Assembly (NCBI GenBank): GCA_024280015.1
Contig: JAJRQY010000018.1
Span: 1-64,000, forward strand
DNA: 64,000 nucleotides
Reading direction: 5' to 3'
Source: Actinomycetes bacterium
GTDB taxonomy: Bacteria > Actinomycetota > Acidimicrobiia > Acidimicrobiales > SZUA-35
The notes beneath the pieces were generated by a model. That model saw nothing but the letters and a program-made list of their open reading frames with translations, was not told the DNA's origin and did not search any database. Shown one piece after another: positions 1 to 64,000 of this stretch. The stretch's first letter is position 1. Each line of letters starts with the position of its first letter. A program made the position numbers and the translations under genes.

Positions 1-24
1 AGCCGATGCCGTTCACTCCGTTCA

Positions 25-93
25 CTAACCGAGTTTCCTCGCTAGCGCTCGAAAACGTCGCGAGTTCTGAGCCTCAGCGAAGAACTCGGTTAG
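25..93. repeat. Large imperfect inverted repeat in the 200-bp gene-free window start
   Basis: Bases 25-35 (CTAACCGAGTT) are perfectly complementary to bases 83-93. After a small bulge, 39-43 pairs with 76-80, giving a stem of about 16 pairs around a loop of about 32 bases. A 9-bp direct repeat (CCGTTCACT) lies just before it at 9-17 and 18-26. No T-run follows either arm, so it is not a typical intrinsic terminator. It lies beyond the 3' end of the leftward heme operon. It could end or stabilise that transcript, or be a small structured RNA. Nothing else is recognisable in 1-201. Confidence 0.45.
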
Positions 94-201
94 AGACGAG
101 GCCTCCAAGGCCGAGGAACGGCGGGACCATGATCTGGACCGCCCCAAACCAATGCCAGATGTAGCGTGAATTCAGACGAATACAGAGGATCGATCTGATT
201 C

Positions 202-714
202 TTAGCCGTCAGTGGGGCAGCTTTGGCGAGCGAGCTTCATGGCATCGCAGAATGAGTCGCGGGAAACAATCCACGTGCCATCTACCTTGATCATCTCGCC
301 GGTCAGATCCGCGGCCATTGTGGCGCCGTTGCCAAGCACATCAAAAGTCACGGTGGCCGACTCACCATTGACTTCGATGGTGGAAACTGGCAGCTCGATC
401 GAGCCGAAGCCCTTCACCGCGGTGACGTAAGAATCAATGGTCTCCTCCAGCGCTGCTGAGTCTTCCAACGCTGCAGCCCGGTCCTCGAACGAACCAATGC
501 CGAAGGTCAGGTCCCAGTTCTGGACAATCTCTTCCTGGTCCGGCCCCTCGGCCACGAAGGGGGCAGCCTCGGTGGTGGTTGGTGCCTCGGTCGTCGTTGC
601 TGCTTCGGTGGTGGTTGGTGCTTCAGGAGTGGTGGCGGGCTCGCTCACTTCAGATGATCCGCATGAAGCGGCCAACATGGCAGCGGCGAGGAGGAAGGTG
701 GATGTACGTATCAA
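202..714 (-). CDS. MTB12-like lipoprotein, last gene of the heme operon
   Basis: A 170-residue predicted lipoprotein. It has a short hydrophobic signal and a lipobox ending in Cys18 (LAASC), then a low-complexity Thr/Glu/Pro/Ala linker of about 30 residues, encoded by an imperfect DNA repeat with a 36-bp period around 569-621. The C-terminal domain of about 110 residues resembles the low-molecular-weight antigen MTB12 family of mycobacteria (V-NGESATVTFDV, then DGTWIVSRDSFC near the end). Its biochemical role is not known. The start is a TTG with AGGA seven bases upstream. It lies nine bases after the hmuV stop, so it is very probably co-transcribed with the heme transporter and may be a cell-surface accessory. 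The family call is by pattern only. Confidence 0.75.
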   Translation of the reverse strand: MIRTSTFLLAAAMLAASCGSSEVSEPATTPEAPTTTEAATTTEAPTTTEAAPFVAEGPDQEEIVQNWDLTFGIGSFEDRAAALEDSAALEETIDSYVTAVKGFGSIELPVSTIEVNGESATVTFDVLGNGATMAADLTGEMIKVDGTWIVSRDSFCDAMKLARQSCPTDG

Positions 715-723
715 GGGAATTTC

Positions 724-1518
724 CTAACGGGTTTCGGTAGTGATTTCTTGGGGAACAGTGAGTACCAACGGGCCATCCCGGAAGGGATGTTCAACGACCT
801 GCATCGAGAGCTGATACGTATCGGTCAATGTCTCGCTGGTCAAGACTTCTGCCGGTTGACCACAAGCCACCGTCTGCCCCTTGGACAACAACAAGATGCG
901 GTCGGCATAGGCTGCGGCCAGGTTTAAATCATGGATAATGGCAACCACGCTTCCGCGTTCAGCAGCAATGCGGCGAGCCTCAATCATGATGAGTTCTTGA
1001 TGGGCGACGTCGGTAAAGGTTGTTGGCTCATCCATCAGTAGCAGGGGCGTGCGTTGGGCGATGATTCGGGCCAGGCTGACCCGCTGTCTCTCGCCTCCGG
1101 ACAGTGAGCCAACCACTCGATCGGCGAGATGGGTGATCTCCACTCGGGTCAGAGCGTCGGCGACGGCCTCACGATCGATGGCGGGAGAGTTGTCGGTCTG
1201 GGCTCGATGGGGATAGCGCCCCATCTCCACGATCGCCTGGACGGTGAAGTCAAGATCGAGTCTGGGGTTCTGGCTCAAAAATGCCCGCTGGAGAGCCAAG
1301 TCCTGGGTTGAAATCTGACCAATATCAACGCCGTCCAGTTGGACCGATCCTCTTGTCGGCTTCAGATCTCCGGCCAAGAGTTGCAACAGGGTTGACTTGC
1401 CCGCGCCGTTTGGCCCAAGAACAGCAACCAGCTGGCCTTCCCCGACTGTCAAGTCGATGCCAGACACCAGATCGGTGTCATCGATCCGGTAGCTAACCTG
1501 CTTGGCTCGAAGACTCAT
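724..1518 (-). CDS. hmuV: Heme/iron-complex ABC transporter ATP-binding protein HmuV
   Basis: ATPase subunit of a FecCD-type importer that would power uptake of heme or a ferric complex across the membrane. The 264-residue product has Walker A (GPNGAGKST), the ABC signature LSGGERQRVSLARI, Walker B (LLLMDEP) and a switch histidine (AIIHDLN). An upstream ATG at 1560 would add 14 residues (GACDEGACDE...) encoded by a 15-bp tandem duplication. The ATG at 1518 is preferred because GAGG lies upstream of it and the family normally begins with residues like MSLRAKQV. It follows hmuU by a short gap and precedes the MTB12-like gene. Confidence 0.9.
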   Translation of the reverse strand: MSLRAKQVSYRIDDTDLVSGIDLTVGEGQLVAVLGPNGAGKSTLLQLLAGDLKPTRGSVQLDGVDIGQISTQDLALQRAFLSQNPRLDLDFTVQAIVEMGRYPHRAQTDNSPAIDREAVADALTRVEITHLADRVVGSLSGGERQRVSLARIIAQRTPLLLMDEPTTFTDVAHQELIMIEARRIAAERGSVVAIIHDLNLAAAYADRILLLSKGQTVACGQPAEVLTSETLTDTYQLSMQVVEHPFRDGPLVLTVPQEITTETR

Positions 1519-1527
1519 CTCGGCTGC

Positions 1528-1557
1528 CTCGTCGCACGCGCCCTCATCGCACGCGCC
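1528..1557. repeat. 15-bp tandem duplication at the hmuU/hmuV junction
   Basis: Two copies of a 15-bp unit (1528-1542 and 1543-1557) differ at one base. The hmuU stop codon (1544-1546) lies in one copy. In the other copy the same triplet has lost its stop sense. Because the unit is a multiple of three, it extends the open frame upstream of hmuV and gives the apparent N-terminal extension ACDEGACDE. Confidence 0.85.
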
Positions 1558-2560
1558 CATGAAAGCCGGGGCGGATCAGGATCCAGGCCATGATCGGGGC
1601 ACCGATCATGCCGGTGAGCAAGCCAACGGGAATCTCGGTCGGGTTGGCAACCGTTCTCGCCGCAGAATCAGCCACCAGGAGCAACACCGCTCCAACCAAG
1701 CCTGAGCCGATCAGTAGATCTTGGTGAGCGGGGCCGAGGGCCCTTCGGACAAGGTTCGGAGCCACCAGTCCAATAAAGCCGACGACTCCTGCCATGGCGA
1801 CCGCCGCACCGATGGCGACGCCAGCGGCTCCGAGCACACGTCGACGAGCTGCTTCGACTGGCACTCCAAGATGTCGTGCCTCCACCTCGCCTAAGGCGAG
1901 GATGTCAAGAGTCCGTGCGGTCCGTTGCTGGGCGAAGACCGCGAGAACAATGACCGGTGCGACCACATAGAGGCTCCGCCATGTTGCTCCGGTCAAGCCG
2001 CCGAAGATCCAGAACAAGAGCGTCGGCACCCGACTGTTGTCCCACACCAACACAATCGCCCCAAGCCATGCCGTTGCTCCGAAGGAAAGTGCTGCCCCGA
2101 TCAGGCTCAAGCGGCCAGCATCAGAGGTGAGTCGGCCGAGATAGAGGGAGAAGGCTGTCCCGGAAAGCGCACTGCAGATCACGATGATGACGGGGGTCTG
2201 CCAGGAAGTAGCGCCGCTGGGAGTCAATGCGTAACCAACCAGCGCCCCCAGTCCCGCCGCCGGGGAGATTCCAAGGAGGTGGGAGTCCGCCAATGGATTG
2301 CGGAACACTCCTTGCAGTGACGCGCCAACAACCCCTAAGCCGTAGCCGACAAAAGCGGTGGCGAGCGTCCGCGGCAAGCGGATGCCAACCAGAACAGAAT
2401 CTGCCTGCGGTTCCACATCAGTGGTAAACCCCAGGCGGTCGAGGCCAACCCGAAGAATCTGGCTGGGCCCAAGTGAGGCTGCCCCGACTAGGAGAGATCC
2501 GACTCCGACGACAATGAGCAGGAACGCCAGGCCAATGAGGATGAGACGGTTTCTGCTCAC
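1544..2560 (-). CDS. hmuU: FecCD-family heme/iron ABC transporter permease HmuU
   Basis: Multi-pass inner-membrane permease of 338 residues, the usual length for FecCD/BtuC proteins. Recognisable family stretches are IRLPRTLATAFVGYGLGVVG near the N-terminus, FRNPLADSHLLGISPAAGLG, and the cytoplasmic coupling region LGEVEARHLGVPVEAAR, followed by GFIGLVAPNLVRRALGPAH. The start is GTG, whose first base is the last base of the hmuT TAG stop (TAGTG), so translation is probably coupled. Substrate is assigned as heme mainly from the HmuT-like binding protein next door; a siderophore cannot be excluded. Confidence 0.9.
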   Translation of the reverse strand: MSRNRLILIGLAFLLIVVGVGSLLVGAASLGPSQILRVGLDRLGFTTDVEPQADSVLVGIRLPRTLATAFVGYGLGVVGASLQGVFRNPLADSHLLGISPAAGLGALVGYALTPSGATSWQTPVIIVICSALSGTAFSLYLGRLTSDAGRLSLIGAALSFGATAWLGAIVLVWDNSRVPTLLFWIFGGLTGATWRSLYVVAPVIVLAVFAQQRTARTLDILALGEVEARHLGVPVEAARRRVLGAAGVAIGAAVAMAGVVGFIGLVAPNLVRRALGPAHQDLLIGSGLVGAVLLLVADSAARTVANPTEIPVGLLTGMIGAPIMAWILIRPGFHGRVR

Positions 2561-3501
2561 TACTGATCCTGGAGCGCTTGCAGGTCTTGGATCAGCAGTT
2601 GAAGTGACGCCGGTACCCGGGGCCCCATGGTGAGGAAGTCTCCTTGGGGGTAGTCGAGAATGGCCCGGTTCTTGCCTGCGGGCGTTTCGGCGATGCCGGG
2701 AATCTCCAGCAGACCATCGATGCCGCCGATATCAGCCAAGCCCTCGCTGGGCACGATGATCACATCGGGGGCCGCGGCAACCAGGGCCTCGGGGGTCACA
2801 TTGATAAAGCCTGACACCCCGGACTCGGTGCCTACATCGGTTGCTCCTGCTCCCTCGATCAAGGCATGGGTGGTCATGCCTTCACCGAACAAGAGCAGGG
2901 TGCCCGGTCCGCGGGTGTAGAGATAGAGAGCACGAGGTGTCTGCTCCCAATCTGCTGTTCCCGAGATGATGTCGTCGATTTCCTGTCGTAGTCGTTCGAT
3001 CAGCTGCTGACCCTCCGACTCGACCCCAAGCAAAGCGGCAAGATCAGCAATCTTGGTGAAGTACTCCTCAAAGGTGGTCGGCGTCTCGAAGATCTCGACG
3101 GCAACGCCAGCATCACGAAGTTGCTGCAAGGCAGTTGGCGGTTCAGTGTCGGTGTCGGCAAGCACCAGAGTGGGCGAAACCGCAAGCACTCCCTCCGGAG
3201 CGAGGAAGCGGGCGATACCAACTGATGGCAGCTCCATTGCCGCCGGCGGGCCGACCGTGGTTACATCGATGCCGACCAGTGAATCGCCAAGTCCAAGTTC
3301 GTAGATCAATTCGGTCATGTCGCCGCCAAGGCTCACGATCCGGCTGGTGTCGAGTCTGGGCTCTGGTGTTGGAGCATCCTCAAATTGTGCTTCGGCGGCC
3401 GTGGACATAAGGGGCGCCGACGCAGTCGTCGCTGAGCCCGAGCACGCTCCCAGAACTAGCACAAGACCGACGAGGTACAGGCTTCGGCGCACGAAAATCA
3501 T
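2560..3501 (-). CDS. hmuT: Heme-binding lipoprotein HmuT of the ABC importer
   Basis: Extracytoplasmic substrate-binding protein, 313 residues, with a signal peptide and lipobox ending LVLGAC near residue 20, then a Ser/Thr/Ala-rich linker. The mature part matches HmuT/hemin-binding proteins: RIVSLGGDMTELIYELG, then a PSVG motif, and the C-terminal MGPRVPASLQLLIQDL characteristic of the hemin group. The ATG at 3501 is chosen over the TTG immediately before it. It is the first gene of a four-gene leftward operon and is divergent from a TetR gene 67 bases away, which may regulate it. Confidence 0.88.
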   Translation of the reverse strand: MIFVRRSLYLVGLVLVLGACSGSATTASAPLMSTAAEAQFEDAPTPEPRLDTSRIVSLGGDMTELIYELGLGDSLVGIDVTTVGPPAAMELPSVGIARFLAPEGVLAVSPTLVLADTDTEPPTALQQLRDAGVAVEIFETPTTFEEYFTKIADLAALLGVESEGQQLIERLRQEIDDIISGTADWEQTPRALYLYTRGPGTLLLFGEGMTTHALIEGAGATDVGTESGVSGFINVTPEALVAAAPDVIIVPSEGLADIGGIDGLLEIPGIAETPAGKNRAILDYPQGDFLTMGPRVPASLQLLIQDLQALQDQ

Positions 3502-3527
3502 CAATCTTGAGACTAAAGACCGTTTGG

Positions 3528-3544
3528 ACCGACGGGGTGTCGGT
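3528..3544. promoter_or_regulatory. Inverted repeat in the hmuT/TetR divergent region
   Basis: ACCGAC and GTCGGT are separated by five bases (3528-3533 and 3539-3544) in the 67-bp gap between hmuT and the TetR gene. The position and dyad symmetry fit an operator for the adjacent TetR regulator, but a 6-bp half-site is weak evidence on its own. Confidence 0.3.
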
Positions 3545-3568
3545 TCTTCCTTGCTCTAAGCTGTAGGA

Positions 3569-4153
3569 ATGGTTGGACCTCGGACAGAAACGCACGCGGC
3601 ATTGCTGGATGCTGCCGCTGAGCTTTTTGCCTCTAAGGGGTATCGCAATACCAGCCACGCCGATGTGTCCGCCGCCGCCTTCTCCGGCCGCACGACCTTC
3701 TACGAATACTTCGATTCGATGGAGGACCTTCTTGTCCAGCTGGTCGAGTCGTGGCTGCCGCCGTGGATCGACAAGACGCTGGCTTCCATCCCCAAGGATC
3801 TGCCCGCGGACCTCCGGATGGCCGAGGTCTGCTCTCGCATGATCTCCTTTGTGGCCACCGACAATCTTGGCCTGGTCCTACACGACGATGTTCGTTGCCT
3901 TAGCCCAGAGATGCAGCAACGGATTGGTGTTGCCCACCGAGAGCTAGCCACCACTCTCACCGAGATCTATGTTGAAGGTGTGCAAGAACAGATCTTCCGG
4001 TCCATGCCGCCGGGCCTGGTTGGAGCTCTTATTGATGCCACCATCATGGCCGCGGCTCGCACCCTCATGAACTCTGATGACCCGAAGGGCCAAGTCCATG
4101 AGGTCTCGGATTCCGCTATTGAGTTTCTGCTGAGTGGACTCGGTCGGATCTAG
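3569..4153 (+). CDS. TetR-family transcriptional regulator
   Basis: A 194-residue regulator. The N-terminal helix-turn-helix domain is typical of TetR (LLDAAAELFASKGYRNTSHADV, then FSGRTTFYEYFDSMEDLL at about residues 10-55). The C-terminal ligand domain is not diagnostic. It is divergent from hmuT, and its last 38 bases overlap the 3' end of ccmF on the other strand. Its placement between heme uptake and cytochrome c assembly suggests control of one of these, but the ligand and targets are unknown. Confidence 0.88.
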   Translation: MVGPRTETHAALLDAAAELFASKGYRNTSHADVSAAAFSGRTTFYEYFDSMEDLLVQLVESWLPPWIDKTLASIPKDLPADLRMAEVCSRMISFVATDNLGLVLHDDVRCLSPEMQQRIGVAHRELATTLTEIYVEGVQEQIFRSMPPGLVGALIDATIMAAARTLMNSDDPKGQVHEVSDSAIEFLLSGLGRI

Positions 4154-5825
4154 AACGACTCGGATTGGGCCAGAGCAATCCAAGGACCAGGACCGCTCCA
4201 CCAATCCACACCAGCCCCAGGCGGGGTAGGCGATTGAGGCGATAGCGGGCACCGCCGTCATCGCCGTCAAGTAGGATCAATTGAACCTCATCCAGACCAC
4301 GAAACTGGTTGGACATCTCGCTGGTTGTTACCCCGCGTTGCTCAAAGCGCACAAGCCTGGCGGTGGCTGATTCACCATCGATCCTGGCGTTGGCTTGCAC
4401 GAAGGATTGGCCCGGGGCGGTGCCGTGTTCAAGGTTTTGGTGGGTGATATCAAGGCCAGCGATCCGGCTGGTCTGTTCGTTCTCGATCCAGGCACTACCC
4501 GACGAGGAAGCAACGGTGCCGGCAATTCCGACAAGAAGTAACCCGACCCCAAGGTGGGCGATGGCTCCAGGTCTGTGCTTGGCCAGCATGGCCACCGACG
4601 TGCCAACCAGGCTGCCTCCGGCGACAGCAAGAATGAGACCGGCCAGACCGGCTGAAGGGGGAGTGGCCAACACTGCCAGCAGTCCTCCGCCAATGGCGGG
4701 CCACCAACGTCGATCGGCCCGCACGGCAAGGGCGACACCAATAACAGAAACCGGCCACAGCATCTTGCTGAAGAAGGTCCCGGCGATGGCCACCCGGTTG
4801 CCGCGAGTGGCTGCTTCAACCAGTGGTTCGTAGGTTCCAACCGCGGCAAGGAAGCAGGCAAGTCCGAGGACGATTGCGGCGAGTGAGCGGTGGGCGGTGA
4901 GAAGCCGAGGGGCGGTCAAGTCCTGGCTCGTTGGCGATGATCGACTGGAGTAGAGGAGTGCGGCGGTGAGACCGAAAGCGACAAGCAGAAGCCCGGTCCG
5001 CAGGCCTGCCCGGTTGGCGAAGGCGTGAACTGATTCAATGACTCCAATCCGGGTCAGTGTGGTTGCCCAAATGGCGGCGATGCCGGGCAAGATGAACACG
5101 ACAGGTTTGGCTGTCTTGTGGATATGGAGGGCGGCCGCACCAGCCAGCCAGGCAACCAGTCCCGCTGTCTCGATTGGATCCCAGGCCCAATAGCCTCCCC
5201 ATCCCAATTCGACGTGAGCCCAGCGCGCTCCGGTGAGCAAACCGGTGGCCAGGATTGCCAATGGGATAGCGAATAGCTTGGCCGGGAGGGCAATCCCAGA
5301 GCGACCGCCGGTGATGAAAGCGGCAGGAAGAAGGCCAGCCAGGCCGGCATACAAGATTGGGGGATGCCAAACCATGGCTGGGTGTTCCAGAATTGGTTGT
5401 AACCCAAGCCCATTGACCGGCGGCACATCCAATCGATGGAATGGTGATGCCAGAAACAGATTTACCAGCGCATAGCCGCCGGTTGCCAGCGCTCCGAGTC
5501 GGACGGTCCCTGGTTCCGGGGAGATGCTGGCGGCGACAACAGCCGCCCACGCCACCATCATGGTCCACAAGAGGAGGGAGCCCTCAGCCCCCGCCCATGA
5601 TCCCGCCATCCGGAGGACCGGGCCGACTCCGCTGCGGGCATTGTCGGCAACGTACTCATATTCCCACTGCTGCCGAAGGAAGGCCGAGGCCAGCAAGGTC
5701 ATGGTGGCCGTAGCGAGCCCGGCACTACACCAGGTAGCGACCCGGCCAATCTTGCTGGAGGCCCAGATGATACTGCTGAGAGTGCTGGCAATGACCAGGC
5801 CTAGCCCGATCTGGCCGAGAGTCAT
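4116..5825 (-). CDS. ccmF: Cytochrome c heme lyase subunit CcmF
   Basis: Multi-pass membrane protein of 569 residues (the E. coli protein is about 650) that attaches heme to apocytochrome c in the System I pathway. The WWD heme-handling motif is intact (LGWGGYWAWDPIE), as are the flanking conserved segments HPAMVWHPPILYAG and RIGVIESVHAFA, which carry family histidines. The C-terminal membrane helix (LPRLGLVWIGGAVLVLG) matches the usual ending, so the protein looks complete. It starts 10 bases after the stop of an upstream TetR gene and is probably co-transcribed with it. Other ccm genes (ccmE, ccmH, ccmC) are not in the window. Confidence 0.88.
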   Translation of the reverse strand: MTLGQIGLGLVIASTLSSIIWASSKIGRVATWCSAGLATATMTLLASAFLRQQWEYEYVADNARSGVGPVLRMAGSWAGAEGSLLLWTMMVAWAAVVAASISPEPGTVRLGALATGGYALVNLFLASPFHRLDVPPVNGLGLQPILEHPAMVWHPPILYAGLAGLLPAAFITGGRSGIALPAKLFAIPLAILATGLLTGARWAHVELGWGGYWAWDPIETAGLVAWLAGAAALHIHKTAKPVVFILPGIAAIWATTLTRIGVIESVHAFANRAGLRTGLLLVAFGLTAALLYSSRSSPTSQDLTAPRLLTAHRSLAAIVLGLACFLAAVGTYEPLVEAATRGNRVAIAGTFFSKMLWPVSVIGVALAVRADRRWWPAIGGGLLAVLATPPSAGLAGLILAVAGGSLVGTSVAMLAKHRPGAIAHLGVGLLLVGIAGTVASSSGSAWIENEQTSRIAGLDITHQNLEHGTAPGQSFVQANARIDGESATARLVRFEQRGVTTSEMSNQFRGLDEVQLILLDGDDGGARYRLNRLPRLGLVWIGGAVLVLGLLWPNPSRSRSDRVHSAETQ

Positions 5826-5835
5826 GCTGGAAGGG

Positions 5836-6393
5836 TCATTGTGGTTGGGGTAGGCCTGAGCTGATTGTCTCCATCAGTTCTTGGAAGTGCTGATTGTGAT
5901 CAGGGCTTGAGCCGGTGGCGATCTCGAGAGTGACGAATCCATGGATGGCGGTACGGGTGCAGCGGGCGGCGCGGGAAGCCTGTTCCTGGTCCAGACCAAT
6001 CCCTCGGTAGATCAAGGCGAACACCTTGAGGAGCTCAGTGTTGGCGGAGGCAAGCACATCACCGGGTGAACAGGCTGGGAGCAGGGTTGATTGGTATAAG
6101 CCGGGGTGGGTGAGCGCATAGTGGCGGTACGCGGCACTGGCCGAATCGAGGGCGTCTTTTCCGGCGACACCAATGGCAGCATTGCGGACCTGATCGACCA
6201 GTCCGTTGGTGGCGGCGACAGCCAGCAAGGTGTGGAGGCCATCCAGACCATCAATATGGGTGTAGAGGGCGGATGGTCGCACCGTGAGCATCTGGGCAAC
6301 CGCGGTCAGGTTCAATGCTGGAAGACCCTCACGATCAACGAGAACCATTGCCGCCTCGGTGACCCCAACAACGGTCAGTGTTCGTCTTGCCAT
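5836..6393 (-). CDS. TetR-family regulator with WHG-type C-terminal domain
   Basis: A 185-residue regulator. The N-terminal DNA-binding part (residues 1-55) includes LNLTAVAQMLTVRPSALYTHI. The C-terminal part (YRHYALTHPGLYQSTL, then TAIHGFVTLEIATG) is typical of the TetR group carrying a WHG domain. It is upstream of ccmF on the same strand and divergent from hsp20. Palindromes in the 110-bp divergent region could be its operators. The inducer is unknown. Confidence 0.85.
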   Translation of the reverse strand: MARRTLTVVGVTEAAMVLVDREGLPALNLTAVAQMLTVRPSALYTHIDGLDGLHTLLAVAATNGLVDQVRNAAIGVAGKDALDSASAAYRHYALTHPGLYQSTLLPACSPGDVLASANTELLKVFALIYRGIGLDQEQASRAARCTRTAIHGFVTLEIATGSSPDHNQHFQELMETISSGLPQPQ

Positions 6394-6429
6394 GGGTTGA
6401 AAATACCGAAATTTGTGAGAACTGTCAAG

Positions 6430-6469
6430 AATTCTGAATTATTGGGAACAATACTGAATGACCTTCAGT
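6430..6469. promoter_or_regulatory. Two dyad repeats in the TetR/hsp20 divergent region
   Basis: An 11-bp dyad AATTCTGAATT lies at 6430-6440. A second, ACTGAA-N5-TTCAGT, lies at 6453-6469. Both contain CTGAA/TTCAG half-sites, which makes them plausible binding sites for one dimeric regulator, most simply the adjacent TetR protein. No canonical HspR (HAIR) site was seen. The hsp20 ribosome-binding site AAAGGA follows at about 6492. Confidence 0.4.
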
Positions 6470-6503
6470 TATAGAGAATAGGCATCAAACAAAAGGACTT
6501 GCC

Positions 6504-6947
6504 ATGTTGATTCAAAACGATCCATTCCGTGACTTCGAAAATCTATTCGGTGCCAGCCGGCGCACAGCAACACCGCGGGCATCCATGCCCATGGATGCTT
6601 ATCGCCGTGGTGACAATGTCTGGGTTCACATCGATATGCCCGGAGTCTCCTCTGAGACCCTGGACATCAATGTTGAGCGCAGCGTCTTGACCGTTACCGC
6701 TGAGCGAACCTGGAACTCTGAAGAGAGCGATAAGCCCTACTTGTCCGAGCGCTATCAGGGCACCCTTGGCCGTCAGGTTCATCTGGGTGAAGGTCTTGAC
6801 GCCGAGGGGATCGAAGCTGATCTCCATGATGGAGTCTTGACCCTACGCATCCCCGTGGCCGAGAAAGCCAAACCCCGCAAGATCGAGGTCAATACAGGCA
6901 CCGCGGAGGAAGCCGCAGCCATAGACGTAGAGTCCGCAGCTGTCTGA
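6504..6947 (+). CDS. Hsp20/alpha-crystallin small heat-shock protein
   Basis: A 147-residue ATP-independent chaperone that holds unfolding proteins. The alpha-crystallin domain spans roughly residues 35-130: DAYRRGDNVWVHIDMPGVS at the start, LDINVERSVLTVTAERTW in the middle, and the conserved A-x-x-x-n-GVLTLRIPVAEKAKPRKIEV near the end, which includes the IPV-type oligomerisation motif. A good ribosome-binding site (AAAGGA) precedes the ATG. It is divergent from a TetR gene. Confidence 0.93.
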   Translation: MLIQNDPFRDFENLFGASRRTATPRASMPMDAYRRGDNVWVHIDMPGVSSETLDINVERSVLTVTAERTWNSEESDKPYLSERYQGTLGRQVHLGEGLDAEGIEADLHDGVLTLRIPVAEKAKPRKIEVNTGTAEEAAAIDVESAAV

Positions 6948-6957
6948 GGGCCGCGTC

Positions 6958-6992
6958 GGTTAGTCTCACCGGGATGGCCGGTGAGACTGATC
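6958..6992 (+). promoter_or_regulatory. Hairpin with the downstream start codon in its loop
   Basis: Bases 6962-6972 are perfectly complementary to 6978-6988 (11 pairs). The stem extends to 6958/6992 with wobble pairs. The 5-base loop GATGG contains the ATG (6974-6976) of the next gene. No Shine-Dalgarno-like purine run stands outside the stem. It could be a terminator for hsp20 (although no T-run follows), an RNA thermometer-like element, or a device presenting the AUG in an exposed loop. Confidence 0.6.
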
Positions 6993-7387
6993 TAGACAAG
7001 ATGTTGGCCACCCTGGCGGTCAAGGTTCGTGATGGACTGTTCACCGTCATCAGTCTTGGGCCTGACATGCCGCCGCCGTCCTCCTTGGGGGACGGGGTCC
7101 AGGCGCTCATGGCCGAGGACGAAGGCGTGACGATCATCTGCTCGGTGAAACGGGCAGAGGACGAAGGCTGGCCGGTGGACTATGTGGCCTCATGGCTGAC
7201 GCTGGAGATCCACAGCTCGCTGGAAGCCGTTGGCCTGACGGCGGCGATTTCCGCGGCCTTGGCCACCGAGCAGATCTCGTGCAATGTGCTCGCTGGCTAC
7301 TATCACGATCACATCCTGATACCGGCTGATCGCACGGATGATGCCGTGGCCTGCCTGGAGGCATTGCGGCTGTCGCATGTGGTCTAG
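6974..7387 (+). CDS. ACT-domain protein (ACT_3 family)
   Basis: A 137-residue protein resembling the ACT_3/DUF2241 family, small stand-alone proteins with two ACT-like folds thought to bind small ligands such as amino acids. Diagnostic stretches are LDKMLATLAVKVRDGLFTV near the start, EGVTIICS, then LTLEIHSSLEAVGLTAAIS and CNVLAGYYHDHILIP. Its start codon sits in the loop of a strong hairpin. It is nine bases upstream of the pterin-dehydratase/VOC gene and may be co-transcribed with it. No specific function can be given. Confidence 0.8.
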   Translation: MAGETDLDKMLATLAVKVRDGLFTVISLGPDMPPPSSLGDGVQALMAEDEGVTIICSVKRAEDEGWPVDYVASWLTLEIHSSLEAVGLTAAISAALATEQISCNVLAGYYHDHILIPADRTDDAVACLEALRLSHVV

Positions 7388-7396
7388 GGTGGCCAG

Positions 7397-8068
7397 ATGG
7401 CCCAACTGATACACGCAACCGACTTTGATCAGAGTCCGGGGCTGACTGACTGGCGGTACCTGTTTGGGAGGATTGAGGCCCAGTTTCGGGCCGGATCATT
7501 CGACGGAGCGACCGCCTTTGCTCACCGAGTGGCTGAGGCCGCCAACGCCGCTGATCATCACCCCGACATAGATATTCGCTACCCGGACCGGGTCTTCATC
7601 GCCTTGATGACCCATGCTGCCAATGGGTTGACCGATCTCGACCTGACACTTGCCCGAACGATCTCGGACCTCGCGGTCCAGCTGGCAGTGGTGTGCGAAC
7701 CATCTCCAGTCAGTCGGGTCGAAGTGGCCATTGACGCCATGGACATCGATGCTGTTCGCCCGTTTTGGCAGGCGGTACTGGGGTATGTGGAAGCGGCCCC
7801 CGAAGCTGATGGAACGATCGAAGTCTTGGTTGACCCGAACCGGATTGGCCCCGCCTTCTGGTTCCAGCAGATGGACAAGCCCCGCTTGCAGCGCAACAGA
7901 ATCCACTTGGATGTGGCTGTTCCCCATGACCAGGCCGAAGCCCGAGTCGCCGCTGCAATTGCCGCTGGTGGGCATCTGGTCTCGGATCGTCGGGCCCGGG
8001 CCTTCTGGATCCTGGCCGATCCCGAAGGCAACGAAGCGTGCATCTGTACCTGGCAAGATCGGGACTAG
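7397..8068 (+). CDS. Pterin-4a-carbinolamine dehydratase-like/VOC domain fusion
   Basis: A 223-residue protein with two parts. Residues about 15-98 resemble pterin-4a-carbinolamine dehydratase (DCoH): the motif DHHPDIDIRYPDRVFIALMT followed by GLTDLDLTLA holds the histidines expected in the active site. Residues about 105-223 form a glyoxalase-like VOC domain (VEVAIDAMDIDAVRPFWQAV, then RIHLDVAVPHDQAEARV, ending DPEGNEACIC). Such fusions occur in actinobacteria. A role in pterin recycling is possible, but no aromatic amino acid hydroxylase is nearby, so the substrate is open. Confidence 0.8.
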   Translation: MAQLIHATDFDQSPGLTDWRYLFGRIEAQFRAGSFDGATAFAHRVAEAANAADHHPDIDIRYPDRVFIALMTHAANGLTDLDLTLARTISDLAVQLAVVCEPSPVSRVEVAIDAMDIDAVRPFWQAVLGYVEAAPEADGTIEVLVDPNRIGPAFWFQQMDKPRLQRNRIHLDVAVPHDQAEARVAAAIAAGGHLVSDRRARAFWILADPEGNEACICTWQDRD

Positions 8069-8094
8069 ACCGGCCTAGATCTGGATCAGGGGAG

Positions 8095-9318
8095 TCACGG
8101 CCTGCGGTTGACTGACGAAGCTGGCTCGATGGTGAGCCACAAGAGCGGGAGACTGGCGCCAGCGAGGGACCCGGCGACCAAAAGGCTGATCTGGATGGAC
8201 GCGATCTCGGCGGTTAGGGCACCAAGGATGGTGCCGACCGCAGCGGCGGCGAGCACGATGGTCTTGTAGGCGCCAGTAACCCGACCAAGTAGATGGTTTG
8301 GTGTGAGGCGTTGACGGGCAGAAACCGCGAACACATTCCAAACAGCAAAGGCCCCGCTCGTGGTGATCAAGACGACGACGGTGGTCATTGTCGTTGGGCG
8401 CGAACCAAGACCAATAAGGGAGATGGCCATGGTGGCGAACACGCCAACGGTGACATGTCGCAGCTGGAGTCCGGAGAACCGGTCGGCGATGAAGCTTCCG
8501 GCCAAGCCGCCAACCGCACCACCGGCCAACAAGAAGCCAAAGGCAAAATCAGGATGACCAAGCACTGATTTGTTCAGGATGACCAGGAGGGCAAACCAGG
8601 CGCCGTCGATCGCGATCAACAGAGCGCTGGCCATGGTGACTGAGCGCAATGGTTGTGAGTGGGACAGATAGACCAGACCGTCACGCATCCGACCAGAATC
8701 TGCGTCGATGTCCGCGTGTCCAGGCGGGAACACCTCAGAAACGGGATGCAGCATCGGTAGGCCAGCTAGGAGCAGAACCGATGCCGCCAGGAGACCGGCA
8801 TTGCTGATGAAGGGGACTGCGAGCCCAAGCCCGAACAGGACAGACCCGAGGGCGGGGCCGATGAACTCATTTCCCAGAATCTCTGATGCCACCATCCGGC
8901 TATTGGCCTGTTCTAACTGGGAGGAATCCACCACCGAAGGAACCAGCGTGCTCAAGGAGTTGTCCGCCAATACTTCCGTTGCTCCAAGCACGAAGGCCGC
9001 CACCATGAGCAGCGGAATCGTGGCCCAGCCGCTGAGGACGAAAGCGGCCAAACCCAACAGCAGAATCGAACGCATAGCGTTCGTTGCTTGGGTCAAGAGT
9101 CGCCGATCGAAGCGGTCAGAAAGCCAGCCAGCCCACAATCCGAACAGGGGCCCTGGCACAAGTCCAGCAGTAGCAACGAGCCCGACCTGGAATGGGCTAG
9201 TGGTCAATGTCACTGCCAGAAGAGGGAAGGCGGCCAGGCGGATGCCATCGCTCAGGTTCGACAGGGCCGAGGCGCCAAGAACACGTCGGTAGGGACCGGG
9301 AAGAACAGCCGCCGCCAC
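8095..9318 (-). CDS. MFS transporter
   Basis: A 407-residue major facilitator protein with about 12 hydrophobic segments. The cytoplasmic loop motif between helices 2 and 3 is present in the form GLWAGWLSDRFDRRLL, and a second half begins near residue 215. It resembles the drug-efflux-like MFS_3 group. The GTG start lies three bases after the stop of the nitronate monooxygenase gene, so the two are probably one operon and the transporter may export a related or toxic compound. The substrate cannot be read from sequence. Confidence 0.85.
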   Translation of the reverse strand: MAAAVLPGPYRRVLGASALSNLSDGIRLAAFPLLAVTLTTSPFQVGLVATAGLVPGPLFGLWAGWLSDRFDRRLLTQATNAMRSILLLGLAAFVLSGWATIPLLMVAAFVLGATEVLADNSLSTLVPSVVDSSQLEQANSRMVASEILGNEFIGPALGSVLFGLGLAVPFISNAGLLAASVLLLAGLPMLHPVSEVFPPGHADIDADSGRMRDGLVYLSHSQPLRSVTMASALLIAIDGAWFALLVILNKSVLGHPDFAFGFLLAGGAVGGLAGSFIADRFSGLQLRHVTVGVFATMAISLIGLGSRPTTMTTVVVLITTSGAFAVWNVFAVSARQRLTPNHLLGRVTGAYKTIVLAAAAVGTILGALTAEIASIQISLLVAGSLAGASLPLLWLTIEPASSVNRRP

Positions 9319-9321
9319 GGT

Positions 9322-10767
9322 CTAGTCCTGTGCCGGACCAACTATGGATCGCACCACATCGACCGCGCTATAGCTGGTTGATCCTTCGGGCACAAAGCGC
9401 GAGATCAACTCAACATCGTCACCCGAAGTGACCAGTTGATTCTCGATGTCTCCATTGACTTGAACCTGCGGCATGCCAATGGCCGAAGACAGGGCATTGC
9501 AGACGCAACCTCGGCCAACGGTGTCATCGATGTCGCCCCCCTTCTTCACGAAATCTTCGATGGGTTCTGACGCACAGCGCCATCCAATTCGACCATTTTC
9601 TCGCTTGTATGCGTGACGCAAGTAACCAAGGTCACAGACACGTTCTCGGGCCAGGTAGAGCTTGGGATTAGCCAGCGTTTCTTCGATCTGGACGACCTTG
9701 AAGGGGAAGCCAGTTGGCGATACCCGGGCATCGGTTTTGATCTTGGCCGTACCGTCGGCGGACATGGCAAGCACCCGCTCCTTGATCGCGTCTGTGAAGC
9801 CGGACTCTTCGCTGTAGGCGAACGCCGTTCCGACCTGGATGCCGACTGCTCCCAGAGACCTGGCTTTGGCTAGACCCTCAGCTGAGGCATAGCTTCCGGC
9901 TAGCCAGAACGGGCGGCCGACTTCGGCAATCTTGTCCAGATTGGGAACGTCGCGCTCGCCATAGATCGGCTCGCCCTTTTCGCTGATCTGCATCTTGCCC
10001 CGAGGAGGAGCATTGTGGCCACCAGCGGTCGGGCCTTCAACAATGAAACCATCCACATAGCCCGACGCCTTGGTGGCCAGGCGTTTGGCCAGGATCTCTG
10101 AAGAGATAATGGCCAAGAATTTGGGTCGAGCCATGGTGTGGGGCGCAGCCGCTTCATCGTCGCCCCAGAAGGTTCGAGGATCAAAGGTCATGACGAAGTT
10201 GTCTTCGCGGGTTGCACCCTTGACGTCGAGGCGAAGATCTGCGGGCTTGCCTTCGGAGAAGAGGTCCATGATTCCGGGGAAAGCGCCAGGGATTCCAGCA
10301 CCGACCAGGATGAAGTCGACCCCGGCCAACATGACCCCGTAGATGGCGGCCAGATTGGGAGCTTGTACCTTCTCCAGGAAGTTGACTCCGACCACACCGT
10401 CGTGGCCTTCCTTGGCCAACCAGACTTCGACGAAACTGGCGGCAACGATCAGTTCGTTGACCTGCTGGGATGGCCGGTGGGACATCATTGGACGCTGGGT
10501 GAACCGGTCGTTCGGTCCCTTGCCCCCCTCGACGTAGTAAAGATCAAGAATTCGCTCGGCAACGCCTTCGACTGGGAACGCAGCCAAGGCCCGCCGAGAC
10601 GAACCGTCGAGATCGCCCATCTCCAGGCGGCGCGAGAGCACAACATCGAGGGCGACGCCAGACACTACTCCCATCTGGCCCTCCATCGAAACGGTCTTGG
10701 CCAGTGTCCAGTTGGACACGCCAATTCCCATGCCGCCCTGGATAAGACAAGGAAGTGTTTCAGTCAC
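9322..10767 (-). CDS. Nitronate monooxygenase (2-nitropropane dioxygenase family)
   Basis: An FMN-dependent TIM-barrel protein of 481 residues, longer than the usual 320-360. Family signs are IQGGMGIGVSNWTLAKTVS at the N-terminus, IVEGPTAGGHNAP around residue 240 and LAGSYASAEGLAKARSLGAVGIQVGTAF around 290-320. The extra C-terminal 120 residues carry several cysteines (GWRCASEPI, GCVCNALSS) and could hold a structural or cofactor role. Known members oxidise propionate-3-nitronate or act as enoyl reductases, so the exact reaction is uncertain. GTG start; operon with the MFS gene. Confidence 0.82.
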   Translation of the reverse strand: MTETLPCLIQGGMGIGVSNWTLAKTVSMEGQMGVVSGVALDVVLSRRLEMGDLDGSSRRALAAFPVEGVAERILDLYYVEGGKGPNDRFTQRPMMSHRPSQQVNELIVAASFVEVWLAKEGHDGVVGVNFLEKVQAPNLAAIYGVMLAGVDFILVGAGIPGAFPGIMDLFSEGKPADLRLDVKGATREDNFVMTFDPRTFWGDDEAAAPHTMARPKFLAIISSEILAKRLATKASGYVDGFIVEGPTAGGHNAPPRGKMQISEKGEPIYGERDVPNLDKIAEVGRPFWLAGSYASAEGLAKARSLGAVGIQVGTAFAYSEESGFTDAIKERVLAMSADGTAKIKTDARVSPTGFPFKVVQIEETLANPKLYLARERVCDLGYLRHAYKRENGRIGWRCASEPIEDFVKKGGDIDDTVGRGCVCNALSSAIGMPQVQVNGDIENQLVTSGDDVELISRFVPEGSTSYSAVDVVRSIVGPAQD

Positions 10768-10802
10768 GGGCAGGAGTGTAGTGAGACAATAGAGTCACGG
10801 GT

Positions 10803-11300
10803 ATGAACACGTGGCATCTGGCCGAGCTCAACATCTCCCGCCTTCTTCAACCATTGGACCATCCAGAAACAGCAGACTTCCTGGAAGGAATTGCGCCAAT
10901 TAACGAACTGGCCGAATCGGCGCCGGGGTTTGTTTGGCGACTCAAGGATGAGGATGGGGCCTCATCGTCCTTTGTCAATATTCCCGGCGTTGATGACCCA
11001 AATGTGGTCGTCAACTATTCGATCTGGGAAGACTTGGAAACCCTCTTTGAGTTCGTCATGAAGAGTGGTCATGTCGACTTCTTCCGTCGACGTCGGGACT
11101 GGATGGAGAAGAACGTTGAGGCGGCGACGGTTTGTTGGTGGATTCCGGCTGGAACGGTGCCCTCGCTGGCTGAAGCCATGGACCACCTTGAGAGCTTGCG
11201 GCAAAACGGTCCAAGCGACGATGGTTGGCCCATGCAAGAGCGCCGACAACCCCCACAGGCGACAGCTCCACCGACACCGACAAGAGTGATCGAGTCGTGA
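10803..11300 (+). CDS. DUF3291-family protein
   Basis: A 165-residue protein matching the DUF3291 pattern: HLAELNISRLLQPLDHPE at the start, ELAESAPGFVWRLKDEDG, then NYSIWEDLETLFEFVMKSGH and a WWIPAG motif near residue 115. The fold is probably a dimeric alpha/beta barrel like that of antibiotic-biosynthesis monooxygenases, and the function is unknown. Its stop overlaps the GTG start of the following hydrolase (GTGA), so the pair is translationally coupled. Confidence 0.82.
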   Translation: MNTWHLAELNISRLLQPLDHPETADFLEGIAPINELAESAPGFVWRLKDEDGASSSFVNIPGVDDPNVVVNYSIWEDLETLFEFVMKSGHVDFFRRRRDWMEKNVEAATVCWWIPAGTVPSLAEAMDHLESLRQNGPSDDGWPMQERRQPPQATAPPTPTRVIES

Positions 11301-12235
11301 TAAAGGTCGGATTCGCGGGGCCGGCGCTTCTCGCCACCGGTGCAACCGCTTGGACAATCCAACATCGTCGATCCGAAGCGGTGAGCAACTGGAGCCAGTC
11401 GCGATTGTCGCCGGCCACTCGGTCTCCGATCTATTCACGGGCCGAGGGTGATGGCGATCAGGCGGTCATTCTTCTTCATGGACTGGTCTCAACTGGTGAA
11501 GTCTTTGGCGCAGGTTTCGATGAGCTTGCCATCGAGAACATGCTCGTGGTTCCCGATCTACTTGGCTTCGGCCGATCACTGGATGACGAGCGGGGCGAAT
11601 TCACTGTCGATGATCACCTGGATGCCCTCGACTTGATGGCGGAGGAAGTTGGGCTGTTCGACAAACGCTGGATCATCGGCGCTCACTCCATGGGGTCAGC
11701 CGTCGCCTTGGCTTGGGCCAATCGTCACCAAGATCGGGTCGAACGAGTGATCTGCTGGGGTGCGCCAGTGTATTCCACGCCCGAAGCGGCAAGGAGCAAG
11801 ATCTCTGGCAGCATCATGGCCCGGCTCTTTGCCCTCGACACGGGCTTGGCCGAGCGAGCGTGCATGCTGTCGTGCCGCCATCGGGAGCTTGCCGGTTGGC
11901 TGACTGCGGGACTACAGCCGAGCCTGCCTGTGCCCATTGCCCGGACCGTGTCTCAGCACTCGTGGCCGGCCTACCGAGATGCCATGCACAACCTTGTTAT
12001 TCAAACGGATTGGAAACAACAGCTACGCAGTCTTGATGAATACGGGATCACGGTTGAGTTGTACTGGGGATCCAATGATCACGTTGGTGACTGGCCCTAC
12101 GCTAGGACACTGGTCGAGGACAGTGAGAACTTGAGATTGTCGATCATTCAAGACGTCGACCATCACGTGCCGATGAGCAATCCGTCACTCTGTGTTGAGC
12201 ACCTGGTCAGACAGCGACAAGAACTGGCTGGCTAA
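11297..12235 (+). CDS. Alpha/beta hydrolase
   Basis: A 312-residue hydrolase starting at a GTG that overlaps the DUF3291 stop by four bases. An in-frame ATG at 11225 would lie deep inside the upstream gene and is rejected. The N-terminus has one hydrophobic stretch (GFAGPALLATGATAWTI), suggesting membrane anchoring. The catalytic set is visible: oxyanion region LLHGLVSTGE, nucleophile elbow GAHSMGSA, an acid in GSNDHVGD and a histidine in DVDHHVPM. The substrate is unknown. Confidence 0.85.
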   Translation: MIKVGFAGPALLATGATAWTIQHRRSEAVSNWSQSRLSPATRSPIYSRAEGDGDQAVILLHGLVSTGEVFGAGFDELAIENMLVVPDLLGFGRSLDDERGEFTVDDHLDALDLMAEEVGLFDKRWIIGAHSMGSAVALAWANRHQDRVERVICWGAPVYSTPEAARSKISGSIMARLFALDTGLAERACMLSCRHRELAGWLTAGLQPSLPVPIARTVSQHSWPAYRDAMHNLVIQTDWKQQLRSLDEYGITVELYWGSNDHVGDWPYARTLVEDSENLRLSIIQDVDHHVPMSNPSLCVEHLVRQRQELAG

Positions 12236-12530
12236 CAAAGGCAGCACCAACTGTTCGTTCGATAGCCACAATGTCGGCGGTTCGGTAGGACGAGACACGG
12301 GTAGCCCACGAATCCAGAGTTTGGCGACTGGATCCGGTGGAGAAGAAGGTGGTTAGCGGCCCTTCGGGTTGGTAGCTGGTGGCATTGCTGATCTCGATCT
12401 GCTTGCCGTCCTTCAGCGTGATACTGAAGATGATGGCGTCAAGGTCAAGAATGGGTTGGCTGGCTGAGTCGGTTGGTGTGGCTGGATCATTGGCACTGAT
12501 TTCATACATCGTGTTCTCCCCGAACATCAC
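12207..12530 (-). CDS. Hypothetical protein, 107 residues
   Basis: A small acidic protein with no family I recognise. It begins MMFGENTMYEISAND (three possible ATG starts) and contains a Thr/Pro/Ala/Ser stretch and the segment IIFSITLKDGKQIEISNATSYQ, which reads like a beta-hairpin. Its 3' end overlaps the convergent hydrolase gene by 29 bases. It lies downstream of the TauD-type gene on the same strand. Conservation would be needed to be sure it is expressed. Confidence 0.5.
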   Translation of the reverse strand: MMFGENTMYEISANDPATPTDSASQPILDLDAIIFSITLKDGKQIEISNATSYQPEGPLTTFFSTGSSRQTLDSWATRVSSYRTADIVAIERTVGAAFVSQPVLVAV

Positions 12531-12596
12531 TGGTTGATGAGCACACTCTGACGAGGGGGTGTGACATTGGTCGACCGGTGAGGAAGCTGGGTCGAG

Positions 12597-13751
12597 CTAG
12601 GCCAGGCTTCGACCGAGCACGCGGAGGGTGGAATAGACCTCATCCTGGTCGATGTACATGCCCCGCAATACTCGCGAGCCCTCTGATGGTGCGAATGCGT
12701 CGCGTCCGTGCAGGACACGACGATTGTCAAAGCCAACAATGTCTCCTGGGGTGAAAGGGAATCGCATCTGGAAACGATCATCATGGGCCAGGTCGGAAAA
12801 CACCTTCATCGCCGCATACGCCCGAGGTATGTCGCCCTCAGCCATGTCGGGGAATGCCCGCACGGGATAGAAGGCCCGCAGAGTCAGGGGTTGGTCGGGC
12901 CCACCATGATCGATCATTGGACCACTCCAGCGATGATCGCAGTCCGGTGAGCGGTTGAAGAAGATCCAATGCAGGTCGGTTAGGGCCGCATAGGCCTCTG
13001 GATGATGCTCGATCAGCTCAGCCACAATGGCCTCACCGTCGGTCATGCGTGACCAGCCACCAGCGACGGTGTTTTCGACACAATGGAGGAACTGGAAACC
13101 GGGAGGGGTTTCTCTGGTCGGCAGGTCGGTGTGTTGGCCAAGGTTGAGGCCGGTGTAGGCGGTGGAATCACGCTCGACCTTGGCTTCAACGGTGAAGGTT
13201 GAACCAAAATTGGTGGAACGCAGAGGGCCAATCTTGGCCGCTAGATTCTTGACGAATGACCGGTCGGTCGGAGTCTGAGTCATGCGAGCCACGCCATAGC
13301 GGGCCAGATCGCTTAGCCAGTGATACATAACCGCCGAGTCCTCGAGAACACGGGATCCGTTGGTGGTTGGCGGCTCACTGATAACGGATGTATCCCACTG
13401 TTGTCTGGTCGGCAGATACGAGCCTGGTCGGTGTTTGCCATCAGCGACGTGACGCAGCCAGCCCGGATGGAGCATGGCCTGCTCACCATCGACCCAGGTG
13501 AGATGGAGTGAGCCGTCCTTGCTCACGTCGGCGAAGCTCAGGCGACTCTGGTCAGCAATTGCGCTGGGGTCGATGATTGACTCGCGGGAGGTCCTATCGA
13601 AACCCCGCCCCGGCGTGTTTTCGGTGAGCCAAAATCGATGGGCCCGCAAGGTCAGGCCGTCGGGCCACCCAAGCTGGACCCAGTCACCATCCAGCTCGGC
13701 TGAGGCCAGCTCAGTTTGGGGATAGCTATAGAAGTCGGGGGTCAAGGTCAC
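12597..13751 (-). CDS. Gamma-butyrobetaine-hydroxylase-like TauD/TfdA dioxygenase
   Basis: A 384-residue Fe(II)/2-oxoglutarate dioxygenase. Residues about 20-100 look like the DUF971-type N-terminal domain of gamma-butyrobetaine/trimethyllysine hydroxylases (LGWPDGLTLRAHRFWLTENT). The catalytic jelly-roll follows, with the metal triad visible as HTD in LGQHTDLPT and the distal His in DNRRVLHGRDAF, plus a conserved Arg shortly after. Expected substrates are quaternary-ammonium acids such as gamma-butyrobetaine or a trimethylammonium phosphonate, but this is inference. The GTG start overlaps the stop of the upstream short HAD gene (GTGA). Confidence 0.82.
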   Translation of the reverse strand: MTLTPDFYSYPQTELASAELDGDWVQLGWPDGLTLRAHRFWLTENTPGRGFDRTSRESIIDPSAIADQSRLSFADVSKDGSLHLTWVDGEQAMLHPGWLRHVADGKHRPGSYLPTRQQWDTSVISEPPTTNGSRVLEDSAVMYHWLSDLARYGVARMTQTPTDRSFVKNLAAKIGPLRSTNFGSTFTVEAKVERDSTAYTGLNLGQHTDLPTRETPPGFQFLHCVENTVAGGWSRMTDGEAIVAELIEHHPEAYAALTDLHWIFFNRSPDCDHRWSGPMIDHGGPDQPLTLRAFYPVRAFPDMAEGDIPRAYAAMKVFSDLAHDDRFQMRFPFTPGDIVGFDNRRVLHGRDAFAPSEGSRVLRGMYIDQDEVYSTLRVLGRSLA

Positions 13752-14125
13752 AAGAACTCCAAGATGTCAGCCCAGCCACCAAGGTGCGGCGGATCGATCA
13801 GATGATTCGCTGCTGCCACCGCATCAGGATGGCCGCCTCGCACGCCAACGGCTCGGGCACTTTGCTGGTGCATGGCCACGTCGTTGGCTCCGTCACCAAT
13901 GGTCACCACCTGGGTCGGGTCCAGCCCTTCGAGTGCGCAGTAAGCGAGGATGCCCGACCACTTGCTGACTCCAAGCGGGTTGATGGTGAGACCCCAACCG
14001 CCATAGGTCAGCTCCGGTGCGGCGATGGCGTTCACCCGGCCGGATTGCTGCAGCTGGGCCTCAGGAACCACCTCATCCTCGGCCCAGAGGGTGCCATCCA
14101 GGTCAGTAACTACCAGCGAGATCAT
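13748..14125 (-). pseudogene. Shortened HAD-family phosphatase lacking its middle
   Basis: A 125-residue product that keeps the first and last parts of a Cof-type HAD phosphatase. Motif I (VVTDLDGTLW) is at residues 6-15, a lysine resembling motif III is in GVSKWSGI, and motif IV is GDGANDVAMHQQ. The region expected between them, with motif II (Thr/Ser) and the cap domain and normally 120-140 residues, is absent: after VPEAQLQQ the protein jumps to a late segment. The frame is open, so this looks like an in-frame internal deletion. It may be inactive, or a minimal protein kept for coupling to the dioxygenase gene. Confidence 0.65.
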
Positions 14126-14149
14126 TGGGACTCACACTAGTCTCTGGCC

Positions 14150-14674
14150 ATGGACGCCTCGAACGAACTGATTGATCCGCCGCTATCTGGCACCGAGCGC
14201 GAGACCCTCACCACCATGTTGGACTACTACCGCCTGGTCTTACTGCGCAAGGCTGCCGGACTGGATGACCAACAGCTTCGTGTACGGCTTGGACCGTCGT
14301 CACTGACCATCGGCACCTTGCTGTATCACTCGGCCCTGGTCGAGGATCACTGGTTCCAGACCATCTGGCTTGCCGATAATACGATCGAGCCGTGGGCTAG
14401 CGGGGACTGGGACACGGACCAGGATTGGGAGATGACTCGTGCCGCTCAGCTAACCGGGGACGAGATCGAACGGCAGTACCAAGAATCCGTCGCCCGTTCG
14501 CAGTTAGCGCTGGCCGAGGCCACCGACTTGGGTGAGCTCAGCCAGGGCCAAGGCAGATCGGGCAGCTCATTCTCGATGCGCTACATCCTGGTGCACCTGA
14601 TTGAAGAGTACGCCCGCCATTGTGGCCACGCCGATCTGATTCGTGAGTCCATCGACGGTGCAACTGGCGACTAG
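14150..14674 (+). CDS. DinB/DUF664-family protein
   Basis: A 174-residue protein of the DinB-like four-helix-bundle superfamily. Typical features are ETLTTMLDYYRLVLLRKAAGL, LTIGTLLYHSALVEDHWFQ with a metal-type His, and the C-terminal YILVHLIEEYARHCGHADL, where His residues complete a putative metal site. Members include thiol-dependent transferases such as mycothiol transferases, but this one is not assignable further. It is a single gene divergent from the HAD/dioxygenase operon. Confidence 0.85.
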   Translation: MDASNELIDPPLSGTERETLTTMLDYYRLVLLRKAAGLDDQQLRVRLGPSSLTIGTLLYHSALVEDHWFQTIWLADNTIEPWASGDWDTDQDWEMTRAAQLTGDEIERQYQESVARSQLALAEATDLGELSQGQGRSGSSFSMRYILVHLIEEYARHCGHADLIRESIDGATGD

Positions 14675-14704
14675 CTGACTGGCTGGCTTATCGAATTGGC
14701 TGGG

Positions 14705-17700
14705 TCATCGAGCTGCTTGGGTCAATGAACTACTTCGCTGGCGACGGGACCAGGCCAAGACCAAGGCGCCACCAAGCAAGAGAACCAGGCCGATGAGTGG
14801 AACACGTGGCGATGACCCTGTGTAGGCCAGCTGTGGGCCTGGCCGAATCGTGACCGTCGAGCTGCTGACATTGTCGGCGGTCGCGGTCTCGTTCCGCCCG
14901 AGAACAAGACTGCGCACCTGGGTGGCGTTGGTAATAGTCACGCCCGCTCTGGTCACCTTGGTCACAACGGTGACGGCGGGAGCAGTCTGGCCGGGACTCA
15001 AGGTCGCGGCATAGTCACACGTGACCGTCCGGGTCGTCGATTCAAATCCGCAGACCCAGCCTTGGCCGCTGGCCGAAACATAGTCAAGGTCAGCGGGTAG
15101 CGCATCGGTCACGATCATTCCCGGAAGGGGCGTGGTCGAGCCATTGGTTGCCGTCAAGGTCCAGGCAACCGAGTCACCTCGAGCAATGGATGTTGAGGTG
15201 GTGGCCAGCGTCTTGTTAGCAATCAGATTGATCTTGTTGGTGATCAGACCAGCATCGATATTGCTGACCGACTGAGGACAATCGGGGAGGGCATCTCCGG
15301 CAGTACTGGCGCAAGAGGCGGTGCTGACCACGATGCTGTCGGTCACCCCAGTTACCCAATCAACGTCCGAATCCTTCGTATTGTCCGCCCCCTGGTCTTG
15401 CAGGGTCAAGGCCAAGCCCGCGGGGGGAGTGACCCGAATCGAGTACGAGCCAAGCGGCACATCATCAAACCGGTAGCTGCCGTCTGGATTGCTGACGACG
15501 GAGTCGATGGCGTTGCCAGCAGTATCCAACAACACAACAACGACGCCACCTCGGAATGTCTCGCCGCTAGTGCCGTCGGTCTGAGCGAGACCATCGGGGG
15601 CAACGTCATTCCAGATGGTTCCATCGATCGAGGCCAGTTGCTCACCAAAGTCGACGTCAGTCAATCCAGCGAGAGGCACGGAGACCGATTGGGTGTTGCG
15701 GGTGGTCGACCCGTAGCCACTGGGCTGGGTCTGAACCACTTGATAGTTTCCGGCAGCAAGGCCAGTAAAGGAATAGAACCCAGCAGCATTCGTGCTGGTC
15801 GTAGCGATGGAGTTTCCAGCAGCATCCAGCAGGGTCATCCCAACCCCTTCTATCCGCACGGTCTCCGCCGTCTCATGGACGCCACTGGCATCACGATCCA
15901 GCCAAACAATACCGCTCAACCCGGTACCGAGTTCTCCAAAGTCATAGGCAGTCGCATCCTCGCCAGCAGCAAGGGTGACAGCATCAAAAGCATCGCCAGC
16001 GGGATCAAGCGTGCCGCCGGCAGTACCGACCGTGTCCTGGCCGTCGTTGTAGTTGGCGGGTTGAGCTTCGCTAACCCGATAGGTGCCCGCAGCCAGAGCG
16101 GTGAAGGACCATTGCCCGGTCACATTGGTGGTTGTTGTGCGGTTGACCGTGTTGCCGTAGATGTCGGAGCCGGTCAGGGTGATCTCCACGCCGGCAATAC
16201 CGATCTCAGCAACTTGGCGTAAGCCATCATCGTTTACATCGTGGAAGACCTGACCAGCAAGTGAGGAGCCGGAACTGTTGGCGTACGCATCGTCGCTGTC
16301 ACTCACATCGGCCAGCTGAGTGCCGTCGGCGAGAGGAGAGGGATTGGCAGTAGCGGTGGCGGTGTTGTGGTGAACAACTCCCGCTGCTGGCGCAGGATGG
16401 TTGGCCGTGCACTGGATAGTTTCGCCTGGTTGCACAACCCCACCGGGGCAGGCAACCGCGGTGATCTGATCATCGGCTACCGAGACGGTGCTGAGAGGAA
16501 CATTGCCGGTATTGGTGACGTCGAAGGTGATGCTCATGGTTGAGCCGAGGTCGACGACAACACCCGGACTGGTGGCAGCTTCATCACCGTTGATCTTCTT
16601 CACCACTGATACTGAAGGGCTAGCGAAGAAGACACCCTGGTCGACATCGACCATGTTGAAGTTTGAAGGCAACGTTACAGACGCGGTGCCAGTCGTTGAG
16701 TCGCCATCAGAATCAACGGTCGGGTCAAGGCCAACAGACTGGAGGGTGAAGTGGGTCTCACCCAGAGTAGATACTGGGGGTAACCCGAAGGTGATGTCGT
16801 AGTTGCCGGACGGCAGTTGATCAAAGGAGTACAGGCCGAACCCGTCAGTGATGGTCGAGAGGGAGACAGCGTTGCCGTCACTATCGGTGCCGCTCAAGTT
16901 GACCGTGATTCCAGCGATTGGGTCATCACCGGCCTCGCGGATGCCATCGCCATCGACGTCGTGCCACACCAGGTTTCCAATGGATGAATCAACCACTCGC
17001 TCGGGTGCGGTGACCGGACCAACGATCTCGACCAAACCGCCGGCTCGGGCTGAGATGCTGTTTACGTAGATGTCATCGGCCGCGTTGTTTTGGGGCAGCA
17101 TGGTGATGTCGACGGTGACCTGCGAACCGGCGCCGAAGGGCCCGGGGCGACGGATACGAATGCCGGTTACTTCTGATGCAGCTTGGGGGCATGCGCTAGC
17201 CGAACCGGTACCCAAGATGACAGCACCAGCGGCTACTTGATCGCACCAGCTGGTAGAGCCTGTGGCCAGGTTCGTCACGTCGTCAGGATCGGGATGAACG
17301 GTAGCTTCTGAGGTGTAGAGCAGCTCGACGTTGGAACCACCAGCAACCACGTTGGCAGAAACGAAACTCAATGATCCGTTGTAGGCGGTACCACCCTGGC
17401 CGTTGACTGGAAGTACATCAATCACGTCGGGTGAGGTTGGTCCGGGTGTGGTGTCGAAGTTGGCGAACTCGGTACGCCAAACCAAGACGTCCGGATTGGT
17501 CTCACCGGGCCGGTTGATCTCAACCTGGGGTGTGAGCGCCCGTTTGCCCAGAGAGATGCCAGCAGGCTGGGTGACCTGAACCGAAGCAGTCGCGTCCCGC
17601 TTGTTCGTTGCAGAAGGATCACCCTCGGCAGTAACCAGGGCCCGGTTGATCAGGGTCCCAGAATCAACCAGGGGAGAGATGCGAACCGTGTACTCAATAG

Positions 17701-20146
17701 GAGGGACAACCTCGTTGAGCGGCATCGGACCAAGGTCCCACAAGACATAGGTTTCGCCCACCCCGCAAGTGATGCCCGCGCCGGGGGGAGCGGTCGGTTC
17801 GATACTGGTCGGACTGATGGCGGAGGAAACAAAAACTTCTCCGGCAGGAAGGCAGTCCTCAACTCGCAACGGCACCGAAACAGAGGCACTGGTGGCCGCA
17901 GTAATTGAAGGCCGAAGCTGGAAGTCGACCAGATCCCCACCGGTCACCGCAGGAGTGCTCAGCACCCAGTCGCCGGTTGCGGGGTCGCGTACTTCCTTGA
18001 TCAACCTGGCCACCGCGGTGCCAACACGCACCCGGTCGCCCAGCCGGCCAACATTGGTGGACGGGACGTACGTTGAGGTGGACCACGGCTTGGCCGAAAC
18101 CAGCATGTCGGCCAAGGTGTGGCTACCAAATTCGACCTTGCCGGTGGCATAGTTCGGAAGAATGGTGTCGACCGGCAATCCATCGGCTGCCTGTAACCCG
18201 ATAGCTATCCATGTCCAGGTCCCGACGCCAGTTTGGTGAGGGGGAACAACGACATGCACTCGAACTTGAGAGACCCCGGTGTAGACACCATTGGCTGCTT
18301 TCACCGGGTCATTCCCTGGGACCGATGCTGGGTCGCTGTACCAGCCGCCGGGAGAGTCGGCATCAGTGCAGGTGGTTCCTGCGCCGGTTGCCCCGTTGCC
18401 GTACTCGATCGTCATGGGCAAGGGTTGAGGGTTGGCCTCCGTTGCGTAACCAGCATCGGTATGGCGTCCGTGCATCCAAACCGCCTCGCCATTTGATGGC
18501 AGTCGTTGCCCGGGGGCAGTTGTCGAAGCTGGGTAGTTGCCTTTGGCCAGGTTGAGCAGGGCGGGGTCCCATCCATCACAAACCAGGAAGCTCACGTCTT
18601 GTTGGGTGGCAGCACTGCGGGCGTCGAGATGCAAGAATGACAAGACCCGTTGGCCGGGGTAGATCTGGGCTTCGCCGGTTTGCGGGCCAGTTCCACCGGG
18701 CGGGCCTTCCGAGATTGCCCAACCCGGGCTGAACTCGACCGGAGGAACATTGCCCGGCGCATTGCCGATGCCGACGTACCACTTGTCAAAGCGTCCGGTG
18801 GTTGAAGCAACAGTGCGGCTGGCGCGGTGGTCATTGAAGATGTCCTGAGCGGCTGGGTCGTTGCCTACGCCGTCAATGCCAACCGGATTGAAGTTGGTGT
18901 AGCGATTGTCCCAGTTCAGAGTCCAGGTCGTACCCAACGAGTCGGCGATTCCAAGGTCAACTACGGTCTCGACTGGAATCTGCACGAAAACCGACCAGCT
19001 ATAGACGTAGCCACGGTTAGCAGGCAGGGTTCGACCGGTAGGGCGGTGGGCCTGGGACGGAACGGTGTACGCCGAGGAGTCCATGCCGGTAATCGAGACA
19101 TCAACCTCGGTGCCCGCTCCGCCGGGCTGGGTGCAGGTTGTTGTACCCGATTGACGAACCGATGTTGTTTGGGTGCCTGCCCCACCAAGGAACGGGTAAG
19201 GCTGGGACCAGGTCAGTGATCGGCACTGCACCAGGATTGCTCCGTACTTGGCCACTGCGCCGGCGCCAGCGGCGACATAGTCCGGATCAGCTAGTGCTGC
19301 CGCCCCGTAAAGAGAGAGCGGCGTGAGGTCATCGGTGAAGGTAACTGGCATCTGCAGAGGTGTCGTTCCCTTGCCACCGACTGGAGCGGCAATGACCATG
19401 GGAATGATGTAGCCAAAGCACTGGCGCCCGCTGCCGTCGGCGCAAGCTCGAATTCCCTGAGTCGAGTAGTACCCGGCGTTCTCGGTTTCTGATGTGGAGT
19501 TCTTGGAGATGTCGAACTGGGCTCGAGCCGACACCTGGGTGTTGACCGGATTTGACACCGCAGCTGTTGGCACATCATCGGAGGTTGAAGAGGCGGTTGC
19601 TGGGTCCAGGTTGGTTCCGTTGGGGACCTCGGCGCGGGCCTTGGCCACAACGGGGTAGGTGAAGGTGGAGAAAGCGGTGCGGTCCCCAACATTGCAGACC
19701 AGGGTCTGGATCGGCAGGGTTGTCCAGGAGGAGAGGGTTGCAGGCACCGCGGGCCCCGGCAGGGTCGACGGAGTCAGTGAGGAGCCAGTTTGGCAATAGG
19801 GGGGAACGGCGGAAAGCTCAACCCCTTGAGGTAATGGCAGGGTGAAGGTGACGTTGGTTCCTGGGGCGTCGTTGACACTGATCTCGACCTGGTAAGTGAG
19901 GTTGTCGTTGGTCCGAACAATGCCATTTGCTTGGCCAGAGTCAAGCCCTGGTCCATCGGTGGCATCAAAGCCGGGAGTCCCATCCAAAACAGACAGAACA
20001 GTTTCCAATGATTCCCCTACTGCGTCGGCGGAACCTGCCGAGACTGCGAATGCACTGAAAACCATCAGTGCGGTAGCAACTCTTCGCCATGTGCGATTTC
20101 GTAATCGAATATCTGACACGCCAGACCCAGTTCGTAAACGCCGCAA
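14705..20146 (-). CDS. Giant cell-surface protein with SdrD-B and DUF11 repeats and an LAXTG anchor
   Basis: A secreted protein of about 1800 residues. A long signal peptide contains the core VATALMVFSAFAVSAGSADA. The N-terminal 850 residues are beta-rich and resemble DUF11/isopeptide-type surface modules. At least four SdrD-B-type domains follow, recognisable by openings such as IGNLVWHDVDGDGIRE, LAGQVFHDVNDDGLRQ, LSGIVWLDRDASGVHE and IDGTIWNDVAPDGLAQ, the first two with EF-like Asp-rich calcium loops. A DUF11 domain precedes the C-terminal sorting signal LAYTG (residues 1773-1777), a hydrophobic helix and an Arg-rich tail. LAXTG is the class E sortase motif. The start is uncertain: TTG at 20146 or GTG at 20119. 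Confidence 0.88.
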   Translation of the reverse strand: MRRLRTGSGVSDIRLRNRTWRRVATALMVFSAFAVSAGSADAVGESLETVLSVLDGTPGFDATDGPGLDSGQANGIVRTNDNLTYQVEISVNDAPGTNVTFTLPLPQGVELSAVPPYCQTGSSLTPSTLPGPAVPATLSSWTTLPIQTLVCNVGDRTAFSTFTYPVVAKARAEVPNGTNLDPATASSTSDDVPTAAVSNPVNTQVSARAQFDISKNSTSETENAGYYSTQGIRACADGSGRQCFGYIIPMVIAAPVGGKGTTPLQMPVTFTDDLTPLSLYGAAALADPDYVAAGAGAVAKYGAILVQCRSLTWSQPYPFLGGAGTQTTSVRQSGTTTCTQPGGAGTEVDVSITGMDSSAYTVPSQAHRPTGRTLPANRGYVYSWSVFVQIPVETVVDLGIADSLGTTWTLNWDNRYTNFNPVGIDGVGNDPAAQDIFNDHRASRTVASTTGRFDKWYVGIGNAPGNVPPVEFSPGWAISEGPPGGTGPQTGEAQIYPGQRVLSFLHLDARSAATQQDVSFLVCDGWDPALLNLAKGNYPASTTAPGQRLPSNGEAVWMHGRHTDAGYATEANPQPLPMTIEYGNGATGAGTTCTDADSPGGWYSDPASVPGNDPVKAANGVYTGVSQVRVHVVVPPHQTGVGTWTWIAIGLQAADGLPVDTILPNYATGKVEFGSHTLADMLVSAKPWSTSTYVPSTNVGRLGDRVRVGTAVARLIKEVRDPATGDWVLSTPAVTGGDLVDFQLRPSITAATSASVSVPLRVEDCLPAGEVFVSSAISPTSIEPTAPPGAGITCGVGETYVLWDLGPMPLNEVVPPIEYTVRISPLVDSGTLINRALVTAEGDPSATNKRDATASVQVTQPAGISLGKRALTPQVEINRPGETNPDVLVWRTEFANFDTTPGPTSPDVIDVLPVNGQGGTAYNGSLSFVSANVVAGGSNVELLYTSEATVHPDPDDVTNLATGSTSWCDQVAAGAVILGTGSASACPQAASEVTGIRIRRPGPFGAGSQVTVDITMLPQNNAADDIYVNSISARAGGLVEIVGPVTAPERVVDSSIGNLVWHDVDGDGIREAGDDPIAGITVNLSGTDSDGNAVSLSTITDGFGLYSFDQLPSGNYDITFGLPPVSTLGETHFTLQSVGLDPTVDSDGDSTTGTASVTLPSNFNMVDVDQGVFFASPSVSVVKKINGDEAATSPGVVVDLGSTMSITFDVTNTGNVPLSTVSVADDQITAVACPGGVVQPGETIQCTANHPAPAAGVVHHNTATATANPSPLADGTQLADVSDSDDAYANSSGSSLAGQVFHDVNDDGLRQVAEIGIAGVEITLTGSDIYGNTVNRTTTTNVTGQWSFTALAAGTYRVSEAQPANYNDGQDTVGTAGGTLDPAGDAFDAVTLAAGEDATAYDFGELGTGLSGIVWLDRDASGVHETAETVRIEGVGMTLLDAAGNSIATTSTNAAGFYSFTGLAAGNYQVVQTQPSGYGSTTRNTQSVSVPLAGLTDVDFGEQLASIDGTIWNDVAPDGLAQTDGTSGETFRGGVVVVLLDTAGNAIDSVVSNPDGSYRFDDVPLGSYSIRVTPPAGLALTLQDQGADNTKDSDVDWVTGVTDSIVVSTASCASTAGDALPDCPQSVSNIDAGLITNKINLIANKTLATTSTSIARGDSVAWTLTATNGSTTPLPGMIVTDALPADLDYVSASGQGWVCGFESTTRTVTCDYAATLSPGQTAPAVTVVTKVTRAGVTITNATQVRSLVLGRNETATADNVSSSTVTIRPGPQLAYTGSSPRVPLIGLVLLLGGALVLAWSRRQRSSSLTQAAR

Positions 20147-20267
20147 GTGCGGCCTCGTTCACGTTCCCGTCGGTCCGTCATGTCAGATGGTGACGCTTTG
20201 GCGCGCCTATGGACCCAAAATGAGTCGGGGTGCCTAGTCCGATGCCAACATCTCGATGAAGATCGGC

Positions 20268-22772
20268 TTAGGACCTGACCTTGCTCATGCCAGGGTCGTA
20301 CAGGGCGCCGAAACGAATGGAGGTCGGAATGGGGCGGGATGCCACTTCCAATTCATAGGATCCAGCCTCTAAGTAGGCCCGATCAATCACGGTCCAGTCG
20401 TCCTGGCTTCGTACGTAGCCGTAGCCGATATTGGCTCCAACGGTGTGTCCCCAACCTCCGCTGCTCAGCCAACCAGCAGGGACTCCGTCGCGGTAGATGG
20501 TTTCTCGGCCCAGGAGGGTCACATCTGGGTCCTCGATGGTGAAGCAAGCCAAGCGTCTTCTGGGGCCTGTCTGTTGTTGCTCCTCAAGTGCTGATCTTCC
20601 CCGAAAGGCCAGGTCGGTCTTGAGTTTGGTGGCCCATGCCAAGCCGGCTTCTAGCGGGGTGTAGTCAGGACCGATATCGCTGCCCCAAGCTCGGTAGCCT
20701 TTCTCCAAGCGAAGAGACTCGATCGCTCGGTACCCGGCATTGCCAATCTGGAAGGCCTTACCGACGGACATCAGTGCCTGGTAGACCACGATGGCGTCGG
20801 CCCGTGGCATGTGCAGCTCCCAACCGAGCTCGCCAACATAGGTCACCCGCAGGGCCCGGACCGATGCGCCAGCAATCGTCAGCTCGACCATTGCGCCGAA
20901 CGGAAACGCAGCGTTTGATACGTCGGAATCAGTGACCTGTTCCAGGACCTGGCGAGCCGATGGCCCCATCAAGCTCAGTACCGCGAGGCCCTCGGTCACG
21001 TCCCGCAGGGCGACCCGGCTCCCGGCGGGAATGCTGTTGGTAATCCAGTGGAAGTCTCGGGTACGAAATCCGGTACCAGTGACCAGATAGAACGAGTCCT
21101 CAGCCAGGCGCGACACGGTGAGGTCTGCCTCGATTCCGCCTCGGTCGTTGAGTAGCTGGGTGTAGGTCAGCGGGCCAAGGACCCCATTGACGGGCCGAGA
21201 AATGTCATTGGCGCACATCTGCTGCAAGACCGATTCGGCATCGGGCCCGACCAGTTCGAACTTGGCAAAGGAACTCTGATCGAAGACCACCACCTGCTCC
21301 CGACAAGTCCGGTGTTCTTCCCCGACGGCGTCAAACCAGTTCTGTCGGCCAAAGGAATAGACGTCTAGGGGATTCTCGCCGGACCGGGCGAACCAGTTTG
21401 GTCGTTCCCAACCGAGCTTGGATCCAAAACATGCTCCGCCAGCTTTCAAGGTTTCATAGAGAGGTGAGCGCAAGCGTGGTCGGGCACTTTCATGTTCTTC
21501 GTGAGGCCAAGACATGGTGTAGTGCTTGGCGTACATCTCCGCCGTTCGTTCCCGGACCCAGTGAACGTCGCGGTGGACCAAGCCGAAGCGACGGATGTCA
21601 ACCGGCCACAAGTCGACCGGCTGTTCACCAGCCATCACCCACTCGGCTAGAGCCCGACCTGCACCACCGCCAGCAGCAATTCCGAAGGCATTGAATCCGG
21701 CGCCAACAAAGAAGCCAGTGACTTCGGGGGCCTCGCCTAAGATGAAGTTTCCGTCCGGGGTGAAGCTGTCGGGCCCATTGATCAGCTTGCGAATACCCGT
21801 GGTTTCCAACGTCGGGATGCGCTGCACAGCCTGGGTGAGCAAAGGCTCGAAGTGCTCCCAGTCTGCGGGCAAGAGCCGGTTGTTGAAATCGGCGGGGATA
21901 CCAGCCTCGGCCCAGGACAGGGGATTTGGTTCATACCCGCCCATGACCAGTCCACCAACTTCCTCCTTGAAGTACACCAAGCGGTCGGGGTCCCGCAGGG
22001 TCGGCAAGGACGCAGTCACGCCCTCCAAGGTTTCGGTGACGATGTATTGGTGTTGCATCGAAACCAGAGGCACCGAAACGCCAGCCATCTCTCCGATTGA
22101 GCGAGCCCACTGGCCACCGCAATTCACTACCTTCTCGCAAACAATGTCACCGCGGTCAGTTGAAACACCCGAAACCCGACGGCCAGAGGCTGAGCTGTCC
22201 TCGATGGTGATCCCGGTGACATTGCAATTCTCTATAATTCGTACCCCAAGTTGGCGGGCACCGCGGGCCAAGGCTTGGGTGATGTCGGATGGATTGGCCT
22301 GCCCATCACCGGGTAGGAAGGCGGCCCCAACCAGATCGGAAATGTCCATCAAGGGCCACAGTTCGAAGGCTTCGTCCGGAGAAATGATCTCGATGTCCAA
22401 GCCGAAGGAACGGCCCGTTGTTGCGCTGCGCTCCAGTTCAATCAGTCGTTCCTGGTTACAGGCCAGTCGCAGCCCGCCATTGCGTTTCCAGCCCGTGGCC
22501 TGGCCGGTCTCTGCTTCCAGATTCTCATAGAGTTCGACGGAGTACTTGAGTAGTTGGGTGATGTTGCGTGATGAACGGAGCTGGCCAACGAGCCCGGCCG
22601 CATGGAAGGTCGAGCCTGAGGTCAACTGAGCCCGTTCCAACAGGACCACATCGGTTGCCCCTTCCTTGGCCAGGTGATAGGCGGTGGAACAGCCAATGAT
22701 CCCGCCACCGATGATGACGATCTGGGCCTGACCCGGCAGGCCTTGTTGACGGGAGCTGTTTGGCTGGCTCAT
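20268..22772 (-). CDS. Dimethylglycine/sarcosine dehydrogenase-like FAD oxidoreductase with GcvT domain
   Basis: An 834-residue two-domain enzyme. The N-terminal DAO-type FAD domain has the dinucleotide motif VIIGGGIIGCSTAYHLA and the segment SGSTFHAAGL, whose His corresponds to the residue that covalently binds FAD in dimethylglycine and sarcosine dehydrogenases. The C-terminal half (from about 430) is GcvT-like and would pass the released one-carbon unit to tetrahydrofolate (DQSSFAKFELVGPDAE, later GYRAIESLRLEKGYRAWGSD). The product would be sarcosine or glycine plus methylene-THF. It overlaps the upstream kinase gene by four bases (ATGA). Confidence 0.87.
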   Translation of the reverse strand: MSQPNSSRQQGLPGQAQIVIIGGGIIGCSTAYHLAKEGATDVVLLERAQLTSGSTFHAAGLVGQLRSSRNITQLLKYSVELYENLEAETGQATGWKRNGGLRLACNQERLIELERSATTGRSFGLDIEIISPDEAFELWPLMDISDLVGAAFLPGDGQANPSDITQALARGARQLGVRIIENCNVTGITIEDSSASGRRVSGVSTDRGDIVCEKVVNCGGQWARSIGEMAGVSVPLVSMQHQYIVTETLEGVTASLPTLRDPDRLVYFKEEVGGLVMGGYEPNPLSWAEAGIPADFNNRLLPADWEHFEPLLTQAVQRIPTLETTGIRKLINGPDSFTPDGNFILGEAPEVTGFFVGAGFNAFGIAAGGGAGRALAEWVMAGEQPVDLWPVDIRRFGLVHRDVHWVRERTAEMYAKHYTMSWPHEEHESARPRLRSPLYETLKAGGACFGSKLGWERPNWFARSGENPLDVYSFGRQNWFDAVGEEHRTCREQVVVFDQSSFAKFELVGPDAESVLQQMCANDISRPVNGVLGPLTYTQLLNDRGGIEADLTVSRLAEDSFYLVTGTGFRTRDFHWITNSIPAGSRVALRDVTEGLAVLSLMGPSARQVLEQVTDSDVSNAAFPFGAMVELTIAGASVRALRVTYVGELGWELHMPRADAIVVYQALMSVGKAFQIGNAGYRAIESLRLEKGYRAWGSDIGPDYTPLEAGLAWATKLKTDLAFRGRSALEEQQQTGPRRRLACFTIEDPDVTLLGRETIYRDGVPAGWLSSGGWGHTVGANIGYGYVRSQDDWTVIDRAYLEAGSYELEVASRPIPTSIRFGALYDPGMSKVRS

Positions 22773-23686
22773 TGTGCGGCCTCATAGTGTTGGAACGCAA
22801 TCTCCAAATCGGCCAGTTGTTGGTCGCTGTAGGTCGCGAAGTCGAAGTCGATCGAAGAATGCTGTTCTTGAACCAGGCTCCAAAGCAACTCTCGTAGCAG
22901 TGATGCGCAGACCAGAACCTGGGTTGCCGATTGCTCGTGGCCGGAAGGAGTTCGGCCAAGGTAGGACTTGAGCAGGTCAGTAGTTTGCTCGGAGTCGAGA
23001 TCGGCGTTGGAGGCCAGGTTGGCAATATCGAACAATGGGGTGTTCCACCCGGCATACTCCCAGTCCAAGAGCCACAGTTTCTCTCCGTCATCGAGGATGT
23101 TGGCCGGGAGCAGGTCGTTGTGGCAAAAGGTCGGTTGGATGGGGCCGAGCTTCGTCTCTAACTTGTCGTTGAGTTTTGAAAACTCGGCCAGTCTGGCGAC
23201 CAATCGACTCGACCCCTGAGTGATGGTGGCCAGATATCGGCGATTGACTTGGAAGACCCAGAACATCAGGCTGGCGCCTAGCAACCTCCTTGGCATGTCC
23301 CGGTGGCAGCGCTGCAACAAGCTGACGATCCGCAGCCGCATTTCGGGTTGGGCGACGTCGGCCTTGCTCAACGTCTTGGCCTGGATGAAGGCCATGACTA
23401 GGGCGCCAGGTTCGTGATGGATGATCTCCGGTGCGAGCCCGCAGGCGTTAGCGGCTCGACAGGCCGCTGCTTCCTGGCTGCGGAGGATTCCGTGCAGGGG
23501 CAGGTCATCACCAACACGGACCATGAAGGTGCTGCCCTGGTACTCAACCGTGAAGTTGCTGTTGGTGGTGCCGCCGCCAAGGGGCTTGGGGTCGACCGGG
23601 TCGTTCCAACAAGCCAGGCCCTTGACGAAGTCAGTGGTGGTGGATGAGCCAGGCAGGGGAGTGGCTGGATTGGTTGCCATCGCCAC
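22769..23686 (-). CDS. Choline/ethanolamine-kinase-like phosphotransferase
   Basis: A 305-residue protein of the APH/choline kinase fold. The nucleotide-binding N-lobe includes GGGTTNSNFTV and FMVRVGDD. The Brenner catalytic motif is CHNDLLPANIL and the metal-binding segment is LLDWEYAGWNTPLFDIANLASN, the form typical of choline/ethanolamine kinases. It is likely to phosphorylate choline, ethanolamine or a related amino alcohol. The start could be GTG at 23686 or ATG at 23680. Tight coupling to the dimethylglycine dehydrogenase-like gene suggests both serve choline-derived methylamine metabolism. Confidence 0.82.
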   Translation of the reverse strand: MAMATNPATPLPGSSTTTDFVKGLACWNDPVDPKPLGGGTTNSNFTVEYQGSTFMVRVGDDLPLHGILRSQEAAACRAANACGLAPEIIHHEPGALVMAFIQAKTLSKADVAQPEMRLRIVSLLQRCHRDMPRRLLGASLMFWVFQVNRRYLATITQGSSRLVARLAEFSKLNDKLETKLGPIQPTFCHNDLLPANILDDGEKLWLLDWEYAGWNTPLFDIANLASNADLDSEQTTDLLKSYLGRTPSGHEQSATQVLVCASLLRELLWSLVQEQHSSIDFDFATYSDQQLADLEIAFQHYEAAQ

Positions 23687-23711
23687 TTCATAGCAGGTGG
23701 CGCTTCGAGCT

Positions 23712-23747
23712 GTCAGCCGCAGGTAGTCAGCCGCAGGTAGTCAGCCG
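23712..23747. repeat. 14-bp tandem repeat over the stop codon of the small membrane protein gene
   Basis: Two full perfect copies of a 14-bp unit (23712-23725, 23726-23739) and a partial third copy. Each copy reads TGACTACCTGCGGC on the coding (minus) strand and starts with the stop triplet TGA. The stop of the gene ending at 23741 therefore sits at the edge of the array and is repeated twice downstream in shifted frames. The array lies between that gene and the kinase gene. Confidence 0.85.
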
Positions 23748-24145
23748 TGAGTTGTGAGAAGCACGCCGAGGAAGATGATGATGATGCTGAACAGGCCACC
23801 GAGAGCTCCGGTTGCGGCCTTGATTCCTCGATCGGATGTGACCGCGTGGGCAAAGGCTGACCCGCCGGCAGCGACGACAAGAAGAACCTTGATGCCAAGC
23901 ACAGCCATATAGCCACCAGACGTGTCGCCGCTGGCGAAGACGCCCCACATGCCGGTGACAACGGCAACCCCGAAGGCAGGCCAGGCCACTCGGGCAAAGC
24001 CATTGGCTGCTGCCTTGGTTGCGTCGGGTCCAACCTTGCGCAAGCCAGGCAATGCTCCTGCAAGCGCGAACTGGCCGCCGACCCAGATGGCGGCGGCCAG
24101 TACATGGACAAAGAGTCGAATGGTGTCCAGAGTGGGAGAAAGCAC
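23741..24145 (-). CDS. Small CopD-like integral membrane protein
   Basis: A 134-residue protein with about four hydrophobic segments. The N-terminal helix LDTIRLFVHVLAAAIWVGGQ is typical of the CopD/DUF4149-like membrane families, where the His and Trp-Val-Gly motif recur, and FARVAWPAFGVAVVTGMWGV follows. The GTG at 24145, eight bases after the DUF937 stop, is preferred. An ATG at 24238 would run inside the upstream gene and adds a non-membrane segment. A role in copper or heme handling is possible but not shown. Confidence 0.72.
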   Translation of the reverse strand: MLSPTLDTIRLFVHVLAAAIWVGGQFALAGALPGLRKVGPDATKAAANGFARVAWPAFGVAVVTGMWGVFASGDTSGGYMAVLGIKVLLVVAAGGSAFAHAVTSDRGIKAATGALGGLFSIIIIFLGVLLTTHG

Positions 24146-24152
24146 TGACGCG

Positions 24153-24794
24153 CTAGCGACCCAGGATTTTTCCGAGCAGGCCACCGAGCCCGCCCTTGGG
24201 CTTTGCCCCGCTGACTCCACTGGCAGAAGAACCTCCACCGGTAGCCATACCGATCACGTCATCCATGATGGAGCCGTCACCGTCTGCATCCAGAATTGAA
24301 GCAAGTCCGCCAAGACCAGGCGACTTCTTCTGGCTGGCCTCGTGCTCTTGGCCAAGCATCGATCCCAAGCCGCCGGCATCGAGGCCACCGGCTGAGCGTT
24401 GCTTGGCGAGATAGCCCATGACGAGTGGGGCCAGGATGGGAAGGAGCTTGGCGATCATGCTGGCATTCATGCCGGATTGGCCGACAAGGTTCTGTTCGAC
24501 TGAGCCTTGCTTGGCTCCGAGCACATGGCCAAGAATCTTGGCCCCGTCACCGCCGCCACCGAGCAGGGATCCCAAGTCTCCGAAGACTGAGTCGCTGTGA
24601 CCATCGAGGGCCGTGGATAGTGCCTGGGCCCCGCCAGCGCTCTGGGTGTTCTTTGCTAGCCCCCCAAGAATGGCAGGTAGTGCCATTCCGATGGCGCCGC
24701 TGGCCACGTTTTCGTCGACTCCGAGAGACTTGGCGATCTGAGAGACACCGCTTTCTCCGAGTTGACCCATTAATCCATCCAACAAACCTGACAT
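24153..24794 (-). CDS. DUF937 (YidB-like) protein
   Basis: A 213-residue Gly/Ala/Ser/Leu-rich protein matching the DUF937/YidB family: MSGLLDGLMGQLGESGVSQI at the start, VASGAIGMALPAILGGLAKN, and later MIAKLLPILAPLVMGYLAKQ. An EF-hand-like acidic stretch DADGDGSIMDDVIG is seen near residue 165, and the C-terminus is GGLLGKILGR. Function is unknown. A good ribosome-binding site (AAAGGG) precedes the ATG. It is probably co-transcribed with the small membrane protein that follows. Confidence 0.88.
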   Translation of the reverse strand: MSGLLDGLMGQLGESGVSQIAKSLGVDENVASGAIGMALPAILGGLAKNTQSAGGAQALSTALDGHSDSVFGDLGSLLGGGGDGAKILGHVLGAKQGSVEQNLVGQSGMNASMIAKLLPILAPLVMGYLAKQRSAGGLDAGGLGSMLGQEHEASQKKSPGLGGLASILDADGDGSIMDDVIGMATGGGSSASGVSGAKPKGGLGGLLGKILGR

Positions 24795-24951
24795 GTTTTG
24801 GCCCTTTCGTCGCCAATGGCCAGCCTAGGGCCCCAAAGACGTGGTCGTCCAACTACAGATTGTGAGAAAATTTTGGGTAGATCCGTTCATCTCACGCTCG
24901 GTGTCGGCTACGCTACCCACCGGGCGGAGTTGGTAGCCAGAGGTTTGCCTC

Positions 24952-27696
24952 GTGTCACCATCTCCAAAGATCAGTTCGCCAAGCCGTCGTTCGGCTTACT
25001 TGTCGACCCCGGCCTTCTTTCGTCGGTTTGTCACCCTTCTTCTGGCTTCGGTCCTCCTGCTCTTCGTCGCTGGTTCGGCCCTGGCCACCATTGACGCACC
25101 CCGCCCACTCGTTGGTGAGCCATATACCTCGGGTGTCTGGGATCCATCCGAGCTTCCCGATGTTGCCCTCTTGGTCTCCGGCGTTGAGTCTGCAGACCCA
25201 ACCATGGAGCGCTTAGTCATCCCGGCGCTACGGGATCTACCCGGCGTCGCCGCGGTAACAGCCGAGCTCGCACCTTCTGGCCGTATTGCTCTACACGTCG
25301 CCCTTGCACCTGAAGCCGACGAGAACGTGGTTGCCGCCATCCGCAGTGTGGTGGCCAGTAGCTTGCCCGACGCCCACGTGGCCCTCGGTGGCCGCACGGT
25401 GGCCGATCAAGACCTCCTCAGCCGCCTCAATCGCAGCACCGTGGTGGCAGTGGTACCGGTTGTTCTCCTTCTCACCGCACTCATCACCCTGGCTTTTGGT
25501 GGCCAGCTTGGAATAGCGGCCGGAGGAACCGTTGGCCTGTCAACATTGCTCGGTGGACTGGTCGGTAGTCAGATTGCTGGCAAGTTCGACGGGACGCTGG
25601 CAACAACTGCGGTCCCGGCCGTTCTGGTCGCGGTTCTCGTCTCAACAGTCCTGACCCTGCGACTCCTGGAATGGTTTAAGAATCCGATTGGGCAAGACCA
25701 AGCAGAAGCCATTCGCAATTCTGTGCGCCATCTTCTCCCCGAAGCTGGTCTCCTCTTTGGAGGCCTGATTGTAACCGCGGTACTTCTCGAACTTCTTGGC
25801 ACTGGCCGGGCAACGGCATCAGTAGTCGCTGCCGGCGGGATTATTGCCGCCATCATCACCCTCGGCGCATTGCCAGCACTTCTCTCAACCCTGGATCGTG
25901 TACCGAGTAACGACGAAGGACTCTTTAGCTCCGAGCTTCCTGACGGCCGCGACTTTCCCATCGCGGTTCTTGGCGGCTTTGCCTGCTTCCTTCTTGGGCT
26001 CGGGCTCTTTGCCATCCGGGTGCCAAGTTCGGGCCTGTTGGATGAGTCTGCCTTGTCACCGGGAGTCTCCGCTCGACGGGTATCTGAACAGCTCATCGAG
26101 CTTGGTGGCGATCCGAGTTCGGCGATCCTGGCTGAAATTCCCGGCACCGCCAGTGGTACGGAAATCTCCGCCTGGTCAGCCTCGGTCTCCGAATTGCAAA
26201 CCGTTGGCTGGGTGCAAACCTCGGCCGGCCGTTTCGTTGCTGGGCAATTGGTGGCTGAAACCGATTCGACCCTCTTTGTTCAAGACGACGTCACCGTGGC
26301 CATCGTGACCCCAACAGTCACGGCCCGCTCTGAGGCTGCCCAGAATCTGATCCGCCAACTGGAAACATCGGGAGGCGAAGTGTTTGCCATTGAGCTGAGT
26401 GGAGCTCCGGTAGAGGCCGCACTCGTAGCCGCCAGCGCCAACCGCAGTCTCTGGGTCATGATTGTATTGCTCGCAGTATCGGGCGGGCTAGCCATTCTGG
26501 TTCTTGTCGGTGACCTGCGAATGGCTGCGGCCACTGTTGCCCTGCGCTTCCTTGGGCTTGGGGCCGTTCTCGGCGTCTACCGGGTTGTAGCTGGCGACGT
26601 TGGCGCCTCAGAACTCCAGGTCGCAGTCCTGGTACTGAGTGTCGGAATTGGACTGTTTGAGATCGGCTTCGTTCGTCGTATCGCGGCAGGTCTAGAAACA
26701 GGCCTTACACCTAGCCTCGCGACAGATGGGCTCGTGGCAGATGTCGGTGACGAGGTTTCCGAAACGCTGGCCGATGAGCGCAATGAGCTAGTGACTTTGG
26801 CCCTGCATCGAGAGGGACGAGCCGCAATGTTCGGGCTGGGAGTCACGGCCCTTGTTGGGCTCGGATTCCTGGCCGGAGATCTAGAGATTGCTCGTCGACT
26901 CGGCGTTGCGGTTGCCGCGGCTGTTGTGGTTGAGATGATGATTGGCACCTGGCTCTTGCGTCCAGTTGTACTCGGCCAACGAATTGTCGGGACGGAATTT
27001 GCGGGCAACCCGGCCTTGTTCCGATCGGCCAAGGATGCCGATCCTCGGGTCCTCGCGAACGCATCGGCGTTACTCGAAGTTCGATTGGCTGGCGACTCAA
27101 CACCGATCGACCTGGACAACCCGGACATGACGCGGTCCGGATCAGGGACAAGTGACGTGCAGACAAAAGCCGGATTCAAGTGGCGAGAGATGCTTCCAAT
27201 CGGTCGTCCCCTTTCCGCGACGTTCGCCGAAGAACGGCTCTCTCCCGAATGGCGGCGGATTGTTGGGGGGCTCTTGCGGGCAGAGTTCGCATTCCAAACC
27301 GATCCAAGTGATGCTGAGCTGGAAACAGTCTTTGTCTCTGACACACCATTGTTCACCGAACTTGAAAACCACAATCAGCGACTCCGCACCGCAGGCCTAA
27401 GCATCATTGGCCAAGGGCCTGAACTCGTGAAGGTCACCGCCGTCAACGATGAATCACCGGTGACGCTAGCTATCACGGTTGACCACCCCGAGCGACGTCT
27501 GATAAATGCTCACGCCGAATTGGTCGGTATCCGTCCCGCCGAACGGCGTCACGGCATGCTCTGGTTGGTCCAGGACCCGTCGGGTCGCTATCGCATTGCC
27601 GAAGCCGTCGATCTGGGTGCTGGAGACTTGCAAACCAAGCCCGAGCCTGCGGTGGCGATGCCAGCAACGGTTCAACTTCTGGCGGCAACCAGCTGA
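24952..27696 (+). CDS. MMPL/RND-type large membrane protein
   Basis: A 914-residue protein with two membrane blocks, each after an extracytoplasmic domain, as in MMPL/RND transporters. The first helix is at about residues 25-47, an external domain at 48-160, a helix block at about 165-310, a second external domain at 370-500 and another helix block at about 500-680. The remaining 230 residues (KWREMLPIGRPLSATFAEER, then HGMLWLVQDPSGRYRIAEAV) form a soluble C-terminal domain I cannot name. The short, divergent membrane blocks make the transported substrate unclear. GTG start; a single gene. Confidence 0.75.
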   Translation: MSPSPKISSPSRRSAYLSTPAFFRRFVTLLLASVLLLFVAGSALATIDAPRPLVGEPYTSGVWDPSELPDVALLVSGVESADPTMERLVIPALRDLPGVAAVTAELAPSGRIALHVALAPEADENVVAAIRSVVASSLPDAHVALGGRTVADQDLLSRLNRSTVVAVVPVVLLLTALITLAFGGQLGIAAGGTVGLSTLLGGLVGSQIAGKFDGTLATTAVPAVLVAVLVSTVLTLRLLEWFKNPIGQDQAEAIRNSVRHLLPEAGLLFGGLIVTAVLLELLGTGRATASVVAAGGIIAAIITLGALPALLSTLDRVPSNDEGLFSSELPDGRDFPIAVLGGFACFLLGLGLFAIRVPSSGLLDESALSPGVSARRVSEQLIELGGDPSSAILAEIPGTASGTEISAWSASVSELQTVGWVQTSAGRFVAGQLVAETDSTLFVQDDVTVAIVTPTVTARSEAAQNLIRQLETSGGEVFAIELSGAPVEAALVAASANRSLWVMIVLLAVSGGLAILVLVGDLRMAAATVALRFLGLGAVLGVYRVVAGDVGASELQVAVLVLSVGIGLFEIGFVRRIAAGLETGLTPSLATDGLVADVGDEVSETLADERNELVTLALHREGRAAMFGLGVTALVGLGFLAGDLEIARRLGVAVAAAVVVEMMIGTWLLRPVVLGQRIVGTEFAGNPALFRSAKDADPRVLANASALLEVRLAGDSTPIDLDNPDMTRSGSGTSDVQTKAGFKWREMLPIGRPLSATFAEERLSPEWRRIVGGLLRAEFAFQTDPSDAELETVFVSDTPLFTELENHNQRLRTAGLSIIGQGPELVKVTAVNDESPVTLAITVDHPERRLINAHAELVGIRPAERRHGMLWLVQDPSGRYRIAEAVDLGAGDLQTKPEPAVAMPATVQLLAATS

Positions 27697-27737
27697 GGTT
27701 TCGCCTTCACGGCGCTTCGGCTGGGTAGGTTGGCAGG

Positions 27738-29108
27738 ATGGAGATAGCCGACTCAGTCCTTGACCTCATTGGCAACACGCCGCTCGTTCGCTTGCGACGA
27801 ATCACCCGGGGCATTGACTGCCCAGTGGTCATGAAATACGAGACATATAACCCGGGCGGCTCATCCAAGGATCGGGCCGCTTTGGCCATGATCAATGCTG
27901 CCGAACGAGATGGCCTGCTCAAGCCTGGCGGCACCATCATCGAACCGACGTCTGGCAATACCGGAGTTGGTCTGGCCATCGTGGCTGCTCAACGCGACTA
28001 CAAGTGCATCTTTGTGTGTACCGACAAGGTCGGCGTAGAGAAGGTCGACCTTCTGCGGGCGTACGGGGCGAAGGTGATTGTCTGCCCAGTAGCAGTTGCT
28101 CCGGAGGACCCAGCTTCCTACTACTCCACCGCTGAGCGGTTGGTGGCAGAGACTCCCGGCTCCTTCCGTCCGAATCAGTACGACAATAATTGGAACCCAG
28201 AGGCCCACTACCTGTCGACGGGACCCGAGATTTGGCGTCAGACCGACGGGAAAATCACCCACTTTGTTACCGGGGCAGGCACCGGGGGCACCATCAGTGG
28301 AGTTGGCCGCTATCTCAAGGAACAGAACCCCGACATACAAATCATTGCAGGAGATCCCGACCAATCGGTCTACTCCGGCGGCTCGGGACGGCCCTACCTG
28401 GTGGAAGGCGTTGGCGAGGATTTCTGGCCGACCACCTATCACCAGGAGGTAGTTGACCGGGTTGTTCCAGTGTCTGACCTTGATTCCTTCCTGATGGCAC
28501 GAACTGTGACTGAAGAAGAGGGCATCCTCATTGGTGGGTCTGGTGGTACGGCGGTGTACGCCGCACTCGAAGTGGCCCGCGGCCTCACAAAGGACGACCT
28601 GGTTGTTGTCCTTACCCCGGATTCTGGTCGCGGCTACCTGTCAACGGTCTTTAATGATGAATGGATGGCAGGCTTTGGCTTCTTGAGCGAAGACGGGCCA
28701 GTCGTTCGAGACATTCTGGCCCAGCGTCACGGAGACATTCCGCCCCTGCTGTACGCCAAGCCCGACGACTCGGTTCGCTCGGTCGTAGCGCTGATGCGAG
28801 AACACGATGTGTCTCAGTTGCCGGTGGCCAAGAATGAGATGCCGTTGGCCGCAGCCGAGGTCATGGGCTCCATTGATGAGCTCAGGATCATGGAAGCGGC
28901 CTTCAGCGATGGCGGTGTTCTTGATCGCTCCGTTGAGGAGGTCATGAGTCCTCGTCTGCCGACCATTGGTATTGGCCAATCGGTCGAGATGGTTGTCCAA
29001 CTGTTGGACCTCGCTTCGGCCTTGCTTGTTCTTGACGGCGGCCGACCCCGAACTGTCCTTGCCCGCGCCGACGTCTTGTCCTTCCTCTCTGAAAGAAGCA
29101 ATGCATGA
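27738..29108 (+). CDS. cbs: Cystathionine beta-synthase
   Basis: A PLP enzyme joining serine (or an activated serine) and homocysteine to give cystathionine. 456 residues: the catalytic domain is 1-320, with the PLP lysine in NPGGSSKDRAALAMI, the phosphate-binding loop TGAGTGGTISGVG and the substrate loop EPTSGNTGVGLA. A tandem pair of CBS domains (about 335-456) follows, a usual regulatory module. There is no N-terminal heme domain, as expected for bacteria. It overlaps the next gene by four bases (ATGA), forming a transsulfuration operon. Confidence 0.93.
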   Translation: MEIADSVLDLIGNTPLVRLRRITRGIDCPVVMKYETYNPGGSSKDRAALAMINAAERDGLLKPGGTIIEPTSGNTGVGLAIVAAQRDYKCIFVCTDKVGVEKVDLLRAYGAKVIVCPVAVAPEDPASYYSTAERLVAETPGSFRPNQYDNNWNPEAHYLSTGPEIWRQTDGKITHFVTGAGTGGTISGVGRYLKEQNPDIQIIAGDPDQSVYSGGSGRPYLVEGVGEDFWPTTYHQEVVDRVVPVSDLDSFLMARTVTEEEGILIGGSGGTAVYAALEVARGLTKDDLVVVLTPDSGRGYLSTVFNDEWMAGFGFLSEDGPVVRDILAQRHGDIPPLLYAKPDDSVRSVVALMREHDVSQLPVAKNEMPLAAAEVMGSIDELRIMEAAFSDGGVLDRSVEEVMSPRLPTIGIGQSVEMVVQLLDLASALLVLDGGRPRTVLARADVLSFLSERSNA

Positions 29109-30286
29109 GTACTACTCCCGACAACACATCACCAGAGGAGAAGCCGAGCTTTGGCTTCAGTACCCGGGCCATCCATGTTGGGCAGGATCCCGAACCCATC
29201 ACCGGAGCGGTAACGGTCCCCGTCTTCCAGACCTCAACCTTTGCTCAAGATGCCGTTGGCAAGCACTCGGGCTACGAATACGCCAGGACCGGCAACCCGA
29301 CCCGCACCGCCTTGGAGCGGGCCTTTGCCTCGCTGGAAGAAGCATCCTTTGGGGTTGACTTCTCCTCCGGCTTGGCCGCTGAGGATGCCATCCTTCGAAT
29401 GTTGGATCCTGGCGATCATGTGGTCATCGGCAATGACGCGTACGGCGGAACGTTCCGGCTCATCTCCAAGGTTTTTGGCAAGGCTGGCATCACCTGGTCA
29501 GCCCATGACCTGACTGACCCTGCGGCGCTTGCAGTCAGCTGGCTAGACAAGACCAAGATTGTTTGGCTGGAAACCCCGACCAATCCACTCCTGAATGTGT
29601 TTGATATTGCCGCGGTGGCCAAGGTTGCTCACGACAATGGCGCCCTCTTGGTTGCCGACAACACCTTCGCCACCCCGTACTTGCAACAGCCGCTGAACCA
29701 TGGCGCGGACATCGTGGTGCATTCGACTACCAAATATCTGGGCGGCCACAGCGACACCGTTGGAGGTTTCGTTGCCACCAATGAGGCCCAGATCGACACC
29801 CACCTGCGGTTTATCCAGAACTCGGTCGGTGCGGTTCGTGGACCTTGGGACGTGTACCTCACCTTGCGTGGGGCTAAGACCTTGGCCGTGCGTATGGACC
29901 GACACCTGGCCAACGCTGCAGCCGTGGTTGACCTTCTGGATGGTCATGAGGCCGTTGCTCAAGTGATGTACCCAGGACTGGCCAGTCACGTCGGGCACGA
30001 AATTGCCAAGAAGCAGATGTCCGGCTTTGGAGGAATGGTGAGCTTCCGGGCAGCGGGCGGTCGAGACGCTGCCATTCGGATCATCGAGTCTGCCGAGTTG
30101 TTCATCTTGGCCGAGTCTCTTGGTGCCGTCGAGTCGCTGATCGAGCACCCCGGAGTCATGACTCACGCCTCGGCCGAAGGCTCACCGCTAGAGGTTCCAG
30201 ATGATCTGGTTCGGCTCTCGGTTGGTATCGAAGACGAGGCTGACATTCTGGCCGACCTTGCCCAAGCCCTGCAGGCTGGTTGTTGA
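29105..30286 (+). CDS. metB: Cystathionine gamma-synthase/gamma-lyase
   Basis: A PLP enzyme of the Cys/Met metabolism family, 393 residues. Landmarks are VFQTSTFAQDAVG, GYEYARTGNPTRTALE, the PLP stacking region SSGLAAEDAI and the Schiff-base lysine in VHSTTKYLGGHSD. Synthase and lyase cannot be separated by sequence inspection alone. Being coupled to cystathionine beta-synthase favours a gamma-lyase role in making cysteine from homocysteine. The TGATG overlap with the following dehydrogenase indicates one operon. Confidence 0.9.
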   Translation: MSTTPDNTSPEEKPSFGFSTRAIHVGQDPEPITGAVTVPVFQTSTFAQDAVGKHSGYEYARTGNPTRTALERAFASLEEASFGVDFSSGLAAEDAILRMLDPGDHVVIGNDAYGGTFRLISKVFGKAGITWSAHDLTDPAALAVSWLDKTKIVWLETPTNPLLNVFDIAAVAKVAHDNGALLVADNTFATPYLQQPLNHGADIVVHSTTKYLGGHSDTVGGFVATNEAQIDTHLRFIQNSVGAVRGPWDVYLTLRGAKTLAVRMDRHLANAAAVVDLLDGHEAVAQVMYPGLASHVGHEIAKKQMSGFGGMVSFRAAGGRDAAIRIIESAELFILAESLGAVESLIEHPGVMTHASAEGSPLEVPDDLVRLSVGIEDEADILADLAQALQAGC

Positions 30287-31203
30287 TGGTGACCCCCTTG
30301 ATTGCCGTCGAGCCAAAGTCGGGTCGGTTTGAATCAATTGAGGTCGCGGTGGCTGAAGGGGGAGGAGAGCTTGTTCCCGTTGAGCAAGCTGAGGCCCTGA
30401 TCTGGGCCGACGCGCACAATCCTGATGACCTGCCAGCAATGTTGGATCGGGGTCCAAACCTTCGATGGGTGAGCCTTCCTTTTGCTGGCATCGAACCCTT
30501 TGTTCCCTACCTAACCGAAGACCTCACCTGGACTTGTGCCCGGGGCGTGTACTCCAAACCAGTGGCTGAGCACGCCTTGATGCTGGGTTTGGCCGGCCTG
30601 CGGGGTCTTACCACCTATGTCCCGGCCACGACCTGGTCCGCGCCGGAGGGCCACAATCTTTTTGGGGGCAAGGTCACCATCTTTGGTGCTGGCGGCATCA
30701 CCCAGGAATTGATCAAGCTTTTGGCACCGTTTGATTGTGAGATCACGGTTATTCGTCGCAGGGCCGATCCACTCGCCGGTGCCAACAGGACATTGGCCCT
30801 GGACGACCGGCTTCATGGACTGGCCGACGCCGATCTGGTCGTCCTGGCTCTGGCCTTGACTGACACGACACATGGGGTGATCGGGGAAGCCGAACTAGCA
30901 GCCATGGCCGACCATGGCTGGCTGGTCAATGTTGCTCGTGGTGGGCATGTACAAGTTGACCCGCTTCTTCGCGCCTTGCGGGCGGGAACCATCGGGGGTG
31001 CGGCCTTGGATGTAACTGCCCCTGAACCACTACCCGATGGTCACGAACTATGGGCTGAGTCACGAGTCATCATCACGCCTCACATTGGAAACACCCCCGA
31101 AATGGGCGTTCCGTTGCTGGCTGATCACGTTCGTAGCAATGTCGCGAACCTGAGGACTGGTCGAGAACTTGAGGGTTTAGTCAGTGTTACCGCTGGTTAC
31201 TGA
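30286..31203 (+). CDS. D-isomer-specific 2-hydroxyacid dehydrogenase
   Basis: A 305-residue NAD(P)-dependent dehydrogenase. The catalytic Arg-type region is WLVNVARGGHVQVD, the Rossmann motif is FGAGGITQELIKLL (with Ala in place of one usual Gly) and the active-site His is in TPHIGNTPEMG. It starts at the ATG that shares one base with the metB stop. It probably removes or makes a 2-oxo/2-hydroxy acid linked to sulfur amino acid turnover, such as 2-oxobutyrate from gamma-lyase activity, but the substrate is inferred only from position. Confidence 0.85.
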   Translation: MVTPLIAVEPKSGRFESIEVAVAEGGGELVPVEQAEALIWADAHNPDDLPAMLDRGPNLRWVSLPFAGIEPFVPYLTEDLTWTCARGVYSKPVAEHALMLGLAGLRGLTTYVPATTWSAPEGHNLFGGKVTIFGAGGITQELIKLLAPFDCEITVIRRRADPLAGANRTLALDDRLHGLADADLVVLALALTDTTHGVIGEAELAAMADHGWLVNVARGGHVQVDPLLRALRAGTIGGAALDVTAPEPLPDGHELWAESRVIITPHIGNTPEMGVPLLADHVRSNVANLRTGRELEGLVSVTAGY

Positions 31204-31395
31204 CGAGTAACTCTCGTCTGGCTGCGTCTAGTCGATTTGATTGACCGGAGTCGGTTCTTCGCGAGATCGTCAAGGACTTGATGGTCGGAACGGCGACTAT
31301 TTCTCGTTCGTCTTGATTCTCTGTCGAAGACCTGGCTAGTCTGCCTGCTTCGTCTGTAGAGTGTGTCGTGCGTCACGACTGTTGAAGGGGAGATC

Positions 31396-33273
31396 ATGGT
31401 TGCTGTTGCCGAAAACCCGTCTGTGCAATCCTCCGGTACCGGGTACCGCACCGTTGCCTCGCGTGCTCAGGAGTGGGCCAAGAAGGCCCCGACCCAGGTA
31501 GCAATGCGAGACAAAGACCTGGGGGTCTGGAACGAGCTCACCTGGGGTGAGGTTTGGGATACGGTTCTTGATGCTGCCAACGGGCTGTTGGCACTTGGAG
31601 TTGAGGTCGGAGATCGAGTCTCGATCCACTCCGAGGATCGACCAGAATGGGTGATCCTCGATCTGGCCACCGTGGCTATCCGCGGCATCACGGTTGGGCA
31701 CTACCCAACCAACCCCCACGCCGAGGTCGAGTACACCCTCAATGACTGTGGAGCTAAGATCCACATGGTCGAGGACCAAGAACAAGCGGACAAGGTGCTG
31801 GACCTTCCTGCAGCCGCCTATCCCAATGTGCAAAAGCTGATCTACCTTGAGCCGCGCGGTATTCGCCGTGATCCCGATGAGCGGCTGATGGACTGGCAAG
31901 ACTTCCTTGTCCTGGGGCGAGAGTACAGCGCCGCCAACCCGGGAGCAGTCCAGGCCAGAATGGCCGCTGCTCAGGCCGATGATGTGATGACATTCGTCTA
32001 CACCTCCGGAACAACTGGCCCCCCAAAGGGGGCCATGCTCAACAATGGCAACGCCGACTTTGCTATCGAGATTATTGGCGGCACCCCAGAACGGACCCGT
32101 GGCCGCAAGCTCCCGAGCCCCAAGGACTCGGTCCTCACCTTCTTGCCCCTGTGCCACGTTGCTGAGCGAATTTTCTCCACCTGGCACATGGTTGGCTTTG
32201 GGGTCGTTCTCAACTTCGCCGAAGGGATAGACACCCTCAACGCCAACTTGCGTGAGATCCAGCCGACCCTCTTTTTCGCTGTTCCTCGAGTCTGGGAAAA
32301 GCTACACGCCGTCACCATGATCAAGGGCAATGACGCAAGCCCACTGAAGAAGGTCCTCTTCAGGCCACTCATGAAGCTGGCCATGTGGATTGGCGGCCAA
32401 CGGGCAGCCAATGGTGGTAACTGGCCAATCGGCGCCAGGATCGCCTACTTCTTTGGCTACTTCCTCATGTACCGCTCGCTGCGCGAACGCCTTGGCCTCC
32501 GTCGCTGCCGCTGGGCTGGCACCGGAGCAGCTCCCATCGCCCCAGAGATCCTGCAGTTCTTCCTCGGCATTGGCATCAACGTCTATGAGCTGTACGGCAT
32601 GACGGAGAACGCCGCCGTCGCCACCCTGAATATGGCTGGTCGTAACAAGCTCGGCTCCGTTGGCGAGGCCTATCCCAGTATCAAGGACTCGGTCCGGATT
32701 GATGAAAAAACAGGCGAAATCCAGACCAAGCATCCGGGAGTGTTTGCCGGCTACTGGGGAAAGCCAGACAAGACCGCAGAAACCTTTACCGAAGACGGCT
32801 GGCTCATGACCGGCGACGTTGCCGAGTGGGTGGACGGCACCCACATCAAGATCGTTGATCGGATCAAACACATCATCATCACCGCTGGCGGTAAGAACAT
32901 TTCACCGTCGGAGATCGAGAATGTGCTCAAGACCAGCCCCTTCATCAATGAGGCCATGGTCATTGGTGACCGGCGCAAGTACCTGACTGCCCTGATCGCT
33001 ATCGAGCTGGAAACGGTCGGGAACTGGGCGACGAAGGAGAACATCTCCTACACCACCTACCGGGACCTGACGGAGAAGCCCGAAGTCATCGCCATGGTGG
33101 AAGCCGAGGTCGAGCGAGCCAATGAGAAATTCTCTCGAGTGGAAGGAATCAAGAAGTTCCGAATGATTCCCAAAGAACTTGACCATGAAGATGGAGAGCT
33201 CACCGCAACCCAGAAACTGAAACGATCAGCAGTTGAAGATGCGTTCCGCGACCTGGTGGAGGACATGTACTAA
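31396..33273 (+). CDS. Long-chain acyl-CoA synthetase (AMP-forming)
   Basis: A 625-residue FadD/ACSL-type ligase that activates a carboxylic acid with ATP and CoA. AMP-binding motif FVYTSGTTGPPKGAMLNN, the A5 region YELYGMTENAAVATL, the A8 hinge region WLMTGDVAEWVDGTHIKIVDR and C-terminal lysine region KNISPSEIENVLK are present. The ATG at 31396 is preceded by AAGGGGAG and is preferred to a TTG/GTG start upstream. Its last base is shared with the livH start (TAATG), so it is coupled to a complete ABC importer. The substrate is therefore probably a carboxylic acid brought in by that importer. Confidence 0.9.
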   Translation: MVAVAENPSVQSSGTGYRTVASRAQEWAKKAPTQVAMRDKDLGVWNELTWGEVWDTVLDAANGLLALGVEVGDRVSIHSEDRPEWVILDLATVAIRGITVGHYPTNPHAEVEYTLNDCGAKIHMVEDQEQADKVLDLPAAAYPNVQKLIYLEPRGIRRDPDERLMDWQDFLVLGREYSAANPGAVQARMAAAQADDVMTFVYTSGTTGPPKGAMLNNGNADFAIEIIGGTPERTRGRKLPSPKDSVLTFLPLCHVAERIFSTWHMVGFGVVLNFAEGIDTLNANLREIQPTLFFAVPRVWEKLHAVTMIKGNDASPLKKVLFRPLMKLAMWIGGQRAANGGNWPIGARIAYFFGYFLMYRSLRERLGLRRCRWAGTGAAPIAPEILQFFLGIGINVYELYGMTENAAVATLNMAGRNKLGSVGEAYPSIKDSVRIDEKTGEIQTKHPGVFAGYWGKPDKTAETFTEDGWLMTGDVAEWVDGTHIKIVDRIKHIIITAGGKNISPSEIENVLKTSPFINEAMVIGDRRKYLTALIAIELETVGNWATKENISYTTYRDLTEKPEVIAMVEAEVERANEKFSRVEGIKKFRMIPKELDHEDGELTATQKLKRSAVEDAFRDLVEDMY

Positions 33274-34283
33274 TGGGTGACCTTCTACTACTGGCCCAGG
33301 ATTCATCGGGATTCTTCCCAATCTTCCTGCAAACCCTGGTGAAGGGGCTAGCACTTGGCTCCATCTACGCCATCATGGGTATTGGCTTCGTGATTGTCTT
33401 CAAGGGAACACAAGTCCTGAACTTCGCCTCCGGCGGCATGGCCATGGCAGGCGCCTTGTTCATGTCAATCATGATCAACGATGGTGGTCTGCCGTTCATG
33501 CCGTGGAGCAATCCACTGGCTCCGGCAGCGGGAACTGATCCCAGCATCCCTCGTTGGCTTATCAACCTTTTCTTTGCTCTGATCTTCGCTGCCATCATGG
33601 GAATGATCTTGGAACGGGTCGCCATTCGACCAATGGTCGGCCAGCCCTTGTTCTCCATGGCCGTCATCACCCTTGGCCTAGAGACCGCCATTGGGCCCTT
33701 CAACCGTGACGCTACTTCGCAAGCCGCCCGAACCCTGGGTGTTCCGTGGAAGCTGGAGCAGTGGAAGCTCTTCGATGCGGGAATTCCCAAGTCCTACGTC
33801 GCTGCCATGATTGCGGCTGCGGTTTGTTTCGGCGCCGTCAACTTCTTCTTCCGCTCACGCTTTGGCGTGGCTATGCGAGCGGTGGCCTTTGACCAGGAAG
33901 CGGCCCAAGCGCAGGGCATTAATGTTGGCCGGGTGTTCTCTATTGCCTGGGGCCTCGGTGCTGCTCTGGTCACCGTCGCCGCCATCTTCTACGGGATGGG
34001 TCCGTTCCCGCCACAAGGAACGGTCAGCCAGGAGATCCACCCGATACTCGCATTCCGGGTGTTGCCTGTCATCATTCTTGGTGGTCTGGACTCGATTCCC
34101 GGAGCGCTATACGGAGGCCTGATGATCGCCAGTGCGGAAGTGTTCGCCGGTCAATACTTGTCTCAGTGGACCAAAATCTTGGGCGCTGGGTATTCGACCA
34201 TTGTGCCGTACCTGGTCATGCTGATCGTGCTGTTGGTGAGACCCTACGGACTGTTTGGTACCGAAGAAATCCGGAGGGTCTGA
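33273..34283 (+). CDS. livH: Branched-chain-type ABC permease LivH
   Basis: Inner-membrane permease of 336 residues with the family hallmark near the N-terminus LVKGLALGSIYAIMGIGFVIVFKGTQVLNFA. The coupling region is FRSRFGVAMRAVAFDQEAAQAQGIN, followed by LGGLDSIPGALYGGLMI. It is somewhat longer than E. coli LivH because of an insertion (about residues 70-90). It overlaps the acyl-CoA synthetase stop by one base and precedes livM by four bases. Confidence 0.92.
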   Translation: MGDLLLLAQDSSGFFPIFLQTLVKGLALGSIYAIMGIGFVIVFKGTQVLNFASGGMAMAGALFMSIMINDGGLPFMPWSNPLAPAAGTDPSIPRWLINLFFALIFAAIMGMILERVAIRPMVGQPLFSMAVITLGLETAIGPFNRDATSQAARTLGVPWKLEQWKLFDAGIPKSYVAAMIAAAVCFGAVNFFFRSRFGVAMRAVAFDQEAAQAQGINVGRVFSIAWGLGAALVTVAAIFYGMGPFPPQGTVSQEIHPILAFRVLPVIILGGLDSIPGALYGGLMIASAEVFAGQYLSQWTKILGAGYSTIVPYLVMLIVLLVRPYGLFGTEEIRRV

Positions 34284-34287
34284 GTCC

Positions 34288-35598
34288 ATGAGCTTCGGTC
34301 GACCACATCTACGCACGTCCTACGAACAGGACTCAGCAATCTTTCCAACCTGGTGGCAAAAGGGTGCGGCTGCCTTCGCCCTCTTGTTCATCACCCTCAT
34401 GGTTTTGGGCAATGGAGCAGCAGCTGCCATTCCAAACTGGTTGTTTGGGGCCACCTGGCTTGCCCCATTCACCCTGGTGATTCCCTTCGCCATCGCCGCC
34501 CTCGGGTACAACATCTTGACCGGTGTCACCGGTCAGGTTTCCCTCGGACATGCATTCTTCATGGGCGTCGGTGCCTACACCGCGGTTGCCTTAGGTGGCA
34601 AGGGCGACGGTGGCGCCAAAGCTTGTATCCCCTTCCATGAGAACCTCGGCCTCCTGGAGTCAGCCGGCGAGTGTGGCCTTGGTCTACCAATCTGGATCTG
34701 GCTCCCAATGGCTGGTGTGCTGGCCGCACTGGTTGGCATTCTGGTTTCGCCCGCTGCGGTCAAGGTTCGGGGGCTCTATCTAGCCATTGTCACCGTTGGC
34801 CTGACCTTTATCGGGCTGCATATTGCCAGAATGCTTCCGGAGTATGCCGGTGACTATGAGTCAGGCCGCAAGTGGCCAAAGCTCGACATCCGCCTGTGGA
34901 AGGAAGAAACACCGTCCATCGACTTGAACGAGGACGGCAAGTGGTTCGGACTCATCCATCTCACCGAAGAACAAAAGCAGTTCTTCTTCCTGTTCGCCAT
35001 CTTGCTAGTGATGATGGCCTTTGCCAAGAATCTGGTTCGAACCAGGACGGGCCGAGCGCTTCAGGCCATTCGGGATCGTGACGTTGCTGCCGAGGTCATG
35101 GGAGTACCCGAGCAGCACTACAAGCGAATTGGTTTCGCCATCAGCTCGTTCTACGCCGGTATCGGCGGAGCCCTGTGGGCTTCCTACCAAGGCCGAGTCT
35201 CTCCCATTGACTTCAGCTTGTTGCTTTCGGTTGAATTCGTGGCCATCTTGTTGATTGGTGGCGCAGGCACCATTGCGGGCACCATGCTCGGAGTTACCTT
35301 TGTTGAGCTCTTGCCCAAGGTCGTCGAGCGCCTAACAGGGTGGCTTGCCGGTGAGCTTGACTCTGGCGGCGTCATCAGCACCATCGCCAACTTCTTGCTT
35401 ACCAGCGGGCAGCAAGGTGACTTCGGCCCAGTGTCTACCTCGCCGACTGCACCTGGTTGGCCCATGAGCGTGTTCCTCTGGAATCCGGTCATTTACGGCG
35501 TCTTGATCGTGGTTTTCTTGATATTCGAACCGCATGGCCTGTTTGGTATTTGGTTGAAGTTTCGTAACTATTGGAAGGGATGGCCCTTTAGCTACTAG
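34288..35598 (+). CDS. livM: Branched-chain-type ABC permease LivM
   Basis: Second permease, 436 residues. Conserved stretches are LGYNILTGVTGQVSLGHAFFMGVGAY, VRGLYLAIVTVGLTFIG, and the coupling loop TRTGRALQAIRDRDVAAEVMG followed by FAISSFYAGIGGALWASYQG. A charged loop of about 45 residues (about 185-230) is inserted compared with short LivM proteins and probably faces outside. The ATG at 34288 has GGAGG ten bases upstream and is preferred to an in-frame upstream start inside livH. Confidence 0.9.
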   Translation: MSFGRPHLRTSYEQDSAIFPTWWQKGAAAFALLFITLMVLGNGAAAAIPNWLFGATWLAPFTLVIPFAIAALGYNILTGVTGQVSLGHAFFMGVGAYTAVALGGKGDGGAKACIPFHENLGLLESAGECGLGLPIWIWLPMAGVLAALVGILVSPAAVKVRGLYLAIVTVGLTFIGLHIARMLPEYAGDYESGRKWPKLDIRLWKEETPSIDLNEDGKWFGLIHLTEEQKQFFFLFAILLVMMAFAKNLVRTRTGRALQAIRDRDVAAEVMGVPEQHYKRIGFAISSFYAGIGGALWASYQGRVSPIDFSLLLSVEFVAILLIGGAGTIAGTMLGVTFVELLPKVVERLTGWLAGELDSGGVISTIANFLLTSGQQGDFGPVSTSPTAPGWPMSVFLWNPVIYGVLIVVFLIFEPHGLFGIWLKFRNYWKGWPFSY

Positions 35599-35692
35599 CT
35601 GATCGGCTACAACATTCCATTCAGATAGTTCAGAAATATAGATCGCAATCCCGGCACCCGTCGGGAGAACGAAACACAAGGGGAGGAATCCT

Positions 35693-37102
35693 ATGAAAAT
35701 CAAGCGCTTGCTTGCGTTACTCATGGCATTTGGTCTAGTGGCCAGTGCCTGCGGTAGCAGTGACAGTAGTGATGGCGGAGGCGACGACAATGAGACGTCG
35801 GCAACCACCGAAGCTATGGAAGAAGAAGAGACAGCGACAACGGAGCCTGAGGCCACCGAAGCTGGTGAAGTGATGGACGACATCGTTGTTGACTTCGGTG
35901 TGACCGATGACGTCATCAAGGTTGGGCTTAACCCCGACCTTTCTGGCCCATTCGGTTCGCTGGTATCAGAAATCGTTGAAGGTCAGACCGTGTACTGGGA
36001 GACCGTCAATGCCAATGGCGGAATCGCCGGCCGTCAGGTTGAGATGACCATCCTGGACAGTGGCTACGCCACCGACAAGGGCATCGAAAACTATGGCGTT
36101 CTTGCTCAAGAGAGCGAAGATGGTGTTGTCATCATCTCCGAGAACACTGGTTCCCCTATTACTGCTGCCATCGCTGAAGATGCCATCGACGATGACATGC
36201 TTGTCATCCCGTTGAGCTGGGCCTCCCTATGGCCAGATCCCGAGATTGGGGCCAATATCTTGGAGAAGGGTGCCACCTATTGTGTCGAAGCAATGAATGG
36301 CGTCTCCTTCCTCAATGATCTGGTCACCGAAGCCGGAGATACTCCAAAGCTTGCCATCATTTCTCGCCCCGGCGAGTACGGCGAAGACGGCCACGTTGGT
36401 GCAGAGATTGCTGCTGAGGCACTCGGTATCGAGGTTGTCTACAACGCCAAGGGCGAAGTTGCTGGCGACGATCGCACCGCGATTGTTTCCCAGTTGCTTG
36501 CTTCTGACGCCAACATGGTGTGGGTGACTTTGACTCCAGGCGAAACTGCTGACATCTTCGGTAACGCCGTTGCTGGTGGCATGACCGCTCAGTGGTCCGG
36601 CAACCTGCCGTCCTTCAACTACCTGTTCCACCTCGGTGGCGACCTTGCCCCTGCCTTTGATGAGTATTACTGGCAGTCCGGCTTCAACCTTCCTTGGAAT
36701 GTTGGAGACTCTGAGGGCATGGGCGAGATGGTTGAAGCATTCAATGAGCTTCGTCCTGACATTGCTTTGGCCGATGGCTATGTAACCGGGTGGATGGAGG
36801 GCATGATTGTCCAAACCATCCTCGAGCAGGCCGCCGCCAATGGCGACATGACTCGTGCCGGAATGGTTGCAGCCTCCAAGGAAGTTGTTGTCGACTTCAA
36901 GGGCATTTCCCCCAACCAGGGGTGGGCCGGAGACTACAACGAGTCTGTCGTTCGTGAGACCTACATCTTTGATGTATCTCTTGACGCTTTCGACATCCAG
37001 CCTGTGAGCGCAGGAACCGGTGGTACCGGCCTCCCCGTCCACAAGGGCCCATTCGTCTCCGACGTCGCTCGGGACTACGTATTTGACGGACCTTGCATCT
37101 AG
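35693..37102 (+). CDS. livK: Branched-chain-type ABC substrate-binding lipoprotein
   Basis: A 469-residue extracellular binding protein: signal peptide with lipobox ending VASAC (Cys about 20), an acidic Ser/Thr/Glu linker to about residue 65, then a Peripla_BP_6 (type I) domain beginning DDVIKVGLNPDLSGPFGSL and containing VNANGGIAGRQVEMTILDSGY. It lacks residues that would prove an amino acid ligand, and the gene context points to another carboxylate. A strong ribosome-binding site (GGGGAGGA) lies before the ATG and a strong hairpin lies after the stop, both fitting high expression of the binding protein. Confidence 0.9.
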   Translation: MKIKRLLALLMAFGLVASACGSSDSSDGGGDDNETSATTEAMEEEETATTEPEATEAGEVMDDIVVDFGVTDDVIKVGLNPDLSGPFGSLVSEIVEGQTVYWETVNANGGIAGRQVEMTILDSGYATDKGIENYGVLAQESEDGVVIISENTGSPITAAIAEDAIDDDMLVIPLSWASLWPDPEIGANILEKGATYCVEAMNGVSFLNDLVTEAGDTPKLAIISRPGEYGEDGHVGAEIAAEALGIEVVYNAKGEVAGDDRTAIVSQLLASDANMVWVTLTPGETADIFGNAVAGGMTAQWSGNLPSFNYLFHLGGDLAPAFDEYYWQSGFNLPWNVGDSEGMGEMVEAFNELRPDIALADGYVTGWMEGMIVQTILEQAAANGDMTRAGMVAASKEVVVDFKGISPNQGWAGDYNESVVRETYIFDVSLDAFDIQPVSAGTGGTGLPVHKGPFVSDVARDYVFDGPCI

Positions 37103-37128
37103 GCAATTAGCAAGTCGTCATGAATTCT

Positions 37129-37155
37129 GGGTCGGGGGCGTGTTGCCCCCGACCC
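37129..37155 (+). terminator. Strong hairpin between livK and livF
   Basis: A perfect 11-bp stem (GGGTCGGGGGC, 37129-37139, with 37145-37155) closes a 5-base loop, followed by a moderately T-rich stretch (TCTTTGTTCTT). It lies 27 bases after the livK stop and 53 bases before livF. It is probably a partial terminator or a 3' stabiliser that raises livK mRNA above that of the ATPase genes. Confidence 0.7.
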
Positions 37156-37207
37156 GGGTTCAGTCTTTGTTCTTCCCAGATTCACTCTTCACAAGGAGCC
37201 CAGAACG

Positions 37208-37999
37208 GTGCTTGAGATCAGCAACCTTGAGGTCGTCTACAACGAGGTCGCCCTCGTTCTACGCGGCCTATCCATCGAGGTCCCTGACGGCAGCGTCGTG
37301 GCGCTTCTTGGTTCAAATGGAGCAGGAAAGACAACAACGGCCCGAGCCGTTACCGGCCTCCTTGACAATCATGAGGGCAAGGCCACCAAGGGCTCCATCA
37401 TGTGGAACGGGCAGGATATAACCCATCTGAAGCCGTCGGGCATCGTGCGAGCTGGAATCTCCCAGGTTATGGAGGGTCGCCGTTGCTTTGGCGAACTGAC
37501 CGTCGATGAGAACCTGGCAACCGGGGCCTTCACCAACCGGGCCAATGCCAAGAAGAATTATGACCGGGTGATGGAGCTGTTCCCTCGTCTGCTCGAGCGA
37601 AACAAGCAGCTGGCAGGCTACATGTCTGGCGGCGAGCAGCAGATGCTGGCCATTGGTCGAGCCATGATGGCCGAACCCAAGCTCATGATTCTGGATGAGC
37701 CCTCACTGGGCCTCGCCCCCTTACTGGTGCAACAGGTCCGAGACGTGATCAAGCTGATCAATAGTGAAGGCACGTCCATCCTGTTGATCGAGCAGAATGC
37801 CATGATGGCCTTGTCCATTGCCGACTATGGCTATGTCATGGAGAACGGCAAGATCGTGATGGACGGTAGTGGTGAGAAGCTCCTGGCTGATGATGACGTC
37901 AAGGAGTTCTACCTTGGTCTTCACGGTGATGACACCGGCGAACGCAAGTCGTTCCGGGACGTGAAACACTACAAGCGCAGGAAGAAGTGGGCGTCATGA
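37208..37999 (+). CDS. livF: Branched-chain-type ABC ATP-binding protein LivF
   Basis: A 263-residue ATPase with Walker A LLGSNGAGKTTTARAV, the LivF-type Q-loop/signature region ISQVMEGRRCFGELTVDENL, signature YMSGGEQQMLAIGRAMM and Walker B LMILDEPSLGLAPLLV. The C-terminal 25 residues (SFRDVKHYKRRKKWAS) are more basic than usual. The start is GTG. It overlaps livG by four bases (ATGA). Confidence 0.93.
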   Translation: MLEISNLEVVYNEVALVLRGLSIEVPDGSVVALLGSNGAGKTTTARAVTGLLDNHEGKATKGSIMWNGQDITHLKPSGIVRAGISQVMEGRRCFGELTVDENLATGAFTNRANAKKNYDRVMELFPRLLERNKQLAGYMSGGEQQMLAIGRAMMAEPKLMILDEPSLGLAPLLVQQVRDVIKLINSEGTSILLIEQNAMMALSIADYGYVMENGKIVMDGSGEKLLADDDVKEFYLGLHGDDTGERKSFRDVKHYKRRKKWAS

Positions 38000-38805
38000 G
38001 TACTGATTCTTCAGACGTATCCAAGCTCATCGAGGTCGAAGACATCACCCTGCGTTTCGGTGGTGTCACCGCCATCAATGGTGTTGGCTTTCATGTCAAT
38101 GAAGGCGAATTGTTCGCTGTCATCGGCCCCAACGGTGCTGGCAAGACCTCGATTTTCAATAGCATCAGCCAGGTCTATCGGCCCCAAGAAGGTGACATCC
38201 GATGGAAGGGCAAGTCCATCATGGGCGAACGTCCCGATGCTGTAGCCCGCCTCGGTATCGCTCGTACGTTCCAGAACATTGCCCTCTTCGGTCAGATGAC
38301 GGTGATTGACAATATTCTCACCGGTCGACATATCCGGATGAAGAACAATTGGCTCACCGGCATGTTGTGGCTTGGTCCAGCCAAGAAGGAAGAGATGGAG
38401 AACCGGGAACGGGTCGAAGACATCATCGACTTCCTGGAGATCAACGAGTGGCGCAAGCACCCGGTAGCTCTGCTGCCCTACGGCATTCAGAAGCGGGTTG
38501 AGCTCGGACGAGCCCTGGCCATGGATCCAGAGCTATTGCTGCTGGACGAGCCGGTGGCTGGCATGAACCTGGAAGAAACAGAAGATATGGCACGGTTCAT
38601 CCTGGATATCCGGGAAGAGCTTGGCATTTCCATGATTCTGGTCGAACACGATATGGGGTTGGTTATGGACATTGCCGACCGCATTCTGGTCGTCGACTTC
38701 GGAAAACCAATTGGAACTGGCCTCCCTCATGAGATTCAGGCCAATCCGGACGTCATCGCCGCCTATCTCGGCGCCGACTTCTCCGACGAAATCAGCGTCG
38801 ACTAG
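37996..38805 (+). CDS. livG: Branched-chain-type ABC ATP-binding protein LivG
   Basis: A 269-residue ATPase with Walker [16 protein letters not shown], the LivG-type segment LGIARTFQNIALFGQMTVIDN, Walker B LLLLDEPVAGMNLEETEDMA and the H-loop ILVEHDMGLVMDIADRI. The usual LSGG signature is changed to LLPYGIQKRVELGRALA, as is common in LivG proteins from acyl-CoA-synthetase-linked clusters. The start ATG overlaps the livF stop. It is the last gene of the importer operon. Confidence 0.92.
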   Translation: MSTDSSDVSKLIEVEDITLRFGGVTAINGVGFHVNEGELFAVIGPNGAGKTSIFNSISQVYRPQEGDIRWKGKSIMGERPDAVARLGIARTFQNIALFGQMTVIDNILTGRHIRMKNNWLTGMLWLGPAKKEEMENRERVEDIIDFLEINEWRKHPVALLPYGIQKRVELGRALAMDPELLLLDEPVAGMNLEETEDMARFILDIREELGISMILVEHDMGLVMDIADRILVVDFGKPIGTGLPHEIQANPDVIAAYLGADFSDEISVD

Positions 38806-38930
38806 TCCCCGAAACATCCTCCTGGTGTCAGAAAATCCTGCGGTGATGGCCCCTTGGCGTTCACCTGGGTAGTCTGACCTAATTCTCCCAATCTGCTTGT
38901 AACTGACTGCCGCTGGTCGACTGGTGACGA

Positions 38931-41519
38931 ATGCGTTGGACGCTAATGCTCCGTCTTCTCCCCGCGGTCGTCATTGTTGGCGGCTTCTTCTTGACGTTGC
39001 AAATAGCCGCCGACCGAGCCGATCTGTTTGCACAAGAGCGTTCAGCGGCGCGCCAGGAGATCTATCAAGGGTTCGCCAACGTCAGTGATCACGAGGTCGA
39101 TCGCTTGCAGGCAGAGGGTGATCGCGTTGATGGTTTGATTGAGACTCTCTTTCTCACCAACGGTGATGAGGGGCGAGTTCGAGACACCCTTAGCTCGCTC
39201 CAGGCTTTTCAACGCGGCCCGTCGATTCGAGCGATCGAATACAGTAATGCCGGTGATCGCCAGTTGATTCTGCCCGATGGGCTTCAGCCGATCCATCCCC
39301 TGCCAATCGTGACCAGTGGGATCACCATGATCACCGAGGGTCGTTGGAGCAATATGCTCACCTATCGGCGTTTCAATACGGCGAATCCAGATCACTCAAT
39401 CACCATCATTTTGGACCAGGTGGCCTTGGAGGCCGATGTTGGGTCAGATGTCATGGTGAGCATCGAGGGACTTACGAGTGCGCTTCCAGCAAGCTCGGTC
39501 CCCGCCGAGCACACCGAGCGTGATCATCAGATCTATTCATCACTCTCAGAACGCAGCTTGCTTGGTGTGCGAGATCTCCAGCTTTTCGGTCAGGACAGTC
39601 GGGTATTGACTCGGTCCAGTCCAGGATCCGTGGCTGACTATGCAACATGGTCACCAGCTCAGGTCGGCTACTTGACTGCTACTGGAGGTCTCCTCACCGT
39701 CCTAGTCGCAAGCGCTGTCTACCAGATACTCCGTCGCTTCGATCGTCGAGCAATCGCCAAGGAGCTCTCCGAGATCGAGCACCAGGTAACCATTGACCGG
39801 TTCGAGGCGAGCTTCAGCCACGCCCCGGTTGGTGTTGTTGAGCTGGATGCTGATGGGATGATTGCGCTGGCCAACCCGCGTTTTGCCAGCATGTTTGGGT
39901 ATCTCAGCGAGGAATTGGAGTCAGTCCGGCTTCTAGATCTGGTTGACCAGACGGAGAGTCTCGTTGTTGGCGACCTTATTGAACAAATTCTCGCTGGTGC
40001 GGACGCTGCTCAGAGTGAGCGTCGCTATCGAGACCGCAACGGTGCAGCAATATGGGTACGTGAGTCCATCAGCTTCTTGTCAGCGACAACGGGAGCTTCC
40101 AGGGTGCTTGTCCAGATCGAAGATATTTCCGAAGAACGAAGGACACGGGTCGAGCTGCATCGCCGGGCGCTCTTTGACGAACTCACAGGCCTGCCCAATC
40201 GGGCCAATCTGGTTGAGCAACTGGCGCAAGCTATCGAGCGTTCACAACAGAGTGGACAACAGCTGGCGGTAATGTTTGTTGATCTCAACGAGTTCAAGTC
40301 AATCAATGACAACCATGGGCATGAGGCCGGTGACCGGATGCTGATTGAGGTCGCTGATCGGCTGCGACATACGTCCCGAGACACCGATACTGTGGCCAGA
40401 ATTGGCGGGGATGAGTTTGTCATCCTCTGTGAGCAGATCACCCAAGCAGACGGAGCCGAGGTCGCGGCGCGACGCTACGCAAAAGCTCTCAACCGGCCGA
40501 CAACAATTCTGGGAGTCACCCATGAGGTCCGCGCCTCCATCGGCCTTGCCTTGGCTGATCCGAACGCATTGGACACAGCTTCTGTAGACGATTTGCTACG
40601 ACGGGCTGACGAGGCCATGTACCAGGCGAAGTCGGAACAAGATCTGAGCTTTGTGAAGTATGACGAGGCAATGCCGACGGTGACGATCAACCGCCAGACT
40701 CAGGAGGCGGCTCTACGTGCTGCTGTTAGCGACGGCGAGCTGGTCATTCACTACCAGCCGATTCTCCAGCTACTCGAAGGTAGCGAATCAAAAATCGTCG
40801 GGGTTGAGGCCCTCGTCAGGTGGTTGCACCCAACTCAGGGATTGATCAGTCCCGGAGATTTTCTTCCCCTGGCCGACAAGCTTGGGCTACTCGGGATCAT
40901 TGATGAATGGAGTCTTGAGACCGGGGCGACTCAGCTCGCTCGATGGTCTAACCCTGAGGGGGATGAGGCGGTTGCCGATGCTGGCTCCTGGTTCCTGAGT
41001 GTCAATGTGAGCTCTCAGCTGTTCCAGGATTCGGGCTTTGCTCGCCGGGTCAAGAGGGTTCTTGGTTCTGTCGGTCTAGCGGCTGACCGCTTGGTTCTGG
41101 AGCGGGAAGAGTCAACGATCTACGACGATCATGAACGGGCCCATCGGACGATGGCCGCGTTACGTAGCACCGGGGTTCGGGTGGTTATTGACCAATTCGG
41201 TCGGGGAGCCACCAACCTGGCTCAGCTCTTCCAGATGGACTTCGATGGAGTCAAGCTGCATCGGTCCATCATGACCGCAGATCTCCGAGCCAGGGCTACA
41301 TCCGCTGATAGCGGTAGCCTGCCTGTGATCCTTGCTGCGGCCTCAACCCGTGGGATTGAGGTCTTTGTTGGGGGAGTGGAGAGTCCAAAAGAAGCGGAGC
41401 TTCTGCGTGCCAGCGATGTGATCAGGGTGCAGGGGTTCCATTTTTCGCGGCCGATGGCTGCCGGTGACCTCCGCGGCTATGTCGAGCGCCGTACGTCCGA
41501 TACAGCTATCGTCCAATAA
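38931..41519 (+). CDS. Membrane PAS-GGDEF-EAL protein with a degenerate EAL domain
   Basis: An 862-residue c-di-GMP protein. An N-terminal helix (about 5-25), an extracytoplasmic region to about 240 and a second helix (about 245-265) frame a sensor domain. A PAS domain (about 285-400) follows, then a GGDEF domain with intact GGDEF at 492-496 and an RxxD inhibitory site (RDTD) five residues before it. The EAL domain keeps E626 of EAL and the N, K, E and Q positions, but the DDFG metal motif reads D754-Q755-F-G and the following loop is RGATN rather than TGYSS. It is probably an active cyclase with an impaired or sensory EAL domain. The 3' end overlaps the convergent hydratase gene by 14 bases. 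Confidence 0.9.
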   Translation: MRWTLMLRLLPAVVIVGGFFLTLQIAADRADLFAQERSAARQEIYQGFANVSDHEVDRLQAEGDRVDGLIETLFLTNGDEGRVRDTLSSLQAFQRGPSIRAIEYSNAGDRQLILPDGLQPIHPLPIVTSGITMITEGRWSNMLTYRRFNTANPDHSITIILDQVALEADVGSDVMVSIEGLTSALPASSVPAEHTERDHQIYSSLSERSLLGVRDLQLFGQDSRVLTRSSPGSVADYATWSPAQVGYLTATGGLLTVLVASAVYQILRRFDRRAIAKELSEIEHQVTIDRFEASFSHAPVGVVELDADGMIALANPRFASMFGYLSEELESVRLLDLVDQTESLVVGDLIEQILAGADAAQSERRYRDRNGAAIWVRESISFLSATTGASRVLVQIEDISEERRTRVELHRRALFDELTGLPNRANLVEQLAQAIERSQQSGQQLAVMFVDLNEFKSINDNHGHEAGDRMLIEVADRLRHTSRDTDTVARIGGDEFVILCEQITQADGAEVAARRYAKALNRPTTILGVTHEVRASIGLALADPNALDTASVDDLLRRADEAMYQAKSEQDLSFVKYDEAMPTVTINRQTQEAALRAAVSDGELVIHYQPILQLLEGSESKIVGVEALVRWLHPTQGLISPGDFLPLADKLGLLGIIDEWSLETGATQLARWSNPEGDEAVADAGSWFLSVNVSSQLFQDSGFARRVKRVLGSVGLAADRLVLEREESTIYDDHERAHRTMAALRSTGVRVVIDQFGRGATNLAQLFQMDFDGVKLHRSIMTADLRARATSADSGSLPVILAAASTRGIEVFVGGVESPKEAELLRASDVIRVQGFHFSRPMAAGDLRGYVERRTSDTAIVQ

Positions 41520-42306
41520 AATTCGGTTGACGCTTTTGGATGAAGGCAGAGATTCCTTCAACATAGTCGGGATCACCCGCAAGTTCACCCTGAGCGTTTG
41601 CTTCCAGGCCCATTGAGACTTTGGCGGAGTGTCCCTCGTCGAGAATCGACCGCACGATCGCCTTGGACTTAGCAAAGGCAGCTGTTGGACCTTGAGCAAC
41701 GGTTGAGGCTTTGGATCGAACGGCCTCAAGCAGCCGGTCACTGGGCATCGAGTAGTTGACCAATCCCATTTCGGCCGCTTCGGCTCCCGAGAGAAGTCTC
41801 GACGTGTAGATGAGGTCGAGGGTTCTATGAGGGCCGATTCGTTCGACCATGGCGCGATGTCCACCCGAATCGAGGACACAACCAATGGCGGCAAATGGCG
41901 AACCGAGACGAGCACGCTCACTAACAGTGACTACATCACAGGCCATGACGATGCCGAATCCCACCCCAAGAGCGGCACCGTTGACCGCAGCAAAGGTAGG
42001 AACGGTCAGATCCCGTATGCGAAGGACCAACGGATTGAAGACCTGGCTTAGTATCTGGGCTGCGTCTTCCTCCAGCGGTGACGCATTGGAGAGATCGCGC
42101 CCGGCACAAAAGCCGCGCCCGGCACCGGTGATCACAACGGCCCGGACGGTCGGATCATTTTCGATTGTCCCGAGCACGGTGTGGAAGTCCTGGACCATCT
42201 GGTCATCCAGGCTGTTCATCACCTCGGGACGATTGAGGGTGATCTCGGCCAATCCGTTGTCGATTGAGAGCAGGACACATGACTCAGATGGCTTCGCGTT
42301 GGTCAC
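41506..42306 (-). CDS. Enoyl-CoA hydratase/isomerase, PaaG-like
   Basis: A 266-residue crotonase-fold protein, the last gene of the phenylacetate operon. The oxyanion-hole segments are GAGRGFCAGRDLS and AAVNGAALGVGFG. At the position of the second catalytic Glu it has CVLDSGG, where an Asp is typical of PaaG-type 1,2-epoxyphenylacetyl-CoA isomerases. That would convert the epoxide to the oxepin. The GTG at 42306 is chosen. An upstream in-frame ATG at 42405 lies inside the DUF3237 gene and gives an Arg/Cys-rich leader unlike the family. Confidence 0.8.
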   Translation of the reverse strand: MTNAKPSESCVLLSIDNGLAEITLNRPEVMNSLDDQMVQDFHTVLGTIENDPTVRAVVITGAGRGFCAGRDLSNASPLEEDAAQILSQVFNPLVLRIRDLTVPTFAAVNGAALGVGFGIVMACDVVTVSERARLGSPFAAIGCVLDSGGHRAMVERIGPHRTLDLIYTSRLLSGAEAAEMGLVNYSMPSDRLLEAVRSKASTVAQGPTAAFAKSKAIVRSILDEGHSAKVSMGLEANAQGELAGDPDYVEGISAFIQKRQPNFIGR

Positions 42307-42320
42307 GAAATGATCCGGGA

Positions 42321-42713
42321 TCAGCTGGTTGCGATGTAGACGGTGAGCTCCAGGGCATCGCCCTCGGCTGCTCCCATGGCGACACCTACGGCATTGTTCA
42401 GCCAAGCAAGGTCTTCATTGGCTGTTTCGAACAAGAATAGTTCTCGGGCACCATCGGCGTCGCCTCGGCCAGCGGCGGTGTAGGCAACAACATCCTTGCC
42501 CGTTCCAATCTGGCCGCGGATGTTCAGTTCTTGGGACCCATCTTTGCGGACGGTGACATAGTCAGTCCCGGTCACTGGTCGCTCGCCGTCCCAATGGCTG
42601 GAGGTAGCGGTTCCGGTGAAGGGAAGGTCAACGCGCATCCCGCCAGCCAGTTTGCCGATGGGAGCGAAGGTTAGTTTGGCGGAGATTTTGCAGAATTCGG
42701 TAAGTGAAGGCAT
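42321..42713 (-). CDS. DUF3237-like protein within the phenylacetate operon
   Basis: A 130-residue protein with the beta-barrel-like pattern of DUF3237: TFAPIGKLAGGMRVDLPFTG, DYVTVRKDGSQELNIRGQIGTGKDVVAYTA and a terminal LELTVYIATS. Function is unknown. It lies between paaC (100 bases upstream) and the PaaG-like gene (14 bases downstream). The 100-bp gap before it contains no recognisable gene. Its place suggests a role in handling a ring-epoxide intermediate, but that is speculation. Confidence 0.7.
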   Translation of the reverse strand: MPSLTEFCKISAKLTFAPIGKLAGGMRVDLPFTGTATSSHWDGERPVTGTDYVTVRKDGSQELNIRGQIGTGKDVVAYTAAGRGDADGARELFLFETANEDLAWLNNAVGVAMGAAEGDALELTVYIATS

Positions 42714-42813
42714 GGACAGACTTTCTATTGGGTATTGGTCGGGGCGGTGTGATGGTTGGTTTATTGATGTCGGATTCGAGAGTCGCTGCTTGGTGACCGG
42801 CAGCCGAGCGCAG

Positions 42814-43620
42814 CTACCACTCAGCTTCGGGATCTAGGGAAATGACGGCCTGGAGTGAGGTTAGGAATTGGTCGAATCCTTCGCTTCGCTGCAGGCGGTC
42901 TCCGAAGGAGGAGGCTGAAGGCGCAGCTTCGTTGAGATAGATCTGTATCTCCAGGCCGACCGGCAGATTCCACTTCTGTATGTCTTGGGCTATGTCCTGC
43001 TTCCACTTGCTTGCCATTGACGCCGATGATTCGGTGACAAAGCCCTCGGCGATGGCGTCGGCCTCGGCATCTGGCGGATCCCATAGGCCGTCGCCCAACG
43101 GTAGGAGTCGCTGGATTGAGTCAGTTATCAGGGCGATGGAGCTGGCGTTGCCAGAACTGGCGATCCGACTCATGAACGATTCGGCGTGAGCTCGGTGAAA
43201 AACCTCTTCCCGTTCCGAACGCAAAGCAATGGCAGCTAAGGCCGGGTTGGATGAGTCGGCAAGCGCTGCCCATCGAAGTTCTTCGGCCCGGTCATAGAGC
43301 CAATGGCGGACCAGAGCATCCTGCCAGTCATCACACGCAGCCTCGGCTAGAGAACACGACCGGTAGTCAGCGGCCGGGCGAAGCAGGGCGAAATGGTCGA
43401 TAGGAGTGACCAATTCTGATGAAGATCCGAAGCTGTCGACAACCAGTTCATACAGGGCAATAGCATGACCGAGTTCATCCTGAGCAATGGAGCAAAAGGC
43501 GAGGTCTTCCTCCAGGAAGGGGCCCATGCCGATCCAGGATGTATGCCTTGCCCCAATCATGTGCTCGTCATCGGCAAAGGCAATCAGATACGAGAGGGCG
43601 GCGGCGGACAGCTCACTCAT
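42814..43620 (-). CDS. paaC: Phenylacetyl-CoA epoxidase subunit PaaC
   Basis: Structural ferritin-like subunit of the phenylacetyl-CoA 1,2-epoxidase, 268 residues. It keeps the helix-bundle motifs AYLIAFADDEHMIGARHTSW, FCSIAQDELGHAIALYELV and the late EEVFHRAHAESFM, as in PaaC. Its ATG overlaps the paaB stop (ATGA). With PaaA it would form the core heterodimer, though PaaC itself does not use a catalytic di-iron site in characterised enzymes. Confidence 0.9.
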   Translation of the reverse strand: MSELSAAALSYLIAFADDEHMIGARHTSWIGMGPFLEEDLAFCSIAQDELGHAIALYELVVDSFGSSSELVTPIDHFALLRPAADYRSCSLAEAACDDWQDALVRHWLYDRAEELRWAALADSSNPALAAIALRSEREEVFHRAHAESFMSRIASSGNASSIALITDSIQRLLPLGDGLWDPPDAEADAIAEGFVTESSASMASKWKQDIAQDIQKWNLPVGLEIQIYLNEAAPSASSFGDRLQRSEGFDQFLTSLQAVISLDPEAEW

Positions 43621-43904
43621 GCCTCGAACCCTTCTGTCTCAGAGCGTTTACGTTTGCGTCGAGCGGCGATGTTTGAGCCGTCATTGTGGCGATGAGGCTT
43701 GTCGAAGTTGGGGGATAGGAATTCCTCCTCACCCTCGATGATGGCACTTCGAGCGACCAGCCACATCTGAGCTCCTTCTCCTCGTCGGACATAACTCTCG
43801 CGGGCCAGCAATCTGGCCATCTCGTCATCGGGGGCATCCAATGCCCCGGCATGGCGAAACTCATCCTTGCCCGCCTTCTTGAGGAACACTTCATATGTTT
43901 TCAC
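43617..43904 (-). CDS. paaB: Phenylacetyl-CoA epoxidase subunit PaaB
   Basis: Small epoxidase subunit of 95 residues with the family start YEVFLKK, then RHAGALDAPDDEMARLLARESYVRR and MWLVARSAIIEGEEEFLSPN, and a His-rich segment before the basic C-terminus. The GTG start at 43904 lies in the last of four identical 14-bp repeats. No separate Shine-Dalgarno stands between it and the repeats, and the only GGAG is 55 bases upstream, before the first repeat. Translation probably depends on reinitiation through the upstream minicistrons. Confidence 0.9.
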   Translation of the reverse strand: MKTYEVFLKKAGKDEFRHAGALDAPDDEMARLLARESYVRRGEGAQMWLVARSAIIEGEEEFLSPNFDKPHRHNDGSNIAARRKRKRSETEGFEA

Positions 43905-43953
43905 GATGCTGTTTTCACGATGCTGTTTTCACGATGCTGTTTTCACGATGCTG
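43898..43953 (-). repeat. Four perfect 14-bp repeats forming nested minicistrons before paaB
   Basis: The unit CAGCATCGTGAAAA (coding strand) occurs four times without change at 43940-43953, 43926-43939, 43912-43925 and 43898-43911. Each has a GTG (first bases 43946, 43932, 43918, 43904). From each of the first three GTGs the frame reads five codons, M-K-T-A-S, then TGA, and that TGA overlaps the next GTG (GTGA). The fourth GTG is the paaB start. A GGAG at 43959-43962 is 12 bases before the first GTG. Confidence 0.9.
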
Positions 43954-43976
43954 CTGTGCTCCGGGTCGGGTCTTGT

Positions 43977-44474
43977 TCATCGCATGACCTCAACGGGGTT
44001 GCGACACGACGAACACCAAGCGATGGAGCGACACCGGGTCGGACCTGCCATGCTCTGGTCTTGGACGGTGGTGCTACCACAAACAGGGCAAAGCAAGGTC
44101 CCATCTTTGCGCCGCAGGACGACGGTGTATTCCGACGAGAGTCGTTGCTTGGCCTCAGCGGTGATGCGTTCGGTCGACCAGATCGGGCTGGACAGCCACT
44201 GGACCTTGACTGTGGTTGTGCCGTCCAGAGACTCGACAGCCTCTCTTACGTCTTGGGCAATCATGGCCAGAGCCGGACAGCCAGAGAAGGTCGGGATGAG
44301 GCCAATAGTGGTGAATCCGTCTGGAGTGATCTCCACTGATTCGACCAGGCCAAGGTCGATCACCGAGATGTCGGGGTATTCCGGATCGAAGACCTGCTCA
44401 AGAGTGGAGCGGACCTGGTCGACGGTGACGCAGGGTCTGGAGGTCCTAGGGCCAGCTGAGGTTGTTGTGGTCAT
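43977..44474 (-). CDS. paaD: Phenylacetyl-CoA epoxidase assembly protein PaaD
   Basis: A 165-residue protein with the MIP18/SufT-like (DUF59) domain: VDQVRSTLEQVFDPEYPDIS, VIDLGLVESVEI, and the Cys motif PTFSGCPALAMIA. The C-terminal zinc-ribbon-like tail has CPVCGS and WCSSCRNP cysteine pairs, a hallmark of PaaD. It is thought to help mature the iron centres of the epoxidase/reductase. It lies between paaA (three bases upstream) and paaB, an unusual position, since paaD commonly follows paaC. Confidence 0.9.
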   Translation of the reverse strand: MTTTTSAGPRTSRPCVTVDQVRSTLEQVFDPEYPDISVIDLGLVESVEITPDGFTTIGLIPTFSGCPALAMIAQDVREAVESLDGTTTVKVQWLSSPIWSTERITAEAKQRLSSEYTVVLRRKDGTLLCPVCGSTTVQDQSMAGPTRCRSIAWCSSCRNPVEVMR

Positions 44475-44477
44475 GGG

Positions 44478-45404
44478 CTAGGCGGCCTCTCGATTGATGG
44501 TTGCTGCATCAAGTGCATCACGGACCCAGGCCGTATCAGCCCAATTCGTTGCTGCGTCGGCAATTCGTCGGCGTGAATCGGGCCCACCATTGCTCATCGT
44601 TGCCTTCAACGGTTCCCAATCGATCTCACTGGTGACCCACTTTTTGGCTTCGTCGTCATAGCGAAGCTCGTCATCGGGAATCTCAAAGCCATATCCCTGC
44701 AAGAGGGGGACGAACTTCTGGATGTAGGCCGTCCGGAGAGTCTCGTTACGCTCGGACTTGATCTTCCACTTAAGGAGCGGATCGTTTGGGTCAGAATCGG
44801 GGCCAAATAGTTGGACAGCTGGCCACCACCAACGCTCAAGCGCATCTTGGAACATTGAATGCTGGAGCTTGCTGCCCTCGGCCAAGGTCATCAACATGTC
44901 TTCACCGTGGCGGAGATGGAATCCTTCTTCGGCCACGATTCGCTTGAGGACTCGTTTGTAAGGTCCGTAGGTGCATTCGGCGAAAACGGCTCGCTGGCTG
45001 GCAAATGCCGCGGCATCAACTAGAAAAGCAATGGCGACCTGATCGGCCCAGGTAACGGCCTGGTAGTGGAACACATTGTGGAAGCGAGACTTGCCGGAGA
45101 ACAACTCTTCGATCATCTGGTTGCGCGACTTCACCCCCATGTCAGCGGCCACCATGTAGAGCAGGTGTGCGTGCCCAATCTCATCCTGGGTCTTGGCCAG
45201 GAAAATCTGCTTGAGCCGGAGCCCTGGTGCTTTTGGAATCCAGTCTCGCTCGGTTAGCCCGCCCATGAGTTCGGAGTTTGCATGAAACTCGACGAACCGA
45301 AACACCTCCTGGCGAAACTCATCGGGCATGTCATCGTTGGGTTCGACAATGCCGCCTTCATCTATGAAGGTCTGAAAATCGTCGAGATCTGTCCATGCTC
45401 TCAT
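44478..45404 (-). CDS. paaA: Phenylacetyl-CoA epoxidase catalytic subunit PaaA
   Basis: Catalytic di-iron subunit, 308 residues, the usual length. The carboxylate/His ligands are visible: Glu in FHANSELMGGL, the DExxH motif in KTQDEIGHAHLLY and the ExxH motif in VAEEGFHLRHGEDM. It would epoxidise the aromatic ring of phenylacetyl-CoA. The ATG at 45404 lies in the second copy of a 20-bp duplication. The first copy offers another ATG that makes a seven-codon minicistron ending in ATGA over this start. Confidence 0.9.
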   Translation of the reverse strand: MRAWTDLDDFQTFIDEGGIVEPNDDMPDEFRQEVFRFVEFHANSELMGGLTERDWIPKAPGLRLKQIFLAKTQDEIGHAHLLYMVAADMGVKSRNQMIEELFSGKSRFHNVFHYQAVTWADQVAIAFLVDAAAFASQRAVFAECTYGPYKRVLKRIVAEEGFHLRHGEDMLMTLAEGSKLQHSMFQDALERWWWPAVQLFGPDSDPNDPLLKWKIKSERNETLRTAYIQKFVPLLQGYGFEIPDDELRYDDEAKKWVTSEIDWEPLKATMSNGGPDSRRRIADAATNWADTAWVRDALDAATINREAA

Positions 45405-45430
45405 GACGCTGTCCGTGCTCTCATGACGCT
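45391..45430 (-). repeat. 20-bp tandem duplication of the paaA start region
   Basis: Two 20-bp copies (45411-45430 and 45391-45410) differ at one base. On the coding strand each reads AGCGTCATGAGAGC followed by ACGGAC or ATGGAC. The upstream copy's ATG (45424) opens M-R-A-R-T-A-S and then a TGA that overlaps the paaA ATG (ATGA). The paaK stop is 10 bases before the first ATG. The core ACAGCGTCATGAGAGC differs from ACAGCATCGTGAAAAC of the paaB array only by transitions (12 of 16 identical). Confidence 0.88.
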
Positions 45431-45434
45431 CTTC

Positions 45435-46760
45435 TCACAGTGACGTTCCCGTCGGTCGTTGATCGATGGTTCGACTGAGCTTGCCACCTTCGGAGCGGGG
45501 GAGCGAGCCAGAGGGCTCAATACTCACCGTGACACCAATCCCGAGGGATGAGCGCATGGCGCCTTGGATGGTCTTGGCCAGCTCAGCGTCGGTTTCACTA
45601 TTGCCTGATGCCGTTGGACTGTCCTGGTCTTGTTCCACCCGGATGTGGAGAGTGTCCATGGCGCCTTCGCGGTCGACTACGAGTTGGAAGTGTGGACTGG
45701 CGCGATTGCCGGAAGCGGTCGCGGTATTGAGCAGGGTGTGCTCAACCTGGCTGGGGTAGACATTGACGCCACGGATGACCAGCATGTCGTCGGCTCGGCC
45801 AACAATTGGCGACATCCGGGCATGGGTTCGACCGCAAGGGGACGGCTCGCGAGTGATGGAGCAAAGGTCGCCAGTCCAGTAGCGCAGGACCGGAAATGCT
45901 TGCTTGGTCAGGCTGGTGAGCACCAGGACCCCGACTTCTCCATCAGGAACGGGTTCGCCAGTCTCGGGGTGGACTATTTCGGGTAAGAAATGGTCTTCCA
46001 TAATGACCAAGCCGTTCTTGGCTGCTGTTTCGCAGGCAACGCCGGGGCCAATGACTTCGGATAACCCATAGATGTTCACGGCGGTTATGCCAAGACCTCG
46101 CTCGATGGCGGCTCGCATCTCGAAAGTCCATGCCTCGGCCCCCAAGATGCCGACCTTCAAGGAGCAGTCCTGGGCCTCATCGCCCAACAGCTCGGTGAGC
46201 GCCAGAGCGTAGGAGGGTGTGCAACAGATTGCCTCGGGAGCAAAGTCGTCCAGCAACATGAGCTGGCGTTCGGTGTTGCCACCAGAGACTGGGACGACAT
46301 TGATGCCAGCAGCTTCGGCTCCACCGTGCAGACCCAGGCCGCCGGTGAAGAGTCCGTAGCCGTAGGCATTGTGGAGCATCCAACCGGGCTCGATTCCTGC
46401 TCCTCGCAGGCAGCGGGCGACACAGTCGGCCCACATGTCAAGATCGTCCTTGGTGTAGCCAACGACAGTTGGCTTGCCCGTGGTTCCTGAACTGGCATGG
46501 ACTCGGGCTAGCTCGGATCGGTCAACGGCGAACAGCCCGAATGGGTAGTTGTCTCGGAGGTCGACCTTCTTGAGAAGAGGCATCTTGGACAGGTCGTCCA
46601 ACGACTCTGGATCGGGTACGTCTCGGAGACGTTCGGCCATGAAGGGAACCTTGTCCCGCAGGGTCTTGACCGTTTGGCGAAGGCGGTCGAGCTGGAGTGC
46701 CTCCAGTTCGGGCCGAGGCATCGTTTCGATGTCAGGCTGGTGGAAACCTGGCTCGATCAT
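45435..46760 (-). CDS. paaK: Phenylacetate-CoA ligase PaaK
   Basis: An AMP-forming ligase making phenylacetyl-CoA, the entry step of the pathway, 441 residues from the ATG at 46760. Motifs: LARVHASSGTTGKPTVVGYT (P-loop), VNIYGLSEVIGPGVACE, YWTGDLCSI, and RADDMLVIRGVNVYPSQVE, all typical of PaaK. A longer start at 46811 adds 17 residues not expected for the family. First enzyme gene of the operon, 80 bases after the MarR gene. Confidence 0.9.
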   Translation of the reverse strand: MIEPGFHQPDIETMPRPELEALQLDRLRQTVKTLRDKVPFMAERLRDVPDPESLDDLSKMPLLKKVDLRDNYPFGLFAVDRSELARVHASSGTTGKPTVVGYTKDDLDMWADCVARCLRGAGIEPGWMLHNAYGYGLFTGGLGLHGGAEAAGINVVPVSGGNTERQLMLLDDFAPEAICCTPSYALALTELLGDEAQDCSLKVGILGAEAWTFEMRAAIERGLGITAVNIYGLSEVIGPGVACETAAKNGLVIMEDHFLPEIVHPETGEPVPDGEVGVLVLTSLTKQAFPVLRYWTGDLCSITREPSPCGRTHARMSPIVGRADDMLVIRGVNVYPSQVEHTLLNTATASGNRASPHFQLVVDREGAMDTLHIRVEQDQDSPTASGNSETDAELAKTIQGAMRSSLGIGVTVSIEPSGSLPRSEGGKLSRTIDQRPTGTSL

Positions 46761-46841
46761 TGTGGATCCAATCGTGGGCGGGTCAAGATCAATACAACTC
46801 TTGGCTTGCAATCCCCAACGTAGATTGTGCTGACAAGGTCG

Positions 46842-47408
46842 TCAAGCCCCTAACGAGTTTGTTTCTTCGTCGTCGGTGGACGCTTGGTCGGTTTCGGACC
46901 CGGTGTCGAGAGGCGTGGCCAATAATTTGCGCATGATCTTGGAGAAAACCTGGAGTTCGTTGGCACTAAGTGCGTCGAAATGCACGGCTTCTCGCTTATT
47001 CTGACTCCGGTAGGCAGTCTGGACCAGATCTGAGCCAGAGTCAGTGAGACGAACGGTAACCAATCGGCGATCGGCCTGATCCCGACATCGTTCGATCAAC
47101 GTTCCTCGTTCCAGCGTATTGAGTACTCCGGAGACGGCAGCTCTGGTAACGCCAGAAAAGGCAGCGATCTGGCGAGGTTCGAGCTCGTCAAAGACCCACA
47201 CCGTGAACAACACTCGAAAGCCCGCTATGGACAATCCGAGCGGCCGGTGGACCTCGACCTCCATGTCATGAAGGAGTCGAGAGGAGACACGGAACAAGTT
47301 GAAGGCGGCCGAGAACGTATTCTGATTGATGTCGCCACCGAGTTCGGCAACGGCTTCAGAAGCGCGCCGTTCGAGATGGTCTACGTCATCATTGGGTGGG
47401 ACAGCCAT
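46842..47408 (-). CDS. MarR-family regulator, likely for the phenylacetate operon
   Basis: A 188-residue regulator from the ATG at 47408. The winged helix region is typical: LSIAGFRVLFTVWVFDELEPRQIAAFSGVTRAAVSGVLNTLERGTLIERC, then DRRLVTVRLTDSGSDL. The frame stays open upstream to 47630 but encodes a Pro/Cys-rich stretch unlike MarR proteins, so the shorter start is preferred. It lacks a clear ribosome-binding site. As the first gene before paaK it may control the operon, probably with a CoA-thioester or aromatic acid as ligand (inference). Confidence 0.8.
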   Translation of the reverse strand: MAVPPNDDVDHLERRASEAVAELGGDINQNTFSAAFNLFRVSSRLLHDMEVEVHRPLGLSIAGFRVLFTVWVFDELEPRQIAAFSGVTRAAVSGVLNTLERGTLIERCRDQADRRLVTVRLTDSGSDLVQTAYRSQNKREAVHFDALSANELQVFSKIMRKLLATPLDTGSETDQASTDDEETNSLGA

Positions 47409-47650
47409 AGCTGCAAGACAATACTCGACCTCATTCGGTGGAGCGAGGTTCCGCCCCAAGAGCAGGTTGAACAGCTCGATCGGAGAGGACTGTCGGTTCA
47501 AGCATCGGAGGTAGTTCGGGTCAGTGGATCGATCAGACGTTTGCAGTACTCTTTGGCCGTCCTCGTGGTGTTTCCGGGAGGGACAAGGAAGATCTGACAG
47601 ATAGCGAACAACTGCCAGGTTGTCGTCCACCTATTGCGTTCTTCTGAGAG
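47409..47650. other. Divergent intergenic region between MarR and SulP genes
   Basis: About 240 bases (more if SulP starts later) without a convincing gene, assuming the MarR start at 47408. It should hold the phenylacetate operon promoter and the SulP promoter. I see no clear palindrome or paired promoter boxes that I could support. The open frames on both strands here look like chance or N-terminal run-through. Confidence 0.5.
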
Positions 47651-49354
47651 TTGGTTCCGTTGCGTGAGACATTTGACGCCCAGGTGAAAGCTCGGTTGTT
47701 GGTATCGCAGCTTGCGTCGCTGATGCCGAACAGGAGTGACTATGCCGGCTTAGCTTCCTCGTGGAAGACCGATGTCATCGCTGGTGTCACCGTTGGTGTT
47801 GTCGCTCTTCCACTTGCCCTTGCCTTTGGGATCACCTCTGGTCTTGGGGCCGATGCCGGACTCGTCACCGCCATTGTTGCTGGGTTTGTGGCGGGAGTCT
47901 TTGGCGGGTCAAACGTCCAGGTCTCGGGCCCAACCGGAGCGATGACGGTGGTACTGGTTCCAATCGTTGCTCGACACGGTGTTGACGCGGTCTTTGCCGT
48001 TGGCTTGCTCGCCGGCATCGTCATTTTGCTCGCCGGCCTAGCTGGATTCGGCCGCTATCTTGCCTATATCCCGTGGCCTGTCGTCGAAGGATTCACCCTT
48101 GGGATCGCGGTGATCATCTTTTTGCAACAAGTCCCATCGGCTCTTGGAGTTCAGCGACCAGCGGGAGAGAACTCAGCCATTGTTGCTGGACGGTCTATGG
48201 TCGAAGGTGTCGCAGGGCGAGGCTCGCTTACGGCTGTCTTTGTACTGGTCGCCGTCGTTGCGATCATGTGGTTGGCTCCCCGGTTGCATCCGAGCATCCC
48301 CTCGTCTTTGGTGGCGGTTGCGGTGGTGACCGTCGCCAGTCGAGTGCTTGATCTTGAGCTGTCGGTTATCGGCGAATTGCCAAATTCTCTACCGGTACCA
48401 GCGCTCCCTTCCTTTTCTCCGCGGTTGATCTCTGACCTCTTTGGGGCTGTCCTCGCTGTTGCGGCGCTCGGTGCACTAGAGAGCCTTCTGTCGGCCAAGG
48501 TGGCCGATGGGATGGCGGGGGTTGGAAGGCATGACCCGAACCGCGAGCTCTTTGGACAGGGTCTGGCGAACATTGTGTCGCCCCTGTTCGGTGGAATGCC
48601 CGCAACCGGTGCGATTGCTCGCACCGCGGTAAACGTGAAAGCCGGAGCCAGGACGAGGCTTTCAGCCATCGTCCATTCGTTGGTCTTGCTCGGGATTGTT
48701 CTTGTGGGATCCGGGCTGGTGGCTGAGATACCTTTGGCGGCTTTGGCTGGTGTACTCATGGTCACAGCGGTGCGAATGGTTGAGGTCCACAATGTCCGCT
48801 CCATCATCCGAGCAACTCGATCAGATGCCCTGATCTTGCTGGTCACAGCAGTGGTGACAATCGGGCTTGATCTGATCTTGGCTGTCGAGGTTGGCATGGC
48901 GGTTGCAGCCGTTCTGGCGCTGCGCCAGCTGGCCAAGACTTCGGCCCTGATCGTTGATCCATTGCCCTTGCTGGATACGGAGTTGGCAACCTCGCTTCGG
49001 CGGGATCACATTGTTAGCTATCGCCTCGATGGAGCTCTTTTCTTCGGGGCGGTCCAGCGCTTTCTCAGTGAGCTCACAATGGTCGGCGATGTCGAGGTAA
49101 TCATTCTTCGTTTACCTGACTTGCGGATGATGGATGCGTCTGGGGCTCAGGCTCTGGGCCAGATCATTGAAGAGTTGGAGAATCGTGGGGTCACCGTTTT
49201 GATCAAGGGGCCGAAGCCCGAGCATTTGCGAATCCTCTATGAGGTCGGCGTCATCGATCGTCTTGCCGATGAGAAACATGTCTTTCAACATCTTGACGAT
49301 GCTGTTGCTCACGCAAGGCACCACCTTCGGATCGCAAGTTCTCAGAAGGAGTAG
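47651..49354 (+). CDS. SulP-family anion transporter with STAS domain
   Basis: A 567-residue transporter with about 12 membrane segments and a cytoplasmic C-terminal STAS domain (about 445-560). Family motifs: WKTDVIAGVTVGVVALPLALAFG at the start, GLVTAIVAGFVAGVFGGSNVQVSGPTGAM and GMPATGAIARTAVNVKAG. The STAS phosphorylation-type segment is MMDASGAQAL. It could carry sulfate, bicarbonate or another anion. The TTG at 47651 is weak. ATG at 47723 is another reasonable start and still precedes the first helix. Confidence 0.9.
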   Translation: MVPLRETFDAQVKARLLVSQLASLMPNRSDYAGLASSWKTDVIAGVTVGVVALPLALAFGITSGLGADAGLVTAIVAGFVAGVFGGSNVQVSGPTGAMTVVLVPIVARHGVDAVFAVGLLAGIVILLAGLAGFGRYLAYIPWPVVEGFTLGIAVIIFLQQVPSALGVQRPAGENSAIVAGRSMVEGVAGRGSLTAVFVLVAVVAIMWLAPRLHPSIPSSLVAVAVVTVASRVLDLELSVIGELPNSLPVPALPSFSPRLISDLFGAVLAVAALGALESLLSAKVADGMAGVGRHDPNRELFGQGLANIVSPLFGGMPATGAIARTAVNVKAGARTRLSAIVHSLVLLGIVLVGSGLVAEIPLAALAGVLMVTAVRMVEVHNVRSIIRATRSDALILLVTAVVTIGLDLILAVEVGMAVAAVLALRQLAKTSALIVDPLPLLDTELATSLRRDHIVSYRLDGALFFGAVQRFLSELTMVGDVEVIILRLPDLRMMDASGAQALGQIIEELENRGVTVLIKGPKPEHLRILYEVGVIDRLADEKHVFQHLDDAVAHARHHLRIASSQKE

Positions 49355-49356
49355 CC

Positions 49357-49566
49357 ATGGCGCTCGTAGTGTCTGCTGCGCCAGCGGTCCAGAGTTCTTC
49401 GCGGCCGTATCAAGTCGTTTGGATCGCTCCCGCGGCTACGCTGATCCTGAGCCAGAAGTTAATGCCGAGACACCTCTGCCAAGGAGCAATTCATGACCAT
49501 CAGCCACCGCCTTCTTTCCGCCATGGACCGACTTGTCCCGGCACCCATCGCCGAAGCACATTGTGA
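49357..49566 (+). CDS. Possible small leader ORF before sodN
   Basis: A 69-residue frame beginning at an ATG five bases after a strong AAGGAG that itself lies at the end of the SulP gene. It overlaps the first 74 bases of sodN in another frame. The product (starting MALVVSAAPAVQSSS) has no recognisable family. It may be a regulatory upstream ORF affecting sodN translation, or chance: the AAGGAG is also the last two codons of SulP. Low confidence. Confidence 0.25.
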   Translation: MALVVSAAPAVQSSSRPYQVVWIAPAATLILSQKLMPRHLCQGAIHDHQPPPSFRHGPTCPGTHRRSTL

Positions 49567-49951
49567 CGGACCTTGTGGGGTCTATGACCCAGCCAGCGCC
49601 CGCATAGCGGGAGAAGCCGTTCTCTCCATGACCAAGAAAATCCTTGCCCTGGACATGTCCGCCGACGGTGCCCACAACACCTACGCCCGCTATGTCGCCA
49701 TCAAGGAAGATCAAGCCGAAGACGTCAAGCGAGAACTGTGCATCCTGTGGCACGACTACTTCAAGCCTGAGCACCTTGAGGCCTACCCCGATTTGCACAC
49801 CATCTTCTGGAACGCCACCAAGCAAGGCTCAACCTGCAAGACCACGGTGAGCGTCGAAGCTGCCGAGACCCTCATGGGCATGATCGAGAATATCCACAAT
49901 ATGTTCTGGGAGTCCAAGGGCCGAGACATTCCTTGGTACACGGCTTCTTAG
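49493..49951 (+). CDS. sodN: Nickel superoxide dismutase
   Basis: Converts superoxide to oxygen and peroxide, normally as a hexamer. 152 residues: a propeptide of 22 residues (ending APIAEA) is followed by the Ni-hook HCDGPCGVYDP. After cleavage this gives His1, Cys2 and Cys6, the nickel ligands. The rest (KEDQAEDVKRELCILWHDYF, then YPDLHTIFWNATKQGSTCK) matches the family. AAGGAG lies seven bases before the ATG. The maturation protease gene follows directly. Confidence 0.95.
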   Translation: MTISHRLLSAMDRLVPAPIAEAHCDGPCGVYDPASARIAGEAVLSMTKKILALDMSADGAHNTYARYVAIKEDQAEDVKRELCILWHDYFKPEHLEAYPDLHTIFWNATKQGSTCKTTVSVEAAETLMGMIENIHNMFWESKGRDIPWYTAS

Positions 49952-49980
49952 AGTCCAGCCATTTGTCCCGAACCATTTTG

Positions 49981-50379
49981 ATGGTGCGTTACGCCGCCAG
50001 CGAAGGAGGAGCCTGGCTCCTACGACGTCGGCGGCGTTTTCGCGTGCAGGGCCTCAGCATGGTGCCAACCCTCCAACCGGGGGAGTTTGTGTTGATCAAT
50101 CATCATGCGGTGGCGGCTAGTGGCGACCTCGTTGTCGCCGATCACCCCCACAAGCCCATCCGCATACTGAAGCGGGTCGCTGGGTTTGACGAAGCCGGAA
50201 ACTTGTTGTTGGCCAGTGACAATGAGTCAGAGGGCAGCGATAGTCGCCACTTCGGACCAGTCTCATCCCATGCGGTTCATGGCGTAGTGACCCTCTGTCT
50301 GAGTACACCGAGCAGGTCGCTTTCGACTCCCCACCGACGGGCCAACAGTGAGGGCCCCATAGTGAAACTGACTGGCTAG
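49981..50379 (+). CDS. sodX: Nickel SOD maturation protease SodX
   Basis: A 132-residue S26 (signal-peptidase-like) protease that removes the SodN propeptide to expose the nickel hook. The catalytic Ser is in VQGLSMVPTLQPGEFVLIN and the general-base Lys in RILKRVAGFD. The C-terminal box GSDSRHFGPV is typical of S26 enzymes. The ATG at 49981 is 29 bases after the sodN stop. An in-frame TTG inside sodN is less likely. The hydrophobic part is short, as in other SodX proteins. Confidence 0.9.
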   Translation: MVRYAASEGGAWLLRRRRRFRVQGLSMVPTLQPGEFVLINHHAVAASGDLVVADHPHKPIRILKRVAGFDEAGNLLLASDNESEGSDSRHFGPVSSHAVHGVVTLCLSTPSRSLSTPHRRANSEGPIVKLTG

Positions 50380-50388
50380 CCTTCTTGG

Positions 50389-52368
50389 GTGCTTTCGGTC
50401 GCTGGTCTCACCAAGTCATTCGGTCCTCGCCTCTTGTTCCAAGGGGTGACCTTTCAGCTGTCTGGCAGCCGACGGATCGCCTTGGTTGGTGGCAATGGTG
50501 CGGGCAAGACCACCATGCTGGAGATCATTGTTGGTCTCCAGGAGTACGACAGTGGCACAGTCTCCAAGCAGAAGGGGTCCCGGGTCGGCTACTTGCCTCA
50601 GGAGATCCTCGATGTCTGGACCGGCAGCGTCATTGAAGAAGTGCTCAAGGGTGCGGCCCATATTCTGGACCTGGAGGTTGAGCTTCGTGCGCTCGAAGGT
50701 CGGATGGGTACGACAACGGGCGATGAGCATGATCAGGTCATGTCGGCCTACGGAGACCTTCAGAGCCGGTTCGAACAAGAGGGGGGTTATCTGATCGAAC
50801 CGGAGGCCCGGCGCATTCTTGGTGGCCTCGGATTCACCGCTGAGGACATGGACCGTCCGTTGGCTGACATGTCTGGTGGCTGGCAAATGCGAGCGTCACT
50901 GGCCCGGCTTCTCTTGCAGAACCCCGATGTTCTGGTCTTAGATGAGCCGACCAACCACCTGGATGTTGACTCGGTGCAGTGGCTGGAAGGCCAGCTCCAG
51001 GCGTTCCCAGGGGCCATCCTATTTGTTTCCCATGACCGTGACTTCATTGACGCGGTTGCTGATCGGGTGATCGAATTGGCGCGCCGAGAAGCAGTGGAAT
51101 ATGTCGGTGGCTTTGCTGAGTTCGTGGTCTTGCGAGAAGAACGCATCCGCATGGCAGAAGCTGCGGCTGCCAATCAGGCTCGCAAGATCGCCCACGCCGA
51201 ACAGTTCATCGAGCGGTTCCGCTACAAGGCAACCAAGGCCCGCCAGGTCCAGTCACGTATCAAGACACTGGCCAAGTTGGACACCATCCATGTGCCCGAA
51301 CTAGAAGAACTCAAGCTGAGGTTTGCTTTCCCCGAACCTCGTCGCTCTGGCCGAGTGGTGATTGATATCAAGGATGCTTCCATCGGATATGACGATGGTC
51401 TTCCTGTGGTGACCGGCGCAAACCTGGTGGTTGAGCGGGGCCAGAAGCTGGCTCTGATTGGGCCAAACGGCGCGGGGAAGTCAACAGTTCTTAAGGCGGT
51501 TCTCGGTCAGCTGAAACCAGAGGTCGGAACGGTTGAGCTTGGTTCGAACGTCGACATTGCCTACTTTGCTCAGCATCAGGTCGATGCACTTGACCTGTCC
51601 AAGACGGTTGAACATGAGTTCCGCCAAAAAGTTGGTGCAGGTGCAGGCAACCGGAATCTGAGGACCATCCTTGGCTCATTCGGATTCTCCGGTGATGCCG
51701 TTGACCGGCATGTTCGAGATCTGTCTGGTGGTGAGCGAACCAGGCTGGCTTTGGCCGAAGTGATGTGTAACCCGGTCAATCTCTTGATTTTGGATGAGCC
51801 GACCAATCACCTGGATATCCAGAGTTGCGACGTGCTGGAAGACGCGCTGCAGGCCTACCCCGGCACCATCCTGCTGGTCAGTCATGACCGTTATCTGGTT
51901 CGCAATGTGGCCGAAGCACTCGTCGAAGTCCGCGATGGAAAGGTGACGCAGCACCTGGACGTCGAGGAACGTGTTTTGAATCCTGCTGGCTCAAAGACTG
52001 CCCCCAAGAGTTCGGGTGGAACGAGCAAGACCAGCTCGAAGCGTTCTGGTAAGTCGGGCGGCAACGCTGGGGGCAGTTCTGATCTTCGCAAGTCAGACGT
52101 TCGCAAGGCGGAGAAACGAGCCGAAGCCGAGGCCCGAAACGACAAGTCTCGATCAACTCGCAGCCAGCGTAAGAATGTCGATCGCTTGGAACGACAAGTT
52201 GGGCGAGCAGATGATGTGGTTGCAGGATTAGAAAGCCAGCTGGCTGATCCAAAAATGTATGAGGACAAGTCGGCGATGAAGGATCTGCTGGCTACCCATG
52301 AGCAAGCCAAGAAGAAGGCGGCAGACCTTCTGGCAGAGTGGGAGCAGGCTGCTGAGGGGTTGGACTGA
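50389..52368 (+). CDS. ABC-F family ATPase (EttA/Uup-like)
   Basis: A soluble 659-residue protein with two ATP-binding cassettes and no membrane domain. Walker A motifs are [13 protein letters not shown] and [13 protein letters not shown]. Signatures are [15 protein letters not shown] and [16 protein letters not shown] linker between the cassettes (about 235-310) is the ribosome-contacting P-site tether of the family. A basic Lys/Ser/Arg-rich segment (about 535-605) leads to a C-terminal coiled coil as in Uup-like proteins. It may regulate translation or confer ribosome protection. GTG start. Confidence 0.9.
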
Positions 52369-52392
52369 TGTCCTGGACCGAGCATCCAGAGG

Positions 52393-52423
52393 TGAGGGTC
52401 CAGAGCTGAGGGTCCAGAGCTGA
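52393..52423. repeat. 14-bp tandem repeat after the ABC-F gene
   Basis: Two perfect copies of TGAGGGTCCAGAGC (52393-52406, 52407-52420) plus a third TGA. It lies 24 bases after the ABC-F stop and 15 bases before the 3' end of the convergent trehalose gene. Like the array at 23712, the unit is 14 bp and starts with TGA. Confidence 0.8.
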
Positions 52424-52438
52424 ACGGGCTTCGCTTGT

Positions 52439-54970
52439 CTAGCTCAAGACTCTGGCGTTGTTGATCAAGCCAAGATGGCTGTAGGCCTGAGGGAGGTTGC
52501 CGAGAGCGCGGCCAGTAGCAGTATCGAACTCTTCAGCCATCAGACCCGTTTTTCCTGCTAGCCGGACCAGCTGGTTGAACAGTTCCAACGCGTCATCTTC
52601 GCGCCCTATGAGGGCCAGAGACTCGACAAGCCAGCTGGTCATCAGGTTGAATCCGCCTTCGCGTCCGGGTAGGCCGTCGTCTTCCAGGTAGCGGTAGACG
52701 GTCGGGCCATCGCGAAGCTCGCGCTCTACTGCAGCAACCGTTGAGGCGAAGCGTTCATCGGTTGGGTCAATCAAGCCCCACATGCCAACGGCAAGCACCG
52801 ATGCGTCAAGATCGTCACCGTCATAGGCGGCGGTGAACGTGCCTCGATCAGCATTCCAGCCGTTGCTGAGGATGTCGTTGGCGATCTGGTCCCGAAGCCC
52901 GACCCAGGCCTCTGGCTCGCGGTCAAGGAACTGATCGGCGATGGCGATGGCCCGGTCGACGGTCACCCAGCACATGACCTTTGAGTAGACATGGTGACGA
53001 GGTGGTTTGCGAATCTCCCAGATGCCGTGGTCGGGTTCTTGCCAGCGTCGTGACACGGCCAAAACCATGGCCTCTACCAATTTCCAATGCTCGGTTGACA
53101 GCGCTTCGCCCCGAGTCAACAAGACATGGACCAGGTCGACAATGGGACCAAAAACGTCAAGCTGAACCTGGCCGTCTGCGGCATTGCCGACGCGGACTGG
53201 ACGTGAGCCGCCGTAGCCGGGAAGTTCGGCGATTTCGGCTTCGGGTGGAAGGTGACGCCCGGTCACGTTGTAGAGGGGCGCGAGCCGTTCGGGATCGCTC
53301 CTGGTTTCCAGAATGTTGAGGACCCAATCCAGATATGCCATGCCTTCGGCGTGAGAGTTGAGATTGGCCAGAGCGGTGGCAGTCAAGGCGGCGTCTCGGA
53401 GCCAGCAATATCGATAGTCCCAATTGCGAATACCGCCAAGGTGTTCTGGCAGGCTGGTGGTAGCTGCAGCCAAGATTGCGCCGGTTGGGCCGTGGCAAAG
53501 GCCCTTCAGGGTTATGGCACTTCGGGCAACTAGCTCTCGCTCCAAGAGGGGAAGGTCGAGCTTGGCCGTCCAGTTCCGCCAGAAGCGTTCAGAGTCTTCG
53601 CGACGATCACCTTCGGGACGAGCATCAGGGCGCAAGGTTCCGGTGCCACATCGCATCTCCAAGGCAACAGGGCCATCATCCAAGTTGACTCGACCAAGCG
53701 CGGTCTGATGGTTTCCGTCAGAGGTGATTTCCCAGTGCACGTGGGGGGAGCGAAGCACGATCAGGTCCGCACCACCGCGAACAACAATTCCTTCTTCGCG
53801 GATTTCCAATTGGGTCGGTACCCGACCGAAGTCAATTCTGGGGGCGAAGCTGATCTGGACGTCACCGGTGCCTTCTATGACACGAATCAGGTCCGAGCGT
53901 CCAGCCAAGCGTCTGCTTCGACCACTGGAGACATCAAGATAGTCCGACAGGATGAAGTTCTCGAAGTGAGACTCCAAGACCATGGTGTTGTTTGAGTACC
54001 GCTGGCTATGTGGCTCTTCAGCATTGGGTCCGGCGATGGCAAAATGACCAGCTGATGGGCCGCCAAGAAGTTCAGCGAAGACGGCGGCTGAGTCGATGCG
54101 GGGAGCGCAAAGCCAGGTGACTCTGGCGCTGGGACTCACGATGGCCGCAGTTCGCAAATCCGACAGCATCGAATGATCTTGGATTGGTGTGAGTCCGGAG
54201 CCTTGTAACCATTCGGAGCGAAGTTCGGCGACCAGAGCAAGAACTTGGGCAACCGTGTCTGGGTCCTTGACCCGGAAGGCCGCGGCACTTATGCCGTCTC
54301 CGACCTTGACTCCAATATCGGGTCCAGCAAGGCTGCGGAAACCGTCCTCGTCGGTGACATCGTCGCCGAAGAACAAGACAGCCGATGCTCCAACTTGGGA
54401 ACGGATAGTTTCCAGCGCCCATCCCTTGTTGGTTTCGATCACCGACATCTCCATGATCTCATGCCCGTTGCGGGTGTAGATCGAGTCCCAACTGGCTGGC
54501 CCATGCACCAACTCGTCGCGGGCAGCAGTTTTCTGATCCTCGCTGAGGCCGCGGAAGTGGAAGGTCACACCCGTTGGTTTCTCTTCAACGAGTCCGCCGT
54601 ATTTCTTTCCAAGTTCGTGTACCGCCTGGGTGAGGTGGCGACGACGTTCAACAATCTCGGGTTCGAGCTTGGAGGCAAATCCAAGGTCGAACTCGCGACC
54701 ATGGCTTCCAACGAGGCGGATCTCCTCGGGGAAGCGAGACAGCGCGGCAAGGTCTCGGAGGCTGCGACCAGAAATCACCGTGACATGGGTGTTTGCGAGC
54801 TCGGCTAAGGCTCGCATGGCTGATACCGAATCCCGGTTGGCTCGGGCGTCCATCGGGTCATCGACCAGAGGCGCAACAGTGCCGTCATAGTCACAGGCAA
54901 TCAGAAGGGACGGTACGCGGGCCAACTGTCGTAGCTGTTCACCCAGGTCCGCAAGGCTGTCGCTCGTCAT
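52439..54970 (-). CDS. Fusion of trehalose-6-phosphate phosphatase and GH15 glucanase/trehalase
   Basis: An 843-residue two-enzyme protein. Residues about 1-250 are OtsB-type HAD phosphatase: nucleophile motif ACDYDGTVAPL (Asp27), VISGRSLRDLA, KGWALETIR and the late FGDDVTDEDGFR. After a linker, residues about 262-843 are a GH15 (alpha/alpha)6 domain with the N-terminal sandwich, IRNWDYRYCWLRDAALTATAL, acid-carrying DHGIWEIRKPPRHHVYSK and MAEEFDTATGRALGNLPQAYSH. Mycobacterial relatives of the GH15 part are trehalases. It could therefore both make and split trehalose, or be tuned to one direction. Confidence 0.88.
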   Translation of the reverse strand: MTSDSLADLGEQLRQLARVPSLLIACDYDGTVAPLVDDPMDARANRDSVSAMRALAELANTHVTVISGRSLRDLAALSRFPEEIRLVGSHGREFDLGFASKLEPEIVERRRHLTQAVHELGKKYGGLVEEKPTGVTFHFRGLSEDQKTAARDELVHGPASWDSIYTRNGHEIMEMSVIETNKGWALETIRSQVGASAVLFFGDDVTDEDGFRSLAGPDIGVKVGDGISAAAFRVKDPDTVAQVLALVAELRSEWLQGSGLTPIQDHSMLSDLRTAAIVSPSARVTWLCAPRIDSAAVFAELLGGPSAGHFAIAGPNAEEPHSQRYSNNTMVLESHFENFILSDYLDVSSGRSRRLAGRSDLIRVIEGTGDVQISFAPRIDFGRVPTQLEIREEGIVVRGGADLIVLRSPHVHWEITSDGNHQTALGRVNLDDGPVALEMRCGTGTLRPDARPEGDRREDSERFWRNWTAKLDLPLLERELVARSAITLKGLCHGPTGAILAAATTSLPEHLGGIRNWDYRYCWLRDAALTATALANLNSHAEGMAYLDWVLNILETRSDPERLAPLYNVTGRHLPPEAEIAELPGYGGSRPVRVGNAADGQVQLDVFGPIVDLVHVLLTRGEALSTEHWKLVEAMVLAVSRRWQEPDHGIWEIRKPPRHHVYSKVMCWVTVDRAIAIADQFLDREPEAWVGLRDQIANDILSNGWNADRGTFTAAYDGDDLDASVLAVGMWGLIDPTDERFASTVAAVERELRDGPTVYRYLEDDGLPGREGGFNLMTSWLVESLALIGREDDALELFNQLVRLAGKTGLMAEEFDTATGRALGNLPQAYSHLGLINNARVLS

Positions 54971-55253
54971 AGTGCGTGATTCTCCCGAAGGAACGAAGGA
55001 AGGTCAAGCGTCGTTAGACGAGTGACATAAACTATAGCGCTCTGCAACTTAGCGCTGATCCGGTGGCATCGGGTGGTTCCGCCAACGAGTGGGCGATTGC
55101 CCAGGCGAAAGAGAGCCCGGGCTCAGGGTCCAAGGTAATCTGCCGATTGGGAAGCTGACTCGATGCTTTGGCCTGATGATGGGTTGTCGTTGTCGTGACC
55201 TACCCTGCTCTGGTGCCCTGATCCGGCCGTCTCTTGAAGGACAGTGATTAGAC
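54971..55253. other. Divergent intergenic region with a 12-bp palindrome
   Basis: A 283-base gap between the trehalose fusion gene and the HExxH protein gene. A perfect palindrome GAGCCCGGGCTC lies at 55113-55124. No open frame here has coding character. It should contain both promoters, but I could not pick convincing -35/-10 pairs. GAAGGA before the rightward gene (about 55238) is a plausible ribosome-binding site. Confidence 0.4.
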
Positions 55254-56795
55254 ATGACGAATCCGCAAGACCCAGGGGACTCCCTCGGCCATGGATCGGT
55301 TCCAACGGAGCCACCAGCGATGCCCTTTGACCCACGCGTCCCGGTCGCTGGTTCGCCCCAGCCCGGTGCGGGTCAACCACCCCCTGCTGCTCCTGTTGCG
55401 GCCCCTGTCCCTGCTCCTGCCCCTTTCCCGACGCCCGCTTCTGGATTGCCGCCTCAAGAACATGCACCTCAAGCTGCGCCACTGCCGACGGCTACGGCCT
55501 CGAATTCTTCTGGGCAGGCAAGCCCCTCGAAGAAGACTGGCTGGCTGATCGGAGCTGGTCTGGCCCTGGTTGTCTTGGTTGGTGCTGCTGTGTTTGCTCT
55601 TGGCCGCGGTGGTGACACGGTGGCAAACGGGCCCGAAACAACGACGACCGAAGCCGCGTCATCTGGATCTTCCGCCGTAACCGAAGGAACAGGAGAAACC
55701 ACGATTCCTCAGGCTGAGGAGCCAGAAGATGAGACTCCTGGTTCGGACCCAGACCCAGGCTTGGAGCATATTGCCTGCCCGAGTGAGACTCCCGCTGATC
55801 TTTGTGACCTGGCTGTCTATGTCGAAACGGTTCGGGGTCGCCCATTCAAGACATTCCCGGTGATTGAGCTGGAGGAGAACGACGAATTCGATCGTCGCTT
55901 GCTGGAACTGTTTGACGAGGACAGTGCCGAACTGGCCGTCTCCGGGCACGTTCTGAGTTCGTTGGGCATGATCCCCGCCGATGCCGATCTGGTATCCCTG
56001 ATGCGCAAGACCTTGGAGATCGGTGTTGTTGGCTACTACGACACCGACACCAAAGGCCTAGTTGTGCGGGGAGCCGAGTTTGACCTGTACTCAAAGCTAG
56101 TCCTGGTGCATGAGCTTACTCATGCCCATGATGATCAATGGATTGGCCTGGATCGCCCCGAACTGGAAGATGCTGAGGACGAGACTGAATTTGGATTCCT
56201 GGCCATCACTGAAGGAAATGCTTCCAGGGTTGACGACATGTGGCGAGCATCATTGTCCAGGGATGATCAGGCAGAGCTTTCCGCACTTGAACTCTCCGCA
56301 CTGTCCCCCGAGGACATCGAGGTCTACCTGGCGCTTCCTCCCTTCATCCTGCAGATGCAGTTCTCTCCCTATGTTGATGGTGCTGCCCTGGTTAACAAGA
56401 TTGTGGCTGCCGGTGGCGAAGCCGCAGTGGACGCTGCCTTTGAGGATCCGCCACGCAGCAGTGAGCAGGTCTTGCACCCAAACCAGTACTTGTCCGAGGA
56501 AGCTGATGACCTGCCGTCGCTCCCGATTGCTGATGGCGACATCATTGATCAAGGGGTACTTGGCGAGCTGAGTTTCCGGTACTGGCTTGGTGAGCGAGTT
56601 GGTGAAGGCTGGGGTGGCGATCACTATGTCACCTGGCTTGATGGTGCAAAGGCCTGTACCCGGGTTGAGGTGCAAGCCGATGATGCGGGTGACCTGGCAG
56701 AGTTCTCTAAGGCGGCGACGGCATGGGCGGGCGAAGCTCCAGATCGCTTGGTTGAAGATCTCGACGGCCTGGTACGAATGACTGGCTGCGCCTAG
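55254..56795 (+). CDS. Membrane-anchored putative zinc metallopeptidase (HExxH)
   Basis: A 513-residue protein. A Pro/Ala-rich N-terminal region of about 95 residues precedes one membrane helix (GWLIGAGLALVVLVGAAVFAL), then a Thr/Glu/Ser-rich linker and an extracellular domain from about 165. The domain has HELTH (His286-Glu287-His290), and 30 residues later Glu320 in ITEGNASRVDD, consistent with a gluzincin-like zinc site. I do not recognise the family beyond this. It is likely to face the outside and could cut surface or extracellular protein, or be a non-peptidase relative. Confidence 0.7.
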   Translation: MTNPQDPGDSLGHGSVPTEPPAMPFDPRVPVAGSPQPGAGQPPPAAPVAAPVPAPAPFPTPASGLPPQEHAPQAAPLPTATASNSSGQASPSKKTGWLIGAGLALVVLVGAAVFALGRGGDTVANGPETTTTEAASSGSSAVTEGTGETTIPQAEEPEDETPGSDPDPGLEHIACPSETPADLCDLAVYVETVRGRPFKTFPVIELEENDEFDRRLLELFDEDSAELAVSGHVLSSLGMIPADADLVSLMRKTLEIGVVGYYDTDTKGLVVRGAEFDLYSKLVLVHELTHAHDDQWIGLDRPELEDAEDETEFGFLAITEGNASRVDDMWRASLSRDDQAELSALELSALSPEDIEVYLALPPFILQMQFSPYVDGAALVNKIVAAGGEAAVDAAFEDPPRSSEQVLHPNQYLSEEADDLPSLPIADGDIIDQGVLGELSFRYWLGERVGEGWGGDHYVTWLDGAKACTRVEVQADDAGDLAEFSKAATAWAGEAPDRLVEDLDGLVRMTGCA

Positions 56796-56926
56796 TTCCA
56801 TACCTTGGTCGACCTATTCTTGGCGGCTCGTTCCATTGTGAGAAGCTGAGTCGGCGACCAAGATCCATGGTGGCCTGTTTTTGTAGTTAACGATTTCTTC
56901 ATGTTCGATCTGTCATCGTCAGCTCC

Positions 56927-58981
56927 ATGATCCGACTAAGAAGCCTTGTATCCGTTCTGGCAGTTCTGGCAGTCGTAGCTGGCATTGTCGGTGGACGTCC
57001 TATCCCGGTCGATGCTCGAAGCGACCTCCTAGCCAATCCAGGCTTCGAAGGCGATTTCAATGAATTGGCCCCCGGCTGGACAGAGAACGCGTGGGGGGAG
57101 GGGGCTGAGGGTTTCTATGAACCCAGTTACTCAGTTGTCCACTCCGGAAACTCGTCACAAAAACTGACAGTCTCCAGCCTTGGTGGGGGAGGGGTGCAGT
57201 TCTACCAATCATTCGAACCTTCGAATGGAGTTGGATACAGCGGCTCTGCGTGGCTTCGCTCTGATGAAGAGATCGAAGTAGAGATCGTGCTCCGTCTGGT
57301 CGGCTATCCGTACTCAACCATTAGCTCAGAAATTCTCAGCGTTGGCACCGACTGGGTGAAGGCAACGACTCAAGGTGTCAACACCAACTCAGGCGAAGCC
57401 GGTCTGTTCATCGTTGCTCGATCAACGGGAATCCTCTACATCGATGACGCGTCCCTAAGCGATGCCTTTGCCGAGCCCGAGTTCGACCAGAACGACTTCC
57501 TCCTCAACCCGAGCTTTGAAGGCGGAGCCGAACTAGCCGATGGTTGGATGGAGAACACTTGGGGCAATGGGGCCAGCGTTTCCTATGGCCCCTCATACTC
57601 TGAGGTCCACTCCGGCGAGGCAGCTCAGCGTCTTAGCATTTCGGCCTTAGGTGACGGAGGGGTTCAGTTCTATCAATCGTTCGAGACCTCCGCCGGAACG
57701 AACTACAACGGTTCAGTCTGGCTACGAGCCGACAGCGACATGCAGGTACAAGTTCTTCTGCGTCATGTCGGATACCCCTACACCACCATGGGAGAACAAA
57801 CCCTCACCGTTGGTACTGACTGGACCAAAGTAGATGTTTCTGGCAGCGACCCCGATGCGGTAGAAGGAGGCCTCTTCGTTGTTGCCTTGTCAACGGGATC
57901 CCTCTACATAGACGATGCCGCTCTCTCAGGCAGCGACGGGCCCACTGATCCACCAACAGATCCACCAGCAGCCGGTTCTTTCCAGGCCATTGACGGAAGG
58001 ATCATCGCTCCGGACGGATCCGACTTTGTGCCAAGGGGTATCAATATCTACAACAGCACGTTCTTTCCCAACGATTCTCCAACCAGAGGTGTCGAAGCGG
58101 TTGAGGAAATCGTCAGCCTGTTCCCAAAGATCAACATGATCCGAGTCGCCTATCAGGACGACGATGAGAACAATTTGTTCTGGGCATCAACGGCGGTAGA
58201 TGATCAGTTCTTGGCCACCTTTGTTGAGGCCGCGACATCCCGTCGAATTGTGGTGTTGCTCGAGGATCACAGCACCATTGGAACCTTCACCTGGATACAG
58301 GGACAGATCGACACCTACGCGACGTTCGCCGAGCGGTACAAAGACAACCCGTATGTGTGGTTTGCGACGGAGAACGAACCTGACGCCGCCCCAGCGGAAC
58401 AGATCGCGCAGAACGCCAGGGCGACCTATGACGCAATCCGCGGGACAGGGAACAACACGATGGTTCTTTTGTTGACTCGTGGTGGCGGCTACACCGATGA
58501 AATCCAATCCTATGCCAGCTACATCCAAGGTGGGGCAGTTCCGAACTATCCCGGCTCAGGGCCTGGCTCTGGTGGCGCAAGTGTCACCGCTATGCACAAT
58601 GTTGCCTGGGACATGCACCTCTATATGTGGGCTAATCCGTCGGCCAGCGTTGCTGAGGTGGAGGAGACACTATGGAACGGAATAGACACCCCATGGGGGC
58701 CCTTCGCTGGCATTAATCTCTATCGCTCCGGTCCAAAGAGCGCCGACGGTGTCCTCCCGGTGATCGTTGGCGAGTGGGGTCTAGATTGGGCTGGCGACAG
58801 TGTCATGGCCGTCATCCTAGGAACCGGTCCAGATCAAGCTCCGGTTGGAAACTTGGCCTGGAACTGGAGTGCTGGTGGTCCTGACGTCCTTGTGTCAGGC
58901 AATGAACGCACCCCCTATGGCGATGCGGTGAATGCGTTCATCAATGCAGGAACCGGTGTGCCGGCGGCGACACAACCCTGA
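56927..58981 (+). CDS. Secreted GH5-like glycosidase with two N-terminal carbohydrate-binding-type modules
   Basis: A 684-residue exported protein with a signal peptide (LVSVLAVLAVVAGIVGGRPI). Residues about 33-180 and 190-335 are two copies of one beta-sandwich module (each opening with LLANPGFEG or LLNPSFEGG and ending with LYIDDASLS or LYIDDAALS), resembling CBM4/9-type domains. After a Pro/Thr/Asp linker comes a TIM-barrel with GH5 features: FVPRGINIYN, the acid/base in FATENEPDAA, HNVAWDMHLYMW and the nucleophile in VIVGEWGLDW. It should cut a beta-linked polysaccharide; the substrate is unknown. Confidence 0.85.
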   Translation: MIRLRSLVSVLAVLAVVAGIVGGRPIPVDARSDLLANPGFEGDFNELAPGWTENAWGEGAEGFYEPSYSVVHSGNSSQKLTVSSLGGGGVQFYQSFEPSNGVGYSGSAWLRSDEEIEVEIVLRLVGYPYSTISSEILSVGTDWVKATTQGVNTNSGEAGLFIVARSTGILYIDDASLSDAFAEPEFDQNDFLLNPSFEGGAELADGWMENTWGNGASVSYGPSYSEVHSGEAAQRLSISALGDGGVQFYQSFETSAGTNYNGSVWLRADSDMQVQVLLRHVGYPYTTMGEQTLTVGTDWTKVDVSGSDPDAVEGGLFVVALSTGSLYIDDAALSGSDGPTDPPTDPPAAGSFQAIDGRIIAPDGSDFVPRGINIYNSTFFPNDSPTRGVEAVEEIVSLFPKINMIRVAYQDDDENNLFWASTAVDDQFLATFVEAATSRRIVVLLEDHSTIGTFTWIQGQIDTYATFAERYKDNPYVWFATENEPDAAPAEQIAQNARATYDAIRGTGNNTMVLLLTRGGGYTDEIQSYASYIQGGAVPNYPGSGPGSGGASVTAMHNVAWDMHLYMWANPSASVAEVEETLWNGIDTPWGPFAGINLYRSGPKSADGVLPVIVGEWGLDWAGDSVMAVILGTGPDQAPVGNLAWNWSAGGPDVLVSGNERTPYGDAVNAFINAGTGVPAATQP

Positions 58982-59005
58982 CGGCCCAAGCTAGGTTCGG
59001 GTCTC

Positions 59006-59032
59006 ACGAGGTTTCCACACTACGAGGTTTCC
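59006..59032. repeat. Partial 16-bp-period duplication over an LLM gene stop
   Basis: ACGAGGTTTCC occurs at 59006-59016 and again at 59022-59032, five bases apart. The second copy encodes the last codons of the LLM gene ending at 59020, so the duplication spans its stop codon. It is shorter than the other junction repeats. Confidence 0.6.
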
Positions 59033-59910
59033 GCATTGCAGGGATCAAGGATGGCAGCCTTGATCCCGGCGGCCTTGGCCGCCATTCCTTCTTCGCCCAG
59101 CAACGCGAAGGCGGGAATGATGGTGCGGTGCACCCCCAGAGAGGTGAGTTCTTCGGCTGCTCCCGCAGGGTCGGAGCCAAAGATGCCAGGATGGCCTGCG
59201 GTGATCTCGATACCAGCAGGATCGCGTCCAGCATCGGCCGCTGCCTGATTCATTACGTCGAATAATTCAGCCAACTCTTCCATCGAACCCTTGCCGGGGA
59301 AGAAGCCGTCACCAAGTCGGCCGGCTCGCCGGGCTGCGGCTTTGGAATGGCCACCAATCACGACCGGGACTGCGCCGCCCGGCGGCTTCGGGTTGGAGGT
59401 CACATTGTGAAAGGCAGCGAACTCGCCATCGAAGTGGGCATTGTCGCCGGACCAAAGAGCCCGCATGGCACCGATGTAGTCATCGGTTCGCTTTCCCCGA
59501 CGCTCCCAAGGAATTCCGAGGGCTTCAAACTCTTCCTTCAGCCAGCCAACCCCAATCCCCAGCTGGAACCGCCCCTTGGACAACGATGCCAGAGTGGCCA
59601 CGGTTTTGGCCAAGACCAAAGGATTGCGCTCAGGCAAGATGATGATGCCAGTAGCCAACTTGATTGTTGTGGTGTTGGCGGCAACGAAGGCCAGCCAGAT
59701 CAAGGGATCGGGAATGGACGAGGTTGAGTCGCCGGGCATCTTCCCACCGGGGTCATAGGGATAGGTTGAGTCGTATTCGGTTGGCCAGATGACATGCTCG
59801 ACCGTCCACAGAGACTCAAAACCGTTGGCTTCGGCGGCCTGGGCTAGGTCGATCAGGCCCTCGGTTTCTGCGAACGGGCCGGTATTGGCGAACATCAGGC
59901 CGAACTTCAT
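59020..59910 (-). CDS. LLM-class (F420-type) oxidoreductase
   Basis: A 296-residue luciferase-like monooxygenase-fold protein. MKFGLMFANTGPFAETEGL at the start, FESLWTVEHVIWP, ATGIIILPERNPLVLAKTVATL, SKGRFQLGIGVGWLKEEF and VPVVIGGHSKAAARRAGRLGDGF are typical of the actinobacterial F420-dependent group. The ATG at 59910 is chosen because it matches the family start and has a GGAAGAAG purine run upstream. The longer frame from 59982 would overlap the divergent neighbour. Cofactor and substrate are inferred only. Confidence 0.87.
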   Translation of the reverse strand: MKFGLMFANTGPFAETEGLIDLAQAAEANGFESLWTVEHVIWPTEYDSTYPYDPGGKMPGDSTSSIPDPLIWLAFVAANTTTIKLATGIIILPERNPLVLAKTVATLASLSKGRFQLGIGVGWLKEEFEALGIPWERRGKRTDDYIGAMRALWSGDNAHFDGEFAAFHNVTSNPKPPGGAVPVVIGGHSKAAARRAGRLGDGFFPGKGSMEELAELFDVMNQAAADAGRDPAGIEITAGHPGIFGSDPAGAAEELTSLGVHRTIIPAFALLGEEGMAAKAAGIKAAILDPCNAETS

Positions 59911-59980
59911 GGTGGGTCTTCTTCCGATTGGGTTGGTGCCCAGTCTGGCCCAGAAACTGTGGCCGATATAAGTTGAGTCC

Positions 59981-60895
59981 ATGAAGATTCGAATTGGCTA
60001 CGGCCTCGGCACTATGGGCGCCACCACTAGTCAGGTCCGATTTCGACAGCTGGTTGACGGCTTGGAACGTCATCGTTTTGACTCGCTGTGGTTATCGGAA
60101 CGGATGCGAGGAGACTGCTTGGACCCGATGGTCGGCATGTCCTACGCCTGTGCCAGGACCACCCACCTCAAGGTTGGGATGTCGGTGATGGTCCTGCCGG
60201 GACGGAATCCGGTGGTGTTGGCCAAGTCCATCGCCAGCCTTGATCGTCTCTCGGGTGGTCGGGTCTTGCCTGCCTTTGGGCTCGGTGTTGCTAATGCGGG
60301 GGAGCACCAGGCATTCGGGGTTGATCCTAAGGACCGCGGACGATGGTTCAATGAGGCTCTGCCCTTGATGCGAAGACTCTGGTCCGAAGACAATGTCAGC
60401 CACCAAGGCAAGAGGTTTACCTTGCAAGATGTCACCATCAGGCCCCGTCCAATCCAAGATCCGTTGGAAGTCTGGCTTGGCGGGGCGTCGCCATTGGAGC
60501 TGAAGCGGGTCGGCCGTCATGGGGATGGCTGGCTGCCATCCTTTTGTACCCCAAAGCAGGTGGCTAAGGACCGTCTGATAATTGAGCAGGTGGCCAAGGA
60601 ACATGACCGCGAGATCGAAGCCGAGCACTTCGGTGCCCTCATTCCGTATCGAAATGATGGTGAGGAGATGAACGAACGGTTCCAGGCGATTCTGACAGCC
60701 AGAAACCCTGATGCTGACCCCAGTGATGTGTTTCCAACCAAGTCACAACTTGTTGCCACCCTCGGGCGGTTCATAGACGAAGGGTTCTCCAAGTTCGTTG
60801 TTGTGCCAAGCATTGAACCTGGAGTGAAGGACGACCGAGACTGGGATGACGAGCTGGACGAGATAGCGACCTTGGTGAAACCACTGGAGAACTGA
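59981..60895 (+). CDS. LLM-class (F420-type) oxidoreductase, divergent partner
   Basis: A 304-residue member of the same superfamily, encoded 70 bases from and opposite to the other LLM gene. Motifs: MKIRIGYGLGTM, LVDGLERHRFDSLWLSERM, VGMSVMVLPGRNPVVLAKSI, SGGRVLPAFGLG and LEVWLGGASPLELKRVGRHGDGW. The two proteins are only distantly similar, so this is not a recent duplication. It lies 72 bases before an acyl-CoA synthetase gene, which may form an operon with it. Confidence 0.87.
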   Translation: MKIRIGYGLGTMGATTSQVRFRQLVDGLERHRFDSLWLSERMRGDCLDPMVGMSYACARTTHLKVGMSVMVLPGRNPVVLAKSIASLDRLSGGRVLPAFGLGVANAGEHQAFGVDPKDRGRWFNEALPLMRRLWSEDNVSHQGKRFTLQDVTIRPRPIQDPLEVWLGGASPLELKRVGRHGDGWLPSFCTPKQVAKDRLIIEQVAKEHDREIEAEHFGALIPYRNDGEEMNERFQAILTARNPDADPSDVFPTKSQLVATLGRFIDEGFSKFVVVPSIEPGVKDDRDWDDELDEIATLVKPLEN

Positions 60896-60967
60896 CAGCA
60901 GCTTGATGAGTCGGCTAGTTTTCGTGCCTGCCTCGGCATCACCGCCGACTGATCCTGGGAGTTTTCT

Positions 60968-62503
60968 GTGAAGGTGCCATTGACGATCAACGACTTCCTA
61001 GACCGCGGAGTCACCGTGTACCCCGATCGAGTAGCCATTGTTGATGAGCCCGATCAGCCAGCGCCCTCACTTGGTCGCATCACCTACCGTGAGCTGGGAG
61101 ACATGCAGCGCCAGATGGGTGTTGCCATGGACAAGCTCGGCTTGCCAATGGGGGCCAAGGTGGCCATGGTTAGCCACAACTCCGCCCGGCTGCTCACCTC
61201 GTTCTATGGGGTTAGCGGCAATGGTCGCATCTTTGTGCCAATCAACTTTCGATTGTCGGCAACAGAGATCCAGTACATCGTTGACCATTGCGAGGCTGAC
61301 GTCTTGCTGATCGATCCAGAGTTGGAAGAGGATCTTGCCTCGGTGACCTGCAACAAGAAGTGGATCATGGGGCCCGAAAGTGATGCGGTCTGGTACGGCA
61401 AGGAAGGAACCCCAGCTGCCTGGGAACCAGATGAAGACGCCATCAGCTCCATCAACTACACGTCGGGAACCACGGCCCGGCCAAAGGGAGTCGAGCAAAC
61501 CCACCGGGCTCGCTGGATCAATGCCGTCACCTTTGGTTGGCACGTGTCAGTTACGGACCGTGACGTGTATCTGCACACCCTGCCCATGTTTCATTGTGAT
61601 GGCTGGGGACTGCTCTACACCATGTGTGGGATGGGAGTGAAGCATGTCGTCCTACGTAAGGTTGATGGGGCCGAGATCTTGCGTCGTGTTCGTGATGAGG
61701 GCGTAACCGTCATGGCTGGAGCCCCCGCGGTTGTAGCTGCGGTCTTGGATGCGGCGGCGGAATGGGACGGTGAGATTCCGGGCCGAGACAAGGTCCGCAT
61801 GATCGTGGCTGGTGCCCCGCCCCCAACAGCAACTATTGAGCGGATGGAAACGGAGCTCGGCTGGGAATTCATCCAGATCTATGGTCTGACCGAAACCGCA
61901 CCCCTGCTCACCATCAACCGCAAGCGCCAAGAATGGGATGATCTGACCGCAAATGAGCGAGCACAAAAGCTTGGCCGCGCTGGTGTGCCTGCCATTGGCA
62001 TCAAGATGAGTCTTGGTTCGACGGGGGAGCTCTTGGCGCAGGGCAACCATATTCTTGATGCCTACCTGGCCAACCCTGAAGCAACCGAGGAGGCGATGGA
62101 AGGTGGCTGGTTCCATACCGGTGACGGCGGAGTTTGTGACGCCGAGGGTTACTACGCCATCACCGACCGGAAGAAGGACGTGATTATTTCCGGTGGCGAG
62201 AATGTGAGTTCCATCGAGGTCGAGGACATGTTGTTCTCCCACCCCGAGGTGAACGAGGTTGCCGTTATTGGGGTGCCTCATGAGAAGTGGGGAGAAACAG
62301 TCAAGGCATTGGTCGTTCTTGCCCCCGGTTCGTCAGCTGATGAAGCGACCCTCATCCAACACTGCCGTGACAATATGACCCACTACAAGTGCCCAACTTC
62401 CATTGAGTTTCGCGATGAACTGGCACGGACGGCCACAGGCAAGCTCCAGAAATTCAAGCTTCGTGCCCCCTTCTGGGAGGGTCGCGACAAGATGATCAAC
62501 TAG
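60968..62503 (+). CDS. Acyl-CoA synthetase (AMP-forming), FadD-like
   Basis: A 511-residue ligase. Motifs: INYTSGTTARPKGVEQTHRA (P-loop), FIQIYGLTETAPLLTINR, WFHTGDGGVCDAEGYYAITDRKKDVIISGGENVS and the C-terminal lysine in RTATGKLQKFKLR. It belongs to the medium-length FadD/acyl-ligase group and probably acts on a fatty or aryl acid. The GTG start is at 60968. Its stop shares a base with the next gene's GTG (TAGTG), so the two are coupled. Confidence 0.9.
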   Translation: MKVPLTINDFLDRGVTVYPDRVAIVDEPDQPAPSLGRITYRELGDMQRQMGVAMDKLGLPMGAKVAMVSHNSARLLTSFYGVSGNGRIFVPINFRLSATEIQYIVDHCEADVLLIDPELEEDLASVTCNKKWIMGPESDAVWYGKEGTPAAWEPDEDAISSINYTSGTTARPKGVEQTHRARWINAVTFGWHVSVTDRDVYLHTLPMFHCDGWGLLYTMCGMGVKHVVLRKVDGAEILRRVRDEGVTVMAGAPAVVAAVLDAAAEWDGEIPGRDKVRMIVAGAPPPTATIERMETELGWEFIQIYGLTETAPLLTINRKRQEWDDLTANERAQKLGRAGVPAIGIKMSLGSTGELLAQGNHILDAYLANPEATEEAMEGGWFHTGDGGVCDAEGYYAITDRKKDVIISGGENVSSIEVEDMLFSHPEVNEVAVIGVPHEKWGETVKALVVLAPGSSADEATLIQHCRDNMTHYKCPTSIEFRDELARTATGKLQKFKLRAPFWEGRDKMIN

Positions 62504-62964
62504 TGGGCGGCTACCGATCTGGTGTCGCCCTCATTGTTGCAACCATCGTTCTTCTTTCTGGCTGCTCATCGTCCCTGACTCGACAAGAGGCCGATGCGGC
62601 CTTTCTTCGCAGTCACCCCGATGCAACCGAACACCAGGCTGGATGTGTTGTTGACAAGCTGATCGCCATCTATGGGTTGGATGGGCTCCGGATCGAGTTG
62701 GAGCGTGAAGTGCCTGCTCGTTCCTTTGAGATTGATCAGTTTCGAGGGTCCTTTGGTTGCGGGCTTACTGATGATGTTGAGGCCGAGCTTGCCCGCCAAC
62801 TTGAGGCCACTGGGATCGAAGCCATCGCAGCAAGGTGCGCGGCAAAGGAATTGACGACCAACCTCGATGAGGAGGGGTTGGACGTCTTGTTGTCGGGGGA
62901 GATCACCGATGACTTCTATGAGAAGTACTTTGTTGCTCTAGAGGCCTGTAATGCGCTGCCCTAG
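62503..62964 (+). CDS. Small lipoprotein of unknown function
   Basis: A 153-residue predicted lipoprotein: signal GVALIVATIVLLSGC with Cys about 21, then a helical domain with three further cysteines pairs or singles (AGCVVDKLI, GCGLTDD, ARCAAKEL, EACNALP) that may form disulfides. The pattern of an Asp/Glu-rich helical domain with spaced Cys resembles actinobacterial secreted proteins of unknown function. The GTG start overlaps the acyl-CoA synthetase stop by one base. Confidence 0.7.
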   Translation: MGGYRSGVALIVATIVLLSGCSSSLTRQEADAAFLRSHPDATEHQAGCVVDKLIAIYGLDGLRIELEREVPARSFEIDQFRGSFGCGLTDDVEAELARQLEATGIEAIAARCAAKELTTNLDEEGLDVLLSGEITDDFYEKYFVALEACNALP

Positions 62965-63047
62965 GCGGCCTTCAGTCAGCGAAGATCAAGAGTGCAGATC
63001 GATCAATGAAGATCGATCGAGAACGACGAGCATGAGAGTGAGATGCC

Positions 63048-64000
63048 ATGAGCTATGCCAGTGACGACGCCGCCAGGCTGATTGGTGAGGTGTGGGCCGA
63101 TGAGATAGTCCAGCAACTGCATGACTACATCGAGATTCCCGCCCTGTCCCCGAGCTTTGACCCAGACTGGGTTGCCAATGGTCATATCCAATCCGCGGTT
63201 AACCAGATCATGAGCTGGATCAAGACCCGTCCGGTACAAGGAATGACCGTCGGGGTGCAGGAACTAGAAGGCCGGACTCCTGTCATTGTGGTTGAGATCG
63301 CAGCCTTCGGTGCAGCAGAGAACGCTCGTTCCGGGGAAACAGGCAGAACAGCCGAAACGGTCCTGTTGTATGGGCACTTGGACAAGCAGCCCGAGATGAT
63401 TGGCTGGCGAGATGACCTGGGCCCGTGGAAGCCCGTGCGCCACGGCGACCGATTGTATGGCCGGGGAGGGGCCGACGACGGATACGCCGCGTTCGCCAGC
63501 CTGACGGCGATCGAGGCTGTTCAAGCCAGCGGGGGGAGCCATAGTCGCTGTGTGCTGCTGGTTGAAGCCTCAGAAGAGTCGGGCAGTCCGGATCTGCCCG
63601 CCCACATTGACGCGCTGCAGGAACGCTTGGGTGACGTTTCACTGGTGATCTGTCTTGATTCGGGGTGTGCCACCTTTGACACTCTTTGGCTCACGACGTC
63701 ATTACGAGGGTTGGCTGATGGCACCTTGACGGTGGACATCGTGTCCGAAGGCCTGCATTCGGGTTCGGCCGGGGGAGTGGTCCCATCTTCGTTCCGGATC
63801 ATTCGCCAACTGTTGAATCGGATTGAAAACGTCCTGACCGGTGAGATCCTCCTGGAAGGAGCCAATGTCGACATACCGGAATACCGGCAAGCGGAGATGG
63901 CTGCTGTTGCGGAGGATCTGGGCTCAGCTGCGCTTGAGTCGATCCCCTTTGTCGAGGGCGCCTCACCGGTCGGAGATGATGTCACCCAGATGTTGCTGAA
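63048..64000 (+). CDS. M20-family metallopeptidase, cut by the window end
   Basis: A frame open from the ATG at 63048 to the window end (about 317 codons seen). It translates to an M20 dipeptidase-type protein: YGHLDKQPEM carries the first metal His/Asp, GRGGADDGYAAFAS the bridging Asp, EASEESGSPDLPAHI the catalytic Glu pair, and CLDSGC the next ligand Asp. It resembles carnosinase-like peptidases with a di-zinc site. GAGAGTGAG precedes the start. The C-terminal part with the last His ligand is outside the window. Confidence 0.88.
   Translation, partial: MSYASDDAARLIGEVWADEIVQQLHDYIEIPALSPSFDPDWVANGHIQSAVNQIMSWIKTRPVQGMTVGVQELEGRTPVIVVEIAAFGAAENARSGETGRTAETVLLYGHLDKQPEMIGWRDDLGPWKPVRHGDRLYGRGGADDGYAAFASLTAIEAVQASGGSHSRCVLLVEASEESGSPDLPAHIDALQERLGDVSLVICLDSGCATFDTLWLTTSLRGLADGTLTVDIVSEGLHSGSAGGVVPSSFRIIRQLLNRIENVLTGEILLEGANVDIPEYRQAEMAAVAEDLGSAALESIPFVEGASPVGDDVTQMLL

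Follow-up and report, generated by a model that had tools for sequence, protein, structure and literature searches.

On the minus strand of the window (the whole 64,000-nucleotide stretch of DNA that was analysed), the genes of a paa operon follow one another closely, and at two of their junctions very short reading frames lead, stop onto start, from one gene into the next. PaaA and PaaD match their family models above cut-off; PaaK, PaaB and PaaC score below the curated cut-offs, yet the paa families are their best matches. The features that concern us are these:

42814..43620 (-): paaC, by family model; its start and the paaB stop overlap by 4 nt (ATGA)
43617..43904 (-): paaB, starting at GTG 4, by family model and alignment to relatives
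43896..43953 (-): 14-bp tandem array, unit GTGAAAACAGCATC (TRF: period 14, 4.1 copies, 100% match, score 116)
43901..43918 (-): minicistron 3, from GTG 3, reading MKTAS-stop; its stop overlaps the paaB start
43915..43932 (-): minicistron 2, from GTG 2, reading MKTAS-stop; within the 21-codon frame, GTG 2 is read as Val
43929..43946 (-): minicistron 1, from GTG 1, reading MKTAS-stop; its TGA overlaps GTG 2 as GTGA (read from the sequence)
43915..43980 (-): 21-codon frame, MNKTRPGAQQHRENSIVKTAS and stop; its ATG overlaps the paaD stop and its own stop overlaps GTG 3
43959..43962 (-): GGAG, the sole Shine-Dalgarno-like (SD-like) motif, upstream of copy 1 and 12 nt before GTG 1
43977..44474 (-): paaD (TIGR02159, above cut-off)
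44478..45404 (-): paaA (TIGR02156, above cut-off)
45389..45430 (-): 20-bp tandem duplication spanning the paaA start (TRF, 2.1 copies, 95%)
45401..45424 (-): minicistron MRARTAS-stop; its stop overlaps the paaA ATG
45421..45438 (-): minicistron MRRAS-stop; its GTG overlaps the paaK stop (GTGA)
45435..46811 (-): paaK, by family model, the upstream gene of the paaK-paaA relay

The GTGs of the 14-bp array stand 14 nt apart on the minus strand, at 43946, 43932, 43918 and 43904, and are here called GTG 1 to GTG 4. The sequence-only reading from which this work began had held that four perfect copies precede the gene, that the first three GTGs each open a frame reading MKTAS whose stop overlaps the next GTG, and that the fourth GTG is the paaB start. 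All of this was borne out: TRF returns a period of 14 with a 100% match, the three frames can be read directly at 43946, 43932 and 43918, and residue 1 of the relatives' PaaB (mostly an ATG; MRTYEVF or MKTYEVF) aligns exactly at GTG 4. A PaaB start in frame at GTG 1 is ruled out by the TGA inside the GTG 1 minicistron, and a dispersed element is ruled out because the full-length unit GTGAAAACAGCATC has three occurrences in the 4.8-Mb genome (whole-genome search), every one of them in the paaB array. No stable RNA fold was found at the array (fold z-score 0.46), no Rfam family matched in a search of 41000-48000, and no promoter was found within the array.

How much of this anatomy should surprise us? 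Once a unit whose length is 2 mod 3 and which contains GTGA has been duplicated, the rotation of frames and the overlap of stop with start follow automatically, so that they count as one fact and not as several. The surprising parts are that the duplication spans a start codon, that the unit belongs to the 2 mod 3 length class, and that such things occur repeatedly. Because the four copies are identical, the paaB array is probably young.

Where would a ribosome enter? The earlier proposal was that GGAG, found only before the first copy, feeds a relay of three MKTAS steps. The motif does lie where it was said to lie (43962-43959), but its 12-nt distance from GTG 1 is a long spacing and GGAG is weak; near GTG 4 there is no SD-like motif. 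The paaD stop (43979-43977), for its part, overlaps an ATG at 43980 as ATGA, and this ATG is, on the reading frames, the likeliest entrance to the relay. From it runs a gapless path, paaD to the 21-codon frame to MKTAS to paaB (steps of 62 and 14), in which each stop overlaps the next start, as termination-reinitiation calls for, at ATGA 43980, GTGA 43918 and GTGA 43904. GTG 1 and GTG 2 are off this path, the former out of frame and the latter read as valine. That is, the relay anatomy is stronger than had been claimed, being gapless from the paaD stop and recurrent elsewhere, but the course first drawn through it was too simple, the paaD-coupled route entering GTG 3 and GTG 4 only. The further supposition that copies may be gained or lost with paaB left intact holds in simulation for at least three copies, with which the relay from paaD still reaches paaB, but not below that: with two copies, the paaD-coupled ATG is in frame with PaaB and adds 16 residues, and with one, the leader frame from that ATG ends 11 nt inside paaB.

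The same operon contains a second gapless relay (45389-45438, minus strand), which leads from the paaK stop through MRRAS and MRARTAS to the paaA ATG in steps of 14 and 20, the stop again overlapping the next start at GTGA 45438, ATGA 45424 and ATGA 45404. The window also holds two further 14-bp tandem arrays, at 23712-23747 and 52385-52423; our gene caller puts neither at a gene start and places the one at 23712-23747 over a gene end.

The genome groups with Ilumatobacteraceae/Acidimicrobiales assemblies, and the 14-bp array is absent from every relative's paaB junction that was read. In the majority of relatives, the paaD stop and the paaB start coincide or lie close together. A spacer of 75-80 nt, with an SD-like GGAAGGA of its own and without repeats, separates them in the sister species, whose PaaB is 82% identical.

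Is the arrangement, then, peculiar to this operon? Our statistics for the source genome come from 1.33 Mb sampled out of 4.8 Mb, with gene starts taken from a home-made simple gene caller (it found the correct starts of paaA, paaB, paaC and paaD). In this sample, short tandem repeats occur at 123 per Mb, about 5-fold the 24 per Mb of a second-order Markov null, and a genus mate has a similar excess. The start-spanning repeats whose unit is not divisible by three are all 2 mod 3, a contrast in period class that is not significant at these loci alone (6:0 vs 28:17, p 0.16). Gapless stop-to-start relays number 26 where 17.0 are expected, and none of 300 intergenic shuffles reaches 26; against shuffled intergenic DNA, relays of two or more steps number 8 (2.8 expected), and those with equal consecutive steps number 3 (0.09 expected). 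Most of the 26 have a single step, and chance probably accounts for most of these, but not for the repeated ones. The equal-step chains include five 14-nt steps before peptide deformylase, three 17-nt steps before kynureninase and two 17-nt steps before an HrpA-like helicase, and another 17-nt array (L115) begins on an upstream frame's stop and leads into a 149-codon frame. The array before the deformylase gene def (L235, minus strand, reaching the def start near 1504) has six diverged copies with ATGA kept in all, so that 20 of its 20 ATGA positions are conserved compared with 37 of 50 elsewhere, a comparison biased by ascertainment. SD-like motifs precede only about one-third of the starts in this genome, and neither end of the arrays has an excess of them (3/16 and 4/16).

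What lies behind such arrays was asked of period-14 loci and of the arrays in the sampled contigs of this genome. At 17 of the 25 period-14 loci read, the last RTG opens a long gene, and 16 of these 17 genes belong to a Pfam family: ribosomal L31, DnaB, peptide deformylase, methionyl-tRNA formyltransferase, TetR (behind eight copies), LysR, kynureninase, PhoU, MoxR-type and SbcC-type AAA proteins, NUDIX, crotonase and others. At four loci (L223, L224, L236 and L239), the start chosen by the gene caller lies 9-51 nt downstream of the last RTG, which we consider the likely gene start there. The first TGA of the array is the upstream gene's own stop at 8 of the 17 gene-start loci; set against the 15% of co-directional gene pairs in this genome that have 4-nt overlaps, arrays begin on an upstream stop in excess (Fisher p 0.004, computed with 18 arrays). 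Kynureninase has an array in two genera, at L197:7404-7444 in this genome (period 17) and at L231:1501-1560 in another genus (period 14), the two sequences being unrelated. Two enzymes of formyl-methionine, def in this genome (L235) and fmt in another genus (L236:1501-1546), have relay arrays.

For the family, we searched 39 genomes, taking one genome per species, for four RTGA words at a fixed spacing, with the reversed pattern as control. At the 2 mod 3 periods, matches exceed the control 4.3-fold (15 vs 5 at period 11, 61 vs 11 at period 14, 27 vs 8 at period 17), whereas the 1 mod 3 periods (20 vs 18 at period 13, 18 vs 21 at period 16) and period 15 (176 vs 153) show no excess. Matches inside one array are not independent, and when the contrast between period classes is counted by genome, it is modest (Fisher p 0.017). 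Arrays of period 15 outnumber those of every other class and have no excess of RTGA in one orientation, as one would expect if they encode in-frame protein repeats. In the order (297 genomes), period 14 occurs in 69 genomes (about 34 in the control) and period 13 in 18 (18 in the control); in the phylum (149 genomes), period 14 occurs in 18 (8 in the control). Genome counts for the control were tallied by hand. Conservation of RTGA inside the arrays was set aside as a proof of selection, since a search pattern that itself requires RTGA makes such conservation an unreliable guide. The units of the relay arrays elsewhere differ from the paaB unit and measure 11-20 bp. Similar but diverged period-14 RTGA arrays stand in species pairs of two genera (G149/G223, G177/G321, G260/G307, G095/G281 and G132/G186), a similarity that suggests inheritance of whole arrays across species.

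We think it probable, at roughly 0.6, that the paaB array is a start region expanded by slippage that hands ribosomes from one operon gene to the next by termination and reinitiation, without a gap. A ribosome would end paaD at ATGA 43980, begin again at the ATG that overlaps this stop, read through 21 codons, stop at the TGA overlapping GTG 3, translate MKTAS and stop again at the TGA overlapping GTG 4, which is the start of paaB; a ribosome that initiated de novo at GTG 1 by way of the weak GGAG would be handed on likewise. The source of repeats at start regions and stop/start junctions would be the short tandem duplication that is frequent in this lineage, and 2 mod 3 units with NTGA would be retained since with them translation stays coupled; in the other frames the ribosome would be misrouted or lost. 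It is possible, though on the unlikely side, that there is only slippage here, with the last copy intact, ribosomes binding independently at GTG 4 to start paaB, and the minicistrons mere bystanders. The genome-wide excess of short tandem repeats would provide for this, as would the automatic overlaps; the paaB array, perfect and hence young, is confined to a single species, and the sister species manages with its repeat-free spacer and GGAAGGA. But slippage without consequence does not predict the excess of 2 mod 3 over 1 mod 3 periods, nor the excess of arrays that start on an upstream stop codon, nor (with the ascertainment bias already noted for def) NTGA kept in every copy of diverged arrays, and it leaves GTG 4 to initiate with no SD-like motif nearby. 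Slippage combined with a filter for coupling is the most economical account, with selection for coupling as the probable filter on duplications and ribosomes presumably translating the minicistrons.

Could the number of copies matter in itself? The sequence-only reading had suggested that PaaB dosage could be set by the number of relay steps, which slippage would raise or lower, and instability is indeed expected of perfect tandem repeats; in Mycobacterium tuberculosis, moreover, repeat length upstream of fpg1 correlates with the fpg1 mRNA level (PMC2734929). We find such tuning improbable at paaB, where the array is absent from every relative's junction that was read, leaving no copy-number variants to be seen, where the product is a subunit made beside paaA, paaC and paaD, and where one or two copies shift frame relations rather than dose. 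That the copy number is an artefact of assembling a genome from a metagenome is very improbable indeed: the source is a single draft assembly of 175 contigs, but a 58-bp array is shorter than ordinary reads, and an assembler would not invent the imperfect relay at the paaA start or the diverged relays in the same genome. A larger claim, which we regard as doubtful, would be that in the Ilumatobacteraceae, and more weakly in the wider order, chains of 5-6-codon minicistrons at 14- or 17-nt spacing are a selected, general ribosome-loading device for operon genes without a Shine-Dalgarno motif, that is, a natural multi-step bicistronic leader that grows and shrinks by slippage.

What these arrays indicate is that reading-frame arithmetic acts as a filter on short duplications at gene starts: 2 mod 3 units keep the ribosome on track and persist, even before such normally essential genes as rpmE, dnaB, def and fmt. 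If this is true, nature has provided a series of one- to seven-step reinitiations from which the efficiency per termination-reinitiation event could be measured directly, and there is an explanation of how operons can gain intergenic DNA without loss of translational coupling.

At 4-nt ATGA overlaps, the ribosome that finishes the upstream gene goes on to initiate at the downstream start, and an SD motif helps this without being required in every case (Huber et al. 2019, PMC6728339; review PMC12548453). The relays share with these the overlap of stop and start between co-directional genes and differ in that one or several minicistrons of 5 to 21 codons are interposed, making a chain of overlaps. 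Synthetic bicistronic designs use a single engineered leader cistron with a strong internal SD, its stop overlapping the gene start; here, too, the stop of a short frame overlaps the gene start and would deliver the ribosome to it, but the relays are natural, repeated and mostly without an SD. In phase-variable repeats of the start region, such as those of the lic genes of Haemophilus, repeat number alters the frame relation to upstream starts, as copy number does at paaB, but paaB has no on/off logic, at least three copies always reaching the gene.

The closest known kind is the coupled insertion of the MIRU type. As summarised in PMC12548453 and PMC2734929 from Supply et al. 1997, MIRUs are a dispersed, apparently mobile family of 40-100 bp, situated between the genes of operons and often tandem and variable; the first of these accounts adds that the small frame of a MIRU joins its gene by a 4-nt overlap and that the insertion may thereby be tolerated, with little effect on expression. 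The small frame of the paaB repeat is joined to its gene by just such an overlap. There is, however, no dispersed family of one sequence (the paaB unit is found at one locus and the units of other arrays differ), nor do the units reach 40-100 bp, measuring 14 and 20 bp at paaB and paaA and 11-20 bp elsewhere; they look like local duplications of a start or a junction, with a new sequence at nearly every locus. In the open-access literature, we found no such arrays described outside MIRUs. The relays would follow the same coupling logic as that proposed for the mycobacterial MIRUs, carried out with tiny, locus-specific units.
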